Shown: one piece after another, positions 1 through 55,750 of the stretch
Layout of the letters: the number at the start of each line of letters is the position of its first letter
Position numbering within the stretch: position 1 is the first letter of the stretch
Assembly: GCA_019308995.1 (NCBI GenBank)
Contig: JAFDHD010000002.1
Span: forward strand, 66,946-122,695
Source: Deltaproteobacteria bacterium
Lineage (GTDB): Bacteria; Desulfobacterota; Desulfarculia; Adiutricales; JAFDHD01
DNA length: 55,750 nucleotides
Direction: 5' to 3'
Translations under genes and position numbers: made by a program
Notes under the pieces: model-generated
What the model saw: the letters and a program-made list of their open reading frames with translations, nothing else
The model's database searches: none
What the model was told of the DNA's origin: nothing

Positions 1-41
1 GTCTTTCATGTGCTAAAAATTAAAATATTTTTCGTTCTAAG

Positions 42-293
42 TCAAACACGCCTGCCTTCCGGTTTCACAGGCGGTTTGGCCAGGTACATGACCAGAGCGC
101 CCGCGATAAAGATGAAAAGAAAGATATGGTAAGCCAGCCAGTAGCTGCCCGTGGCATCTTTGAGCCGGGCCGCGAAGAGGGGGCCGCCGGCCAGGGATAC
201 CATGCCGACAGGCATGACCACCCTGCGAATCGCGCCCAGGAAGGTGCGGCCATAGTAGTTGGCATAGATAAGGTCCCGGAGCTCGTGGCCTGA
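42..293 (-). pseudogene. MFS transporter, C-terminal remnant
   Basis: Reading the minus strand in the frame ending with TGA at 44-42 gives about 84 codons resembling the last two helices of a major facilitator transporter. The segment runs from GHELRDLIYANYYGR through VVMPVGMVSLAGGPLFA and TGSYWLAYHIFLFIF to a short charged tail. There is no start codon or ribosome binding site, and the similarity begins right at the stop codon of the LolA-like gene (301). The rest of the transporter (about 300 residues) is missing, so this looks like a deletion remnant rather than a working gene. The family assignment is from pattern recognition; I could not align it. Confidence 0.65.
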
Positions 294-300
294 TAAGGTG

Positions 301-1044
301 TTATTTCCGCAACGCGGCTTTGGTCATCTTGTGATCAGGTATTTTCACATTAAAATCAATAGATTCGATTATATATTCCGTGCCTTTGCCTTTGGAAAGC
401 ATGTCTTTGAACTTCATCTTTTTCGGGTACCAGCGGCCTTCGACCTGAAATACTTCCGTTATTTCCGTCTTTTTCAGCAACCGGCCGGAACGGGCGAACC
501 GTTCCTCTTTGAGCGGCAGCCATCTCTCGGCGTCAACCCATATTTTTCGTGAATGGTAAGTGACATCTGTCGTTTTAGCCGTCAGGCTCAATACCAGGCA
601 GTCCCGACCGAATATGCTTTCCCGGCCTGTCATTTCGGCCTGATACTTTTCATATAATCCTTCATTTTCAGTTATGTCCTCGTAAGAAAGGTCTGAGCCC
701 ATGACCGATTGTTTGAGGAGATGGCCGGAAATGGCGATGATGCGGTCATTTGGTTCCGGGGTGTAATTCCAGATTTTATTTCCAATTTTGAGCATTTTTT
801 TCCCTCTTTCCCGAGCCGGGGATAAATACTCGACAAAGGCCTGGTCTCGACCTTTTATCCACGTTCTGGCCCTGATGGTCCGGGTGCCGCTGCGGCCGTG
901 GATGGTCATTTCGGTCACACTAATGGCCTGATCCAGGACCATGTTCTCGTCAACTTTCCGCAGAACCTCTTCCGCGGTCTGAGCCTGAACCGCCGAGCCG
1001 AAGGCCAGCAAAAACAGGGCTAGTATCAGTACTATCTTTTTCAT
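301..1044 (-). CDS. LolA-like outer membrane lipoprotein-sorting protein
   Basis: A 247-residue periplasmic protein of the COG2834 (LolA/RseB-like fold) type. Residues 1-21 (MKKIVLILALFLLAFGSAVQA) form a signal peptide, probably cut before Gln22. The body has the usual pattern: EVLRKVDENM at the N-terminus, then strands with GRSGTRTIRARTWIKG, KIGNKIWNYTPEPNDRII, and SRKIWVDAERWLPLKEE. Family members bind a lipid or acylated cargo in a half-barrel. Its ATG overlaps the stop of the upstream permease (ATGA at 1044-1041) and it has an AAGGAG ribosome site, so it is translationally coupled to the ABC transporter. It probably carries cargo across the periplasm between the permeases and the outer membrane; the cargo is unknown. 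Confidence 0.85.
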   Translation of the reverse strand: MKKIVLILALFLLAFGSAVQAQTAEEVLRKVDENMVLDQAISVTEMTIHGRSGTRTIRARTWIKGRDQAFVEYLSPARERGKKMLKIGNKIWNYTPEPNDRIIAISGHLLKQSVMGSDLSYEDITENEGLYEKYQAEMTGRESIFGRDCLVLSLTAKTTDVTYHSRKIWVDAERWLPLKEERFARSGRLLKKTEITEVFQVEGRWYPKKMKFKDMLSKGKGTEYIIESIDFNVKIPDHKMTKAALRK

Positions 1045-2312
1045 GTTTCCAACTCCTTAAAAAGCTGCGATGTCTGCCGTTTGAATATTCCGATACCGGC
1101 GATCAGGGTACCGATAACGGTCGCACCCAGACCGGGAATAAAACCGATCGCATAGCTGGCCGGTACGATTTTGGCCTTCATTACATTGGACATGAGCATG
1201 TTTGAGCCTTGGGTCATATTTGAAAAATCAAGGCCGTATTCCTGAAGGTAGAATGAGAAACCCAATCCAAAAGCGGTTCCGATGATCGAGCCAATAATAC
1301 CGATCAAAAATGATTCATACACCAGAGACCAGTAAACGTGGCGCTTGGATTCCCCGAAGGCCAGTCTCACTCCGACCTCACCATAACGTCTCAAACCCGA
1401 CATCAATCCGGTATTCCAGAGGACAATTGACATCACAAATATAAAACCGATGACAATGATAGCTACTTCGATGCCCATCAGGTCCAATAATTCCCCGAGG
1501 CCGTTCTGATCCCGGAGGGAAAGCATGATCGGTGTAAGCGGATCTTCTTTTGTATGGGTTGTGTTAAAACGTTTGACAGCCTCATCCGCCTCGACCCGTT
1601 GAAACACCTGATTCTTAAAAAACCCCAGGATCTCACCGGCGCTGTCTTCCATGTCCAGCGTATATTGGATATCTGACAGATCAGCCAGCATGGCGTTTCG
1701 GTCCATGGGACCGACCCCGAAATTGATGGTACCCACCACGGTGAAATTCTGGATGGCCATACTACCGTTTACCGTGGAGCTTATAAGGGTGGCCATCTCC
1801 CCGATTTTTATACCCAGATTTTGCGCGAATTTGTCACTGATCAGAACCTCACCCGCGGATTGAGGCAAACGTCCCTTGGCTAGAGCTCGTTCCAGGTTGA
1901 GCCGCCGGCGTTCCGGTGAATCAGGAGAGATTAAATCCAGAGCCAGGCCGAATACCGGACCCTGAGCCTTTGTTTCCCCTTTTTCATCCGGAAAATCCAG
2001 CAAACCGCCAAACTTGATTCTTACCGCCCAATCCATGTTTGGGTAACCGGTTTTCAGCTCTTTTACCAGGGCGCCGGCACCTGTAATTGCCAGGTCATTC
2101 GGCACCTGGCTGGCAATCTCAGAGTAGGCTTGGGTCATCACTTTGACGTGGCCGGTATCCAGGTTGGCGCTGGTAATGGCTATATCATCGGCATAACCAA
2201 GCATGAAACAAAATAATAGTATGGTAACAGCCACTCCCCCAATAACGACCAGTATGGGGAAGAGGCTCCGGTGCCGGTCTCTCAGTAAGCCTTTCAGCAA
2301 AAACCAGGTCAT
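1041..2312 (-). CDS. ABC transporter permease, FtsX/LolE type (second permease)
   Basis: A 423-residue inner membrane permease with the MacB/LolC topology: one N-terminal helix (about residues 15-40), a periplasmic domain of about 240 residues, then three C-terminal helices (about 285-305, 335-360, 385-410). The cytoplasmic loop LRRYGEVGVRLAFGESKRHV is the coupling-helix region typical of FtsX-like permeases. Such permeases drive mechanotransmission or lipoprotein extraction from the inner membrane rather than transport through a channel. It overlaps the preceding permease by 4 bases (ATGA) and the LolA-like gene by 4 bases, so all three are coupled. It presumably forms a heterodimer with the product of 2309-3496 and is powered by the ATPase at 3547-4257. 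Confidence 0.88.
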   Translation of the reverse strand: MTWFLLKGLLRDRHRSLFPILVVIGGVAVTILLFCFMLGYADDIAITSANLDTGHVKVMTQAYSEIASQVPNDLAITGAGALVKELKTGYPNMDWAVRIKFGGLLDFPDEKGETKAQGPVFGLALDLISPDSPERRRLNLERALAKGRLPQSAGEVLISDKFAQNLGIKIGEMATLISSTVNGSMAIQNFTVVGTINFGVGPMDRNAMLADLSDIQYTLDMEDSAGEILGFFKNQVFQRVEADEAVKRFNTTHTKEDPLTPIMLSLRDQNGLGELLDLMGIEVAIIVIGFIFVMSIVLWNTGLMSGLRRYGEVGVRLAFGESKRHVYWSLVYESFLIGIIGSIIGTAFGLGFSFYLQEYGLDFSNMTQGSNMLMSNVMKAKIVPASYAIGFIPGLGATVIGTLIAGIGIFKRQTSQLFKELET

Positions 2313-3496
2313 GATAATTTCCCCCTCAGCGCGTCGGTTGGTTTGAGTTTTACAAGTTTATGGGTGGGTATCATACTGACAATGGTTACTGTGATTAAGA
2401 TTAGCAGAATAGTTCCAAATAGTAGTTTGGCCCCATAACTCGGATAGAGTGTGCTGGATATGGCCACTCCAAAATCACTCATGGCCTCAGGGAGCGGGAT
2501 ACCTTTTTTCGCGGTCAAATAAAGGAGAGGAACGCCGTAAACCGCGCCCACCAGAAGGGCCAGCATACCGTGCATGGCCCCTTCGAGGGTGAAAAGGCTG
2601 ATGATCCTGCCTCTGGTCATACCCAGGGCCATGAGTGTGCCCATTTCCTTGCGTCTCCGGAATATAGCCAGGACCTGGGTGTCGAATATGGCCAGCAGGG
2701 CCATACCCAGGAGAAGGGCGTACAGGATGGTGGTTGAGGCTGATTTGGTTTTAATGAGTTCCAGAATGTCGCTTAGCAGGTAATCCAGATCGCGGTATAT
2801 CCATTCCCCGGATTCCTGAGGAATAGTTTCTATGTCTATGTCTTTGGCTAAAACAAACAGAGTGGCCTCGTCAGGTGAAGACTGAAGCATCTTTCTCAAG
2901 TTTTCGATAGGTATCCAGACCTGGCCGTTGTCTACCGAAGGCACGGTTACGTTCATGATTTCAACAATCTGAATATCCATGGCGTCAAAGGTACCGTGAA
3001 TATCACGCCAGCGCATGGTGACATAATCACCTTTATTAAGCCCTGTCTGCTTGGCCATACGGGTCCCTATCAGCGCGGGAATGATGCCTGGATCACTGCC
3101 TTCCAGGACCGATGTCGGCAGATTGATAATCTCCTGCTTAGGGTTGATCCCCTTTATGAGCAGGTTTTGTGCCCGGCCGTCCGGGAAGATGGCCCCTGTG
3201 GTTATGAGGATGGGTTCGGCCTGGTGTCTGGAAACCAGTTCGGCCAGTTGGGGTGAAGGCCGGGCGTGCGCGTCCTCCACGGTCAAAGGATCATATGGAT
3301 CATAGACTCGATGCCAGAACTGTCCGCCGCCCATCTCCTTGTCAATCATATCGTCCATGGCGAATTTGCCCATGCCTTCGATCAACCCCTGTACCCAGAT
3401 AATGGTGACAAAGGCGATGGACAGCACGAAGACATTCAGCCAGGTTCTCACACCAGCGCCCGCGATGTTTCGAAAAGCTAATTTAGGTATCAGCAT
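2309..3496 (-). CDS. ABC transporter permease, FtsX/LolC type (first permease)
   Basis: A 395-residue permease of the same fold as its downstream neighbour. It has an N-terminal helix at about 17-40, a periplasmic domain, and three C-terminal helices (about 255-280, 305-330, 358-382). The motif RRRKEMGTLMALGMTRGRI after helix 2 is the classic FtsX-domain coupling segment. A GAGGAAA ribosome site precedes the ATG. The two permeases are diverged rather than recent duplicates, consistent with a LolC/LolE-like heterodimer. What is exported cannot be read from the sequence. Confidence 0.88.
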   Translation of the reverse strand: MLIPKLAFRNIAGAGVRTWLNVFVLSIAFVTIIWVQGLIEGMGKFAMDDMIDKEMGGGQFWHRVYDPYDPLTVEDAHARPSPQLAELVSRHQAEPILITTGAIFPDGRAQNLLIKGINPKQEIINLPTSVLEGSDPGIIPALIGTRMAKQTGLNKGDYVTMRWRDIHGTFDAMDIQIVEIMNVTVPSVDNGQVWIPIENLRKMLQSSPDEATLFVLAKDIDIETIPQESGEWIYRDLDYLLSDILELIKTKSASTTILYALLLGMALLAIFDTQVLAIFRRRKEMGTLMALGMTRGRIISLFTLEGAMHGMLALLVGAVYGVPLLYLTAKKGIPLPEAMSDFGVAISSTLYPSYGAKLLFGTILLILITVTIVSMIPTHKLVKLKPTDALRGKLS

Positions 3497-3546
3497 GTCT
3501 AATTTCCTCTCTTTTCTTTCTGCGAGTTACTTCCCTTGGCTGGAAA

Positions 3547-4257
3547 TTATTTCGCCGGTCGAGGGTCCATCTGGCTGTCATTAAAAACTTTCCCATCGAC
3601 TAAAGTTATCTTCCGGCGCAAATAACCGATAACCTTCTCATCGTGGGTAGCGAAGATAAAGGTGGTGTTCAGATCCTTATTCAGCCGCTCCATGGTTTCC
3701 AGTATGTGGTGTGAATTGGCCGCGTCCAGGTTGGCTGTGGGTTCATCCGCCAGGACCAGCTTGGGCTTCTTGACCATGGCCCGGGCGATAGCCACTCGCT
3801 GGCATTCGCCTCCAGACAACTGAGCCGGTTTGGACTTGATCTTATCGGACAGCCCAACCCATTCGATGGCCTGGGTGACCGCGTCTCTTCGTTCAGAGGA
3901 AGTCATGTCGAGTAAAAGCAGGGGAAACTCCACGTTTTCGAAAACGGTATAGACCGGAAGCAGGTTAAAGGTCTGGAAGATAAATCCCAGGTGTTCGGTT
4001 CTCAGCTTTGCCGACTGCTTGTGGGTCAGCTCGCTGGTATTGCTCCCCATTACGATGGCTTTGCCTTCAGTTGGATTATCCAGAGCACCGATGATGTTTA
4101 ACAGAGTGGTTTTGCCCGACCCGCTGGGTCCCACGAGGCCGGTAAATTCCCCGGGTTTGATGATCAAGTTAATATCATCTAAAGCGGTAAATTTTCGGCC
4201 GCCGATTGGATACTGCTTGACCAGATTTTCCGTTCTCACCACAGTGTTGTTTTCCAT
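3547..4257 (-). CDS. ABC transporter ATP-binding protein, LolD/MacB type
   Basis: A 236-residue ATPase with every catalytic motif intact: Walker A GPSGSGKTT (about 42-50), Q-loop in FIFQTFNLLP, signature LSGGECQRVAIARA, Walker B LVLADEPTANLD, and H-loop ATHD. The sequence FQTFNLLPVYTVFENVEFPL is typical of the LolD/MacB/FtsE group that drives FtsX-type permeases. It lies directly upstream of the two permeases with a 50-base gap and has an AAGGAG ribosome site. Its likely role is to power extraction of a substrate from the inner membrane towards the LolA-like protein. A true lolD is possible, but the adjoining barrel and LolA-like genes favour a dedicated paralogous system. Confidence 0.9.
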   Translation of the reverse strand: MENNTVVRTENLVKQYPIGGRKFTALDDINLIIKPGEFTGLVGPSGSGKTTLLNIIGALDNPTEGKAIVMGSNTSELTHKQSAKLRTEHLGFIFQTFNLLPVYTVFENVEFPLLLLDMTSSERRDAVTQAIEWVGLSDKIKSKPAQLSGGECQRVAIARAMVKKPKLVLADEPTANLDAANSHHILETMERLNKDLNTTFIFATHDEKVIGYLRRKITLVDGKVFNDSQMDPRPAK

Positions 4258-4314
4258 TTTGTTCTCCTTGAATTTCTGCGGTCCATTTATCTGATGGGCT
4301 GTTACGTTACTATT

Positions 4315-5457
4315 TTAATGGTTATATATTATCATGATCCGGGCTCCGTAACCGGCCGAAAACGAGTTTGTCTCAAAGGCCGGTGCGTTTGCCGGGGCTT
4401 GAGGTGAATGAAAAAGGGTTACATTAAAAACTACGCTGTCATAAGTGCGACGCCAGGTTAAGTTCAAGAAATGTTTATCAAAATCCCATGAATAGTAACC
4501 GATGAGGGACAAGGTGTCCAGGAGGCCGATGGGATAGCTCAACGAAAAGGCCGTGATCTGAGAATCCTCATCCCATTTGAATAAAGATGTTGACGAGACC
4601 GTGGTCAGGTGCTCGATCAGGAAGTACAGGCCGTGCCCCACGTCAAAGGTGTAATCAAGACCGAGGGTAAGCATTTTTGTCCATTCAAAGGGGAGCAAGT
4701 TTGATTTTTGCTGAATTGCCACCGATTCCAACCACAGACCGACCCCCACGTCGAATCGTCCATCCAGGGCGTATCTATTTTCCGTAAAATCAGGGAGCTG
4801 AATCGCGTCACCATTTACCCGGCGGCGATGAAAGGTAACAGCCAGTTCGCCGGATGGAATCGGATATTCCAGGCGTCCGCCGTATTCCGGGACGTCGGAC
4901 ACCGAGGCCAAACTCTCCAGTCCCTTTGGTTCGTCGTTGCCGACAAGACCCCAGAGCCAGTAACTGGCGTTGTTGAGCGCGCTGTACTTGAACCGGAGTC
5001 CGTATATCCCTTTGGTTAGACCCAAGGGATCGGAGGGAACTACCCGGTCAAACCACTGCAAGGGGCGGAGCAGGTAGGCCGGTCCGAAGTTTATTTTTTG
5101 AAGACCGATGCGGGTCTCAGTCTGGGCTGTGGCCAGACGCAGTTTCAGTCGGTATAGATTCACATTCAAGTCGCCTTCAGATTCCAGACTGTCATACCGC
5201 AGAAGACTATTTAGGGAAATTTCGGTTCCAAGAAAAGATGACCCGCTCAAGGGATGGGTGAGGGTCAACTGCGGGATGTAACGCAGGCCGGTAGTGTTCT
5301 GCCAGGTACCCTGGTTACGGGTTTCGCTGGTAAAACCGGATAACTGGCCTTTCAATTCCGAAGTGAGGCCGAATCCCTGGCCGGCGTTCATAAGAAACGT
5401 CCCCAAAATTCCCAGGAATAGTATCAGCCCGAGTCTTGGGCGTGATGAAACCAGCAT
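4315..5457 (-). CDS. outer membrane beta-barrel protein, first gene of the export operon
   Basis: About 380 residues with a signal peptide (LGLILFLGILGTFLMNAGQG, cut near GFG) followed by alternating amphipathic strands. Examples are GTEISLNSLLRYDS, LNVNLYRLKLRLA, YGLRFKYSAL and FNVTLFHS, and the last residues GYGARIMIIYNH resemble a closing strand. This is porin- or DUF1302-like architecture; I do not recognise a named family. I chose ATG at 5457 because GGAG lies 8 bases upstream. A GTG at 5466 in the same frame overlaps the stop of the TetR remnant but has no ribosome site. Its place ahead of the ATPase, permeases and LolA-like gene suggests it is the outer membrane receiver or exit of that system. 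Confidence 0.72.
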   Translation of the reverse strand: MLVSSRPRLGLILFLGILGTFLMNAGQGFGLTSELKGQLSGFTSETRNQGTWQNTTGLRYIPQLTLTHPLSGSSFLGTEISLNSLLRYDSLESEGDLNVNLYRLKLRLATAQTETRIGLQKINFGPAYLLRPLQWFDRVVPSDPLGLTKGIYGLRFKYSALNNASYWLWGLVGNDEPKGLESLASVSDVPEYGGRLEYPIPSGELAVTFHRRRVNGDAIQLPDFTENRYALDGRFDVGVGLWLESVAIQQKSNLLPFEWTKMLTLGLDYTFDVGHGLYFLIEHLTTVSSTSLFKWDEDSQITAFSLSYPIGLLDTLSLIGYYSWDFDKHFLNLTWRRTYDSVVFNVTLFHSPQAPANAPAFETNSFSAGYGARIMIIYNH

Positions 5458-5462
5458 GCCTG

Positions 5463-5800
5463 TCACTCCGCCGCGGGTTTTCCCATGATCTGGTAAAAAA
5501 AGAAGTTAAATATTTCTTTGATAAATTCAGCTATATCCGGGTACAGTTTTCGCAAATCATCGTCCTTGGCCGGGGCGTAGTAAACTCTGTCAAAGGCCGC
5601 CAGCAGGAAATCAGGACGGGCCTCCGGCCGGATATCGCCCCTGGCCCGCGCCTCCAGCAGCCAGGCTATTATGCGCGGGAAAAAGGCATGTATGTCGAGG
5701 TCGGTATGGAGGAAATCTTCTATCAGATCGGGGTTCTTTTTTCAGAATTATGTGTGCTTTACAATCGCGAACTAAGTTTTTTAAAGCTCCCAATTTCCCC
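5463..5800 (-). pseudogene. TetR-family regulator, truncated C-terminal remnant
   Basis: In the minus-strand frame ending with TGA at 5465-5463, positions 5741-5463 encode 92 residues resembling a TetR ligand-binding domain: KKNPDLIEDFL, then FFPRIIAWLLEARARGDI, FLLAAFDRVYYAP and EIFNFFFYQIMGKPAAE. No helix-turn-helix precedes it; the rng stop is only about 110 bases further upstream. At about 5737-5742 a run of six A residues (minus strand) separates this frame from a neighbouring frame reading KNLVRDCKAHIILKK, which would continue the same domain if one A were removed. So the gene has lost its DNA-binding half and probably also carries a frameshift. It was probably the local regulator of the export operon, since its stop abuts the barrel gene. 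Confidence 0.65.
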
Positions 5801-5849
5801 AATTTTACATTTCTGAACATTATCATACCAGCTTATATGGCCACTAGTT

Positions 5850-7382
5850 TCAACCAGTCTCGACGCGATAATTCTCCAGGTGCAGGCTGGGGTCCTCCCG
5901 GACGGTGATGTGTTTGCCCAGCCTCAGTTCCAGCTCGTTCAAGGAATGCTGCTCCTCATCAAGCAGCCGTTCCTTGATTTTGGGGTTCACCGTCAGGGTC
6001 ATCGAAATGGCGGAAGATTGTACGGCTTCTCGCTCCAGATCGCGAAAGGCCTCGTAGCAGATCGAGGTCTCGGAAAGAAGGCACCCTTCCCCCTGGCAGT
6101 AGAAGCACGGCTCGCTCAGGACGCGGCCGATGCTGTCCCGGGTGCGCTGGCGCGTCATTTCGATCAGACCCAGCTCAGACATCTTCAAAACATTGGTTTT
6201 GGCCTTATCCCGGCGCAGGATGTCAATGAGGGCCGTGCGGACCTTCTCCCGGTTGGCCTCGCGTTCCATGTCAATGAAGTCAATAACGATCAATCCACCG
6301 ATATTTCGCAGGCGCAGCTGGTATGCGATTTCCTTGACCGCATCGAGGTTGGTCTTGATGATGGTCTCCTCCAGATTATGTTTGCCCACATAACGGCCGG
6401 TGTTCACGTCAATGGTCACCAGGGCTTCGGTCTCTTCGATCACAATGTAGCCTCCGGACTTGAGCCAGACCTTTCGGGCCAAGGCGCGGTTGATTTCGGT
6501 TTCCAGGTCGTAATAATCACAGATGGGTCCTGGGCCCCGGTAAAGTTCGACTGATGATTTCAGGTGGGGTGAAAAGGTATCAATGAACTTGAGAATTTTA
6601 TTATACTCGCTTTCAGAGTCCACCACCAGGCGGTCCACCTCCTGGGTAAACAGATCCCGAACCGCGCGGAGAGGGGCGTCAAGGTCCTGATGGAGGAGGC
6701 TGGGAATTTGGGCGTGTTTGGCCTGTTCTTGAATACGGTTCCAGAGTTTGATCAGGAACTCCATTTCTGGTTTGATTCTATCCATCGAGACACCTTCACT
6801 GGCGGTACGAGCGATAAAACCATTTTCCGCAACATTGAGATCTTCGATAATATGCTTCAGCCTCTGACGTTCCTCTTCATCCGCGATACGCCGCGAAATT
6901 CCAATATGCTTTATGGTCGGCATAAACACCAGGTGGCGGCCGGGCAAGGTGACGTAAGAGGTTACTCTGGCTCCTTTGTTGCCTATCGGTTCCTTGGAAA
7001 CCTGGACGATGATCTCCTGACCTTCGTGTAAAAGGTCCTCGATCTGGAAGCGGTCATTAGCTATTTTCCGGGTTTTTTCGAGGTCAGGACTTACTTCTGA
7101 GAGGCTGTTTCCTTCCCGCTCCATCGTGGTAAGCATCTGCTCAAACTCTCTTTCCTGGTCATAAACGTCGCCCACGTATAGGAATGCGGCGCGTTCCTGA
7201 CCAATATCCACAAAAGCGGATTGCATACCTGGCAGGACACGGATGATTTTACCTTTGTATATGTTACCAGCAATACCTTCCGTGGATGGGCGCTCCAGGT
7301 AAAATTCGACCACGGTCCCGTTTTCAACCAGTGCGATCCGGGTTTCATAGGACCGGACGTTGATGATTAATTCATTATTCAT
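5850..7382 (-). CDS. rng: ribonuclease G/E family endoribonuclease
   Basis: A 510-residue RNase G-type protein, close to the usual length of about 490 and without the long C-terminal scaffold of RNase E. The N-terminus (INVRSYETRIALVENG) leads into an S1 RNA-binding domain (GNIYKGKIIRVLPGMQSAFV, about residues 38-128). Catalytic metal-binding aspartates lie in TIDVNTGRYVG and VIDFIDMERE. The zinc-link cysteines are in CFYCQGEGCL near residue 405. It performs 5'-end dependent cleavage in rRNA maturation and mRNA decay. It starts 10 bases downstream of the radical SAM gene with an AAGGA ribosome site. Adjacency of rng to TIGR03960/DUF2344 genes is a recurrent arrangement in Desulfobacterota. 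Confidence 0.93.
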   Translation of the reverse strand: MNNELIINVRSYETRIALVENGTVVEFYLERPSTEGIAGNIYKGKIIRVLPGMQSAFVDIGQERAAFLYVGDVYDQEREFEQMLTTMEREGNSLSEVSPDLEKTRKIANDRFQIEDLLHEGQEIIVQVSKEPIGNKGARVTSYVTLPGRHLVFMPTIKHIGISRRIADEEERQRLKHIIEDLNVAENGFIARTASEGVSMDRIKPEMEFLIKLWNRIQEQAKHAQIPSLLHQDLDAPLRAVRDLFTQEVDRLVVDSESEYNKILKFIDTFSPHLKSSVELYRGPGPICDYYDLETEINRALARKVWLKSGGYIVIEETEALVTIDVNTGRYVGKHNLEETIIKTNLDAVKEIAYQLRLRNIGGLIVIDFIDMEREANREKVRTALIDILRRDKAKTNVLKMSELGLIEMTRQRTRDSIGRVLSEPCFYCQGEGCLLSETSICYEAFRDLEREAVQSSAISMTLTVNPKIKERLLDEEQHSLNELELRLGKHITVREDPSLHLENYRVETG

Positions 7383-7391
7383 TTGTCATCC

Positions 7392-9872
7392 TTATGATAG
7401 TAAGGTTTCTATTTTAAGGAACTCGATCTGATCAACATCAGCCGGGGTAAGTTCGAACAGCACTTCAACCGCCTTATCAACCCGCACCGAGGCCCCGGCC
7501 CCAATAAACAGAGTAATTTCAATCTGACGCTCCGTCAAGACCCTTAATCCCCCGAGCAGTGGTTTGAGGTCCACCTCCCTGGGTCCTTTCTTCCCTTTTT
7601 TCGTCACCATGATCCTATCCTGCCTGGCGATTCGATCCGGAGTCTCGGGATTAAAAAGGTCTTTTACGGCCGTGGCCTTATAGCGTGCTCCCCTGGCTCT
7701 GAGCCTCGTCCCATGACTGGGCGCGTTCATAACCCTTAAAAGCGTGAAGCCACGCAGAAGCGCGCCGGATAGAAGCTCCCGAATTCTATCCATCTCCGGC
7801 GGATTGATGAATTCCGCCTCCGCGTATTCATCCAGACTGGCCAGCCCAACCGGGAGGGGTGTGGCAAAATGAAGCCGCGGCATGGGATGGAACCCCTGAC
7901 TCATCTTAAGATTAAGGCCGCTCCGCCGAAGGCCCCGAACAAAAACATCCACTGTTTCCAGGTGACTTAAAAAACGGGCCGGACCCTCCCGAGCGTAATT
8001 GATCCAAAGCCGTTTTATCGGACCCCTGGCCGGGGGGGTTCTAACGATCACGGGAATATCCTGATCCGGGCCGCAAAGACGCGGCTTGACTTTGACAAAG
8101 TCACAGACCCCGCACTGGCCGCAGGCACTTTCGCCCTCACGGCAGTCTTCCGTCATCCGGCCCTGAAAGGCCTTCTCCCGCTCGGCCTTCAGGTATTCCA
8201 CTGCCGTTCCGCAATTGAGATGGGACCAGGGTAAAACCTCCTCCATCTCTCTGGCCCGGAGGTAGGCTCCCGGGTCCAAACCGGCTTCGGCCAAGGCCGC
8301 ATGCCAGAGATTCAGGTTAAGCTGTTCAGTCCACCCTTCAAAGCGGGCTCCCCTGGCCTGCACCATTTGCAGCACCGCCCCCAGGCGGCGGTCTCCTCGA
8401 GCCAGGATGCCTTCCAAGAGACTCGAAGCAGGCTGGTTCCATTTGAGCCTTAATCCCGGTCCCTTGAGTCGGCGGCGGAGCATGTCCAGCCGGGCCTGCA
8501 TCGCACCGAGGTCCAGCATGGACTCCCACTGAAACGGCGTATGGGCCTTGGGAATAAAGGTGGCAAAGCTGACATTTACCTGGCCTCTGGAATCTGACCT
8601 GACTCGCCGCGCCAGGTTACTGATAGCCTCTACATCCTCCTTAGTTTCGGTAGGCAAACCGACCATGAAATAAAGCTTGATCAGGCGCCAGCCCAGTCGA
8701 AAGGCCTCCTGGGCGGCAGTGATTAGATCATCGTCATTCAGGTTCTTGTTGATCACATTTCTGAGGCGTTGTGTCCCGGCTTCAGGCGCTATGGTGAAGC
8801 CGGTTTTCCGGACCCGTTTGATCTGGCGCATCAGTTCAGGGGTCAGGCTTTTGACTCTGAGGCTGGGCAGAGAAAGAGCGACGTTATTTGCCGCGTGAGC
8901 ATCCATAAAAGCGGTCATTAACTGAGGCAGGCAGGTATAATCCCCGGCCGAAAGAGAAAGAAGGGAGGCTTCATTCCATCCGGTCGCAGCCAGACTCGAA
9001 GCGGCCAGCTCCAGAATACGCCTTGGACTTCGTTCCCGGACAGGGCGATAAAGGAATCCGGCCTGGCAGAAGCGGCAGCCCTGAGTACAGCCGCGCGCGA
9101 TTTCCAGGGTCAAACGATCATGCACCGGCTTGGTCAGGGGCACCACAGGCTGTTCTGGAAAGTAGGCCGAATCGAGATCCGGAACAATGGCCCGGCTGAC
9201 CTGTTCGTAGCCTGATCGAAGCGGTTTAACTTCGATCAAGCAGCCCCGGGAGTCGTAAACCGGTTCAAAAAAGGAAGGCACGTAAACGCCTGGCTGGCCG
9301 GCCAGGCTGATCAATAGCTCTAGCTTGGAACCCCCGGCTGACTTCCACCTGGCTAGCTGGTCTAATATTTCCATGAAACCGGCTTCAGCGTCGCCCAGAT
9401 AAAAAAAGTCAAAAAAGTCAGCCACAGGCTCCGGGTTAAAAGCGCACGGCCCGCCACCGACAACCAAAGGCGCTTCCGATCCCCGCTCCCGGGCCAGTAA
9501 AGGCAGACCGGCCAGGTCTAGCATGTTCAGGACGTTGGTATAGGTGAGTTCATACTGGAGAGAAAATCCGATCAGATCGAATTCGGCCAGAGGTCGGCCG
9601 GATTCCAGGCTGGTGAGGGGACGTTTCTGCCGCCTGAGCTCATCCTCCCTATCAATCCAGGGAGCCATAATCCGCTCGGCCCAAAACCTCGGGTGTTCAT
9701 TAATCATGCCATAGAGGATTTTAAGCCCGAGATGGCTCATCCCGATTTCGTAAATTTCAGGGAAGGCCAGAGCGATATTCAGGTCCACGTCGGACTCATC
9801 CTTCACAACGGCGTTAACCTCGCCGCCGAGGTAGCGCCCAGGTCGTGTGACCTTATCCAACCTCTCGATCAT
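7392..9872 (-). CDS. TIGR03960-type B12-binding radical SAM protein fused to DUF2344
   Basis: An 826-residue two-part protein. Residues 1 to about 590 are a B12-binding-like radical SAM enzyme starting MIERLDKVTRPGRYLGGEVN, with the cluster motif CTQGCRFCQAGF near residue 265 and the TIM-barrel segment TIAPEAGTQRLRNVINKNL. A cysteine cluster at about 575-590 (CREGESACGQCGVC) closes this part. The last 230 residues from RLWINYAREGPARFLSHLE are a DUF2344 domain, often a separate neighbouring gene. The substrate is not established; association with rng suggests RNA or translation work, which is inference. The ATG at 9872 has only a weak, distant AAGG ribosome site. Confidence 0.9.
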   Translation of the reverse strand: MIERLDKVTRPGRYLGGEVNAVVKDESDVDLNIALAFPEIYEIGMSHLGLKILYGMINEHPRFWAERIMAPWIDREDELRRQKRPLTSLESGRPLAEFDLIGFSLQYELTYTNVLNMLDLAGLPLLARERGSEAPLVVGGGPCAFNPEPVADFFDFFYLGDAEAGFMEILDQLARWKSAGGSKLELLISLAGQPGVYVPSFFEPVYDSRGCLIEVKPLRSGYEQVSRAIVPDLDSAYFPEQPVVPLTKPVHDRLTLEIARGCTQGCRFCQAGFLYRPVRERSPRRILELAASSLAATGWNEASLLSLSAGDYTCLPQLMTAFMDAHAANNVALSLPSLRVKSLTPELMRQIKRVRKTGFTIAPEAGTQRLRNVINKNLNDDDLITAAQEAFRLGWRLIKLYFMVGLPTETKEDVEAISNLARRVRSDSRGQVNVSFATFIPKAHTPFQWESMLDLGAMQARLDMLRRRLKGPGLRLKWNQPASSLLEGILARGDRRLGAVLQMVQARGARFEGWTEQLNLNLWHAALAEAGLDPGAYLRAREMEEVLPWSHLNCGTAVEYLKAEREKAFQGRMTEDCREGESACGQCGVCDFVKVKPRLCGPDQDIPVIVRTPPARGPIKRLWINYAREGPARFLSHLETVDVFVRGLRRSGLNLKMSQGFHPMPRLHFATPLPVGLASLDEYAEAEFINPPEMDRIRELLSGALLRGFTLLRVMNAPSHGTRLRARGARYKATAVKDLFNPETPDRIARQDRIMVTKKGKKGPREVDLKPLLGGLRVLTERQIEITLFIGAGASVRVDKAVEVLFELTPADVDQIEFLKIETLLS

Positions 9873-10006
9873 ATTGCATTGATACCTTATTTTGATAAAA
9901 ACTCACAACCAATCCATTGCTCGCTTAGTTTTCGAGAAAGTTCTTGAAGGGGATTTCAGGAGGGAACCGTAAAAAATTCCAACCTTAAAAAATCAAAGGA
10001 GCCGAA

Positions 10007-10750
10007 TTAAAGCTTCAGATCCCGGCTGAGGAATTTTTTAGTATAATCGTCGCCACTTACCAGGAGTTCGGACCATAGGCCGTCGGTGTGAATAAGACCG
10101 TTTCTAAGCAAAACGAAACGCTTGGCAAATTCTTGAGCCATATGAACGCTGGTCGTGGCAACGATGATTGTCATTCGGTGTTCAGCTACCAGAGCCTTTA
10201 TAACCTTGATAATACGGGCCGAGGTCACAGGGTCCAGCCCGGCCGCCGGCTCGTCAAACAGGGCCAGCCGTGGAGAGGTCGAGAGAGTACGAGCCACAGC
10301 CACCCTCTTTTGCATACCACCTGAAAGCTCATAAGGGTATTTGTCAATGGCGTGCCATAAGTTCACACCCCGGAGCAACCGCTCGATAATCTCGTCTTTC
10401 TCTTTGTGAGAAAGATTTGTTTCCTCGTCCAGAATGAATCTGATATTTTCTCGAACGGTCATGGAATCGAACAGGGCGCCGGATTGAAATTGCATCTCTA
10501 TGTTTTTGAGCAGGTTTCTTTTTTTAAATTCATTCATCGCGGTGATATTCTGGCCAAAAAGGATGACCTGCCCGCTGTCAGGGGGAATGAGGCCGACAAT
10601 AATTTTAAAAAGGGTCGTCTTGCCCGTCGTAGACTCACCGACCAGACTGACATACTCTCCCTCCTGAACGGTTAAAGAGACGCCGTCAAGGACCCGCTGT
10701 CCGTTGAAGGACTTGACCACATTTTTAATGATTAGTATTTCCTCTGCCAT
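10007..10750 (-). CDS. MlaF-like ABC ATPase with a degenerate H-loop
   Basis: A 247-residue ABC ATPase closest in pattern to MlaF (lipid transport): FQSGALFDSMTVRENI is an MlaF-family hallmark. The signature LSGGMQKRVAVART and Walker B LALFDEPAAGLDP, with its catalytic Glu, are present. Walker A reads GESTTGKTT, with Thr where the fourth Gly is usual. The H-loop, normally TH or SH followed by D, reads VATTSVHMAQ, so the histidine is absent at its expected position. No MlaE permease or MCE-domain gene is in the window, so partners must be encoded elsewhere or this ATPase is used differently. It lies 36 bases downstream of the small gene at 10787. Confidence 0.82.
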   Translation of the reverse strand: MAEEILIIKNVVKSFNGQRVLDGVSLTVQEGEYVSLVGESTTGKTTLFKIIVGLIPPDSGQVILFGQNITAMNEFKKRNLLKNIEMQFQSGALFDSMTVRENIRFILDEETNLSHKEKDEIIERLLRGVNLWHAIDKYPYELSGGMQKRVAVARTLSTSPRLALFDEPAAGLDPVTSARIIKVIKALVAEHRMTIIVATTSVHMAQEFAKRFVLLRNGLIHTDGLWSELLVSGDDYTKKFLSRDLKL

Positions 10751-10786
10751 TTCGATATGTCCCCAGCAGGGGGTTAAACTGCTGAA

Positions 10787-11059
10787 TCAGAACTCAATGC
10801 TTTCAGGCCTGATATCTCCGCTGGTTTGAACCACAACCGAACCGCTGGCCAGATAGGTCACAGGCTCATCCAAGTGGTTGACCATCCCCTCGAACTTAAA
10901 GCACACCTTGATTTCTCCACCCTCGACCGGCTCGCAACTGACAACCTCGAAGGACTTCTCCTCAATCTTGAAAAAAAACGCCGGGTTTTTCTCGTCAGCC
11001 GGCCGATTCAGCCTGTCCGCGATTTGAGCGGCAACCTTGGCCGAATCGATCTTCTCCAT
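10787..11059 (-). CDS. small protein of unknown function
   Basis: About 90 residues (MEKIDSAKVAAQIADRLNR ... DIRPESIEF) with mixed charge, no membrane segment and no cysteine cluster. I do not recognise a family. The frame extends upstream to an ATG at 11086, but ATG 11059 has an AAGGGAGA ribosome site 5-8 bases away, so I prefer it. The composition (FFFKIEEKSFEVVSCEPVEGGEIKVCFKFEG) suggests a small beta-rich soluble protein. It is followed after 36 bases by the MlaF-like ATPase and may be its accessory, but only position supports this. Confidence 0.6.
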   Translation of the reverse strand: MEKIDSAKVAAQIADRLNRPADEKNPAFFFKIEEKSFEVVSCEPVEGGEIKVCFKFEGMVNHLDEPVTYLASGSVVVQTSGDIRPESIEF

Positions 11060-11441
11060 AATCTTCTCCCTTCTTAAGCTATGCAAAATAGGGCCAATTT
11101 AAAAACTAACGACTCAGGAGTTATAATAATATTTTTAAACCTCGTGAGCAAGCTTTATGAACCGACCCGAACCTTCCTGAGATATTTACACCTGCGCAAT
11201 TAGAGCGGGTACCGGCTTTTTTATTTGGTAGGCGTATTTAGCAGGCGTATTTGGCAGGCTTATGTCTGATTCTACAAAAATGACAATCCCCCTTCTCGGA
11301 TGCGAGGATTGCTAAAGGAACCTATTCTTAAAGGATAATCCTGAAAATTATCAGGGCCGCGTCTGTCTGAGGAACCGCGGCCGTGCGGCAAGTATTTGAA
11401 GCGATCTTTTCAGAAGGAACTTCTTGTAAAAGCTGTTTTAG
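11060..11441. other. intergenic region with short repeats and a GC-rich hairpin
   Basis: No convincing gene on either strand. It holds two near-identical 13-base units (AGGCGTATTT followed by AGC or GGC) at 11230-11255 with a partial third unit to about 11268. A 7-bp inverted repeat (GGCCGCG...CGCGGCC) lies at 11355-11382. The promoter of the small gene at 10787 is presumably within 11070-11200 but I see no clear boxes. Confidence 0.4.
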
Positions 11442-11476
11442 AAAAAAAACGCCGGGAGAGTCTGTGCCCTCCCGGC
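11442..11476 (-). terminator. rho-independent terminator of the thiolase gene
   Basis: On the minus strand, 27 bases past the thiolase stop, GCCGGGAG and CTCCCGGC form an 8-bp GC-rich stem with a 10-base loop, directly followed by GTTTTTTTTC. This is a textbook intrinsic terminator. Confidence 0.9.
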
Positions 11477-11502
11477 GCCAGGATTATCAATGATTACTGT
11501 TA

Positions 11503-12699
11503 TTAATCTTCTTTTTCGATGATTGTGGTCACACCCTGTCCGCCGCCGCAGCAGGCCGTGGCACAACCCCAACGTGCGCCCTGCTCTTCCAAGATCCGGG
11601 CCAGGGTCCCGATGAGACGATTTCCGGTAGCTCCCAGGGGATGGCCGATGGCCACTCCGCCGCCATGGATATTAACCTTCTCCGGGTCAATCCCCAGCTC
11701 TTCCATGGCGTTCAGGGTCACGATGCAGAAGGCCTCGTTGATTTCCCAGAAATCTATGTCCTTGACCTCCATACTGGCCATCTTCAAGGCCTTTTTCGTG
11801 GCCGGCACGGGTCCGGCGCCCATGATGGTGGGGTCCACACCGGCGAAGCCGATGGCGCGAATGGTGCCCATGGGTTTGAGGCCTCTCTTTTCGGCTGTTT
11901 CTTTTGCCATAAGCAGCAGCGAGGTGGCCCCGGCATTGAGGGGTGAAGATACACCGGCGGTGATGACTCCATCCTCAACATACGCAGCCTTGAGTCCGGC
12001 CAGAGCTTCCATGGTCGTGCTCGCACGAACGGCCTGGTCAACTTTGACGCTCATGGTGCTCCCATCCGCCTGCTCGGCCTCGATAGGCAGGATCTCACCG
12101 TCAAAAAAACCGGCCTCCTGAGCTTCTGCGGCACGATGGTGGGAGCGCATCGCCCATTCATCCATGTCCTCTTTGGTGAACTTGCCTGAGAGCTTGAAGA
12201 GTTTTTCAGCGGTCAGACCCATGTTCATGGCTGTGGCGAAGTCCCAGTGCTTATATTTTTCGTCTGTAAACATCTTCATATTGGGCTTGATAGCGTCACC
12301 GCCGCCGCCCATGGGCACACGGGTCATGTGTTCGATTCCGCCTGTCATCACGATGTCCGCGTTGCCTGTGGCGATCTCCATATACGCAATATGCGTCGCG
12401 GCCATGGCGGACCCGCATTGCTGATCCACAAATTTGGCTGGCATCGTTTCAGGAAAGTCGGCTAAAAATATCGGACTCCGGCCGCCGTAAGTCCAATTTT
12501 CGCTGACACCCATGGCGGAACCGACAAGAAAGTCATCCACTTCTTTGGGTTCCACATTCGCTCTCTTCAATAGCTCCGGGAGCAGCATGGCCAGCAATTC
12601 ATCGCCTCTCATCTTATGAAGCCAGTCTCTGCCAGGGTCCCTTGGGCGGGACCGAGATTGCGCCGTCCTTAGATATCCTGCGATTACTACATCTCTCAT
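11503..12699 (-). CDS. acetyl-CoA acetyltransferase / 3-ketoacyl-CoA thiolase
   Basis: A 398-residue thiolase of normal length. The acyl-enzyme cysteine lies in DQQCGSAMAATHIA (about residue 90). The second half carries the GHPLGATG loop with its catalytic histidine and ATACCGGGQG with the proton-relay cysteine. It cleaves or condenses 3-ketoacyl-CoA, the last step of beta-oxidation. The start at 12699 has a strong AAGGAGG site, and the gene ends in its own terminator, so it may be a single-gene unit. Nearby SDR, acyl-CoA ligase and acyl-CoA dehydrogenase genes point to degradation rather than polyhydroxybutyrate synthesis, but substrate length cannot be read. Confidence 0.92.
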   Translation of the reverse strand: MRDVVIAGYLRTAQSRSRPRDPGRDWLHKMRGDELLAMLLPELLKRANVEPKEVDDFLVGSAMGVSENWTYGGRSPIFLADFPETMPAKFVDQQCGSAMAATHIAYMEIATGNADIVMTGGIEHMTRVPMGGGGDAIKPNMKMFTDEKYKHWDFATAMNMGLTAEKLFKLSGKFTKEDMDEWAMRSHHRAAEAQEAGFFDGEILPIEAEQADGSTMSVKVDQAVRASTTMEALAGLKAAYVEDGVITAGVSSPLNAGATSLLLMAKETAEKRGLKPMGTIRAIGFAGVDPTIMGAGPVPATKKALKMASMEVKDIDFWEINEAFCIVTLNAMEELGIDPEKVNIHGGGVAIGHPLGATGNRLIGTLARILEEQGARWGCATACCGGGQGVTTIIEKED

Positions 12700-13075
12700 G
12701 ATTTTTCCTCCTTAGGCATTTTTATCACACAAAATGTGAATTAAGACCTGATTGGCCACCTGGCCGACCTGGGCTCACTGAGCCCTGCGGTCCGGAAAAC
12801 CTGGTATATCATAAGCGTCCGCATGATACATGTTCTCCCCTGTTAACCGCAGAGCGATCACGTCACCGAGTTGTTATACTTCCGAAACTCCTTTCAGCCG
12901 CGGGCCGAAGCCATCATGTTCCTGAAGATCGCCCCATTTGTCTGGCCCATGATTATAGGAATTTTAGAAACAGTAAGCAAGCATAAAACGTTCCTGTCAT
13001 TGACTGTCCCGACCGCGACACGATACTGTTTCACTTATTCCTCATTAAAAAGTTCCTGATAAGGGGAATCTTCAA
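12700..13075. other. intergenic region upstream of the thiolase gene
   Basis: No recognisable gene. A 46-codon minus-strand frame from GTG 13034 to TGA 12894 (ending IIMGQTNGAIFRNMMASARG) follows an AGGA but is too short and unfamiliar to call. The thiolase promoter presumably lies here; I could not identify boxes with confidence. Confidence 0.3.
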
Positions 13076-13855
13076 CTACCTAGCAACCGACGAGCCACCG
13101 TCAATAATACAGGTTTGACCGGTAATAAAGGACCCGGCGTCTGAAATCAGGAGCAGAGAAATACCGGCCAGATCCTCCACCTTGCCCAGCCGGGAAACAG
13201 GCCAGTTTGCAGCGACCTGTTCGCTATCAGGCCGATCCCAGAGCGCCTGGCTCAGTCTGGTCTTTATCAAACCCGGAGCCAGGGCGTTGACCCGGATACC
13301 GTTCTTTCCCCACTCGCTGGCCAGGCACCTGGTCAGATGAATCAGAGCGGCCTTGGTTATGTTGTAAACATTGGTTCCGGATGAGGTGGAGAACCCGCCC
13401 AAAGAAGCGGTGTTAAGAATACAGCCGCCGTGATCCTTCATCCAGGCGTGGAAGACAAGCTGGGAAAGGAGGAACGGTCCTTTCAGGTTCACCTCGAAAA
13501 TTTTATCCCAGGCCGATTCAGAGACATCCTCCAGAGGACCCCAGGCCGGATTTGTACCGGCGTTGTTAACCAGGATATCTATCCCCCCGGCCCAGTCCAT
13601 GGCCGTCTCAATCAGTTTTTTCCGGTCTTCGGCCGATGAAATGTTGGAGGCCACGGGCAGCACTTCACCGCCGGACGCTTGGCGGATTCTTTCGGCCGCC
13701 TCTTTTATGCCTTCCGGCCTGCGGCTGCTCACGACCAGTTTTGCCCCGGCCAGGGAGCAGGCTCTGGCGATTTCCTCACCGATGCCTCGGCTGGCCCCGG
13801 CGATGAGGGCGGTTTTACCTTCCAAAGAAAACATGGATGCAACCTCTTTATTCAT
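13076..13855 (-). CDS. short-chain dehydrogenase/reductase (SDR)
   Basis: A 259-residue classical SDR. The cofactor motif is ALIAGASRGIGEEIA (about 15-29), followed by NNAGTNP; the catalytic serine lies in NTASLGGFS and the catalytic pair in YNITKAAL. The C-terminus SFITGQTCIIDGGSSVA is typical of 3-oxoacyl-ACP reductase or hydroxyacyl-CoA dehydrogenase-like members. SSRR after the second strand favours NADP(H), an inference from the arginines. The first ATG (13855) has AGGAGG nine bases upstream and is preferred over the internal ATG seven codons later. Given neighbours, a 3-hydroxyacyl-CoA or related alcohol is a reasonable substrate. Confidence 0.88.
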   Translation of the reverse strand: MNKEVASMFSLEGKTALIAGASRGIGEEIARACSLAGAKLVVSSRRPEGIKEAAERIRQASGGEVLPVASNISSAEDRKKLIETAMDWAGGIDILVNNAGTNPAWGPLEDVSESAWDKIFEVNLKGPFLLSQLVFHAWMKDHGGCILNTASLGGFSTSSGTNVYNITKAALIHLTRCLASEWGKNGIRVNALAPGLIKTRLSQALWDRPDSEQVAANWPVSRLGKVEDLAGISLLLISDAGSFITGQTCIIDGGSSVAR

Positions 13856-14086
13856 ATTAAACTAACCTCCTTGAAGCTTTCTTGCCTTTCAGGATCGGTT
13901 CATAACCTCTGTCCGTGCCTTGCCTTGTGACGCTATCGGAAGAATACCCAACCCTGAGGCAGTTGTCCAGCATTTACATGTATGAAGCCGGAGACGTGGT
14001 GAAGACATTCATGTTTTTTACAGGGTCTTGAATGTAAGTAATTGAATCAGCCCGCTTTCGGGAGACCGTTGGCGGGGGAACAAGGG

Positions 14087-14836
14087 TTAGAGCCCGAGAT
14101 AGGTCTTGCGGATGATTTCATCCTGTAGCAGTTCCTCGCCGGTTCCTTGGGCAATGATTTTCCCTGATGAGAGGACGTAATTTCGCGAGGCCATCTTGAA
14201 GACCAGGCTGACTTCCTGTTCCACGAGCAGGACCGTGATGCCCAGATCACGAATGTCAGCAATTCGGTCAAAAACCTCCTTACGTATCATGGGGGCAAGC
14301 CCGGTTGAGGGTTCGTCAATGCAGAGCAGTTTGGGTCGGAACATGAGCGCCCTGCCAAGGGCCAGCATCTGCTGCTCACCTCCAGACAGGGTCCCGGAAA
14401 TCTGTTTGGCTCGCTCTTTAAGCACCGGGAAAAGCTGATACACCTTTTCCAGATTTTCCTCGATCTCCTTTTTATCTTTCAGGAGGTAGGCGCCGGCCAG
14501 GAGGTTGTCGCGCGTGGACATCTCACGAAAAGGCCTTCTTCTTTCCGGACAGTGAATCAAGCCTCTGGCGACAATTTCATGGGCCGGGACCTCATCTATT
14601 CTCTCACCATCGAAGGTCACCGTCCCTTTTATCGTCACGTCTTCGCCGACGGACCGGCGTGTAATCTCCCTTTCCCAGGCGACGAGGCCGGTGATGGCTC
14701 TGAGTAGAGTAGATTTGCCTGCCCCGTTGGGACCGACCAGACTGACCAATTCACCGGCATCAACATGCATGCTCAGGTCGTTGATGAGCATGGCCTTATC
14801 ATAATGGACCGTGAGATTCGCGACTTCAAGCAGCAA
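14087..14836 (-). CDS. livF: Liv-type ABC importer ATPase (LivF)
   Basis: A 249-residue ATPase with Walker A GPNGAGKSTLL, the LivF-type segment RGLIHCPERRRPFREMSTRDNL, signature LSGGEQQMLALGRAL, and Walker B LLCIDEPSTGLAP. The H-loop position reads VEQE, which is usual for LivF. The start codon is TTG at 14836, with AAGGAG ten bases upstream. It lies two bases downstream of livG and ends the transport operon. With LivG it energises uptake through LivH and LivM. Confidence 0.9.
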   Translation of the reverse strand: MLLEVANLTVHYDKAMLINDLSMHVDAGELVSLVGPNGAGKSTLLRAITGLVAWEREITRRSVGEDVTIKGTVTFDGERIDEVPAHEIVARGLIHCPERRRPFREMSTRDNLLAGAYLLKDKKEIEENLEKVYQLFPVLKERAKQISGTLSGGEQQMLALGRALMFRPKLLCIDEPSTGLAPMIRKEVFDRIADIRDLGITVLLVEQEVSLVFKMASRNYVLSSGKIIAQGTGEELLQDEIIRKTYLGL

Positions 14837-14838
14837 CG

Positions 14839-15606
14839 TTAAAGGTCTCCTTCGCCCAGGTAAGACTCGATCACCTCTTTGTTTTTCACTACCTCTTCCG
14901 GGGTGCCATCCGCGATGATTTTTCCGTAATTGAGCACAATGATACGCTCGGTAATTTTCATCAACTGCTGGAGCTTATGTTCGATGATGATCATGGCCGG
15001 TCCTTCGCTGTGCAGCCGGCCGAAGCGACCGCCCTTATGAAGTCTTTTTATAGACTTGCCCATAAGGTCCGTTTCAGCCGGGCTGAGTCCCCCGAACGGT
15101 TCATCCAACAGGAGCAGTTCCGGTTCTGTAGCCACGGCCCGGGCGACCTCGAGCCGTTTGAGATCACCCTGGGAAAGCGTGGAGGCATCCTCCAGGGCCA
15201 TATCGGAGATGCCGGCGAATTCAAGGGCGTCCATGGCCTTGGCCTCGATTCTCTTGACCCATTCCCCGCGCTTCATGGCACGAGGCGAAAGGCAGGAGAC
15301 CATGACGTTGGCGATGATGGGCAGCCGTCGGAAGGGCCGCATATTCTGGAAGGTGCCGACAATACCCATATTTACGATACTCCAGGTTTTCTTACCGGTA
15401 ATCTTTTTGCCTTTGAACCTGATCGTTCCGGAGTCTGCTTTGATGATACCCAGGATCAGTCTCACCAGGGTGGTCTTACCTGCGCCGTTGGGACCGATAA
15501 GGCCGATCATCTCCTCCCGGTCCACCTTGAAGTTAATATCGCTAACGGCTTTGAGGCCTCCGAAGCCCTTGTTCAGTTCTTCGATCTCCAGAAAAGGCGT
15601 GCTCAT
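14839..15606 (-). CDS. livG: Liv-type ABC importer ATPase (LivG)
   Basis: A 255-residue ATPase with Walker A GPNGAGKTTLV, a typical LivG-type central segment (GIVGTFQNMRPFRRLPIIANV), signature LSQGDLKRLEVARA, Walker B LLLLDEPFGGLSP, and H-loop IIEHKL. The signature has SQGD where SGGQ is more common; this is a familiar LivG variant. ATG 15606 follows the ligase stop by one base, with GAGGAGG inside the ligase 3' end, so translation is coupled. It is the second ATPase of the heterodimeric Liv importer. Confidence 0.9.
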   Translation of the reverse strand: MSTPFLEIEELNKGFGGLKAVSDINFKVDREEMIGLIGPNGAGKTTLVRLILGIIKADSGTIRFKGKKITGKKTWSIVNMGIVGTFQNMRPFRRLPIIANVMVSCLSPRAMKRGEWVKRIEAKAMDALEFAGISDMALEDASTLSQGDLKRLEVARAVATEPELLLLDEPFGGLSPAETDLMGKSIKRLHKGGRFGRLHSEGPAMIIIEHKLQQLMKITERIIVLNYGKIIADGTPEEVVKNKEVIESYLGEGDL

Positions 15607-15607
15607 C

Positions 15608-17317
15608 TCATCCCTCCTCGACCTCTTCCCTGAGTTCGCGCCGCGAGACCTTGCCTACGTCCGTCTTCGGAAGCTCACCCCTGAACTCGATTATCTTGGG
15701 AATCTTGTAATGAGCCAGGTTATCTTTACAAAAATCAACAATCTCCTCTTCAGAGATCTTGCCTCGGGCCTCACTCTGGAGAACGACATATGCTTTGATA
15801 ATCTGCCCCACCTTGGGATCAGACACGCCCACCACACCGGCGGCTTTTATTTGCGGATGCATGTACAGCACCTCTTCCACGTGACGGGCGAAGACTGAAT
15901 AACCTTTGTACTTGATCAGGTCTCGCTTGCGGTCAAAGAAATGGAAATACCCCTCCTCGTCCATGCTGACCAGGTCCCCGGTGCGTAGCCATTTTTCGCC
16001 GTCAATCTCGATGATCGCCTCTTCAGTCTCCTGGGTTCTTTTCCAGTAGCCCTCCATCATATTTGGACCGTTGAGGATCATCTCACCGACCTCGCCCACC
16101 GGAACGCAATCCGTTCCATCCACTTCGACGATGGCGGCATTCACGCCCGGGATGGGCACCCCGAATGAACCGGTCTTGGGGCGGTCATAGGGGCTGCCAT
16201 GGCTGACGGCCGTGGTTTCGGTCATGCCGTAACCTTCCAGGATTTTGGTCCCTGTCCGCCTCTCCCAATCCTGAGTCGTGGATTCATGCAAGGTATCGGC
16301 CCCGCAAACGATCATCTTGAACCGCTTCCAGTTTACACGGCTGGTTTTGTCATATTCCTTGAGGGCCTCATAGAGGGTCGGGACCCCATAGAAGGCTGAG
16401 GCCTGGTGCCGCTCCACGGCCGAAAGGATCTCATCCAGGTCCGGGGTGGTGAATAACACGATGGTGTGACCCTGGGTCAGACCGGCGAGCATGAGCACCA
16501 CCTGGCCGTAGATATGAAAGAAAGGCAGGAAGGCAATGACCGTCTCCTTGCCTTCCTCAAAAAACGGCCAGAAGGAGACCGTCTGAGCCCGCAAGGACAC
16601 CATATTATAATGCGTCAGGATTGCGGCCTTCGGAAGCCCGGTGGTACCGCCTGTGTATGGCAGGGCGGCGATGTCAGTTTTAGGATCAATCGTGACTGAC
16701 GGAGGCTCGGGCGGATACTTCTTGACCAAATCCTGAAATTGGTGCAATCCAGCCTGTTTAATCATTTCAGGGCTCGGAACCTCCATCTCCCGGTAGACCC
16801 GGCTCGTAATATTCTTTCCAAACATTTTTTTCATGGAAGGGAGGTAATCCGCGATGTGACTCAGGATAACCGTTTCAAGCTCAACGCCGGATTTGTCAAC
16901 ATTATCGTAAAGGATATCCTCGCAAATTATTGATTTAGCCTCGCTGTCTTCCAGCTGATGTTTGACTTCCTGGCTAGTGTAAACCGGGCTGATAGGCGTG
17001 ACCTTGGCGCCTAGTTTAAGCACGGCGAAGTATGCAATCACGTACTGGGGACAGTTCAGAAGATAGAGAGCCACTGTATCCCCCTTGCCTACCCCCAGGT
17101 CGGCCAAGGCGGTAGCGAACCGGTCAATCAACTCTCGGAGCTGCTTGTAGCTGATTTTTTTGCCATAAAAGACCAGGGCCGTTTTGTTACCATACTTTTC
17201 CGACATCTGCTCAAACATGTCGGGCACGGATATTTCAGGAGTCTCGATCTTTTCCGAAACACCCTCCGGATAAAATTTCAGCCAGGGTTTGGATATGTAT
17301 GCTTCCTTTGCTTCCAT
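15608..17317 (-). CDS. acyl-CoA ligase (AMP-forming) inside the Liv operon
   Basis: A 569-residue acyl-adenylate-forming enzyme. The nucleotide loop is YTGGTTGLPKAAILTHYN (about 215-232), the A5 motif is EGYGMTETTAV, the hinge region is WLRTGDLVSMDEEGYFHFFDRKRD, and the A10 lysine lies in LPKTDVGKVSRREL. It converts a carboxylic acid, ATP and CoA to acyl-CoA, AMP and PPi. Annotation as long-chain fatty acid CoA ligase is likely, but the substrate pocket cannot be judged. Its position between livM and livG suggests that it activates the acid imported by this transporter and traps it as the CoA ester. Confidence 0.9.
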   Translation of the reverse strand: MEAKEAYISKPWLKFYPEGVSEKIETPEISVPDMFEQMSEKYGNKTALVFYGKKISYKQLRELIDRFATALADLGVGKGDTVALYLLNCPQYVIAYFAVLKLGAKVTPISPVYTSQEVKHQLEDSEAKSIICEDILYDNVDKSGVELETVILSHIADYLPSMKKMFGKNITSRVYREMEVPSPEMIKQAGLHQFQDLVKKYPPEPPSVTIDPKTDIAALPYTGGTTGLPKAAILTHYNMVSLRAQTVSFWPFFEEGKETVIAFLPFFHIYGQVVLMLAGLTQGHTIVLFTTPDLDEILSAVERHQASAFYGVPTLYEALKEYDKTSRVNWKRFKMIVCGADTLHESTTQDWERRTGTKILEGYGMTETTAVSHGSPYDRPKTGSFGVPIPGVNAAIVEVDGTDCVPVGEVGEMILNGPNMMEGYWKRTQETEEAIIEIDGEKWLRTGDLVSMDEEGYFHFFDRKRDLIKYKGYSVFARHVEEVLYMHPQIKAAGVVGVSDPKVGQIIKAYVVLQSEARGKISEEEIVDFCKDNLAHYKIPKIIEFRGELPKTDVGKVSRRELREEVEEG

Positions 17318-17362
17318 CTTACTTTTCCTCTTTATGCAAAATACGCGGAAAGTCGTTCTTGC

Positions 17363-18403
17363 TTAATCCAGAGGCGCGGCACAGATGCGGCACGTGTTTC
17401 GGGTGGCTATGTTTCTGATCTTGCAGCGCGGGCATTCTTTTTCCACCTTGTCGCGTATCCAAGGCAGAAGGCCCTGAGGCATATAAAGGAGAATCAACAG
17501 GATGACAACCGCAAACATCAACGTGCGAACCTCGGGCCAGAAGCGGAAAAACTCCAGCAAGGGAACGAGAAGAAAGACCGCGCCCACAGGCCCGTAGATC
17601 GTGACTATCCCGCCAAAGACCGCCCAGATGACAACCTGGAAAGACATGGAGACTTCCAGGGTCGAGGGGCCAGCGATCCTCATGAAATGCGCATAAAGCC
17701 CGCCGGATATCCCGGCGAAAAAACCGCTGAGGCAGAAGGCCAGCAGCTTGTATCGGGTCGTATTGATGCCTCCGGTCCTGACCGCAACCTCATCTTCCCT
17801 GATGGCATGAAAAATAATGCCTGTGTTCGAGTCGGTTATCTTCCACATGATCGTGCACAGGCCGAGCATGAGAATGGTTGTAACGTAGTAATCGATGACG
17901 CGGGATCTAGAGAGGCGGCTCAGACCGGAAAGGCCCATCTCGCCTCCGGTGACGTCCGGAATGGCAAAGACGATCCCAAGCAAGATAATCGGGAAGGCCA
18001 GGGTGGTCAGAGCCAGATAGGTGTGCTTGAGCCTCAGACTGGGGATGCCGACAATCAGGCCGGCCAGAACCGCGGCCAGCGCTCCGAGGGGAATACTGCC
18101 CCATGAAGGAATGTGGGCATGCAGATTCAAAAGAGCCGTGGTATAAGCCCCGACCCCAAAGAAAAGGGCATGCCCGAAATTCATCTGGCCGGTAAAACCG
18201 GAGAGGAGGTCCCAACTGGCGGCCAGAATGGCAAAGATGTTGGTGAGAATCAGGATGCGCAGCAGGTAGGGGTCCTGTGTAACAATCGGTAAAAGAAGCA
18301 AGCTCAGGAAAAAAATTAAAACCACGATGCGGCTGGGGAGAACGAGCACTTCCCCTTTAAAGATGGTAAAAAGTCTTCGTAAATAGAAACCAAGCAAACC
18401 CAT
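17363..18403 (-). CDS. livM: Liv-type ABC importer permease (LivM) with C-terminal zinc ribbon
   Basis: A 346-residue permease with about nine or ten membrane helices and the LivM landmarks SGFTGQMNFGHALFFGVGAY and the coupling region HAIREDEVAVRTGGINTTRYK. After the last helix, which ends near LLPWIRDKVEKE, there is a cytoplasmic tail with four cysteines: CPRCKIRNIATRNTCRICAAPLD-type spacing (CxxC, 11 residues, CxxC). That is a small zinc-ribbon or rubredoxin-like knuckle not normally found in LivM. It follows livH by two bases. The transporter core function is clear; the tail's purpose is unknown. Confidence 0.9.
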   Translation of the reverse strand: MGLLGFYLRRLFTIFKGEVLVLPSRIVVLIFFLSLLLLPIVTQDPYLLRILILTNIFAILAASWDLLSGFTGQMNFGHALFFGVGAYTTALLNLHAHIPSWGSIPLGALAAVLAGLIVGIPSLRLKHTYLALTTLAFPIILLGIVFAIPDVTGGEMGLSGLSRLSRSRVIDYYVTTILMLGLCTIMWKITDSNTGIIFHAIREDEVAVRTGGINTTRYKLLAFCLSGFFAGISGGLYAHFMRIAGPSTLEVSMSFQVVIWAVFGGIVTIYGPVGAVFLLVPLLEFFRFWPEVRTLMFAVVILLILLYMPQGLLPWIRDKVEKECPRCKIRNIATRNTCRICAAPLD

Positions 18404-18405
18404 GC

Positions 18406-19275
18406 CTATCTCTCTTCCTCAAAAGCAACGCCAAAGAGGCCTTCCGGCCTGATCAACAGCACCAGGATCATGATGGACAGAGCCACCGAACCCTTTAGGA
18501 AAGAACCCATGGGGATCAAAAAAACCACGAGGGCTTCAGAAAATCCCAGGATGTAGGCCCCAGCGAAGCTGCCCTTGATGCTGCCCAGTCCGCCCAGGAC
18601 CACCACGGCCATCATCATAATCAGAGGATGCATCCACATATGAGGATTCAGGATGGTGAGAGGCACGACCACGGCGCCGGTAAAGGCAGCCAGGGCCACG
18701 GAGATACCCATGGTCATCATGGCCACCCGAGCCACGTTCATGCCCATCAGATTGGCCACCTCCCTGTCGTCGGCCGTGGACCGGACAGCCAGACCCAGTC
18801 TAGTTTTCATTAATAGCATCCAGACTGCGGCCAGGATAATCAGGGCCCCAGCGATAGTCAGCAGCTGCTGGTAAGAGACCTTCACTCCCAGGACCAATAC
18901 ATATCCTTTGACCAGAGATGGCACACTCAGGAAGTCACCGCTAAAAATAAGGAGCATAACTTCCTGAAAGATCATGGCCAAAGCAATGGTGGCGATTAAG
19001 ACCGCGGCCTCATGCTCGCGAATCGGATCTATGAAGAACTTATAAGAGATCAGGCCGATGAGGGTGACCAGGACTACCGCGGCCAGCATCCCCCAGAGGG
19101 GATGGAGGCCGATTCTATGGGTTGCAAAGTAGATGCAGTAAGCGGCGATCATGTAAAAGGCGGTGTGGGCGATGTTCACAATGCGGGCTACACCGAAGAT
19201 TAAGGAGAAACCGATGGCGAGAAGGGCGTATACGCTGCCATTAATCAAGGTGCTAACGATGATGTCTAAGATCAT
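18406..19275 (-). CDS. livH: Liv-type ABC importer permease (LivH)
   Basis: A 289-residue inner membrane permease with about eight helices. N-terminal landmarks are LINGSVYALLAIGFSLIFGVARIVNIAH, split here as INGSVYALLAIGFSLIFG and VARIVNIAH. The coupling region is RSTADDREVANLMGMN, and GGLGSIKGSFAGAYILG lies near the C-terminus, all typical of LivH. It is the first permease gene, separated from the binding protein gene by an 86-base gap that contains a hairpin. It forms the translocation pore with LivM. Confidence 0.9.
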   Translation of the reverse strand: MILDIIVSTLINGSVYALLAIGFSLIFGVARIVNIAHTAFYMIAAYCIYFATHRIGLHPLWGMLAAVVLVTLIGLISYKFFIDPIREHEAAVLIATIALAMIFQEVMLLIFSGDFLSVPSLVKGYVLVLGVKVSYQQLLTIAGALIILAAVWMLLMKTRLGLAVRSTADDREVANLMGMNVARVAMMTMGISVALAAFTGAVVVPLTILNPHMWMHPLIMMMAVVVLGGLGSIKGSFAGAYILGFSEALVVFLIPMGSFLKGSVALSIMILVLLIRPEGLFGVAFEEER

Positions 19276-19314
19276 AGGCCCTCGTTTTGTTGTTTTTCGT
19301 TCAGGCGCCTTTAA

Positions 19315-19348
19315 AAGAACCCCGCCCCTTGATTTTAAAAGGGGCAGG
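19315..19348 (-). terminator. attenuating hairpin between livK and livH
   Basis: On the minus strand, just past the livK stop, CCCTGCCCCTT and AAGGGGCGGGG form a strong stem, followed by TTCTTTT. The T tract is imperfect, so it may stop only part of the transcripts or protect the livK mRNA 3' end. That arrangement would give more binding protein than permease, as is common for ABC importers. Confidence 0.7.
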
Positions 19349-19361
19349 GCCGTTTAATGAA

Positions 19362-20660
19362 TTATTTTTTATACTTCTCGACGATCCAGGGCGCGATCTT
19401 ATAGGGAACTACGCCCTTATAGGTCACGCCCTGCCAGCCGTTTGGCCAAACAGCCTTCAACTCACCATCCTGCCATTGGACACCGAGGCTGGTCAGGTAA
19501 CCAGGCCCCCAGGCAAGGTCATGCAGCTTCCGGCCTTTGGCGTCTTTGATATATTTAACCCGGCCCGAAGGCACCATTACCTCCATAGTTTCCATTACAG
19601 GAATCAGCTTATCCGCATCGAGCGTACCCGCCTTTTCTATGGCCTTTTTCAGGGTTATAGCTATGGCCGAGTAAGTGTCGGCAGTATAAGTGGGGACTTC
19701 TCCAAATAACTTAATGTACTTCTCGATAAATGGTTTGGTCAATTCGTTAACTTCAACTCCCCGGGCATAGGTATTCATGGTCATGGCATAATTACCCATC
19801 CCTTGAGTGGCCTTCCAAAAACCATCTTTCTGGGCCTCAACATTAATCCCGACCATAACGGCCGGTACCTTGAGCTCCCCGGCCTGTCTGGCGAATGTTA
19901 TGCCGACCGATGAGGAAAAAATGGTAAAGACGATATGAGCCCCTGAACGCTGGACAGCCGAAAGCTCGGCGGTCACGTCAGTCGCAGTTTGAGACGGCCG
20001 CCAGACGCCGACCAGTTCCATGCCCAGCTTAGGAATAGTCGTCTTGGCCACACCAATCATCGGTTCCACCCAGACCTGCTTTTCTCCAACAATAGCCACT
20101 TTCAGCTTGGGGATGTTCAGCTGTGTTTTAAGCTCCTTACCGACAAATCCCAGATGAGCGAAGCAGGTCTTGACCAGGAACATCGAATTAAAAGGAGTAC
20201 CACGGAAAAAGTATTTATACCTTTTATAATCCCGGGCCACCCGGATGCAAAGTGTGGGGTGGGCCGCTCCGCAACCAATAAAGATCTTTTTGTAGTCCAT
20301 GGCAATGTCCTGCATGGCCAGAACAGCCTCAGTCCGAAAACCACCAACCAGAAAATCAACCTTGTCATAAGTTATGGCACGCTCCATGGCGTTGGTGGCG
20401 TCCGTAATGCTTAAGAACTCATTAGAGTCAGCCTTAATGAGCTCAATTTTCATTTTTTTACTGCCTACCTGGATGCCACCCTGGGCATTGATTTCCTCAG
20501 CGGCCATGACGGCCCCATTCCAATGTCCTTTGCCCTGCATAAAATTCATCGGGCCGATCACACCGATCTTGATCGTCTTGGCCCCATAAGCAGGAACACC
20601 GATGGTCATAACCAGAAAGGCCGCCAATACGACACTCAGTAAAATCCTAGTTTTTTTCAT
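19362..20660 (-). CDS. livK: Liv-type periplasmic substrate-binding protein
   Basis: A 432-residue binding protein of the Peripla_BP_6 (type I) family. The signal peptide is about residues 1-26 (RILLSVVLAAFLVMTIGVP then AYGA). The mature start KTIKIGVIGPMNFMQGKGHWNGAVMAAEEINAQGG, given here as its parts KIGVIGPMNF and AVMAAEEINAQGG, is diagnostic. It is longer than the E. coli leucine-binding proteins (about 345 mature residues). The ligand is unknown; the operon's CoA ligase argues for a carboxylic acid rather than an amino acid. It has an AAGGAGC ribosome site and is the first gene of the operon. Confidence 0.88.
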   Translation of the reverse strand: MKKTRILLSVVLAAFLVMTIGVPAYGAKTIKIGVIGPMNFMQGKGHWNGAVMAAEEINAQGGIQVGSKKMKIELIKADSNEFLSITDATNAMERAITYDKVDFLVGGFRTEAVLAMQDIAMDYKKIFIGCGAAHPTLCIRVARDYKRYKYFFRGTPFNSMFLVKTCFAHLGFVGKELKTQLNIPKLKVAIVGEKQVWVEPMIGVAKTTIPKLGMELVGVWRPSQTATDVTAELSAVQRSGAHIVFTIFSSSVGITFARQAGELKVPAVMVGINVEAQKDGFWKATQGMGNYAMTMNTYARGVEVNELTKPFIEKYIKLFGEVPTYTADTYSAIAITLKKAIEKAGTLDADKLIPVMETMEVMVPSGRVKYIKDAKGRKLHDLAWGPGYLTSLGVQWQDGELKAVWPNGWQGVTYKGVVPYKIAPWIVEKYKK

Positions 20661-21214
20661 GGCTTTCTATGCTCCTTATAGGTTTGAGTTTATGGTGGTT
20701 AGTTGGAGATTCGTTTGTGGTTTAAAAACTGCTTCCTTTATCCCACACAGGGTGTATCCCCTGGAGCGACCTTATCTTTCCTGAAAACCTTTGCCTGTCC
20801 TTTTTGAGGATATTTTCCGTTACTTCTTTTTGTTTGAAAAAAAATTAAGGCAGCCGCTAAATTTTTACCTTACCTAACCTATGTCTAGTTAGAAACTCTA
20901 TCGCTCTCTCCCAAAATTCACAAAGAGGGTACCTAGAAACAAAAAACTTAATTAACACGAGTGCGCCAAAATACCTTAAAATAAAACGACTCAAATAATA
21001 CGTTAAGGGTTTTAGCCTGTCAAGAAAAAATCGGCGGTCCCGCCGGCACCATTATAACGTCTTATATTTTTTGGCATTTTCAAGGCAGTCTGTTAACTTA
21101 AGAGTTCAATTATTGATCAATATCAATAATACACCATGCGCTATTTATCCCCTCTGATCATAAACCTGTTACTGCCAATCACTGAAGGAGTACCCAGGCC
21201 GAAATATGGCACAA
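20661..21214. other. long AT-rich intergenic region upstream of livK
   Basis: About 550 bases without a supportable gene on either strand. It must hold the livK operon promoter; no clean -35/-10 pair was visible. The only distinct signal is the FNR-type palindrome listed separately at 21113-21126. Confidence 0.5.
21113..21126. promoter_or_regulatory. perfect FNR-type box
   Basis: TTGATCAATATCAA matches the FNR/CRP-family consensus TTGAT-N4-ATCAA at all ten specified positions. It sits in a longer inverted repeat (ATTATTGAT...ATCAATAAT, 21109-21130). It lies about 450 bases upstream of livK and downstream of the glycosyltransferase operon, so its target is uncertain. An AT-rich chance palindrome is possible. 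Confidence 0.5.
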
Positions 21215-21258
21215 AATAAAAAAATCCCCCTCTCTCCTCCTTTAAAAAAGGGGGATTT
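21211..21258 (-). terminator. terminator of the glycosyltransferase/dehydratase operon
   Basis: On the minus strand AAATCCCCC and GGGGGATTT (21222-21258) form a nine-bp stem, followed by TTTTTTTATTTT. It lies about 110 bases past the glycosyltransferase stop. Similar AAATCCCCC/GGGGGATTT hairpins are widespread intergenic repeats, so it may be a dispersed element used as a terminator. Confidence 0.8.
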
Positions 21259-21329
21259 CTAGAGACATTATAATTCGGACGGGACCATTTGGTGGCTGGT
21301 TATATTTGACTCTTACCTTGATATATTTT

Positions 21330-21352
21330 GTCAGGGAGCTTCGCAGCCTGAC
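21330..21352. repeat. palindromic repeat, copy 1
   Basis: GTCAGG and CCTGAC enclose an 11-base centre GAGCTTCGCAG. A second copy at 23102-23124 differs at 3 of 23 positions, and the shared sequence extends into CTA on the right. The two copies bracket the dehydratase/glycosyltransferase pair. Confidence 0.7.
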
Positions 21353-21368
21353 CTACTTCTTTTTTCCT

Positions 21369-22079
21369 TCAGCCTTTCAGTGGAGGCCGCTTCCCGAAGC
21401 GATACCGGAGCAGGGTCCAGATGGCGATCAGGCCGTCTCTGGGTTTGATTTTTTTGCCTTGCTCAAAGGAACGGGGATGATAGGAAATAGGTACTTCATG
21501 GATCTTAAAACCGGCGCGGAGGATTTTGGCGGTCACTTCAGGACAGAACTCAAACCCCACGGCCTTCAGGCCAAGATTTTGCAGGATCCGGGTCTCGGTA
21601 ACCTTGTAACAGGTCGGCTCGTCCGTGATAGACGAACCATAGAGCAGGTTGGTGATCGAGGAGAGCAGGCGTCCGCCCCAGTAGTAGCGGTGGTAGGATC
21701 GTACTTTTTTGGAACCCAGAACGCGCGAACCGTAAACGACCCGGGCCTGTCCTTCAAGGAGAGGGGCCAGCAGTTTGGGGTATTCCTCAGGGTCGTATTC
21801 CAGGTCCGCGTCCTGGATGATGGTAAAGCGGGCCCGGGCCCGGGACAAGCCCGTGCGGATGGCCGCCCCCTTGCCTTGGTTCTGCTCATGATAAAGGAAC
21901 CGCACGCCCGGATATTTCGGCTCAGCGGCTTTGAGGACCTCGGCGGTGCCGTCTGTGGAGCCGTCGTCAACCAGGATGACTTCCTTGTCCAGGTCCACCG
22001 CCAGAACGCGGTCGAGCACCGTCAGCACGGTCTCCCGCTCGTTGAATATCGGGATGATGACTGTCAGGGTCAGGTTCAT
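21369..22079 (-). CDS. family 2 glycosyltransferase (dolichyl-phosphate mannose synthase-like)
   Basis: A 236-residue GT2 enzyme with LTVIIPIFNERETVLTVLDR at the N-terminus, nucleotide-sugar motifs EVILVDDGSTDGTAEVL and IIQDADLEYDPEEYPKL, and YGSRVLG then EPTCYKV in the acceptor part. No membrane helix is evident, so it resembles soluble DPM1-type enzymes. These transfer a sugar, often mannose or glucose, from a nucleotide donor to a lipid phosphate. Its ATG overlaps the stop of the GDP-mannose dehydratase gene (ATGA). A GDP-linked sugar donor is a reasonable guess from that neighbour. Confidence 0.87.
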   Translation of the reverse strand: MNLTLTVIIPIFNERETVLTVLDRVLAVDLDKEVILVDDGSTDGTAEVLKAAEPKYPGVRFLYHEQNQGKGAAIRTGLSRARARFTIIQDADLEYDPEEYPKLLAPLLEGQARVVYGSRVLGSKKVRSYHRYYWGGRLLSSITNLLYGSSITDEPTCYKVTETRILQNLGLKAVGFEFCPEVTAKILRAGFKIHEVPISYHPRSFEQGKKIKPRDGLIAIWTLLRYRFGKRPPLKG

Positions 22080-23044
22080 CCAGCCCCTTGCACGGCTTTT
22101 AGATCGGTCTCAACCATCAGCGTGACCAGATCGGGAAAATTGAGCGCCGGTTTCCAGCCCAGCCGGGCACGGGCCTTGGCCGGGTTGCCCACCAGGGGTC
22201 TGGTTTCCCAGGGCCGGTACAGGGATCTGTCCACGGTGAGGTAGTCCCGGTAATTAAGGCCCACCACTTCAAAGGCGGCCTGGCAGAACTCCTCCACGGT
22301 ATGAGCCTGCCCGGAGGCGATGACGAAGTCGTCGGGCTCAGGCTGCTGGAGCATCAGCCAGAAGGCCTCCACGTAATCCCTGGCATACCCCCAGTCTCGA
22401 ACGGCTGATATGTCACCGATAATCAGTTGATCCTCCTGCCTCATCTTGATTCGGGCCGCGGCGCGAGTGATCTTTCGAGTGACAAAGGTTTCCGGCCGGC
22501 GGGGGGATTCATGGTTGTAAAGAAGCCCCAGGCTGACGAAGAGGCCGTGCCTTTGCCGGTAAGCCTTGAGCATGCGGTGCGCAAAGGCCTTGGCCCAGCC
22601 GTATGGGTTTCGAGGGGCAAAGGGGGTTTCCTCGGTCTGAGGGCTTTGTTCCGGGTTGCCAAAGACCTCGCTGGAAGACGGCTGAAAAAACCTGGCCCGA
22701 GGCACGATCTGACTCATGCATTCGAGGAGACGCAGGGGTCCCATGGCCGTGACTTCAGCCGTGAGAAGCGGCTTCTCCCAGGATAAAGTAATGCTGGACT
22801 GCGCGGCCAGGTTGTAAATCTCATGCGGCTGGCAGGCCTTAAGGGCCCGCCTCAGGGAAGCCATGTCGCTCAGGTCACCGGGATAAAGATCAATCTGATC
22901 CTTGAGGCTCGACAGGCAAGCGGGCGTCCCGGCCTCACCCGTCCAGACCAGTCCGCAGACATGGTAGCCGCGTTCAAGAAGAAACTCGGTCAGGTAGGAG
23001 CCGTCCTGGCCGGTGATGCCGGTGATAAAAGCTGTTCTGGTAAT
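22076..23044 (-). CDS. gmd: GDP-mannose 4,6-dehydratase, probable ATT start
   Basis: An extended SDR of about 322 residues. The cofactor-binding motif AFITGITGQDGSYLTEFLLE lies at the very N-terminus, followed by YNLAAQSSITLSWEKP, PSSSEVFGN (Ser/Glu), and the catalytic YGWAK. It converts GDP-mannose to GDP-4-keto-6-deoxymannose, towards fucose or rhamnose in surface polysaccharide. A start at ATG 22864 would delete the whole NAD(P) motif. Upstream in frame there is no ATG, GTG or TTG between a TAG stop and the motif. ATT at 23044 has AAAGGA nine bases upstream and gives the family's normal N-terminus. Either ATT is used or the start codon has mutated. Confidence 0.82.
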   Translation of the reverse strand: MTRTAFITGITGQDGSYLTEFLLERGYHVCGLVWTGEAGTPACLSSLKDQIDLYPGDLSDMASLRRALKACQPHEIYNLAAQSSITLSWEKPLLTAEVTAMGPLRLLECMSQIVPRARFFQPSSSEVFGNPEQSPQTEETPFAPRNPYGWAKAFAHRMLKAYRQRHGLFVSLGLLYNHESPRRPETFVTRKITRAAARIKMRQEDQLIIGDISAVRDWGYARDYVEAFWLMLQQPEPDDFVIASGQAHTVEEFCQAAFEVVGLNYRDYLTVDRSLYRPWETRPLVGNPAKARARLGWKPALNFPDLVTLMVETDLKAVQGAG

Positions 23045-23101
23045 TTGAGCGGTTCCTTTCTAATAACGATTTTCAGCCTTGTAGTATTAACCGTGTTTTA
23101 T

Positions 23102-23124
23102 GTCAGGGAGATTCGTACCCTGAC
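23102..23124. repeat. palindromic repeat, copy 2
   Basis: GTCAGGG and CCCTGAC form a perfect 7-bp inverted repeat around a nine-base centre AGATTCGTA. It is the second copy of the element at 21330-21352 in the same orientation, located just upstream of gmd. Confidence 0.7.
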
Positions 23125-23258
23125 CTAGAACTCTTTTCAAGGATCGAGACATTGGGGAGATATTTATATCTTGCTTTGGGCCAGGGGTCAACCTTTAGGG
23201 GAAACGGCATGATTATTCAGGAGATCGTGAAGTCCTGAGTTTATGAGTCTCAAAAGTA

Positions 23259-23293
23259 TAAGGGGAGCCCCTTAGTTATAAGGGACTCCCCTG
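23259..23293 (-). terminator. terminator of the acyl-CoA dehydrogenase gene
   Basis: On the minus strand AGGGGAG and CTCCCCT, with inner CCCTTA/TAAGGG pairing, form a long stem about 30 bases past the stop, followed by TATACTTTT. Confidence 0.7.
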
Positions 23294-23323
23294 CTGTTTT
23301 AATAACCCGGCGGCCTGATCTTT

Positions 23324-25141
23324 TTAAAAGGCCTCCTCCGGGATGTCTATGGCCGAGGTGTCTTTTACCTTCAGGGGCTCATAGCGAGAGAAAACATTGG
23401 TCATGATATTGCGGCAGTAGAAGCGAGCCGTCTCGATCTTGCCTCGATAAAAGACGCCGTCTGACGAGCCGGGATCAACCTCTTTCAATTTTTCCCGGGC
23501 CACAAGACCCTGCTCCAGCATGAGCTGGCCCATATAGACCTCGGCAAAGCAATCCAGGAAGCGGGTCGAGGTCAGGGGAATCAGGCGCATGTTTCCGTCC
23601 TCTCCAAACTGCTGCATGTAGGTCTGGACAAAATCGCCAACGATTTGAGCCGCTCTCTGATAAAGTTCGAAGTCAATTCCAAAGTCAGGGTTTTCCTGGT
23701 GTTCTTTGGCAAAGGCCAGGGCCTGTTTGAGCCAGTCCTGAAAGACCTGGCCGTTTTCCATCATCAGTTTGCGGCCCACCAGGTCCAGGGATTGAATGAA
23801 GTTGACGCCTTCCCAGATAGAGAGGATCTTGCAGTCGCGAGCATACTGTTCAACCGGGAACTCGCTGCAATACCCCACGCCGCCCATGACCTGCATGGCA
23901 TCGCGGCAGAGGTTGTAACCGAAATCCGAACAGTAGGACTTGATGAGCGGCGTGACCAGATCAACCTGCCTTTCAGCACCTTGCCGGATGGCTTCATCCG
24001 GATCATTCTCGGCAATATCGAGCAGGTAAAAAAGCTTCCCGGCAAAGGCCCGCATGGCCTCGGTGCCTGCCTTGAGGTTCATGAGCATGCGCCGCACGTC
24101 CTCATGCTGGATGATCGGAACCCGCGGCGCCCGGCGGTCGGTAAAGGGCGGACCCTGGATTCTTTCCTTGGCGTATTTGCGGGCCACATCGTAAGCCGAA
24201 GCCGCAATGCCCAGGGCCTGAATACCGGTCCCGATTCGGGCCTCGTTCATCATCTGGAACATCTTGCGCATGCCGGTGTTAGGCTCACCCAGAAGAATGC
24301 CGCGGCAGTTCCCATTTTCCCCAAGATTAAGGACCGCGGTGATAGAACCCTTGATCCCCATCTTGTGCTCAATGTTGCTGCAGATGACGTCGTTGGGTTC
24401 GCCCAGCGATCCGTCAGGGTTGACCCAGATCTTGGGCACAATAAAAAGACTGACGCCTCTGGTCCCGGCCGGCGCTCCCTCGATCCGCGCGATGGTCAGG
24501 TGAATGATGTTTTCCGTCAGGTCATGCTGACCGTCGGTAATAAAACACTTGTTCCCCTGGATCTTGTAAATGCTAGGGTCGTCCGGGTCGGGGATGGCCT
24601 TGGTGAGAAGATAACCATTGTCAGAACCGGCGTCAGGCTCGGTCAGGCACATGGTCCCGGCCCAGACACCGGTATACATCTTCTCCACAAAAAGGGCCTT
24701 GTCCTCCTCGGTGCCAAAGTTTTCGATCAACCGGCCCGCGCCGATGGCCAGGCCCGGATAGGTAGACATGGCCATGTTGGCGCCGGTGAAGAGTTCCATT
24801 ACCAGCCCGTTTACAACCTGAGGCAGGCCCTGTCCGCCAAATTCCGGGCTGTTCCCCGGCGCGATCCAGCCGTTTTCAGCCATAACCTTCCAGCACTCAT
24901 GAAAGGATTCGGGCAACGTGACCTCGCCATCTTTAAGCTCAACGTCCATTTGATCCCCATCCTGCAAGGTCGGGCCAAGGACCTCCTTGCAAACCTTGAT
25001 GGCCTCGTCAACGATCATGCTGAAATCATCAGTGGTAAAATCCTTGTAAGCGTCGTACTTAAGGAGCTTATCCACCTCTAAATGCTCAAAAAGCAAAAAC
25101 TTGGCGTCCCGGTCGTCCCGGTCAAAATAATTAATCCCCAT
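23324..25141 (-). CDS. acyl-CoA dehydrogenase (large, about 600 residues)
   Basis: A 605-residue FAD enzyme. Flavin and substrate motifs are GVWAGTMCLTEPDAGSD and CFITDGQHD; the helical C-terminal half carries QVMGGVGYCSEFPVEQYARD and the catalytic base in ILSIWEGVNFIQSLDLVGRK (the Glu of WEG). The final 130 residues match the extra C-terminal domain of the long acyl-CoA dehydrogenases. It oxidises acyl-CoA to trans-2-enoyl-CoA. I chose ATG 25141 because AGGAGG lies just upstream; the open frame continues 51 codons further, but that part is not protein-like for the family. No electron-transfer flavoprotein genes are adjacent. Confidence 0.92.
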   Translation of the reverse strand: MGINYFDRDDRDAKFLLFEHLEVDKLLKYDAYKDFTTDDFSMIVDEAIKVCKEVLGPTLQDGDQMDVELKDGEVTLPESFHECWKVMAENGWIAPGNSPEFGGQGLPQVVNGLVMELFTGANMAMSTYPGLAIGAGRLIENFGTEEDKALFVEKMYTGVWAGTMCLTEPDAGSDNGYLLTKAIPDPDDPSIYKIQGNKCFITDGQHDLTENIIHLTIARIEGAPAGTRGVSLFIVPKIWVNPDGSLGEPNDVICSNIEHKMGIKGSITAVLNLGENGNCRGILLGEPNTGMRKMFQMMNEARIGTGIQALGIAASAYDVARKYAKERIQGPPFTDRRAPRVPIIQHEDVRRMLMNLKAGTEAMRAFAGKLFYLLDIAENDPDEAIRQGAERQVDLVTPLIKSYCSDFGYNLCRDAMQVMGGVGYCSEFPVEQYARDCKILSIWEGVNFIQSLDLVGRKLMMENGQVFQDWLKQALAFAKEHQENPDFGIDFELYQRAAQIVGDFVQTYMQQFGEDGNMRLIPLTSTRFLDCFAEVYMGQLMLEQGLVAREKLKEVDPGSSDGVFYRGKIETARFYCRNIMTNVFSRYEPLKVKDTSAIDIPEEAF

Positions 25142-25581
25142 GTTCTTCCTCCTAACTTGCCTAAAATATTGAATACTTACCGTAGTGAAGCCAGAGAGGC
25201 ACCCCGGTCTCACCACGGTTTTCCTGCCAGCGGAATCCCGGACATTGATCTTTCCGAGCGCCCGCTCATATTCACCCGGTAAGTTACCACTCATCTTGAA
25301 GTCCGGTCAAGGGAATTTATAAAGAAGGCCCAAAACTGGCTCCCTCATCGTTTTGAATCATGACCGATAAAAAAAATTGTCTTTTTCAAAAGACAACCAT
25401 TTGAAAATTTTATAAAACCGCCTTTAAGAATCGTTTTGAGACCGCTTCACCCAGGCGGTCCGGCCGTGTTCAAAGGCGTCAAAAATTTTTTCACTTGAGA
25501 AAAAATACTTGTGGCGCCCTGGGCTCTGCTGTATAACGGGATTCACCTTGAAGCAGAATCCTTTTGGGGAGCTACCTTTCA
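25142..25581. other. divergent control region between the acyl-CoA dehydrogenase and sucC genes
   Basis: No gene seen. It contains a near-perfect 9-bp inverted repeat (TTGTCTTTT/AAAAGACAA, 25377-25396) and a second hairpin (GACCGC/GCGGTC, 25440-25460). The sucC promoter is listed separately. The palindrome at 25377 is placed where an operator or a terminator could act on either gene. Confidence 0.45.
25509..25537 (+). promoter_or_regulatory. probable sigma-70 promoter of sucCD
   Basis: TTGTGG (25509-25514), a 17-base spacer and TATAAC (25532-25537). This would start transcription about 40 bases before the sucC ATG. Confidence 0.55.
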
Positions 25582-26742
25582 ATGAAGCTGCATGAATATC
25601 AGGCCAAGGAATTCTTCAGCCGTTTCGACATTCCCGTACCTCAAGGCTCGGTGGCCAGGACACCTGAAGAGGCAAAAGACATCGCCAGGGGGCTGAAGCA
25701 GGGTCGACTCGTGGTCAAGGCCCAGATTCACGCTGGAGGGCGAGGCAAAGGCGGCGGCGTCAAGCTCGTGGATAGCCCTGATGAGGTCTTTGAGGCGGCT
25801 CGCGGACTCTTGGGTCAGAACTTAATCACGCCTCAGACCGGGCCGGAAGGCCGCCTGGTGCAGCAGGTTCTCATCGAGGAGGCCCCTGCGTACGAGGGGG
25901 AATATTATGCTGGCCTGACCCTGGACCGGAACCTGGCCCGGCCGGTGATGATGGTCAGTCCGGCCGGAGGCATGGAAATCGAGGAGGTGGCCGAAAAGAC
26001 GTCGGAGCTTATCTTCAAGGAAGCGGTGGACCCTGGCCTGGGCTTCCTGGCCTTCCAGGGCCGCAATCTGGCCGAGGGCCTGACATGGGGAGGCAGCCTC
26101 TTGAGGAGCGGGGCGGCTCTCTTTTCAAACCTGTACCGCCTCTTTATTTCCCTGGACGCTTCGCTGGCCGAAATCAACCCCCTGGTTATCACCGCAGAGG
26201 GTCAGCTCCTGGCCCTGGACGCCAAGATCAGTATTGACGACAACGCCCTCTTTCGTCACCCCGACATGGAAGAACTGGCCGACCCCAACGAGATGGACCC
26301 CCTGGAGCTCGAAGCCAGTCGGCACGACCTGAACTATATCCGGCTGGATGGCAACATCGGCGTCATGGTCAATGGGGCCGGTCTGGCCATGGCCACCATG
26401 GACCTGATCAAGCAGGCCGGGGCCGAACCGGCCAACTTCCTCGACGTGGGCGGCGGGGCCGACGCTGAGGAAACCGCTCAGGGGTTCAGAATTATTCTGT
26501 CCGACGAGCGGGTTAAGGCCATCCTGATTAATATTTTCGGAGGCATACTTCGCTGCGATGTTCTGGCCAAGGGTGTGATCGAGGCTGCAAAAACGGTCCA
26601 GGTCAAGGTCCCGATCATCATTCGCCTGGAGGGGACTAATAAAGATGAAGGCCAGCGCCTTCTGAACGAGTCGGATCTGGACTTTACCGTGGCCCATGAT
26701 CTCAAAGACGCAGCTAAAAAAGTGGCGAATCTGGTAAGATAG
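25582..26742 (+). CDS. sucC: succinate-CoA ligase (ADP-forming) beta subunit
   Basis: A 386-residue SucC of normal length with [20 protein letters not shown], the ATP-grasp motif [12 protein letters not shown], the metal-binding region [10 protein letters not shown], and the C-terminal [16 protein letters not shown] and [14 protein letters not shown]. It binds ATP/ADP and, with SucD, interconverts succinyl-CoA and succinate with substrate-level phosphorylation. ATG 25582 has GGGGAG 12 bases upstream; a TTG six codons earlier is in frame but unlikely. Ten bases separate it from sucD. Confidence 0.95.
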
Positions 26743-26752
26743 CGGAGCGTAT

Positions 26753-27619
26753 ATGAGCATTCTGGTGGATAAAAACACACGGGTTATCGTGCAAGGGATA
26801 ACCGGCTCGGAAGGACGTTTCCATACCGAGAAGATGATCGAATACGGAACCAAGGTCGTGGGAGGCGTGACCCCGGGCAAGGGCGGCCAGGAGATTTTCG
26901 GTCTGCCGGTCTTTAATACGGTTGACCGGGCCATGGCCGAGGTTCAGCCTACGGCCAGTATCATCTTTGTTCCGCCCGCCATGGCCGCCGACGCCATCAT
27001 GGAGGCTGCCGCGGGTTTGAAGCTGGTGGTGTGTATCACCGAAGGCATTCCGGTCCTCGAGATGGCCAGGGTCTGGCACTACCTGCGCCAGCGGGGCGTG
27101 ATTCTCATCGGCCCCAACTGCCCCGGCATCATCACTCCCGGACAGACCAAGCTCGGGATCATGCCCAGCCCGATCCATCTAGCCGGTTCTATCGGCGTCG
27201 TCTCCCGCAGCGGGACCCTGACCTATGAGGTCGTGAGTCAGCTTTCAGAGGTGGGTCTGGGCCAGTCCACCTGCCTCGGAATCGGCGGCGATCCCGTCAT
27301 CGGCCAGTCTTTTGTGGATATTCTCAAGCATTTCCAGGCGGACGACCAGACCGAGGCCGTGGTGCTGGTGGGCGAGATCGGCGGGCGGGCTGAGGAGGAT
27401 GCGGCCGGGTACATCCGGGCCGAGTTCAGCAAGCCCGTCTTTGCCTTCATCGCCGGGCGCACGGCCCCGCCCGGCCGCCGCATGGGTCATGCCGGGGCTA
27501 TCATCTCCGGGAAATCCGGGAAAGCGGCCGATAAAATCGCTGCCCTGAAGGGTGCAGGCATTCACGTCATCGAGGACCTGGGCGTCCTGGGTGAGACGGT
27601 CAAGGATGTCCTGGGCTGA
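26753..27619 (+). CDS. sucD: succinate-CoA ligase alpha subunit
   Basis: A 288-residue SucD of normal length. The CoA-binding Rossmann domain starts [32 protein letters not shown] follows the junction, and the phosphohistidine lies in [12 protein letters not shown] near residue 243. It carries the phosphorylated histidine that relays phosphate between succinyl-phosphate and the nucleotide in SucC. KorDABC 4 kb away would supply succinyl-CoA if its substrate is 2-oxoglutarate. Confidence 0.95.
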
Positions 27620-27653
27620 AAGGCTGAGGCCAAAGGGCGAGCCAGGGCCTTAG

Positions 27654-28214
27654 ATGAAGATTCTGCTTCACATCTGCTGCGGACCATGCGCCATCTATCC
27701 GGTCCAGGCCCTGAGAGAGGCCGGGCATGAGGTTCACGGTTACTTCTTCAATCCCAATATCCATCCCTATCAGGAATACCTCCGGCGGCGGGATACTCTG
27801 GCTCAGTATGCCGAATCAATTGAACTGCCTCTCATCTTCGCCAAAGGATACGACCTCGAAGGCTTCCTCAGAGAGATGGTCTTCCGGGAGACGGATCGCT
27901 GCCGGTTCTGCTACCGCCTCCGCCTGAATCAGGCCGTTCATGTGGCCAAAAGGGGAAGGTTCGAGGCCGTCACCACGACGCTCCTTCACAGCAAGCATCA
28001 AAACCATGAACTCATCACCGAGATCGGCCGCGAGGCGGCGCGGAAAAGGCGTATCGAGTTCTTTTACCAGGACTTCCGTGAAGGCTGGAAGCAAGGAATC
28101 GTCCGCTCCAAGGAGCTGGGCATGTACCGCCAGCAATACTGCGGTTGCATTTACAGCGAAAAAGAACGCTTCTACCGGCCGGGCAGCGGTGCGAGGCAGA
28201 ACCCCGGCCGGTGA
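27654..28214 (+). CDS. queH: epoxyqueuosine reductase QueH
   Basis: A 186-residue protein of the QueH (former DUF208) family: MKILLHICCGPCAIYPVQAL at the start, FFNPNIHPYQEYLRRRD, then DRCRFCYRLRL and YCGCIYSE. The paired cysteines at 8-9, those in CRFC and those in CGC are the expected iron and iron-sulfur ligands. It performs the last step of queuosine synthesis in tRNA and replaces the cobalamin enzyme QueG. It lies 34 bases after sucD, perhaps on the same transcript. Confidence 0.9.
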   Translation: MKILLHICCGPCAIYPVQALREAGHEVHGYFFNPNIHPYQEYLRRRDTLAQYAESIELPLIFAKGYDLEGFLREMVFRETDRCRFCYRLRLNQAVHVAKRGRFEAVTTTLLHSKHQNHELITEIGREAARKRRIEFFYQDFREGWKQGIVRSKELGMYRQQYCGCIYSEKERFYRPGSGARQNPGR

Positions 28215-28218
28215 AACA

Positions 28219-28509
28219 ATGACCGTGGCCCGACTGGCCAGAGAAAATTTAAGATATTATCTCGTGGCCACGGTTATGAAAACGGCCAGGGTAAGTAAAA
28301 AAGATCATGAGAAGTACAATGCGTCCTGGCCCATCATCCACGGAAAGCTCCCTATCAGCGGCGCACAGATGATAGACCTGTGGCCTTGCAATCACCTGGG
28401 CTTTACCTTTGGCGATTTTCTCCCGCACCTGGTCGAAATGGCTGAAAGAACAGATATCGGCTATGTCGTCTTTGACGAGGCTGGAAGGAAATATACAAAG
28501 ATCAGTTAA
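28219..28509 (+). CDS. small protein of unknown function
   Basis: About 96 residues from ATG 28219 (MTVARLARENLRYYLVATV ... VVFDEAGRKYTKIS), four bases after the queH stop. The same frame is open further upstream, but there it is antisense to nothing and simply a shadow of queH. The protein has a basic N-terminal third and a central segment WPIIHGKLPISGAQMIDLWP. I do not recognise the family. A coding-like stretch in another frame begins near its end (28476-28616), so this may be the front of a longer gene broken by a frameshift. Confidence 0.5.
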   Translation: MTVARLARENLRYYLVATVMKTARVSKKDHEKYNASWPIIHGKLPISGAQMIDLWPCNHLGFTFGDFLPHLVEMAERTDIGYVVFDEAGRKYTKIS

Positions 28510-28616
28510 TCATTAGCTTTGGGGATAGATACCTGCTGGACGCCGAAAAATGGCAGGCTGGAAAGCCTGTCCCATATCTTGCCATAAAGCTGCAACTGGG
28601 CTACCATGAGGCCTGA
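28476..28616 (+). pseudogene. coding-like fragment overlapping the end of the small protein gene
   Basis: In the frame ending with TGA at 28614-28616, about 45 codons read WKEIYKDQLIISFGDRYLLD, then AEKWQAGKPVPYLAIKLQLG, then YHEA. There is no start codon after the preceding in-frame TGA (28473-28475). It could be the displaced C-terminus of the gene at 28219 or a separate remnant. The composition is protein-like, but I know no homologue. Confidence 0.3.
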
Positions 28617-28730
28617 GAAAAATTGTTCTCATGGCCGCTGATGAAAAAAACGACCCCAGGGCCTTTCGCTGACGCAACAATCGGTCAAGGGGGAATGGGC
28701 GACCCTGACCATGACCAGAACGGAGGCATC

Positions 28731-29477
28731 ATGAGGCGCTTTCTGATTGATCCGGCGCTGCCAATCTCTGATCAGGCCGCATTGACCGGGTCACAAGCCC
28801 GCCATGCCTTGCGCGTCTTACGTCTCAAACCCGGGGACCAGGTCTGTTTAATAGACGGCCAGGGGCATGAATGGGAGACTCGTATCGTCTCGACCGCCTC
28901 TGACCGGGTCGAACTGGACGTCATAGAACAGAAGGCCTCCCTCAAGGAGTCCCCCCTGGAACTGACCCTGGGGCTGGCGGTCCTGAAGGCCGCCCCCATG
29001 GACCTGGTCATCCAGAAGGGAACCGAGCTGGGGCTGAAAAGGCTGATCCCCCTTTACTCCGCCCGCAGCGCGGTTCGTATGAACCAAAGCCAGGCTGAAA
29101 AGAGGCGGGCGCGCTGGCAAAAGATCGCCCTGGAGGCCCTGAAGCAGTGCCAGCGTGGCTGGCCGGTGGAAATCCATGCTCTGGCCAGCCTGGAGGTCTT
29201 CCTGTCCGCGGCGTCTCAAGCTGACTTGAGGCTCATGCTTTATGAAGAAAAAAGAAGCGCCTTAGGAGCGCGCTTCAAGGAACTGCTACGCCAGAGTCCT
29301 GAGCCGCGCTCCGTCTTTGTCCTGGTCGGACCTGAAGGCGGGTTCACCTCTGAGGAGGTCTCCCGGGCCGAAGAGGCGGGTTTTGAAATTCTGGGGCTGG
29401 GGCCGAGGGTCATGCGTTCCGAAACAGCGGCCCTGGCCTTGATGGCTATTTTAGGTTTCGCCTGGGGCGATTTGTAA
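28731..29477 (+). CDS. rsmE: 16S rRNA (uracil1498-N3)-methyltransferase
   Basis: A 248-residue RsmE with MRRFLIDPALPISDQAALTG, SQARHALRVLRLKPGDQVCL (PUA-like part), then the SPOUT knot motifs LAVLKAAPMDLVIQKGTELG, VFVLVGPEGGFTSEE, and LGPRVMRSETAALALMAILG. It methylates N3 of U1498 in 16S rRNA. ATG 28731 has GGAGG just upstream; the same open frame begins 36 codons earlier but those residues are not family-like. Confidence 0.93.
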   Translation: MRRFLIDPALPISDQAALTGSQARHALRVLRLKPGDQVCLIDGQGHEWETRIVSTASDRVELDVIEQKASLKESPLELTLGLAVLKAAPMDLVIQKGTELGLKRLIPLYSARSAVRMNQSQAEKRRARWQKIALEALKQCQRGWPVEIHALASLEVFLSAASQADLRLMLYEEKRSALGARFKELLRQSPEPRSVFVLVGPEGGFTSEEVSRAEEAGFEILGLGPRVMRSETAALALMAILGFAWGDL

Positions 29478-29485
29478 AATTTTGA

Positions 29486-29499
29486 TTGATTTTTATCAT
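29486..29499. promoter_or_regulatory. possible FNR-type box before the acidic zinc-ribbon gene
   Basis: TTGATTTTTATCAT matches TTGAT-N4-ATCAA at nine of ten specified positions. It lies 66 bases before the ATG and just ahead of a TAATAT -10-like sequence at 29509. AT-rich context makes chance occurrence quite possible. Confidence 0.3.
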
Positions 29500-29564
29500 T
29501 TAACCGTGTAATATATAGAGGTTAAACTTAAAAATCTCTTTAGCCCGAACAATAGGAGGGCCGT

Positions 29565-30626
29565 ATGAGGTGTCCCAAATGTGGCCTGACCAGTTTTGAT
29601 CACAACGAGGTCTGCCCCAAATGCGGGCGAGGCCTGACTCCGGTGCGGGAGCAGCTCGGCCTCATAGCCGTAACTCCCAAGCCGGTTTTCTTCCTGGGGT
29701 CTCTGCTGAGTCAAGGGGAATCCGAGGATTTCACCTTTGAAGGGGAGGAGACCGAACACCTGGGCACTTATGATGAAGAGGTCTCCGAGATGCCGGAGGA
29801 GGCCGAAGCGCCTGCTGAACTGGAAGAGGTGGCCACTCTTGAATTCGAGGCCGAACCGGGGGAAGAAATTCAGCCGGGCATGGTTGAAGTTACGCCCGGA
29901 GACGAGATTGAATTCGAGCTGCCTCAAGAGGGTGAGGAGCTAGAGATTCAAACTGAAGAGCCTTCCGAGGTGGTCGTTATGGAAGAAGCCGAGCCCGTGG
30001 CCGATCTGGAGGCTGAAGAGACCCTGATTCTTGAACCGGGAGAGGAAGTCGAACCTGAACTTAGCCTGGAAGTTTCACCCGAACTTGAAGAGGAGACGGT
30101 TAGCTTTGAAGCCGAGGCAGAGGAAGCGCCAGAACAGGAAATTGACCTGGAAATAGATTCCATGGCTGATGAGGAGCTTGCTGAAGGAGAAGCCGAAGAA
30201 CTGGACCTGGGCGATCTTTCACTTGAGGATGAAGCCCTGGAGGCCACAGTGCCTGCCCGGGAGCCCGAGGAAGAGCCTGAAGCGGCCCCGGAAGAAGAAC
30301 TGGACCTCACCGACCTGGACCTGGAGCTGGGCGAGGAAGAGGGCCTTGAAGAGAGCGACATTGAAGATTTGGGGCTGACCGACCTGGAGCTGGAAGAAGA
30401 TACCATAACCCCCACCGCCGCGCCGTCTGAGGAGTTAATCCAGGAAGAGGCCCTCGCGTCTGGTGCTGAGGATGAGGGAATTTCGCTCGATGACTCCACC
30501 GTGATCATCGAAGACACCGGGGAGGCGGCCACGGCCGCAGCGGCTGAGCCGGAGCAGGACGAGGAGCTCGACGAGATTGAACTGGATTTTGACGACCTGG
30601 AGCTGGAGGAGGAAGATAAGAGCTGA
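29565..30626 (+). CDS. zinc-ribbon protein with a long glutamate-rich acidic tail
   Basis: A 353-residue protein. Residues 1-24 are a two-knuckle zinc ribbon (MRCPKCGLTSFDHNEVCPKC). From about residue 50 to the end nearly every third residue is Glu or Asp, with recurrent phrases such as ELDLTDLDLELGEEEG, LEESDIEDLGLTDLELEED and EIELDFDDLELEEEDKS. There is no membrane segment or signal peptide. The tail is low complexity, probably disordered and extremely acidic. Similar zinc-ribbon plus acidic-tail proteins occur in Desulfobacterota, but I cannot assign a function; a chaperone-like or protein-binding scaffold role would be a guess. It follows rsmE by 87 bases and has an AGGAGG site. Confidence 0.8.
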   Translation: MRCPKCGLTSFDHNEVCPKCGRGLTPVREQLGLIAVTPKPVFFLGSLLSQGESEDFTFEGEETEHLGTYDEEVSEMPEEAEAPAELEEVATLEFEAEPGEEIQPGMVEVTPGDEIEFELPQEGEELEIQTEEPSEVVVMEEAEPVADLEAEETLILEPGEEVEPELSLEVSPELEEETVSFEAEAEEAPEQEIDLEIDSMADEELAEGEAEELDLGDLSLEDEALEATVPAREPEEEPEAAPEEELDLTDLDLELGEEEGLEESDIEDLGLTDLELEEDTITPTAAPSEELIQEEALASGAEDEGISLDDSTVIIEDTGEAATAAAAEPEQDEELDEIELDFDDLELEEEDKS

Positions 30627-30675
30627 TAACTTTTTTTTAAACCGTCCCGATGGGACTCAAAAAATTGTGGATATC

Positions 30676-30701
30676 TAGCCTGGCAATGAATTGCCAGGCT
30701 A
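30676..30701 (+). terminator. terminator after the acidic zinc-ribbon gene
   Basis: TAGCCTGGCAAT and ATTGCCAGGCTA form a perfect 12-bp stem with a two-base centre, followed by TTATCATT. A smaller hairpin (GTCCC gat GGGAC) lies just before it at about 30644-30656. Confidence 0.7.
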
Positions 30702-30748
30702 TTATCATTGCGTTCCTCACAGAACGCCAATAAAACAACCTGCCAGAC

Positions 30749-30916
30749 TCAAATATTGTTAGCCAGCGAAACATTCACTCCTACAAAATTCTTTAGAAAT
30801 CTGGAAAACAACCATTCTGATGAACTAACGGTGTGGAGCAAGGCGTGTGTGAGGCGGTTTTCCTCATTGGCATACCGGTCATAGAGTGGGTGCAGTCTTG
30901 CTTTATTAATTTTCAT
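30749..30916 (-). CDS. 55-residue ORF, probable N-terminal remnant of a larger protein
   Basis: The minus-strand frame from ATG 30916 to TGA 30749 encodes MKINKARLHPLYDRYANEEN, then RLTHALLHTVSSSEWLFSRF, then LKNFVGVNVSLANNI. It has a good ribosome site (AAAGGTGAGC directly upstream). The segment NEENRLTHALLHTV resembles the N-terminus of large nuclease- or restriction-associated hypothetical proteins (N.ENRLT.ALL pattern), but it stops after 55 codons. I read it as the start of a lost gene, possibly a defence gene; it might still be expressed as a peptide. The assignment is weak pattern recognition. Confidence 0.4.
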   Translation of the reverse strand: MKINKARLHPLYDRYANEENRLTHALLHTVSSSEWLFSRFLKNFVGVNVSLANNI

Positions 30917-31069
30917 TGCTCACCTTTCTTTACAAGGGACTTATGAGGGTTTGCAAAATATTTTCTAAATGAGCCGTCAGTGTGAACTGCTAGGGCTTTC
31001 CAGGTCAACGTATCATTATCAGGCCGCGGTTCGTGGGCCTTGAGGCGATTTATCCCATAGAAAGGCTTT
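30917..31069. other. gap between the remnant ORF and the 2-oxoacid oxidoreductase operon
   Basis: No further gene seen. Together with 30627-30748 this makes a roughly 440-base region that holds only the terminator hairpins and the 55-residue ORF. Confidence 0.4.
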
Positions 31070-31618
31070 TCAACTCCCCTGGCGACCGAAAGCCACCCCT
31101 CTTTCCACGGCTCTGGTGTTCAGGGCCAGTATTTCGTGGTTGGTTGAACCTGCGGTCTCGATGAGGGCCTGCTTGATGCTTGTTTGAGCAACCGTCTCTG
31201 TCCTGCCAATCAGTACGCCCAGGAATATCATGTTGGCTAAGCGGTCGTTGCCCACCTCAGCGGCCAGCTCGGTTGAGGGAACCATTATCACTTCAGGGCC
31301 TTGAACCTCCACTTCTTCCGGCCTGATTAAAGATGAATTCACCAGCAGCAGCCCATCGTTCTTAACTCGAGGCCCGAACTTGACCAGAGAGGGCTTGTTC
31401 ATGACGACACACCCCTTCGGGTTGGTGATGCTGGGGGAGCCGATGTCCTGGTCGGAAATGACCACGGTGCAGTTGGCGGTGCCTCCGCGCATCTCAACGC
31501 CGTAAACAGGCAGGTAGGTCACCTTGCGGCCCTCCAGCATGGCGGCTTGGGCCAGAAGGTTGCCGATGAACATGACGCCCTGTCCGCCGAAACCCGCAAT
31601 GATCAGATCAAAGTACAA
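31070..31618 (-). CDS. korC: 2-oxoacid:ferredoxin oxidoreductase gamma subunit
   Basis: A 182-residue gamma subunit with FDLIIAGFGGQGVMFIGNLLA-type start (seen as IIAGFGGQGVMFIGN), TYLPVYGVEMRGGTANCTVV, and PSLVKFGPRVKNDGLLLVNSS-like segments (seen as NKPSLVKFGPRVKNDGLL). In this family gamma completes the CoA-binding part of the enzyme. It is the last gene of the operon, 11 bases after the beta subunit gene. The four subunits are separate, as in 2-oxoglutarate or 2-oxoisovalerate enzymes of anaerobes. Confidence 0.9.
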   Translation of the reverse strand: MYFDLIIAGFGGQGVMFIGNLLAQAAMLEGRKVTYLPVYGVEMRGGTANCTVVISDQDIGSPSITNPKGCVVMNKPSLVKFGPRVKNDGLLLVNSSLIRPEEVEVQGPEVIMVPSTELAAEVGNDRLANMIFLGVLIGRTETVAQTSIKQALIETAGSTNHEILALNTRAVERGVAFGRQGS

Positions 31619-31629
31619 AAAATCGCTCC

Positions 31630-32391
31630 TTAACCAGCCTTGGCCTGGGCTTCAGCTTTGAATTCCTTGAAAACTCCCAGGGGAAAAGCGGGAATCAACT
31701 CCTGGCCCACTCGCTCGCAGGCCTGGGCCGGTGTCATCTTCCAGTTGGTGGGGCAGGCTGACAGGTACTCAACAAACCCCAACCCCATCCCTTCAAGCTG
31801 GGCCTCGACCGCCTGCCGGGTTGCTTTTTTGGCCTGCATCAAATTCTTAATATTGTTGACGGCTACCCGCGCGGAATAGGCCGTTCCGGCCAGGTTGGCT
31901 AGCAGTTCGGCCATGTGAATCGGATGCCCGGCCTCCTGCGGGTCCCGGCCTCTCGGAGTGGTGGTGCTCTTCTGGCCGATCATGGTCGTGGGAGCCATCT
32001 GGCCGCCGGTCATGCCATAGATGGTGTTATTGACGAAGAAGACCGTCACATTTTCACCCCGGTTTGCAACGTGGATAATTTCCGCCGTGCCGATGGCCGC
32101 CAGGTCGCCGTCGCCCTGATAGGTGAAAACAAAATTATCCGGGCGGGCGCGCTTCACGCCGGTCGCTACTGCGGCGGCCCGTCCGTGCGGCGACTCGATC
32201 ACATCCACGTCAAAATAATCATACATGAAGACCGAGCAACCGACCGAAGCCGCGATGATAACCTGCTCCCGGAGTTCGTACTCATCAATGACCTCGGCCA
32301 CGATACGATGAATGATGCCATGGTGGCAGCCCGGGCAGAAGTGGAAGGGGACATCAATCAAGCTTTCGGGTCGTTTAAAAACCTGTTTCAT
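31630..32391 (-). CDS. korB: 2-oxoacid:ferredoxin oxidoreductase beta subunit (TPP-binding)
   Basis: A 253-residue thiamine diphosphate subunit. The first iron-sulfur cysteines lie in [13 protein letters not shown]; the TPP/Mg motif is [17 protein letters not shown] followed by [20 protein letters not shown]; the [12 protein letters not shown] segment carries a further cysteine. It decarboxylates the 2-oxoacid. Lengths and sequence fit KorB more than pyruvate enzymes, but discrimination between 2-oxoglutarate and branched-chain oxoacids needs a phylogeny. Confidence 0.91.
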
Positions 32392-32433
32392 TTTCCTCTT
32401 TCACCGCCAAGAGGCGGCGCTCCTTAAGGCCCA

Positions 32434-33504
32434 TCACTCTGAATAGGCCTTCTTGATCTCCTTTAAAAATACGTCCGGCGCGGGCAGGGAACCGGGAGGC
32501 AGGCCAAAAAAATCAACCTGGGTACCCGGTTCCACGGACAGCCGCACATCCTCGATCATCTGGCCGGTGTTCAACTCCATGGTCAGGAAGTGTTTAACCT
32601 GGTGCGAGGTCTTTCGAATGAAATCCTGGGGAAAGGGGAAAATGGTGATGGGCCTGATGAGGCCGACTTTTAACCCCTCTTCCTGGGCCATTTTAACCGA
32701 GGATTTCAGGACCCGCGCCATGGAACCGAAAGCCGCCACGACCAGACGGGCATCTTCTAGATAAAGGGCCTCGACACGAATATCCTCTTTCATGCGCTGG
32801 TATTTGCGAAAGAGCTTCCAGTTGTGCTCGGTCAATTCGCCATCATCAAGGTACAGGCTTTTGAGATACTGGGCCGGTCGTCCCTTGGCGCCGGTTAAGG
32901 CCCATTTCTTTTCGAATATTTTAGGCTCATATTTTTTAAGCTCCAGCGGTTCTTTCATCTGGCCCAGCATGGCATCGCCCAGGATCATGGCCGGATTTGA
33001 ATATTTGTCGGCCATGTCAAAAGCCAGCATGATCAGGTCGTAGCATTCCTGAATCGAGTCCGGAGCCAGAACAAAGACGCGGTAATCGCCGTGCCCGCCG
33101 CCTCGGGTGGCCTGGAAATAATCCCCCTGCGAGGGAGATATTCCGCCCAGGCCCGGTCCGCTGCGGCTCATATTGACCACCACCCCGGGAATCTCACTGC
33201 CTGCCATGTAACTGAGGCCTTCCTGCTTCAGGGAAATGCCAGGGGATGAAGAGGAGGTCATGGCCCGAACGCCGGTGGCGCCGGCCCCGAGCATCATGTT
33301 GATCGAAGCGATCTCGCTTTCAGCCTGAATAAAGGTCCCGCCTACTTCGGGCAGATGAGCAGACATGTACTCCGGGATTTCGTTCTGAGGGGTAATGGGA
33401 TAGCCGAAATAGAAACGACAGCCGGCCTCGATCGCCCCCATAGCCACGGCCTCATTGCCTTTGATAAGGACCTTCTTTCTTTTGTTTTTTTCCGCTAGCG
33501 CCAT
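32434..33504 (-). CDS. korA: 2-oxoacid:ferredoxin oxidoreductase alpha subunit
   Basis: A 356-residue alpha subunit: KGNEAVAMGAIEAGCRFYFGYPITPQNEIPEYM (seen as GCRFYFGYPITPQNEIPEYM), the TSSSSPGISLKQEGLSYMAG loop, and GPGLGGISPSQGDYFQATRG. The substrate-binding loop TSSSSPG is typical of Kor/Vor enzymes. It overlaps the ferredoxin gene by 10 bases, so they are coupled. It binds the oxoacid and part of TPP at the interface with beta. Confidence 0.92.
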   Translation of the reverse strand: MALAEKNKRKKVLIKGNEAVAMGAIEAGCRFYFGYPITPQNEIPEYMSAHLPEVGGTFIQAESEIASINMMLGAGATGVRAMTSSSSPGISLKQEGLSYMAGSEIPGVVVNMSRSGPGLGGISPSQGDYFQATRGGGHGDYRVFVLAPDSIQECYDLIMLAFDMADKYSNPAMILGDAMLGQMKEPLELKKYEPKIFEKKWALTGAKGRPAQYLKSLYLDDGELTEHNWKLFRKYQRMKEDIRVEALYLEDARLVVAAFGSMARVLKSSVKMAQEEGLKVGLIRPITIFPFPQDFIRKTSHQVKHFLTMELNTGQMIEDVRLSVEPGTQVDFFGLPPGSLPAPDVFLKEIKKAYSE

Positions 33505-33722
33505 ACTTCAATCACCACGTCCGGACACATCTCGGCGCAGAGAGCGCAGCCGTTGCACCTTTCCGGGTCTTCGAGTTCAGCCACCGCATAACCCTGGTTG
33601 TTGAGCCTGCTGCCCACAACAATCAGCTTGCGCGGGCAGGCCTCGACACACAGCCCGCAGCCCTTGCATCTCTCTTCCCTGAAAGATATTTTCGCTTTTG
33701 TTTCAGCCGCTGCGGCTGGCAT
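33495..33722 (-). CDS. korD: 2-oxoacid:ferredoxin oxidoreductase delta (ferredoxin) subunit
   Basis: About 75 residues carrying two 4Fe-4S motifs, CKGCGLCVEACPRK and CNGCALCAEMCPDV. It passes electrons from the TPP subunit to free ferredoxin. I chose ATG 33722 because GGGGAG lies eight bases upstream; a GTG six codons earlier (33740) overlaps fabD and lacks a better site. It begins four bases past the fabD stop, so fabD and the oxidoreductase are probably co-transcribed. Confidence 0.9.
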   Translation of the reverse strand: MPAAAAETKAKISFREERCKGCGLCVEACPRKLIVVGSRLNNQGYAVAELEDPERCNGCALCAEMCPDVVIEVWR

Positions 33723-33726
33723 GTTT

Positions 33727-34668
33727 TTATCTCCCCACACTCTCCACGGCCTTATCCAGACCGGCCATGTCCTGAATATTGATGGTTTCCACGGGCGCGT
33801 CCCTGGGTACGATCTTCCTGTTCAGTCCGGCCAGAACCTTTTTCGGACCGACTTCAAGGAAATGGCTCGCGCCGCCAGCCAGCATATTCTCGATGATTTC
33901 GAACCATCTGACCGGAGAGATCATCTGCCGGGCCATGATGGATTTGATTTCATCAGGGTCTGTCTCAATCCGGGCCGTCACGTTCAAGTAAAGATCGCAT
34001 CTTGGCCTTGAAAAGTCCGTCTCCATAATGACGCGGGCAAAATCCTCGGCCGCGGCCTCCATGAGCGGGCTGTGCCAGGCCCCGGAGACCTGAAGAGGCA
34101 CTGTCTTGGCCCCGTCAGTCCCGGCTAGTTTCGCTGCCGCGGCCACAGCCTGGGCCTCACCGGTAATAACGGTTTGCTGGGGCGTATTATAATTAGCCAC
34201 CACGACTGTGCCCTTATCCCTGGCCAGTTCCGTTATTCCCTCGACCCGGTCGGGCGTCAGGCCAATAATGGCTTGCATGGCTCCAGGCCGCTTTTCAGCC
34301 TCGCGGTGCATCAGCTCGCCGCGGCGGTTGACCAGGTTCAAGGCATCGGCGGATGAAATGACACCGGCCGCGGCTAGGGCGGAGTACTCTCCCAGGGAAT
34401 GCCCGGCCGTAGCTTCCGGGGTCAGACCTTTTTCGGTCAGGGCTTTGAGGCAGACCAGATTGACCGCGGTCAAGGCAGGCTGAAGATTAACGGTCAGGGT
34501 CAGTTCTTCGAGCGGTCCTTCGAAGCAGAGCCTTGTAATTTGCTTGCCCGTGACCTCGTCGGCCAGGTCAAAGATCTCCCTGGCCCAGGCATGGGCTTCG
34601 TAAAAATCCTGCCCCATGCCCACGAACTGGGAGCCCTGGCCGGGAAAGATAAAGGCGGTTTTTACCAT
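33727..34668 (-). CDS. fabD: malonyl-CoA:ACP transacylase
   Basis: About 313 residues. The start MVKTAFIFPGQGSQFVGMGQ is the FabD signature, the nucleophile lies in GHSLGEYSALAAAG, and the QQTVITGEAQAV region and GAWHSPLM carry the catalytic His. It loads malonyl onto ACP for fatty acid synthesis. I prefer ATG 34668 by family length; an in-frame ATG at 34707 with GGGAG three bases away would add 13 basic residues. Its position directly ahead of an oxidoreductase operon, away from other fab genes, is unusual. Confidence 0.91.
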   Translation of the reverse strand: MVKTAFIFPGQGSQFVGMGQDFYEAHAWAREIFDLADEVTGKQITRLCFEGPLEELTLTVNLQPALTAVNLVCLKALTEKGLTPEATAGHSLGEYSALAAAGVISSADALNLVNRRGELMHREAEKRPGAMQAIIGLTPDRVEGITELARDKGTVVVANYNTPQQTVITGEAQAVAAAAKLAGTDGAKTVPLQVSGAWHSPLMEAAAEDFARVIMETDFSRPRCDLYLNVTARIETDPDEIKSIMARQMISPVRWFEIIENMLAGGASHFLEVGPKKVLAGLNRKIVPRDAPVETINIQDMAGLDKAVESVGR

Positions 34669-34827
34669 GGTAGGTATCAAACCTCGTCGGGGCTTTTTAG
34701 AATCCATATGCTCCCGTTACATGGCCCGTAAGCATATATGCTCCTCGGGTAGGTGTCAAGGTTCTGGAAAGCCTTGCCATTGGCTCATCAGAAGCCACAC
34801 CCTGATTGAAACCTTAAAGAGCTTTTA

Positions 34828-35970
34828 TCAAAAATTCCCTCTGACCAATCTTTTACCTACCAGTTTCTCAAAGACCAGATCATGAATAAACGGCCGGAAT
34901 TTTTTGATGGCCTCGTTGGTTGAGGAGGGGTGAACGCGGTTGGTCAGGAGGATTACAGTCAGGTCCTGGTCAGGGTCGTACCAGAGGGAGGCGCCTGTGA
35001 AGCCGAGATGCCCGACGCTGGCGCGGGAAAAATAATGACCTGCCGCAGAATCGTTCTCCACCGGTCTGTCGAAACCCAGGGCGCTGTTTAAAGATATGGC
35101 TTGACTCTCCCACAGCCAGAAGGATTGAACAATGTGTTTTAAGACCAGGCGGCTGCCAGGTTCATGTCGAAAGGAGGCGCGCAGAGAAGCCATGATACGC
35201 CAAACCTCACCCGCGGTCCCGAACAGGCCCGCATGCCCGGCCACACCGGACAGGGCCCAGGCGTTTTTATCGTGCACCTCACCCTTAAGTACTCCGCCCC
35301 GGTCAGGGCAGTCTTCGGTCGGAGCAATGGACCCGGCTGAGGCAAGATTCTTGCGATCCATGGGCCGGTACCCTGTTCGCTTGAGACCCAGGGGCCTGGC
35401 AACAAGCTCCTCAAACAACTGTTCCTGACGGGCCTGAGCGATTTCCTCCAGGATCAGACCTAATAAGATGAAATTCAGATCGCTGTATTCCGATCGCTTA
35501 CCCGGCTCAGACTCAAGAGGCTCCTCGAGTATCAATTCAGCCATGCGGGTGCGATGTTTTCCAATCGGGACTTGATTAAGAACCTCAAAGTAAGGCCGCC
35601 AGGCTGGCAGGCCGCTGGTGTGGCTGAGAAGTTGAGTCAGGGTCAGGCCTCTTTTATCCGGCGGCACACGGCCCGGCCAGAGTTGCTTCAAGGAAGACTC
35701 AAGGCCGAACCGGCCCTGTTCCAGAAAGATCATAGTTAGGATGGCGGTGGAGAGCACCTTGGTCAGGGAGGCCAAATCGTATATAGTTTCAGTGCGGACC
35801 GGGCTGGCCTTGAGGCTGTATTCAAGTCTGCCCGCGGTAATAGTCGCGGCCACCTGACTGCCTCGGGCCGCCAGCAGCACACCGCCCGGGAAAACCCCGG
35901 CCGCAACCGCCCGATCCATCTCTTCCTGCAGTCGCCCGATATTCACACTTTTTCTGTTACTCTCTCTCAC
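34828..35970 (-). CDS. serine hydrolase, class C beta-lactamase fold
   Basis: A 380-residue protein of the beta-lactamase/penicillin-binding-like family (Pfam Beta-lactamase). The nucleophile motif is LASLTKVLSTA (SxxK = SLTK), the second motif is YSDLN (YxN), and GHLGFTGASLWYDP is near the HxG motif. No signal peptide is evident, so it may act in the cytoplasm as an esterase or peptidase. It overlaps the LD-carboxypeptidase gene by four bases, which suggests cell wall peptide recycling, though this is inference from position. Confidence 0.85.
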   Translation of the reverse strand: MRESNRKSVNIGRLQEEMDRAVAAGVFPGGVLLAARGSQVAATITAGRLEYSLKASPVRTETIYDLASLTKVLSTAILTMIFLEQGRFGLESSLKQLWPGRVPPDKRGLTLTQLLSHTSGLPAWRPYFEVLNQVPIGKHRTRMAELILEEPLESEPGKRSEYSDLNFILLGLILEEIAQARQEQLFEELVARPLGLKRTGYRPMDRKNLASAGSIAPTEDCPDRGGVLKGEVHDKNAWALSGVAGHAGLFGTAGEVWRIMASLRASFRHEPGSRLVLKHIVQSFWLWESQAISLNSALGFDRPVENDSAAGHYFSRASVGHLGFTGASLWYDPDQDLTVILLTNRVHPSSTNEAIKKFRPFIHDLVFEKLVGKRLVRGNF

Positions 35971-36887
35971 GCCAGGTATGGTTCGGTCAGGTCCAGGCTC
36001 CGGGCCTGAGTGTCCAGGATGGCGCGAGGGCCGAGCGGTAAGGTTAGATTCCGCGATCCATGACCCACAGGGAAGTCGGCCACCACAGGGCCGTGGAAAC
36101 CGGCCAGGTTCCTTTCAAGCACGCCATGTACCTCAGAGCTTGATCCGCAATCGTTAAACTCCCCAAAAATTATGCCCGAACATCGCTCGAGGACCCCGGA
36201 GAGTCTGAGGGTGGTCAGCATCCGGTCCAGGCGGTAAGGCGATTCGCCGGTATCTTCAAGGAAGAGGATGGCTCCGTCCAGGTTTGGGAGGACTGGTGTG
36301 GCCAGGAGATGTATCAGAATGGTTAAATTCCCTCCCAGAAGAGGGCCTTCAGCCTGCCCAGGCATAATGACGCGAATATCCTTCAGAGCCAGAGGAAAGA
36401 CTGGCTGGCCAAAAAGCGTTCTTTTGAGCATTGAGGTTGTTTCTTCATCGGCCTGAGAAAGGGATGTAATAACCGGACCATGAAAGGTGACCAAGCCGGT
36501 GGCATGGTGCAGGGCCAGGAGCAGTGCGGTCACATCGGAAAATCCGATCATAATCCTGGGTTTGGCCTTGATAAGGCTGAGGTTGATCCGGTCGAGGATC
36601 CGCATTGATCCGTAACCGCCGCGAGCGCAAAAAATCGCCCTGACCTCCTCGTCGTTCAGCAGGGTGTTGATTGTTTCGGCCCGATTTTCATCCGTACCGG
36701 CTAAAAAACCGTCCTGTTTGAAGATGTCCCCAGGGCAGCGGGTTTTCAGACCCAGGGATTCGAGACGAGCCAAACCGGTTTTAAAGCGGGCTTCGTTAAA
36801 AGGACCGGCGGGCGCAGCCACCCCCACGATATCCCCCTGTCTGAGGGGCCGGGAAAGGAGGAGTTTCCGGGGTTCAGTTCTGGTCAC
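35967..36887 (-). CDS. ldcA: LD-carboxypeptidase (peptidase S66 family)
   Basis: A 306-residue S66 peptidase: VGVAAPAGPFNEARF at the N-terminus, FCARGGYGSMRILDRI, the nucleophile in MIGFSDVTALLLALH, and later GGNLTILIHLLATP and EDTGESPYRLDRML with the Glu, ending in a His-containing FPVGHGSRNLTLPLG. All parts of the Ser-Glu-His triad appear. It removes terminal D-alanine from murein tetrapeptides in recycling. It overlaps coaX by 14 bases. Confidence 0.88.
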   Translation of the reverse strand: MTRTEPRKLLLSRPLRQGDIVGVAAPAGPFNEARFKTGLARLESLGLKTRCPGDIFKQDGFLAGTDENRAETINTLLNDEEVRAIFCARGGYGSMRILDRINLSLIKAKPRIMIGFSDVTALLLALHHATGLVTFHGPVITSLSQADEETTSMLKRTLFGQPVFPLALKDIRVIMPGQAEGPLLGGNLTILIHLLATPVLPNLDGAILFLEDTGESPYRLDRMLTTLRLSGVLERCSGIIFGEFNDCGSSSEVHGVLERNLAGFHGPVVADFPVGHGSRNLTLPLGPRAILDTQARSLDLTEPYLA

Positions 36888-37656
36888 GAGGGGTCCGATT
36901 AAGGTTGAAGATAATCCTCAGACCGTCCAGGGTTAAATCAGGGATGACTTCGTCAATCGTCTCCGATTCTGCGGCAATCAGATGTGCCAGGCCGCCGGAG
37001 GCGATAACCATGGGATCGGTCCCGGCTTCGGTCTTCATGCGGCGGACCACCCCGTCAATCAGGCCGACGTGTCCATAGACCAGGCCGGCGAGCATGGCGG
37101 AGATGGTATCTCTGCCAATAGCCCTTTTCGGCCGCGAGATTTCAATACGCTGGAGTTTGCTGGCCTTCTGGAAGAGCGCTTCACTGGAGATAATCAGGCC
37201 GGGAGCGATGACGCCGCCCACGTATTCGCCTTTGGGGGAGACGTAATCAAAATTCGTGGATGTGCCTAGGTCAACGACAATCAGGGCGCGGTGATATCTC
37301 TCATACGCGGCCACCACGTTTACGACCCTGTCAGCTCCGACTTCTTTTGGATTGTCAATAAGTATAGGAATACCCGTTTTGATGCCAGGACCCACGACCA
37401 ACGGTTCGGTGCGTACATACTTCCGTCCAAAATTTACCACAGCATCCAGCATGGGAGGCACCACACACGAGATGATCATTTCGTCAGCCTGTGCAAAATC
37501 GAGTCCCTGGGAGTCGAAAAGATTTCGGAAAAGCATGCCCAGCTCGTCCACGGTCACATCCCTTTCGGTCCGGATACGCCAGTCCGCCTTGAGGGTATCT
37601 CCTTCAAAGGCTCCGATAACGGTATTCGTATTCCCAATGTCAATGGCGATCAGCAT
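36874..37656 (-). CDS. coaX: type III pantothenate kinase
   Basis: A 260-residue CoaX of normal length with the phosphate motif MLIAIDIGNTNTVIGAFEG, EVGADRVVNVVAAYER, VVDLGTSTNFDYVS, and YVGGVIAPGL. One residue differs from the usual DFGTATTFD (here DLGTSTNFD). It catalyses the first step of CoA synthesis. The last step before dephospho-CoA kinase, coaD, is also in this window at 45258. It starts three bases past the glmM stop. Confidence 0.93.
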   Translation of the reverse strand: MLIAIDIGNTNTVIGAFEGDTLKADWRIRTERDVTVDELGMLFRNLFDSQGLDFAQADEMIISCVVPPMLDAVVNFGRKYVRTEPLVVGPGIKTGIPILIDNPKEVGADRVVNVVAAYERYHRALIVVDLGTSTNFDYVSPKGEYVGGVIAPGLIISSEALFQKASKLQRIEISRPKRAIGRDTISAMLAGLVYGHVGLIDGVVRRMKTEAGTDPMVIASGGLAHLIAAESETIDEVIPDLTLDGLRIIFNLNRTPRDQN

Positions 37657-37659
37657 CGT

Positions 37660-39024
37660 TTATCCCAGCTCCCTGGCGATTAAGGCCGCGGTTTCTTCGG
37701 CCATGGTTCTGATTTCCTGCGCATCCCTGCCTTCGATCATGACCCTGACCAGCGGCTCTGTCCCGGAGTAGCGAACTAAAAGCCGGCCCTCATCTCCCAT
37801 GGCCTCCTGGATCAGCTGGCATTGATTCTTGATCTCAGGAATTTCCATCAGGTCCACCCGTTTTGACACCCTGACGTTAAGCAGGATCTGCGGAAAGCTC
37901 TCCATGATCCCGGCCAGTTCGGACAGGGATTTTCCTTCCCGTTTCATGACGGCCAGGACCTGCAAGGCGCTCAAGACGCCGTCCCCGGTCGTGTTATGGT
38001 CCAGAAAAAGCAAATGGCCGGACTGCTCTCCGCCGAAATTATAGCCCCCCTGGCGCATCCTTTCAACGACATAACGGTCCCCGACATCGGTTTGAATCAG
38101 GTCAAGGCCTAAATTTTTCAAGGCTATTTTCAGGCCGAGGTTACTCATGACAGTGGCGACCACGGTTTTCCGGGCCAGGAGACCCCGGCGATCCAGGTCC
38201 CGGGCACAAATGGCCATGATGTGATCGCCATCCACGATCTTTCCCTGCTGATCAATAAAGATGACCCGGTCGGCGTCCCCGTCCAGAGCCAGGCCCAGGT
38301 CGGCCTGCTTCTCAAGAACCACAGCCGCTGTTACCTCAGGGTGGAGAGAGCCGCAGTTGAGGTTGATGTTCTCGCCGTTGGGTTCGGCATTGATGAGAAT
38401 GACTTCCGCTCCCAGCTCCTCAAAGACCGCGGGCGCGCATTTATAGGCCGCACCGTTGGCGGCATCAACGACCAGTCGCAGGCCGGCGAGCGTCATGTCC
38501 TGAGGAAAGGTGCTTTTCAAGAAAAGAACGTAGCGCTGAGCCGCGTCCTCAAGGCGATCAATCCGGCCTATCTCGCTGGCCAAGGGCCTGAGCGAGTCCA
38601 TTGCACCTGAGAAGACGAGGTCCTCGATCTGAACCTCCACCTCATCGGGCAGCTTGAAACCATCATGAGAAAAGATCTTGATCCCGTTGTCTTGAAATGG
38701 GTTGTGGGAGGCAGAAATGACAACCCCGGCGTCGGCTCCCAGCCTCGTGGTCAGAAAGGCGACACCCGGTGTGGGTAAAAGCCCGGCCAGAAGCACATCC
38801 ACGCCCATGGAGCAGATACCGCTGGCCATGGCGTTTTCAAGCATGTATCCTGAGAGGCGCGTGTCTTTGCCAATGATGATCTTGGCCCGCTTACCGGCAT
38901 CTTTTTTTGCAATGCAGGCCGCACCCCGGCCGATCTGCACGGCCATTTCGGGGGTCATGGGGTGCTCATTGGCCTTTCCGCGCACGCCGTCTGTGCCAAA
39001 GAGCTTTCGTTCATTCTGATTCAC
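37660..39024 (-). CDS. glmM: phosphoglucosamine mutase
   Basis: A 454-residue GlmM of normal length: [20 protein letters not shown], the phosphoserine loop [17 protein letters not shown], metal loop [14 protein letters not shown], sugar loop [19 protein letters not shown], and phosphate loop [16 protein letters not shown]. It converts glucosamine-6-phosphate to glucosamine-1-phosphate for peptidoglycan and LPS. In many relatives cdaA and ybbR lie between folP and glmM; here folP ends 23 bases upstream with nothing between. Confidence 0.95.
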
Positions 39025-39047
39025 GGATTCTCTGTCGTTTTTTTAAA

Positions 39048-39899
39048 TCACACCTTTTCATGCTTGACAGCCTTAACCACGGCCAGGGTCTGTCGAGTCA
39101 GATCAATATTGTGCACCCGCAGGATATGCGCGCCTTTATAAGCCGCCAGCGCGATAACGGCTGCCGAGGCCACGTCCCGCTCCTTGGGCAGGGCACCGCC
39201 CAGAATCTGTCCCAGAAACGCCTTGCGGGAAGGGCCGACCATAACGGGGCGTCCAAGGGCGATAAATTCTTCCAGGCGGTTGATCAGGGTCAGGTTGTGA
39301 TTAAATGTTTTACCAAATCCAATGCCCGGATCAATGATGATCATTTCTCTGGCCAGGCCCATATTCTCGGCCCTTTCAGCGGCCTCAACCAGGAAGGACT
39401 TGACCTCGCCCATCAAATCCTGATAGGTCGGGTTATCCTGCATGGTCCGGGGTTCTCCCTGCATGTGCATCAAAATGAGAGGCACACCGGCTCGGGAGGC
39501 TACTAAAATAAGTTCCGGGTCGAGCCGACCGGCGCTGATATCGTTGATCATCGAAGCACCGGCTTGCAGGGCGGCCTTGGCAACGCCGGATTTGCAGGTG
39601 TCTATGGACAGGGGAACAGTAACCTGCCTGACCAGGGACTCGATGACCGGGATAACCCGGCGCAGCTCCTCCTCTTGGCTCACAGACCTGGCTCCAGGAC
39701 GGGTGGATTCCCCGCCTATATCCAAAATGTCCGCGCCTGCTTCAACGAGATGCAGCCCGTGGGCCACAGCCGAATCCTGAGCGTAAAAGTCTTTGCCATC
39801 GGAAAATGAATCGGGTGTGACATTGATCACACCCATGATGTGGGGCCGCGCTTTGAGGTCCAGACACCACTGACCCCATTTAAGCCTGAAATTACTCAA
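39048..39899 (-). CDS. folP: dihydropteroate synthase
   Basis: A 283-residue DHPS: HIMGVINVTPDSFSDGKDFY, GADILDIGGESTRPGA, MINDISAGRLDPELI, LILMHMQGEPRTMQ, and IIDPGIGFGKTFNHNLTLI. It joins p-aminobenzoate to a pterin diphosphate in folate synthesis. The start is TTG at 39899 with only a weak ribosome site; no ATG fits before the first conserved strand. It lies nine bases past the ftsH stop. Confidence 0.94.
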   Translation of the reverse strand: MSNFRLKWGQWCLDLKARPHIMGVINVTPDSFSDGKDFYAQDSAVAHGLHLVEAGADILDIGGESTRPGARSVSQEEELRRVIPVIESLVRQVTVPLSIDTCKSGVAKAALQAGASMINDISAGRLDPELILVASRAGVPLILMHMQGEPRTMQDNPTYQDLMGEVKSFLVEAAERAENMGLAREMIIIDPGIGFGKTFNHNLTLINRLEEFIALGRPVMVGPSRKAFLGQILGGALPKERDVASAAVIALAAYKGAHILRVHNIDLTRQTLAVVKAVKHEKV

Positions 39900-39908
39900 G
39901 ATTATTTA

Positions 39909-41768
39909 CTAACTTGCTGATTTTTGATCGAACTGCGCCGGTTCGCTGGCATGGTCCTGATCGCCTTGCTCGCGGGCTAGGGCTGGAGCCACGATCTCGT
40001 CAATCTCATTGCTGTCCAGGGTCTCCTTTTCCAGGAGGGTTTGGGCCAGAGTATGAAGGACATCTATGTTCCGCTTCAGGAAATCCGTGGCCCGGTCATG
40101 GCTGCCCTTGATCAGAGCCGAGACTTCAGCATCAATCATTTGAGCTGTCTTTTCGCTGTAGTCTCGATGCTGGGCGAACTCCCGCCCCAAGAAAATCTGC
40201 TCCTCTTTCTTGCCAAAGGCCAATGGCCCCAGCTTCTTGCTCATACCCCAGTCACAAATCATCTTTCGGGCCAGTTCGGTGGCTCGTTCGATGTCATCGC
40301 CAGCGCCGGTAGTCATATCGTTGAGGACCAGTTCCTCGGCCGACCTTCCGCCCAAAAGCATCGCCAGATTCCCAAGCAGGAACTCCTGGGGGTAGGTGTG
40401 CTTTTCATCCATGGGCAGCTGCTGCGTCAGGCCGAGGGCCCGACCTCGGGGGATAATGGTCACCTTGTGAATCGGGTCACTCCCGGGGATGAGTTTGGCC
40501 ACCAGAACATGACCGGCCTCATGGTAGGCGGTGTTGCGCTTCTCCTCGTCAGAGATGATCATGCTCCGCCTTTCTTTGCCCATCAAGACCTTGTCCTTGG
40601 CCTCCTCAAAATCGCTCATGTCAACTTTTTCCTTGCTCTCGCGGGCAGCCAGTAAGGCGGCTTCATTGACCAGATTCTCGATATCCGCTCCGCAAAAACC
40701 CGGCATTCCACGAGCGAGGACGGAACGATCCACGTCATCGGCCAAAGGGATACGGCGGGTATGCACTTCGAGGATTTTTTCCCGGCCCTTGATGTCGGGC
40801 ACGGGCACGACTACCTGCCGGTCGAAACGCCCGGGCCTCAAAAGGGCCGGGTCCAGGACATCAGGCCGGTTCGTGGCAGAAATCAGGATAACCCCTTCAC
40901 TAGACTCAAAACCATCCATCTCGACCAGAAGCTGGTTCAGGGTCTGTTCGCGTTCGTCATGACCGCCGCCCAGGCCAGCCCCGCGGTGGCGGCCCACAGC
41001 GTCTAACTCATCAATGAAAATGATGCACGGAGCACTCTTTTTACCCTGGACAAAGAGGTCCCGGACGCGGGAAGCGCCCACTCCGACGAACATTTCCACG
41101 AAATCGGAACCGCTGATGGAAAAAAACGGCACCTCGGCCTCACCGGCGATGGCACGCGCGAGCAAGGTCTTACCCGTGCCCGGCGAGCCCATGAGCAGGA
41201 CCCCTTTAGGAATGCGGCCTCCCAGGCGAGTGAACCTCTTCGGGTCTCTCAGGAATTCAATAATCTCCTCCAGCTCCTCTTTAGCCTCCTCGATCCCGGC
41301 CACGTCATCAAAAGTGACCTTATGAAATTGATCGGTTTGGAGTTGCGCTCTGCTTTTGCCAAAGGAGAGAGGCCCCTTTCCAGCCCCGCCTTGCATCTGG
41401 CGCATAAAGAATATCCAAACGCCGATGAGGAGGAGCATGGGAAACCAGGATATGAGGATCGTCATATACCAGGGCGAATCGTCTGCTGGCTCGGCTGAAA
41501 TTTTGATATTCTTTGCCCGCAGCGTTTTTATCAGATCCGGATCATTCGGGACGTAGCTCGTGAATTTTTGGCCGTCAATCCGATTGCCAGTGATTTCATT
41601 GCCTTTGATAATCACTTCGGAGACCTCGCCTTGCTGAATGGAGGTCATGAGTTCGCTGTATGCGACCAGATTAGAGGTCGGCTGGCGGTTGTTGAACAAA
41701 TTGAAAAGCAGGATCATCATCAGACTGATGACCAGCCACAAAGCTAGATTTTTATAGAAAGGACTCAA
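39909..41768 (-). CDS. ftsH: ATP-dependent zinc metalloprotease FtsH
   Basis: About 619 residues. It has an N-terminal helix ([19 protein letters not shown]), a small periplasmic domain, a second helix ([20 protein letters not shown]), then the AAA+ module with Walker [14 protein letters not shown], pore loop region [17 protein letters not shown], Walker [17 protein letters not shown] arginines in [10 protein letters not shown], and the zinc site HEAGH. I chose TTG 41768 over TTG 41789 for two reasons. It has GGGAG eight bases upstream and gives the usual [10 protein letters not shown] start. The likely transcription start lies downstream of 41789. It degrades membrane and short-lived proteins such as LpxC. 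Confidence 0.93.
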
Positions 41769-41791
41769 AAATTTTTCTCCCAGGGTCAACC

Positions 41792-41820
41792 CTTATACAC
41801 GGGGTTGTCAGCTCAGTCAA
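41792..41820 (-). promoter_or_regulatory. strong sigma-70-type promoter of ftsH
   Basis: On the minus strand TTGACT (41820-41815), a 17-base spacer and TATAAG (41797-41792). The predicted start near 41785 leaves a leader of about 17 bases containing the GGGAG before TTG 41768, which supports that start codon. Confidence 0.75.
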
Positions 41821-41884
41821 CTTTCTTTGTTTACAGCATTAAATTATATTTCGATTCTTGAAAATATTCAAGATAAATACGTTT

Positions 41885-43324
41885 TTAAGTCAAAGCGGCC
41901 TTCTTAAGGGTAAGCACCACTGCCTGCCTGGTCTCAGTTCCCGCACGGACCCTCTCGGCGATCCTTAAGCCCCCAACCCAGACAATACCCTCCTGATCAA
42001 GGACCAAGGGTGTTCTGGGCCGCAGACGGGCCGGAACCTTGGCGTCAATGAAAAAATCATGTAACTTCTTACGGCCCTTCATCCCTAAAGGCTGAAAACG
42101 GTCCCCTGGACGCTGGTTCCGGACCAGCAGGGGCAGTGCCAGTCGGTTTAAATCCATTACTGCCTGAAAAGGGCCGAGATTCCGCGGCTCTGAATGTTGA
42201 AACTCATTAGAGATATCCGCTCGCAATTCAAGACCGAGCTCTTTAAGATGAACCAGGCCTGGAAGAACCAGGGGATACTCAAAAGAGACATCAGCCTCAC
42301 GTGGAGGCGTGCCTAAAAAAAGATATTCCCCTTGGACCCAGGCTCGAAGCCCTGCTGGAAGATCCAGACCCCGGTCCGTGCCTGAAGATGCCAGTTCCAA
42401 AACGTCCTCCACATGAGCCATTGTCAGGGCCTGAGTCTGCCCGGTTAAACACCGCACCCCTTCTCGAACCAGGCGACGCCCCAACGCCCGGTTTAAACCG
42501 GTCAGCTGTCCGGCCAGCAGCCGAATTGCCTCTTCCCCCTTCTCCCAACCCACACCTGGTTTTAACCCGACCAGGATTTCCTCCCAGGCCGATTCTTCTG
42601 CTTGAATAAGCCGGGCCGTTCGGACTAACGCGGCTTTAACGGCCGGATTATAATCCTGAGCCATACGGGGGAGAAGATCGTGACGAACCCGGTTCCGGGT
42701 AAAGCTCAAGCTCCTGTTACTGCTGTCCTCAACCCAGCTCAGGCCTTTGGCCTTTAGATAATCCAGAAGCTCTTCCTTCCAAAAAGTCAATAATGGCCGC
42801 AGGATATGTCCCTGCCGGACTGGAGGGATACCAGCCAGGCCCTGAGGACCAGCGCCTCGCATCAGGTTCAGGAGAAGGACCTCTGCGTTGTCATCGGCCG
42901 TGTGGCCGGTGGCGATATAATCTGCATTCCGCTCATGCCGAACCCGCTCCAGGAAGCGGTAACGGGCTTTACGCGCCGCCTCTTCCACAGAAAGCGATTC
43001 GGCCCGGGCCAGAGCCTGGCAGTCTGCCTTGGCCCAGATGAAAGGCGCGTCCAGCTCCTGAGCCATGCTTTCAGCTGCTTTTCGGTCCCTCTGGCTTTCG
43101 GAACCTCTGAGGCCATGGTCCAGATGAGCCGTGATCAATTCAATACCGAGCGCACCTGATACGGCCCGCAAGAGAGTTAGCAGGGCGGTTGAATCTGCAC
43201 CCCCAGAGAATGCCACCACCAGCCTTTGACCTGGCTGAGGTTTAACCAGGGCCAAAAAAGCTTCGCAAAAACGAGCCTCCAGGGCTTGAGTAATGGTATC
43301 TTCCTTTGAACTAACCGGGCTCAT
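41885..43324 (-). CDS. tilS: tRNA(Ile)-lysidine synthase
   Basis: A 479-residue TilS. The PP-loop is VVAFSGGADSTALLTLL (about 37-53), followed by TAHLDHGLRGSESQRD, IATGHTADDNAEVLLLNLMRG, and RPLLTFWKEELLDYLKAKG. The C-terminal substrate-binding domain includes RNQRPGDRFQPLGMKGRKKLHDFFIDAKVP, seen here as GDRFQPLGMKGRKKLHDFF. It makes lysidine at C34 of the AUA-reading tRNA. ATG 43324 has a poor ribosome site. The tilS-ftsH-folP order is widely conserved in this phylum. Confidence 0.93.
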   Translation of the reverse strand: MSPVSSKEDTITQALEARFCEAFLALVKPQPGQRLVVAFSGGADSTALLTLLRAVSGALGIELITAHLDHGLRGSESQRDRKAAESMAQELDAPFIWAKADCQALARAESLSVEEAARKARYRFLERVRHERNADYIATGHTADDNAEVLLLNLMRGAGPQGLAGIPPVRQGHILRPLLTFWKEELLDYLKAKGLSWVEDSSNRSLSFTRNRVRHDLLPRMAQDYNPAVKAALVRTARLIQAEESAWEEILVGLKPGVGWEKGEEAIRLLAGQLTGLNRALGRRLVREGVRCLTGQTQALTMAHVEDVLELASSGTDRGLDLPAGLRAWVQGEYLFLGTPPREADVSFEYPLVLPGLVHLKELGLELRADISNEFQHSEPRNLGPFQAVMDLNRLALPLLVRNQRPGDRFQPLGMKGRKKLHDFFIDAKVPARLRPRTPLVLDQEGIVWVGGLRIAERVRAGTETRQAVVLTLKKAALT

Positions 43325-43379
43325 ATTTATAAACTATATTTGTTTCAAGCGGTTAAGACAAGAGATTTAATAAGTGTAT

Positions 43380-43408
43380 TTGCTTTTAGCCTGACGGGGT
43401 GATAAAAT
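43380..43408 (+). promoter_or_regulatory. probable promoter of the cNMP/PilZ gene
   Basis: TTGCTT (43380-43385), a 17-base spacer and TAAAAT (43403-43408). A start near 43415 would exclude TTG 43421 as an efficient start and supports ATG 43478. Confidence 0.5.
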
Positions 43409-43477
43409 AAAGTTCACAGTTTGAAAAAGAAATTTGGGATTCAATATAAAGAACGACCCAAAGGAGCTTTAAATTCA

Positions 43478-44173
43478 ATGAGTCCTGAAAATTTACAGAG
43501 CGATCTGAGTATCGCGGCTGAAGAAGCATATTCTGACGGCGAAATCATCTTTCAAGAAGGCAGTTCCGGGGACTGGATTTACACCATCCTCTCTGGCAAG
43601 GTGGAAATATATAAAGTCATCGGTGGCAAGAAGATCGTGGTTGATATTCTCCAACCTGGTGATATCTTTGGTGAAGTCAGCTTCGTTGACAGGAAGCCCC
43701 GCTCTGCCTCGGCCAAAGCCGCGGGCGAGGTCAAATTGGGAGTCTATGACCGGGATTTTCTGATTCAGGAATACAACAAGCTGCCCAGCGACTTTCGACG
43801 TGTTTTTGACTTTATGGCCCGACGTTTGCGCAAAATGACCAACGTGGCCGCTAATCTGGCCGGTCGGAAAACAGAACGGGTGGAGCAGACAATCGAGGTT
43901 CATTACAAGAGCGCCGATGAATTTTATAAAGCCTACTCAAAAAACATCGGCGGTGGCGGCCTCTTCCTCAAGATCAATAACCTGCTGCAAGTTGGAACCG
44001 AGGTGAATCTCAAATTTACCCTGCCAGGGGATGATCTGCCTTTCAATACTGCCGGTAAGGTTGTTTGGCTGAAAGAGACTGAGGAAAAAGGGATGGGCAT
44101 CCAATTTACTAACCTCAGCACCCAGGATCAGATTCGGCTAAACGCTTTCCTGCGCCAGCACATCAAAGATTAG
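43478..44173 (+). CDS. cyclic nucleotide-binding plus PilZ-like domain protein
   Basis: About 231 residues. The first half (about 15-125) is a cNMP-binding jelly roll: [20 protein letters not shown], then [23 protein letters not shown], seen as [10 protein letters not shown] and the phosphate-cassette-like [10 protein letters not shown]. The second half (about 135-230) is a PilZ/TIGR02266-like domain with [19 protein letters not shown] and [11 protein letters not shown]. There is no helix-turn-helix, so it is not a CRP-type transcription factor. It may sense a cyclic nucleotide, di- or mononucleotide, and signal by protein contact. The classic PilZ RxxxR is not obvious near the domain start, so c-di-GMP binding is uncertain. 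ATG 43478 has GGAG 11 bases upstream. Confidence 0.8.
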
Positions 44174-44178
44174 TCCTG

Positions 44179-44655
44179 ATGAGTGAACCGCTCATATGTC
44201 CTCATTGTCAGGGTATGGTCCAGCGCTATCGCAGCCCAGCCCTGACAGTGGATATTATCATCGAGATCGAGGGTCAAGGCATTGTGCTTATCGAACGCTT
44301 GAACCCGCCCTTGGGCTGGGCTCTGCCTGGCGGATATGTTGATTATGGGGAAACGCTGGAGCAGGCGGCCTGCCGGGAGGCCCTGGAAGAAACCAGTCTC
44401 GAGGTGGAGGAGCTTCGTCAATTTCGGGCCTACTCAGATCCGAACCGTGATCCGAGGCAGCATTCTGTGACCCATGTTTTTTTAGCCAAGGCTCGAGGCA
44501 TCCCCAGAGGCAGAGATGACGCTCGCCGGGCCGAGGTTTTCTGGGCCACGAGGCTGCCAGCGCCCCTGGCGTTTGACCATGCAAAAATCATTAATGATTA
44601 TTTTGAGTTTACGGCCTCGAAAGGCTGCGAGCTGGCTTCAAAAGGGGGAGAATGA
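44179..44655 (+). CDS. Nudix hydrolase
   Basis: A 158-residue Nudix protein. The Nudix box runs [20 protein letters not shown] followed by ETSLEV, matching GX5EX7REUXEEXGU with all acidic and Arg positions kept. A CPHC near the N-terminus is only half of a zinc site. The upstream core [20 protein letters not shown] and later [22 protein letters not shown] resemble ADP-ribose pyrophosphatase or MutT-like housekeeping members. Substrate is unknown. It overlaps the AMMECR1 gene by four bases. Confidence 0.87.
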
Positions 44656-45206
44656 TGATGGAGGAGAAAATTAATCCAGAGGAGCAGAAGCTCCTTCTCA
44701 AACTGGCCAGATCATTCATTGAAGGCAGGCTTAAGGGTGGCGTAACGCCTCCGGAAATTCAGCCCATACCACCCTTCTCCACACCTTGCGGCGCCTTTGT
44801 CACCCTACGCAAGGCCGGTCAACTCCGGGGCTGCATTGGGACCTTCTCGGCGCAAAATTCCCTAAGTAAAACTGTCGAGGAGATGGCCCTGGCCGCGGCG
44901 TTTCAGGATCCGCGGTTCCCGCCGCTCAGGCCGGATGAACTCCAGGAGATTGATCTGGAAATCTCAGCTCTGTCACCCATGCGTGAGGTGGAAAGCGTTG
45001 ATGAGATCGAGGTCGGCCGCGACGGGATTTACATTACCCAGGGGCCTTACAGCGGGGTGCTCCTCCCTCAGGTCGCCACGGAAAATAACTGGGACAAACA
45101 GACTTTTTTAGAACAAACCTGTTTGAAAGCCGGTCTGGACCGAGATTGCTGGCGCTCAAAGGAGACGCAGATATTTATTTTTTCAGCCCAGGTTTTTGGT
45201 GAATAA
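44652..45206 (+). CDS. AMMECR1-domain protein
   Basis: A 184-residue AMMECR1 family protein: [20 protein letters not shown] carries the family LRGCIG motif, followed by [40 protein letters not shown], and a C-terminal region with [17 protein letters not shown]. Bacterial AMMECR1 proteins are often found with radical SAM and MEMO partners and have been linked to protein modification; here those partners are absent. ATG 44652 overlaps the Nudix stop, so it is coupled to it. Confidence 0.9.
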
Positions 45207-45257
45207 AGTCTTGGGTCCATCGTTTCTGTTTGACGGAAACGAGGTGATGTTTAATTT
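45207..45257. terminator. possible bidirectional hairpin between convergent genes
   Basis: CGTTTC and GAAACG (45221-45241) can form a 6-bp stem between the convergent AMMECR1 and coaD genes. An AT-rich tract follows on the plus side (TTTAATTTTTAGTTTTTG). Confidence 0.4.
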
Positions 45258-45749
45258 TTAGTTTTTGTTTTGTTTGAATTTTTCTTTCAAACGCGCGTTA
45301 ACGACTTCAGGCACCAGGCCTTCAATGTTGCCGCCAAAAGAGGCCGCTTCTTTTATAATGGCCGAGCTGATATAAAACCATCTGTAATCGGTCATCATAA
45401 AGATTGACTGGATGTCCCGATTAAGGCGCCGGTTCATCAGAGCCAATTGAAACTCGAACTCGAAGTCAGACAGGGCCCTGATTCCCCGCAAGATAATGTT
45501 TGAACCCCGACTTTTGACATAATCAACAGTCAGCCCTTCAAAGGTGTCCACTTCAACGTGGTTATCATTATTTAAGGCTTCACGGATCATTTCCACCCGT
45601 TCGTTGACACTGAAAAGCGCATCCTTCCCAGGATTGACGGCCACGGCGATGATGATTTTATCGAAGATCTGAAGGCTTCTGCGTATCAGGCTCAAGTGTC
45701 CGTTTGTGATGGGGTCAAAAGAACCTGGGTAGATTGCAGTTTTTGACAT
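45258..45749 (-). CDS. coaD: phosphopantetheine adenylyltransferase
   Basis: A 163-residue CoaD of normal length: TAIYPGSFDPITNGHLSLIR with the nucleotidyltransferase TxGH, then NIILRGIRALSDFEFEFQLA, and YRWFYISSAIIKEAASFGGN with the ISS motif. It adenylates 4'-phosphopantetheine in CoA synthesis. It follows rsmD by 69 bases, the usual rsmD-coaD pairing. Confidence 0.95.
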   Translation of the reverse strand: MSKTAIYPGSFDPITNGHLSLIRRSLQIFDKIIIAVAVNPGKDALFSVNERVEMIREALNNDNHVEVDTFEGLTVDYVKSRGSNIILRGIRALSDFEFEFQLALMNRRLNRDIQSIFMMTDYRWFYISSAIIKEAASFGGNIEGLVPEVVNARLKEKFKQNKN

Positions 45750-45818
45750 GCTGTTCCTCCTTATGAAATATGTACAACTCTAAACACAACCCGACTTTAT
45801 CCCGGGTTAATCATCCAC

Positions 45819-46376
45819 CTAAGAACCCTTATAAACAAAAAAAACAACTTTGGTTTGACCATATATTCGCTCCTCGGTCAAGGACCAATTTTTACTGATC
45901 TGACTCAGGTCTTCCTTGCGCCAGTATTCGGCCACCACCAGGGTATCGGGGGAGGCGAGCCTGAACCGAACCATCATGCTCAAGGCTCGCTGGATCAAAT
46001 CCTCGCAGTATGGTGGGTCCATAAAAACCAGGTCAAATTGTTTGGCTTCATTTTTAAGAGGTCCCGGCCCTCGATTAAGGTCAATCTTCAGGATCCGTGT
46101 TGATTCTTTCAACCCCAATGCGTCAATATTGCGGTTAATAGCGGCCAGAGCTTCGGGCCGTTTGTCCACAAAGACCGCCCTGATCGCGCCCCGGCTCATA
46201 GCCTCAAGGCCTAGAGCGCCTGTTCCGGCAAAAAGATCCAGGACTTTGCGTCCTTCCACCCCAGGGCCCAGGATATTAAAGATCGCTTCCCGGACGCGGT
46301 CAGCCGTGGGCCTGACGGCCAGCCCGCGCGGAACGATGAGGCGGCGTCCCCGGTACTTTCCCCCGATTATGCGCAT
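45819..46376 (-). CDS. rsmD: 16S rRNA (guanine966-N2)-methyltransferase
   Basis: A 185-residue RsmD: MRIIGGKYRGRRLIVPRGLA, RPTADRVREAIFNIL, the SAM motif VLDLFAGTGALGLEAMSRG, and the catalytic FMDPPYCEDLI. It methylates N2 of G966 in 16S rRNA. The ATG has AAGGAG upstream. Confidence 0.94.
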   Translation of the reverse strand: MRIIGGKYRGRRLIVPRGLAVRPTADRVREAIFNILGPGVEGRKVLDLFAGTGALGLEAMSRGAIRAVFVDKRPEALAAINRNIDALGLKESTRILKIDLNRGPGPLKNEAKQFDLVFMDPPYCEDLIQRALSMMVRFRLASPDTLVVAEYWRKEDLSQISKNWSLTEERIYGQTKVVFFVYKGS

Positions 46377-46496
46377 GGGCTCCTTAACAAGAGAAAGCGT
46401 CTCAATTTTTCATTTCGAGTCTGGAACTGAGACTGCCAGCGGTGCTGCCTTATTTTTTCATTTCAGGAAGATGTATCTCTGAGTCAAGGCGCCCGC

Positions 46497-47582
46497 TCAA
46501 GACAGGCCGCTGATTACCTTGGAGGCGGTTCCCACGGCCCTAAAGGCTTCGATATATTCTCTGGCCGTCTGAAAGGCCTTCTCGACAATCTGGCTTTTAG
46601 CCTCCTGTGGAATTGAATCAATCTTGTTTTTAAAGGGCTTGGTAGCCTCTTTGATGTTCTTGCCAGCCTCAGCCGCCCATTCTTTCATTTCAGTCATTAA
46701 ATCGGGTGGCAGGAATTCATAAACGACATTCTGCCAGTGGGTGCCTACATTACCCTTGCGAATGCCATAGTCGGCAAAACGGCCCACCAAATGCAGCGGG
46801 GTGCCTGTGATACCGTGCTGAGCGATGACGTAACCATATTCTTTAATCGCTTCGTAGATCTCAGCTGTCCGGTTCAGGTCAATGGATACCGGTTCGCCGT
46901 CAAGGTAGTTCCCGTGTTTGGAACCGTTGTTAATAGCCAGCAGATTGGCTGAGATATTGTTCGCCTTCAATCCGGAAACGAATTCAACCGCTTCGTCAAC
47001 CGAGGTAACGGTCCCCTCGGAACCGGCCGACTTGATTTCACCCACTTCCACTTCCAGTCCGAGGCCAGCCTCCAGGATGGGCTGTGCCAGTGAGCTAGTG
47101 ATGCGAATATTATCCGGGATTTCATTGAAGGAGGCGTCAATGGCATAGCTGCTGTAACCGGCCTCCAACTCGGCTTTGATCAAGGCCCGGGCCGCTGCTA
47201 TTTCCTCCTCGCTGGTGTTCTTAACCGTGATATGGTCTCCATGAATGAAAAAAGGCCGGGTGAAATTACCGGCTTCAGCATATTCGACGATCGTCTCAAA
47301 GTAAATCTGAGGCGTCTGCCCGGTATACCCGCCGTCAATGTGCCCTTCGCTCTTAGCCAGCTCAAAGGCGACCACGGCGTCCAGTTCTTCAGCCGCCCGC
47401 ATGATTCCGGGAATGGCATGACGAATGCGGGTATTGCAGGCCATGATGATGACTTTTTCTTCCCTGAGGACGTTTAAAATATCTCTGGAGTTGAGCAGGC
47501 AAACCCTGCTCGAAGGACCGAGTTTATCCAGCACGTTCAGCGGTCGCTTGGCCAGGAGACTCTCGGGAACGGTAAGCGGCAT
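46497..47582 (-). CDS. class II fructose-bisphosphate aldolase family protein
   Basis: A 361-residue zinc aldolase. Zinc and phosphate motifs are FIHGDHITVKNTSEEE, GLGLEVEVGEIKSAGSEG, AINNGSKHGNYLDGEP and AQHGITGTPLHLVG. These keep the family His residues, the phosphate-binding glycines and the Asn/Asp region. The length and insertions differ from the E. coli FbaA and tagatose aldolases, so the substrate could be fructose-bisphosphate or a related ketose phosphate. It is downstream of asd with AGGAGGA upstream of ATG. Confidence 0.84.
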   Translation of the reverse strand: MPLTVPESLLAKRPLNVLDKLGPSSRVCLLNSRDILNVLREEKVIIMACNTRIRHAIPGIMRAAEELDAVVAFELAKSEGHIDGGYTGQTPQIYFETIVEYAEAGNFTRPFFIHGDHITVKNTSEEEIAAARALIKAELEAGYSSYAIDASFNEIPDNIRITSSLAQPILEAGLGLEVEVGEIKSAGSEGTVTSVDEAVEFVSGLKANNISANLLAINNGSKHGNYLDGEPVSIDLNRTAEIYEAIKEYGYVIAQHGITGTPLHLVGRFADYGIRKGNVGTHWQNVVYEFLPPDLMTEMKEWAAEAGKNIKEATKPFKNKIDSIPQEAKSQIVEKAFQTAREYIEAFRAVGTASKVISGLS

Positions 47583-47648
47583 GATTAATTCCTCCTTCTG
47601 GTGATTCTTCTTGACTTCTAGCCGGGCGGATCGTTCGAGTCCGGCCGG

Positions 47649-48674
47649 CTAGCTAACCTTAAGAAGTCCCTTTTCGATCAAGACTTCTCCGATCTGAATG
47701 GTGTTGAGGGCAGCGCCCTTACGGACGTTGTCAGAGACGATCCACATGATAATGCCTCGGTCACAGGAGATATCCTCCCGAATACGACCGACAAAGGTGT
47801 CGTCCTTACCTGCGGCCTCCGAGGCCAGAGGATAATCATTCTTGGACGGATCGTCAATTACGGTCAGGCCAGGGGCCTTTTTCATGAGACGCCGCACCTC
47901 TTCCGGGGTTATTTTTTCCTGTGTTTCGATCCAAACCGCTTCGGAGTGGCTGTAAAAGACAGGCACCCGGACCGTTGTGGCTGAGATCATGATCGAATCA
48001 TCACCCATGATTTTTCTGGTCTCGTTGACCATCTTCATTTCTTCCTTGGTATAGTCATTATCCAGAAAGACGTCAATATGAGGCAAACAGTTGAAAGCGA
48101 TCCGGTGCGGGTAAACCTTTTTCTTCATCTCAGCGCCGCTGAGGAGGGCCCTGGTCTGATCGGCCAGTTCTTCAACCGCCTTCTGTCCGGTCCCGGATAC
48201 GGCCTGGTAAGTTGAAACCACGATCCGTCTGATACCGACCGCGTCGTAAATTGGCTTAAGGGCTACGACCATCTGAATCGTGGAACAGTTGGGGTTGGCA
48301 ATGATCCCGGGATGGCCTTTCAAGGCCCTGGGATTGACTTCGGGCACAACCAGTGGTATATGCGGCTCCATGCGAAAGGCCGAAGAATTATCAACGACCA
48401 CGCATCCTGACTTTACGGCGTGAGGCGCAAACTCCTTGCTCACTGAAGCCCCAGCGGAAAAGAGGGCCAGATCACAGCCTTTAAAGGAATCTTTATCCAG
48501 AACTTCGACTGGAATATCCTTGTTGCAAAATTCGACCGTGCGACCGAGGGAACGTGATGACGCCAGCGGTTTGAGATTTTCCACTGGGAAATCCCGCTCG
48601 GCCAGGATTTTTACCATTTCCCGACCCACGGCCCCTGTGGCGCCTGCCACGGCGACGTTATATTTTTTACTCAT
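47649..48674 (-). CDS. asd: aspartate-semialdehyde dehydrogenase
   Basis: A 341-residue Asd: VAVAGATGAVGREMVKILAE, FSAGASVSKEFAPHAVKSG, VVDNSSAFRMEPHIPLVVPE, the active-site cysteine in IIANPNCSTIQMVVAL, and the phosphate/substrate segment RVPVFYSHSEAVWIET. It reduces aspartyl phosphate for lysine, methionine and threonine synthesis. It follows leuB by 47 bases, an arrangement seen in many bacteria. Confidence 0.95.
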   Translation of the reverse strand: MSKKYNVAVAGATGAVGREMVKILAERDFPVENLKPLASSRSLGRTVEFCNKDIPVEVLDKDSFKGCDLALFSAGASVSKEFAPHAVKSGCVVVDNSSAFRMEPHIPLVVPEVNPRALKGHPGIIANPNCSTIQMVVALKPIYDAVGIRRIVVSTYQAVSGTGQKAVEELADQTRALLSGAEMKKKVYPHRIAFNCLPHIDVFLDNDYTKEEMKMVNETRKIMGDDSIMISATTVRVPVFYSHSEAVWIETQEKITPEEVRRLMKKAPGLTVIDDPSKNDYPLASEAAGKDDTFVGRIREDISCDRGIIMWIVSDNVRKGAALNTIQIGEVLIEKGLLKVS

Positions 48675-48721
48675 TGCTTTCTCCCGGAATACCTTATTTT
48701 CTGCCTTCCTCTATGGTCTTT

Positions 48722-49792
48722 TCAATCCTGACTCAAGAGGTATTTTACCACTAGGTCACCGACTTCAGAGGTGGTGTGTCCCATGCGACCTGCGCCCAAA
48801 TTTTTAACGTCACTTGCCAGGACCGCTTTGATCGCTTCTTCAATACCCTGTGCGGCCTCGGTCTGTCCCAGTTCAGCCAGCATCATCTGTCCGGCGGCAA
48901 TGGCGGCCAGCGGGTTTATGAGGTTCTGCCCGGCGTATTTAGGCGCCGAGCCGCCAATGGGTTCGAACATGGAAACCCGGCCTGGATGAATGTTCCCGCC
49001 GGCGGCGATACCCATTCCGCCCTGGATCATGGCCCCCAGATCGGTGATGATGTCCCCGAACATATTGTCCGTCACGATAACGTCAAACCATTCCGGGTTT
49101 TTAACCATCCACATGCAGATGGCGTCCACATGGGCATAATCTGTTTCCACTTCCGGGAACCCGGCGGCCAGCTCATCAAAGGTCCGCTGCCACAGATCAA
49201 AGGCAAAGGTCAGCACGTTTGTTTTCCCGCACAGGGTCAACTTCTTTCTCTGGCTCCTGTCCCGCGCATACTTAAAGGCGTACTTAAGGCAGCGCTCCAC
49301 CCCGAATCGGGTGTTGATTGATTCCTGGATAGCCACCTCCTGGGGGGTGCCTTTTTTCAAAAAACCGCCCCCTCCAGCGTAAAGGCCTTCCGTGTTTTCC
49401 CTGACAACCACGAAATTGATGTCTTCCGGTCCCTTATCCGCCAGCGGGGTGGCGACTCCCGGGTACAGCTTCACCGGCCGCAGGTTGATATACAGGTCCA
49501 GTTCAAAGCGCAGGTGGAGCAGGATACCTTTTTCCAGGATGCCCGGTTTAACCTCCGGATGGCCGATGGCGCCCAGATAGATGGCGTCTTGATCCTTGAG
49601 CTCGGAAAGAACGTTATCGGGCAGGAGATCGCCCGTGGCCAGGTAACGTGCTCCGCCCAGATCATAATCCTCCAGATTGAGCGTAAATCCATACTTGTCA
49701 GCAGCGGCAGTTAAAACCTTGCAGCCTTCTCGAATGACTTCCGGTCCGGTCCCGTCACCAGGCACCATGCCGATATCATAGGTTAAGCTCAT
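48722..49792 (-). CDS. leuB: 3-isopropylmalate dehydrogenase
   Basis: A 356-residue beta-decarboxylating dehydrogenase: [39 protein letters not shown] (substrate arginines), [16 protein letters not shown], and [20 protein letters not shown] with metal aspartates, then [20 protein letters not shown]. It oxidises and decarboxylates 3-isopropylmalate. Its place after leuCD makes isopropylmalate rather than isocitrate the substrate. Confidence 0.93.
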
Positions 49793-49804
49793 AACAAATC
49801 AACC

Positions 49805-50302
49805 TCAGAGTCGTTTTTGTTTTTTTAATATATACGGTATCAGACCGCCGTCAGCCACCAGTTCGAGCATAAACTCCGGAATGGGTTGAAAGGCAAACCC
49901 CTTTCCCTGACTTAAATTCTTAACCCAACCGGCTTCTAAATCAACCTCAATCTCCTCGCCGGGAGAGAAATTTCCGGCCGCTTCAGCACATTCAATCAAA
50001 ATAAGCCCGATGTTAAAGGCGTTGCGATAAAAGATACGGGCAAAGTACTGAGCCATGACACAGCTCACTCCCGAGGCTTTGATGGCCATCGGGGCCTGCT
50101 CCCGTGAAGACCCGCAACCAAAATTTTTCCCGGCCACAATGACATCCCCAGGCTTGACCCCCTTGGCAAAGGCCGGATCAATATCCTCCATACAATGCCC
50201 AACCAGTTCGGTCACATCCGTGGTGTTGAGGTAGCGGGCCGGGATAATGACGTCTGTATCCACATTATCGCCAAAGACAAAGGTGCGGCCGGTGTATTTC
50301 AT
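49805..50302 (-). CDS. leuD: 3-isopropylmalate dehydratase small subunit
   Basis: A 165-residue swivel domain of the short, archaeal/HacB-like type: [39 protein letters not shown], and [15 protein letters not shown]-like segment seen as [19 protein letters not shown]. It forms the isomerase with LeuC. It lies nine bases after leuC. Confidence 0.94.
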
Positions 50303-50311
50303 TTACCCCTC

Positions 50312-51571
50312 CTATAAATCGTCCGGGCTAATAATGCGACCGGCCACGGCTGACGCGGCCGCGACCGCGGGATTGGCCAGAAAGACCTCGCTTTTTTGAT
50401 GGCCCATTCGTCCGATAAAATTTCGGTTGGTCGTGGACACGGCCCGCTCTCCCTCGGCCAGGACTCCCATATACCCACCCAGGCAAGGCCCGCAGGTCGG
50501 GGGACTGATAACCGCCCCGGCGGAGAGAAATATCTCCAGGAGACCCTCTTTAAGGGCCGTACGATAGATGGTCGGCGTAACCGGAATAATGATCAGACGC
50601 ACGCCGGGGGCGACATGGCGGCCTTTGAGCACCTCGGAGGCGAGACGAAGGTCTTCGATGCGGCCATTGGTACAGGACCCGATCACAGCCTGGTCAATGG
50701 ACACGTCTTTCAACCTTGAAACGCCGACCACGTTTCCCGGCGAATAAGGCCTGGCCACCTGAGGTTCCAGCCCGCTGATCTCATACTCCCGAACCTCAAT
50801 GTAGTTTGCGTCAGCATCGCTCTGATAGAAGGTATACTTACGTTTGGCCCTGGACTCGACATACTCTCGGGTGATTTCGTCCGGGGCAATGATCCCGTTC
50901 TTGGCCCCGGCTTCGACGGCCATGTTGGCCATAGTCAGCCGGCCCTCTAAGGAAAGGGCTTCAATGGTCGGGCCGCAGAATTCCATGGCCCGGTACCGCG
51001 CCCCGTCCACGCCGATATCGCCGATGGTCATCAGGATAAGGTCCTTGCCTCCGACCCATTTCAAAAGTGCGCCTCGGTAAATGAACTTCATTGACTGCGG
51101 CACCTTGAGCCAGGTCTGGCCGGTAATGAAAATACCAGCCGCATCCGTACTGCCCATTCCCGTGGCCATGGCCCCCAGGCCGCCGTAAGTGCAGGTATGG
51201 CTGTCCGCACCGACGACCAGATCACCGGGCAGGACCAGCCCCTGCTCAGGTAACAGGGCATGTTCGACTCCCATGCGGTCCAGCTCGAAGAAATGCTCGA
51301 TTCCCTGCTCCAAGGCGAACTCCCGCACCTGCTTGACCATCTGGGCGGACTTGATGTCCTTGTTCGGGACAAAGTGATCAGGAACGAGCACGATCTTGTC
51401 CGGATCAAAGACCCTGGTAAACCCGGCCTCCTTAAAAACATCAATAGCCAGCGGCGCGGTGATATCGTTGGCCAAAACCAGATCAACCTCAACCTCGACC
51501 ATCTGGCCGGGATGTATTTCTTCCACACCGGCGTGAGCCGCGATTATTTTTTCTGTAATCGTTGAACTCAT
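50312..51571 (-). CDS. leuC: 3-isopropylmalate dehydratase large subunit
   Basis: A 419-residue aconitase-type subunit: VVGADSHTCTYGGLGAMATG, GSCTNGRIEDLRLASEVL and SPPTCGPCLGGYMGVL. The cysteines of the 4Fe-4S cluster lie in SCT and TCGPC. The length (about 420 rather than 465) matches the archaeal/Thermus/Clostridia-like class that pairs with short LeuD. It isomerises 2- to 3-isopropylmalate. Confidence 0.95.
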   Translation of the reverse strand: MSSTITEKIIAAHAGVEEIHPGQMVEVEVDLVLANDITAPLAIDVFKEAGFTRVFDPDKIVLVPDHFVPNKDIKSAQMVKQVREFALEQGIEHFFELDRMGVEHALLPEQGLVLPGDLVVGADSHTCTYGGLGAMATGMGSTDAAGIFITGQTWLKVPQSMKFIYRGALLKWVGGKDLILMTIGDIGVDGARYRAMEFCGPTIEALSLEGRLTMANMAVEAGAKNGIIAPDEITREYVESRAKRKYTFYQSDADANYIEVREYEISGLEPQVARPYSPGNVVGVSRLKDVSIDQAVIGSCTNGRIEDLRLASEVLKGRHVAPGVRLIIIPVTPTIYRTALKEGLLEIFLSAGAVISPPTCGPCLGGYMGVLAEGERAVSTTNRNFIGRMGHQKSEVFLANPAVAAASAVAGRIISPDDL

Positions 51572-51586
51572 AGATGCTGCCCCAGA

Positions 51587-53119
51587 TCAATAAAGCGACC
51601 GGTATGGATTCTGCCTCATGGATTCCAGGCGGTTCAGGCCGGTGATGTACGCCTTGGCGCTGGCGATGATGATGTCCGGGTCGGATCCCTGTCCCAGTGC
51701 CACCCGGCCGTTTTCCTGGAGGCGCACGGTCACCTCGCCCTGAGCATCGGTCCCTCCGGTTAGACTGCTGATGCTGAAATGGATAAGCTTGCTCTGGGTT
51801 CCGGTCATTTTAGCGATGGTGTTATAGGTAGCGTCAATAGGCCCGGTGCCAAAACCCGCTCCCACCACCTGCTCGCCGTTGATTTCAATGGCCACCGTGG
51901 CCGTAGGACGGACAGTCGTGCCGGCGCTGACATTCAGATACACGAGCTTGTATTTCTCCGGGATTCGGACCAGTTCATCGGCCACGATAGCTTCGATGTC
52001 CTCATCAAAGACCTCTTTCTTCTTATCCGCCACCTCCTTGAACCGCCTGAAGAGGCGATTGAGGTCTTCAGCAGAAACCTTATAACCCAGGCTTTCCAGC
52101 TTATCCCTGAAGGCGTGGCGGCCTGAGGTTTTCCCGAGCACCAGCTTGCTTTTCTTGACGCCGATGTCCTGAGGCCGCATGATTTCGTATGTTACGGCTT
52201 CCTTGAGGACTCCATCCTGATGAATGCCTGATTCATGGGCAAAGGCGTTGGCCCCAATAATGGCCTTGTTGGACTGGACGGCCAGACCGGTGATCGTGCT
52301 GACCAGACGACTGGTGGCATAGATTTCAGCGGCATTAACGCGGGTATCGAGCCCGAGTAAGTCTGTTCGGGTCTTAAGGAGCATCACCACCTCCTCAAGA
52401 GCAGTATTGCCAGCCCTTTCGCCGATGCCATTGATTGTTACCTCGACCTGACGGGCGCCATTGAGTATAGCCGCCAGGGAGTTTGCCGTAGCCAGACCCA
52501 GATCGTTATGACAGTGAATGCTGATTATCGCCTTATCAATGTACGGTACGTTGTCGAAGAGATGCCTGATCAGGCCGCCGAACTCAGAAGGGATGGCATA
52601 CCCGACCGTGTCCGGGATGTTGATGGTTGTTGCGCCGGCGTCAATGGTCGCCTCGACCACCTGAACCAGGTAGTCCCGGTCGGTCCGGGAAGCGTCCATG
52701 GGTGAAAATTCAACGTTTGAAGTATGCTTGGAGGCTTGCCGGACTCCGGCCACGGCCATCTCAAGGACTTGTTCCCTGGTCATCTGAAGCTGGTATTTGA
52801 GATGGATGTCCGAAGTGGATAAAAAGACATGCAGCCGAGGATCCTCAGCCATGGCAATAGCCTCCCAGGAAACCTCAATGTCCTTCTCAACGGGCCTGGT
52901 CAGGGCGGTGATCTGGCAGTCTCTGATCTCTTTGGCCATAAGGCTCACGGCTTCAAAGTCTCCCTGCGATGTCATGGGGAAGCCAGCCTCAATCACATCC
53001 ACCTGTAACTTGGCCAGGGCCCGGGCCACCCTCAGCTTTTGGCTGACGTTCATGCTGGCGCCCGGTGATTGCTCTCCGTCGCGTAATGTGGTGTCAAAAA
53101 TAATTACTCGATCAGCCAT
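51587..53119 (-). CDS. leuA: 2-isopropylmalate synthase
   Basis: A 510-residue LeuA with catalytic (about 1-390) and C-terminal regulatory domains: IIFDTTLRDGEQSPGASMNV, then SIHCHNDLGLATANSLAAIL and NAFAHESGIHQDGVLKE. The C-terminal LeuA dimer domain (about 390-510) suggests leucine feedback control. It condenses 2-oxoisovalerate with acetyl-CoA, the first committed step. It is the first structural gene, 217 bases downstream of the attenuator terminator. Confidence 0.96.
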   Translation of the reverse strand: MADRVIIFDTTLRDGEQSPGASMNVSQKLRVARALAKLQVDVIEAGFPMTSQGDFEAVSLMAKEIRDCQITALTRPVEKDIEVSWEAIAMAEDPRLHVFLSTSDIHLKYQLQMTREQVLEMAVAGVRQASKHTSNVEFSPMDASRTDRDYLVQVVEATIDAGATTINIPDTVGYAIPSEFGGLIRHLFDNVPYIDKAIISIHCHNDLGLATANSLAAILNGARQVEVTINGIGERAGNTALEEVVMLLKTRTDLLGLDTRVNAAEIYATSRLVSTITGLAVQSNKAIIGANAFAHESGIHQDGVLKEAVTYEIMRPQDIGVKKSKLVLGKTSGRHAFRDKLESLGYKVSAEDLNRLFRRFKEVADKKKEVFDEDIEAIVADELVRIPEKYKLVYLNVSAGTTVRPTATVAIEINGEQVVGAGFGTGPIDATYNTIAKMTGTQSKLIHFSISSLTGGTDAQGEVTVRLQENGRVALGQGSDPDIIIASAKAYITGLNRLESMRQNPYRSLY

Positions 53120-53335
53120 CCTTACCTCCAGTTAAACGAGTGTAATTATTACCCCAGCGTTACGAGGTCGGTCAAGCACTTTGGGGTTAAATCCTCCAAC
53201 CGATCCTCTTCCCAGGAGATGGACTCTCACTATCGTAAGGAAAGAGCCACCTCACTCCAATCGCTTTAAGGCCGCTTTCAGAACTCCAGGTCCAGAAAAA
53301 TCTCGGATCGAACGCGCCTCAAAAGATAAACCCAT
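53120..53335. other. leader region between the attenuator and leuA
   Basis: No gene seen; a plus-strand frame across 53181-53387 is spurious. On the minus strand this is the transcribed spacer between the terminator and leuA, with CTGGAGGTAAG before the leuA ATG as ribosome site. Confidence 0.5.
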
Positions 53336-53362
53336 AAAAAAACCCCGCCTTGGTGGCGGGGT
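53336..53362 (-). terminator. leu attenuator terminator
   Basis: On the minus strand ACCCCGCC and GGCGGGGT form a perfect 8-bp stem with a five-base loop, followed by seven T residues. It lies 32 bases past the leader peptide stop and 217 bases before leuA, on the leu coding strand. The 3' arm is duplicated exactly inside the leader peptide gene (53403-53410). Confidence 0.9.
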
Positions 53363-53393
53363 CTTTAATGCGCTAAGGTCTAGCTAAACGTGA

Positions 53394-53468
53394 CTATAAA
53401 CCACCCCGCCCCTGACAGCCGGTAAGGCCCAGAAGTAAAAGCAGGGATAATTTCAAGCCACGCTTCAT
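53394..53468 (-). CDS. leuL: leucine-rich leader peptide of the leu operon
   Basis: A 24-residue ORF: MKRGLKLSLLLLLGLTGC then QGRGGL. Nine of 24 residues are leucine, with five consecutive Leu at positions 9-13 using CTG, CTT, TTA, CTT, CTG. AGGAG lies 10 bases upstream of the ATG. Bases encoding residues 20-23 contain GGCGGGGT, identical to the terminator 3' arm. CCCTG in codons 8-9 can pair with CAGGG in codons 19-20. This is the layout of ribosome-mediated attenuation. The peptide also resembles a lipoprotein signal with LTGC, so a tiny lipoprotein remains an alternative. Confidence 0.7.
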   Translation of the reverse strand: MKRGLKLSLLLLLGLTGCQGRGGL

Positions 53469-53496
53469 TTTCAGTTCACTCCTAAAAAGCTGTTTA

Positions 53497-53526
53497 TAAA
53501 TAAACTATATTGATAGGTTATGTCAA
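53497..53526 (-). promoter_or_regulatory. probable promoter of the leu operon
   Basis: On the minus strand TTGACA (53526-53521), an 18-base spacer and TATTTA (53502-53497). Transcription would start near 53490, about 20 bases before the leader peptide ATG. Confidence 0.65.
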
Positions 53527-53705
53527 GTTAAATTTTACCTTTTCCAAATTAAGGTGGTTGATGGGCCAAGGGAGAGTTTAATATTAATCATTCCTTGACT
53601 GGAAATTATGGATTCATCCAGTCTAGCCTGAGACCGCCTCGGTTGACTTATGATTCGCAAGCCTGATACCCTATGAGATCATTAATCGAGAAGGGATGAT
53701 CCAAT
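53527..53705. other. divergent spacer between the leu promoter and the DUF362 gene
   Basis: AT-rich, no gene seen. It presumably also holds the promoter of the plus-strand DUF362 gene; no clear boxes identified. Confidence 0.4.
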
Positions 53706-54833
53706 ATGAAGAGCAAGGTATATGCGTGCGATATGCGGGCCGGGTACCGGGAAAACATGTTTGAAAAACTCGGCCGGCTTCTCGATGCTGTCGGATTAAG
53801 CCAGGGAATAAGGGCCCGGGACCTGGTTGCAATAAAATTACATTTCGGAGAAAAAGGCAACACCGGTTTTGTGAGGCCGGTTTTCGTGCGCCAGGTGGTA
53901 GATAAAATCAAATCCTTGCAGGCCCAGCCTTTCCTGACAGACGCCAATACCCTCTATGGCGGCGTTCGGAACGATTCGGCGCACCACCTTATAACTGCTA
54001 TTGAAAATGGATTTGCCTTCTCCGTAATCCAGGCCCCGCTAATCATCGCCGACGGCCTGAAAGGCACCGCGGCCACCGAGGTCAAGATCAACCTGGAACG
54101 TATCCAGAGAGCCTATATCGCCACTGATATCGTTGAAGCTGACGCCCTGGTCAGTCTGGCCCACTTCAAAGGACATGAGCTGACAGGGTTTGGAGGAACG
54201 CTCAAAAACTTAGGCATGGGCTGCGCGGCGCGGCGAGGCAAGCTGGCCCAGCACTCCAACCTGTCGCCCAAGGTCAAATCCAAAAACTGTGACGCCTGCG
54301 GGGACTGTGTCGAGGCTTGCGCCCAGTCAGCCATCTCCATAATTGAAATAGAGAAAAGAAAAAAAGCCCGTATCAATCCTGAGAAATGCATTGGCTGCGG
54401 AGAATGCATCCTGGTGTGTCCGAACGATGCCATTCGGGTTCAATGGAACAAATCAATCCCTGAATTCATGGAGAAGATGGCGGAATACGCCGCGGCCGTC
54501 CTGAAAAATAAGAAAGGGAAGGCCTTTCTGCTCAACTTCCTGACCCAAATCTCGCCTGCCTGCGACTGTACGCCCCACACCGACGCCTCAATCGTGCGCG
54601 ATGTGGGTATCCTGGCTTCCACGGACCCCGTGGCCATTGATCAGGCCTCTGTGGACCTGGTCAACCAGGAGCCCGGGCTTCCTGGAGCCTGCCCCGCCCA
54701 AGGAATTAAACCGGGTCAGGACAAATTCCGTGCGCTTTATCCCAAGGTGGACTGGTCAATTCAGCTAGAGTACGGCCAGAAGATCGGACTAGGCTCCCGA
54801 GACTACGATCTCGAGTGGCTTAAAACGAAATAG
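53706..54833 (+). CDS. DUF362 protein with two 4Fe-4S ferredoxin motifs
   Basis: A 375-residue cytoplasmic protein. Residues 1-190 and 260-375 form a DUF362 domain (VAIKLHFGEKGNTGFVRPVF, FLTDANTLYGGVRNDSAHHL, SLAHFKGHELTGFGGTLKNL). Between them is a bacterial ferredoxin module with CDACGDCVEACAQSAI and CIGCGECILVCPNDAI. The first motif has Ala instead of Pro after the last cysteine. Family members occur in anaerobes and are thought to be redox proteins; the reaction is unknown. It stands alone on the plus strand, starting near the leu promoter. Confidence 0.88.
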   Translation: MKSKVYACDMRAGYRENMFEKLGRLLDAVGLSQGIRARDLVAIKLHFGEKGNTGFVRPVFVRQVVDKIKSLQAQPFLTDANTLYGGVRNDSAHHLITAIENGFAFSVIQAPLIIADGLKGTAATEVKINLERIQRAYIATDIVEADALVSLAHFKGHELTGFGGTLKNLGMGCAARRGKLAQHSNLSPKVKSKNCDACGDCVEACAQSAISIIEIEKRKKARINPEKCIGCGECILVCPNDAIRVQWNKSIPEFMEKMAEYAAAVLKNKKGKAFLLNFLTQISPACDCTPHTDASIVRDVGILASTDPVAIDQASVDLVNQEPGLPGACPAQGIKPGQDKFRALYPKVDWSIQLEYGQKIGLGSRDYDLEWLKTK

Positions 54834-54975
54834 GCGCTTAAGGCTAAAACGTATGAGGCATTGATAGGTAAGTGTCGCTTTTAATAACACGGGCAAGCAA
54901 TCTGGAAAGCGGGCCTGCATTAATAACATCTCCACCATCATTCAAGTGATCAGCTACCGAAATCAGGGCGTCTTC

Positions 54976-55750
54976 TCAACCCCATAATAACAAAGGAATC
55001 AGGCCCAGCAGGCCGATAAAAGCCACGGCAATCAATAAAAGAAGGATAAATGGCAGAAATAAAATAGCGAATAAGACCCGGAGGACCCCGATACCATGAG
55101 CCTGGCTCAGGCCAATAACCTGAAGGACGATCATCCAGATACCGGACACCAGGCCGCCGATGATCGGAACGATGTTAAAAATATAGCCGGCCATAACATA
55201 GGACAGGACGCGAAAGGTGGCTTCAAAACCGCTTTTATTGCCCCAGACAAGGATCAGCAAGAAATGGGTGAATAAGGAGTAAATAAAGAGACCGATTACG
55301 ACCATAAAAGGCACCGAGGCCAAAAGAATAAATACCTGTCCTAATCGGAAGGATGATAAAGGGCCGAGGTCGCTCATGGAAGAGCCGAACATTAAGGGCA
55401 TCCACTCTCCCAGCCCGGAACCCCCTCTGGTAAGGCCCCACAGGAGAGGCCAGAAGATGGAAAAACACAGGCCGATGGAACCAACCAACACGGCGAAGAC
55501 CAGGGGAGACATTATGCCGCCCCTGATAGGCATCCGGGCAAAAAACTCTCCCGGTTGAAAAAGAACCATCCGGACTGTAATGAAAAAATCAGCGAAAAAA
55601 CCGCCCTGCCGGCCCTCCCAGGGAATGTTGATCCAGGACGCAGCGGCTTGACCGGCCTCCTCGACACCTGGCATTACGACCGGTGCGCCTCTCTCCGGTT
55701 CCATTTGCTCCACCGGCGAAGCCTGCTCCTCAAAAGCAAACGTCTCTGAA
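54976..55750 (-). CDS. YIP1 family membrane protein (partial at window edge)
   Basis: At least 257 residues. From about the GTG at 55713 the protein has a hydrophilic stretch, then the YIP1 domain with WEGRQGGFFADFFITVRMVL, QPGEFFARMP and about five membrane helices. The frame stays open to the right edge and reads ETFAFEEQASPVEQMEPERG upstream of that GTG. ETFAFE resembles the end of the CPxCxxxFxFE zinc-ribbon (MJ0042-like) found at the N-terminus of related proteins, so the true start probably lies outside the window. Function of bacterial YIP1 proteins is unknown; membrane organisation or trafficking is a guess. Confidence 0.75.
   Translation of the reverse strand, partial: SETFAFEEQASPVEQMEPERGAPVVMPGVEEAGQAAASWINIPWEGRQGGFFADFFITVRMVLFQPGEFFARMPIRGGIMSPLVFAVLVGSIGLCFSIFWPLLWGLTRGGSGLGEWMPLMFGSSMSDLGPLSSFRLGQVFILLASVPFMVVIGLFIYSLFTHFLLILVWGNKSGFEATFRVLSYVMAGYIFNIVPIIGGLVSGIWMIVLQVIGLSQAHGIGVLRVLFAILFLPFILLLLIAVAFIGLLGLIPLLLWG

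Follow-up and report, generated by a model that had tools for sequence, protein, structure and literature searches.

What is a short, leucine-rich reading frame doing ahead of leuA in this deltaproteobacterial genome, and could it set the expression of the leucine genes behind it? The window analysed here is a stretch of 55,750 nucleotides, and on its minus strand, 221-349 nt upstream of leuA, it carries what is very probably a ribosome-mediated transcription attenuator of leuACDB(-asd). This prediction is built on sequence, conservation, the co-variation of two RNA segments (2 and 3) and predicted folds, and from these we infer ribosome stalling, leucine dependence and read-through.

The genes under such control would be those of the leu operon. 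Its first gene, leuA (51587-53119, minus strand), encodes a 2-isopropylmalate synthase that scores above the cut-off of the NCBIfam equivalogs NF002086 and TIGR00973; leuC, leuD, a leuB-type dehydrogenase gene and asd follow in this order (47649-51571, minus strand), in the same direction and with short gaps. The initial annotation had compared the locus with the leu attenuation of Gammaproteobacteria. The attenuation part of that comparison is supported, but LeuA itself is closest to proteins of deltaproteobacterial MAGs, the nearest named relatives reaching 63% or less.

The leader reading frame (53394-53468, minus strand) runs from an ATG at 53468-53466 to a TAG at 53396-53394, and a Shine-Dalgarno sequence, AGGAG (53479-53483, minus strand), is found 10 nt upstream of the start codon. 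Its product, MKRGLKLSLLLLLGLTGCQGRGGL, is the peptide of 24 residues with nine Leu, five of them consecutive, that had been read from this strand before, and the frame is conserved in the genus mate (G001) and in a member of the second family of the order (G005). Codons 9-13, CTG CTT TTA CTT CTG (53430-53444, minus strand), form the putative regulatory run, and additional Leu codons are present at positions 5, 7 and 15. The relatives share this arrangement, in which consecutive codons for the pathway's end product precede the cognate gene. The leader favours less-used Leu codons, TTA and CTT making up 6 of the 9 vs 21% in the operon; overall it holds a mix of TTA, CTT, CTG and TTG, and CTA, the operon's rarest Leu codon, is absent from it. 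In E. coli, leuL uses CUA Leu codons.

Between this reading frame and leuA sits an intrinsic terminator, a feature that is near-universal in the relatives. The 8-bp stem and the seven T reported in the initial annotation are indeed found at 53362-53336, as ACCCCGCC, a loop ACCAA and GGCGGGGT, with the 3' arm at 53349-53342 and the T-run at 53342-53336. Four segments of the minus strand can be set out from the sequence and its folding. The core of segment 1, CCCUGCUUUU (53437-53446), pairs in the ribosome-free fold with segment 2 and with the bases immediately preceding it. Segment 2, the candidate 5' strand of the antiterminator (53403-53410), falls within the last codons of the leader frame and is identical to the terminator 3' arm, both reading GGCGGGGT, as had been claimed. 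Segment 3, ACCCCGCC (53355-53362), serves both as the 5' arm of the terminator and as the 3' strand of the predicted antiterminator, and segment 4 (53336-53349) consists of GGCGGGG and the seven-T run, that is, the 3' arm and U-tract. The region as a whole folds with an energy of -68.4 kcal/mol vs -45.9 ± 3.75 kcal/mol for dinucleotide shuffles (z -6.0, 0 of 200 as good). When the leader is compared with shuffled leaders, its match to the terminator 5' arm has P = 0.03 in the window sequence; for the two closest relatives the values are P = 0.002 and 0.012.

Which of these pairings would prevail, and when? Predictions for the different states were made on a transcript ended before the terminator 3' arm, with the ribosome footprint masked at chosen codons. 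If the ribosome is placed at Leu codon 5, 7, 9, 11, 13 or 15, the 2:3 antiterminator is predicted with a probability of 0.98-0.99; if it is placed at the stop codon, or if there is no ribosome, this pairing is not predicted in the transcript lacking the terminator 3' arm. Folding of the full-length transcript makes the terminator the most stable structure in every case, above the antiterminator, so that the switch would have to be kinetic, the antiterminator winning by forming first. Kinetic switching is usual for ribosome-mediated attenuators. As for the hairpin between segments 1 and 2 in the absence of the ribosome, its predicted probability is 0.98 in the window, 0.87 in the genus mate and 0.77 in the second family, vs 0.63-0.70 in shuffled sequences. 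It had been drawn as a pairing of CCCTG (53446-53442) with CAGGG (53414-53410, both on the minus strand): both segments exist, but the minimum-energy fold prefers a longer hairpin in a neighbouring register, in which CCCUGCU pairs directly with the GGCGGGG segment and the stem extends outward over most of the leader.

The mechanism that these states suggest is the textbook one of ribosome-mediated attenuation. RNA polymerase would transcribe the leader with a ribosome behind it. Scarcity of charged tRNA-Leu would make the ribosome stall in the Leu codons (5-15) and mask segment 1, so that segment 2 stays free; free GGCGGGGT would then pair with ACCCCGCC before segment 4 is made, no terminator would form and leuA would be transcribed. 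With ample leucine, the ribosome would reach the stop codon and cover segment 2, whose last base is 6 nt upstream of that codon, leaving segments 3 and 4 to form the terminator. Should the ribosome be absent, the long 1:2 hairpin would form, and the terminator with it. The initial annotation had proposed antitermination by a stalled ribosome and had suggested folding the leader as a check; the predicted states do switch as an attenuation model demands, and the proposal gains further support from conservation across the order and from the loss of the lipobox Cys described below.

How far does this arrangement extend beyond one genome? The comparison set comprised, besides the window's genome (G000), one genus mate and 39 further members of the order. 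In the genus mate, whose LeuA is 86% identical, a leader MTRSLKLSLLLLLLGLTGSEGRGGL stands upstream of leuA and the terminator core is unchanged; the region has diverged except for the Leu run, CTTGACAT, segment 2 and the terminator. In the second family (G005, LeuA 73%), the leader before leuA is MIYAAKTPLLSLLGLLLSRRRGGL, the Leu run and GGCGGGG...GGTTTGTAG are kept, and a CCCCGCC/GGCGGGG terminator is found 67-96 nt upstream of leuA. In the third family, at about 48-50% in LeuA, leaders with a Leu run and terminators are present at most leuA genes, with other sequences (GCCGGG, GCCAGG, etc.). An automatic scan, which called for five or more Leu within 8 codons and then a terminator within 80 nt, matched 23 of the order's 35 leuA regions vs 7 of 123 outside it, most of these 123 belonging to the same phylum or to neighbouring ones; the loci are related by descent and are not independent. 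Six of the seven outside matches coincide with the end of a single conserved ORF lying upstream, and the seventh (L140) is leader-like. The scan missed or mis-assigned L022, L025, L146, L150 and L154, of which L022 and L025 show Leu-run leaders by eye. Taken together, the alignment of leuA upstream regions, which had been proposed as a further check, finds the Leu-run leader, the terminator and a co-varying antiterminator segment kept across the order.

Two loci outside the order are recorded here as separate observations. L140, from a planctomycete, carries a short ORF rich in Leu, MLSLMTIYNEEHEACMIRRRDNLSLLNLLALGLR, together with a terminator 101-206 nt before leuA, and is possibly an unrelated leu attenuator. 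In L138, from a gammaproteobacterial MAG, a short ORF, MFNSFNQLTSNKATLGLLLLLRQ, is present 102-174 nt before leuA, and a terminator was not detected.

The terminator arms differ between genera, so that one can ask how well each leader fits its own terminator. At the level of genera, the mean duplex energy of own segment-2/segment-3 pairs is -17.6 kcal/mol vs -14.1 ± 0.8 kcal/mol when the partners are swapped between genera, and the own-pair value was matched by 0 of 5000 permutations. Together with the probability of 2:3 pairing in the stalled state, this points to a mutually exclusive antiterminator whose sequence changes together with that of the terminator arm. The genus swap was used because shuffle tests on single sequences are weak in GC-rich leaders and genomes: segment 2 matches segment 3 at P ≤ 0.05 at 9 of 30 loci, the matches of the third family being mostly not significant singly, and the control of fold probabilities against shuffles is likewise weak (9 of 30). 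One genus of the third family (g2) has no segment-2 match.

Does the third family need the first hairpin at all? Across all 30 loci, the 1:2 hairpin has a probability of 0.57 vs 0.55 in shuffled sequences, that is, no excess. It is conceivable, if unlikely, that the attenuator of this family does without a protector stem and works with two hairpins: segment 2, lying in the last leader codons, would be shut by a ribosome finishing at the stop codon. If so, absence of the ribosome would leave the switch on, not off.

Another question is where transcription starts. The promoter-like boxes proposed in the initial annotation hold up in part. A candidate leader promoter (53504-53531, minus strand) can be read as TTAACT-16-TATAGT (53531-53504), for which the consensus scan found one match vs 1.1 expected by chance, or as TTGACA (53526-53521) followed by a poor -10. 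The genus mate and G005 both keep this TTGACA and CTTGACAT, but in the window sequence a good -10 box is missing at a normal spacing from TTGACA; the G005 leader is preceded by a consensus promoter, TTGACA-18-TATAAT. Closer to leuA, the window's genome and its genus mate share a block immediately 5' of the gene, TTGACC-GACCTCGTWAYGYTRRGG-TAATAAT, that is, a conserved promoter-like element TTGACC-N18-TAATAAT (53145-53175, minus strand), which is absent in G005. It lies within the roughly 220 nt that separate the terminator from leuA in the window, and, if it is a promoter, it may let part of leuA transcription bypass the attenuator. The attenuator had been called complete, and its anatomy is confirmed, but this element between terminator and gene qualifies the word.

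Could the attenuator then be real but a minor input, leuA being driven mainly by a promoter of its own at 53175-53145? Among the alternatives this one survives best, as a real possibility that we nevertheless consider improbable. The leader and the proximal element are the two best-conserved blocks between the genus mates, with 200-320 nt of diverged sequence between them. However, the element is only a fair match in its hexamers and its 18-19 nt spacing, it was not reported by the consensus scan, and G005 does without it, its leuA beginning about 64 nt past the terminator.

It is much less probable that the terminated leader RNA or its peptide also acts in trans. The C-terminal RGGL is identical in two families, and there is a precedent for such a role in the reported trans action of the Sinorhizobium meliloti trp leader peptide (PMC7298713); yet antiterminator pairing already explains the bases that encode RGGL, and the leader peptide varies widely in the third family.

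Least probable of all, and rejected here, is that the leader frame is the gene of a small lipoprotein (LPAM or LptM type, with an LTGC lipobox) with its own terminator and a complementarity to it that arose by chance: the N-terminus with its positive charge, the core rich in Leu and the LTGC do resemble a lipoprotein signal to the eye, the oddity raised in the initial annotation, and Pfam LPAM_1 matches the peptide weakly (12.7 bits, cut-off 20), but the genus mate has LTGS, with Ser in place of Cys, and no Pfam match, the G005 peptide is without any Cys, only 6 residues follow the Cys before the peptide ends, and both the location upstream of leuA and the terminator complementarity are conserved. 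A lipoprotein kept while the paired segments are lost had been named as the outcome that would speak against attenuation, and the relatives show the opposite: the pairing is kept and the Cys is lost. The lipoprotein-like look is incidental, a by-product of a Leu run behind basic residues, and it carries a warning for annotation, since a Leu-run leader can mimic a lipoprotein signal.

Attenuation, the reading preferred here for leuA, has a counterpart elsewhere in the same genome. There, trpE is preceded by a leader peptide with four consecutive Trp, MTIRQGQNLVNGLNWWWWQIHIKEVCSPFDLH (WWWW; L169:3089-3187, contig C28 of G000, minus strand), and by a terminator, and the same holds in both relatives (L168 and L170). 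It seems, then, that more than one pathway of this lineage is under ribosome-mediated attenuation. In the window's genome, the terminator of the trp leader is followed by a second hairpin with seven T. No leader was seen before ilvB-type genes (TIGR00118) in the three genomes.

How does the leu leader relate to systems already described? In the literature searched, no report of leucine attenuation in this order was found; proteobacterial attenuation is the subject of Vitreschak et al. 2004, and a related deltaproteobacterium may already have been the object of such a prediction. No Rfam model matches in the window at its gathering score, and a permissive search returns many weak matches that look like chance, one of them to Leu_leader. 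A T-box leader RNA would likewise couple the supply of aminoacyl-tRNA to terminator read-through; here, however, sensing would be done by a translated ORF, and the T-box was rejected because no Rfam T-box match was obtained, either at gathering score or among the weak matches. Leader peptides with Leu codons also precede genes of leucine or branched-chain amino acid biosynthesis in the actinobacterial LEU element (PMC1262725) and in Staphylococcus aureus, with its leucine-rich attenuator peptide (PMC5794164). The LEU element, however, is a pseudoknot, and mutations in the Streptomyces leuA leader did not fit classical attenuation (PMC1262725), whereas the present locus has a plain terminator/antiterminator pair.

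The closest likeness is with enterobacterial leuL (Rfam RF00512, Leu_leader), which shares the Leu-run leader peptide, the alternating pairings, the terminator and the position directly before leuA. The covariance model does match here on the right strand and over its full length (1-148 of 148), but weakly (21.4 bits, E 0.042), well short of the 50-bit gathering score, and a search of the entire genome gives no RF00512 match at E ≤ 0.001. The trp attenuator of the trpL type follows the same logic with a different amino acid and a different gene, and no sequence homology to it is claimed. Leader, antiterminator and terminator co-evolve here across families in which no Rfam model attains its threshold. 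Ribosome-mediated attenuation of leucine (and tryptophan) synthesis would in this way be extended to an uncultured, deltaproteobacteria-like order, and it is only this reach that is new with respect to the known systems.
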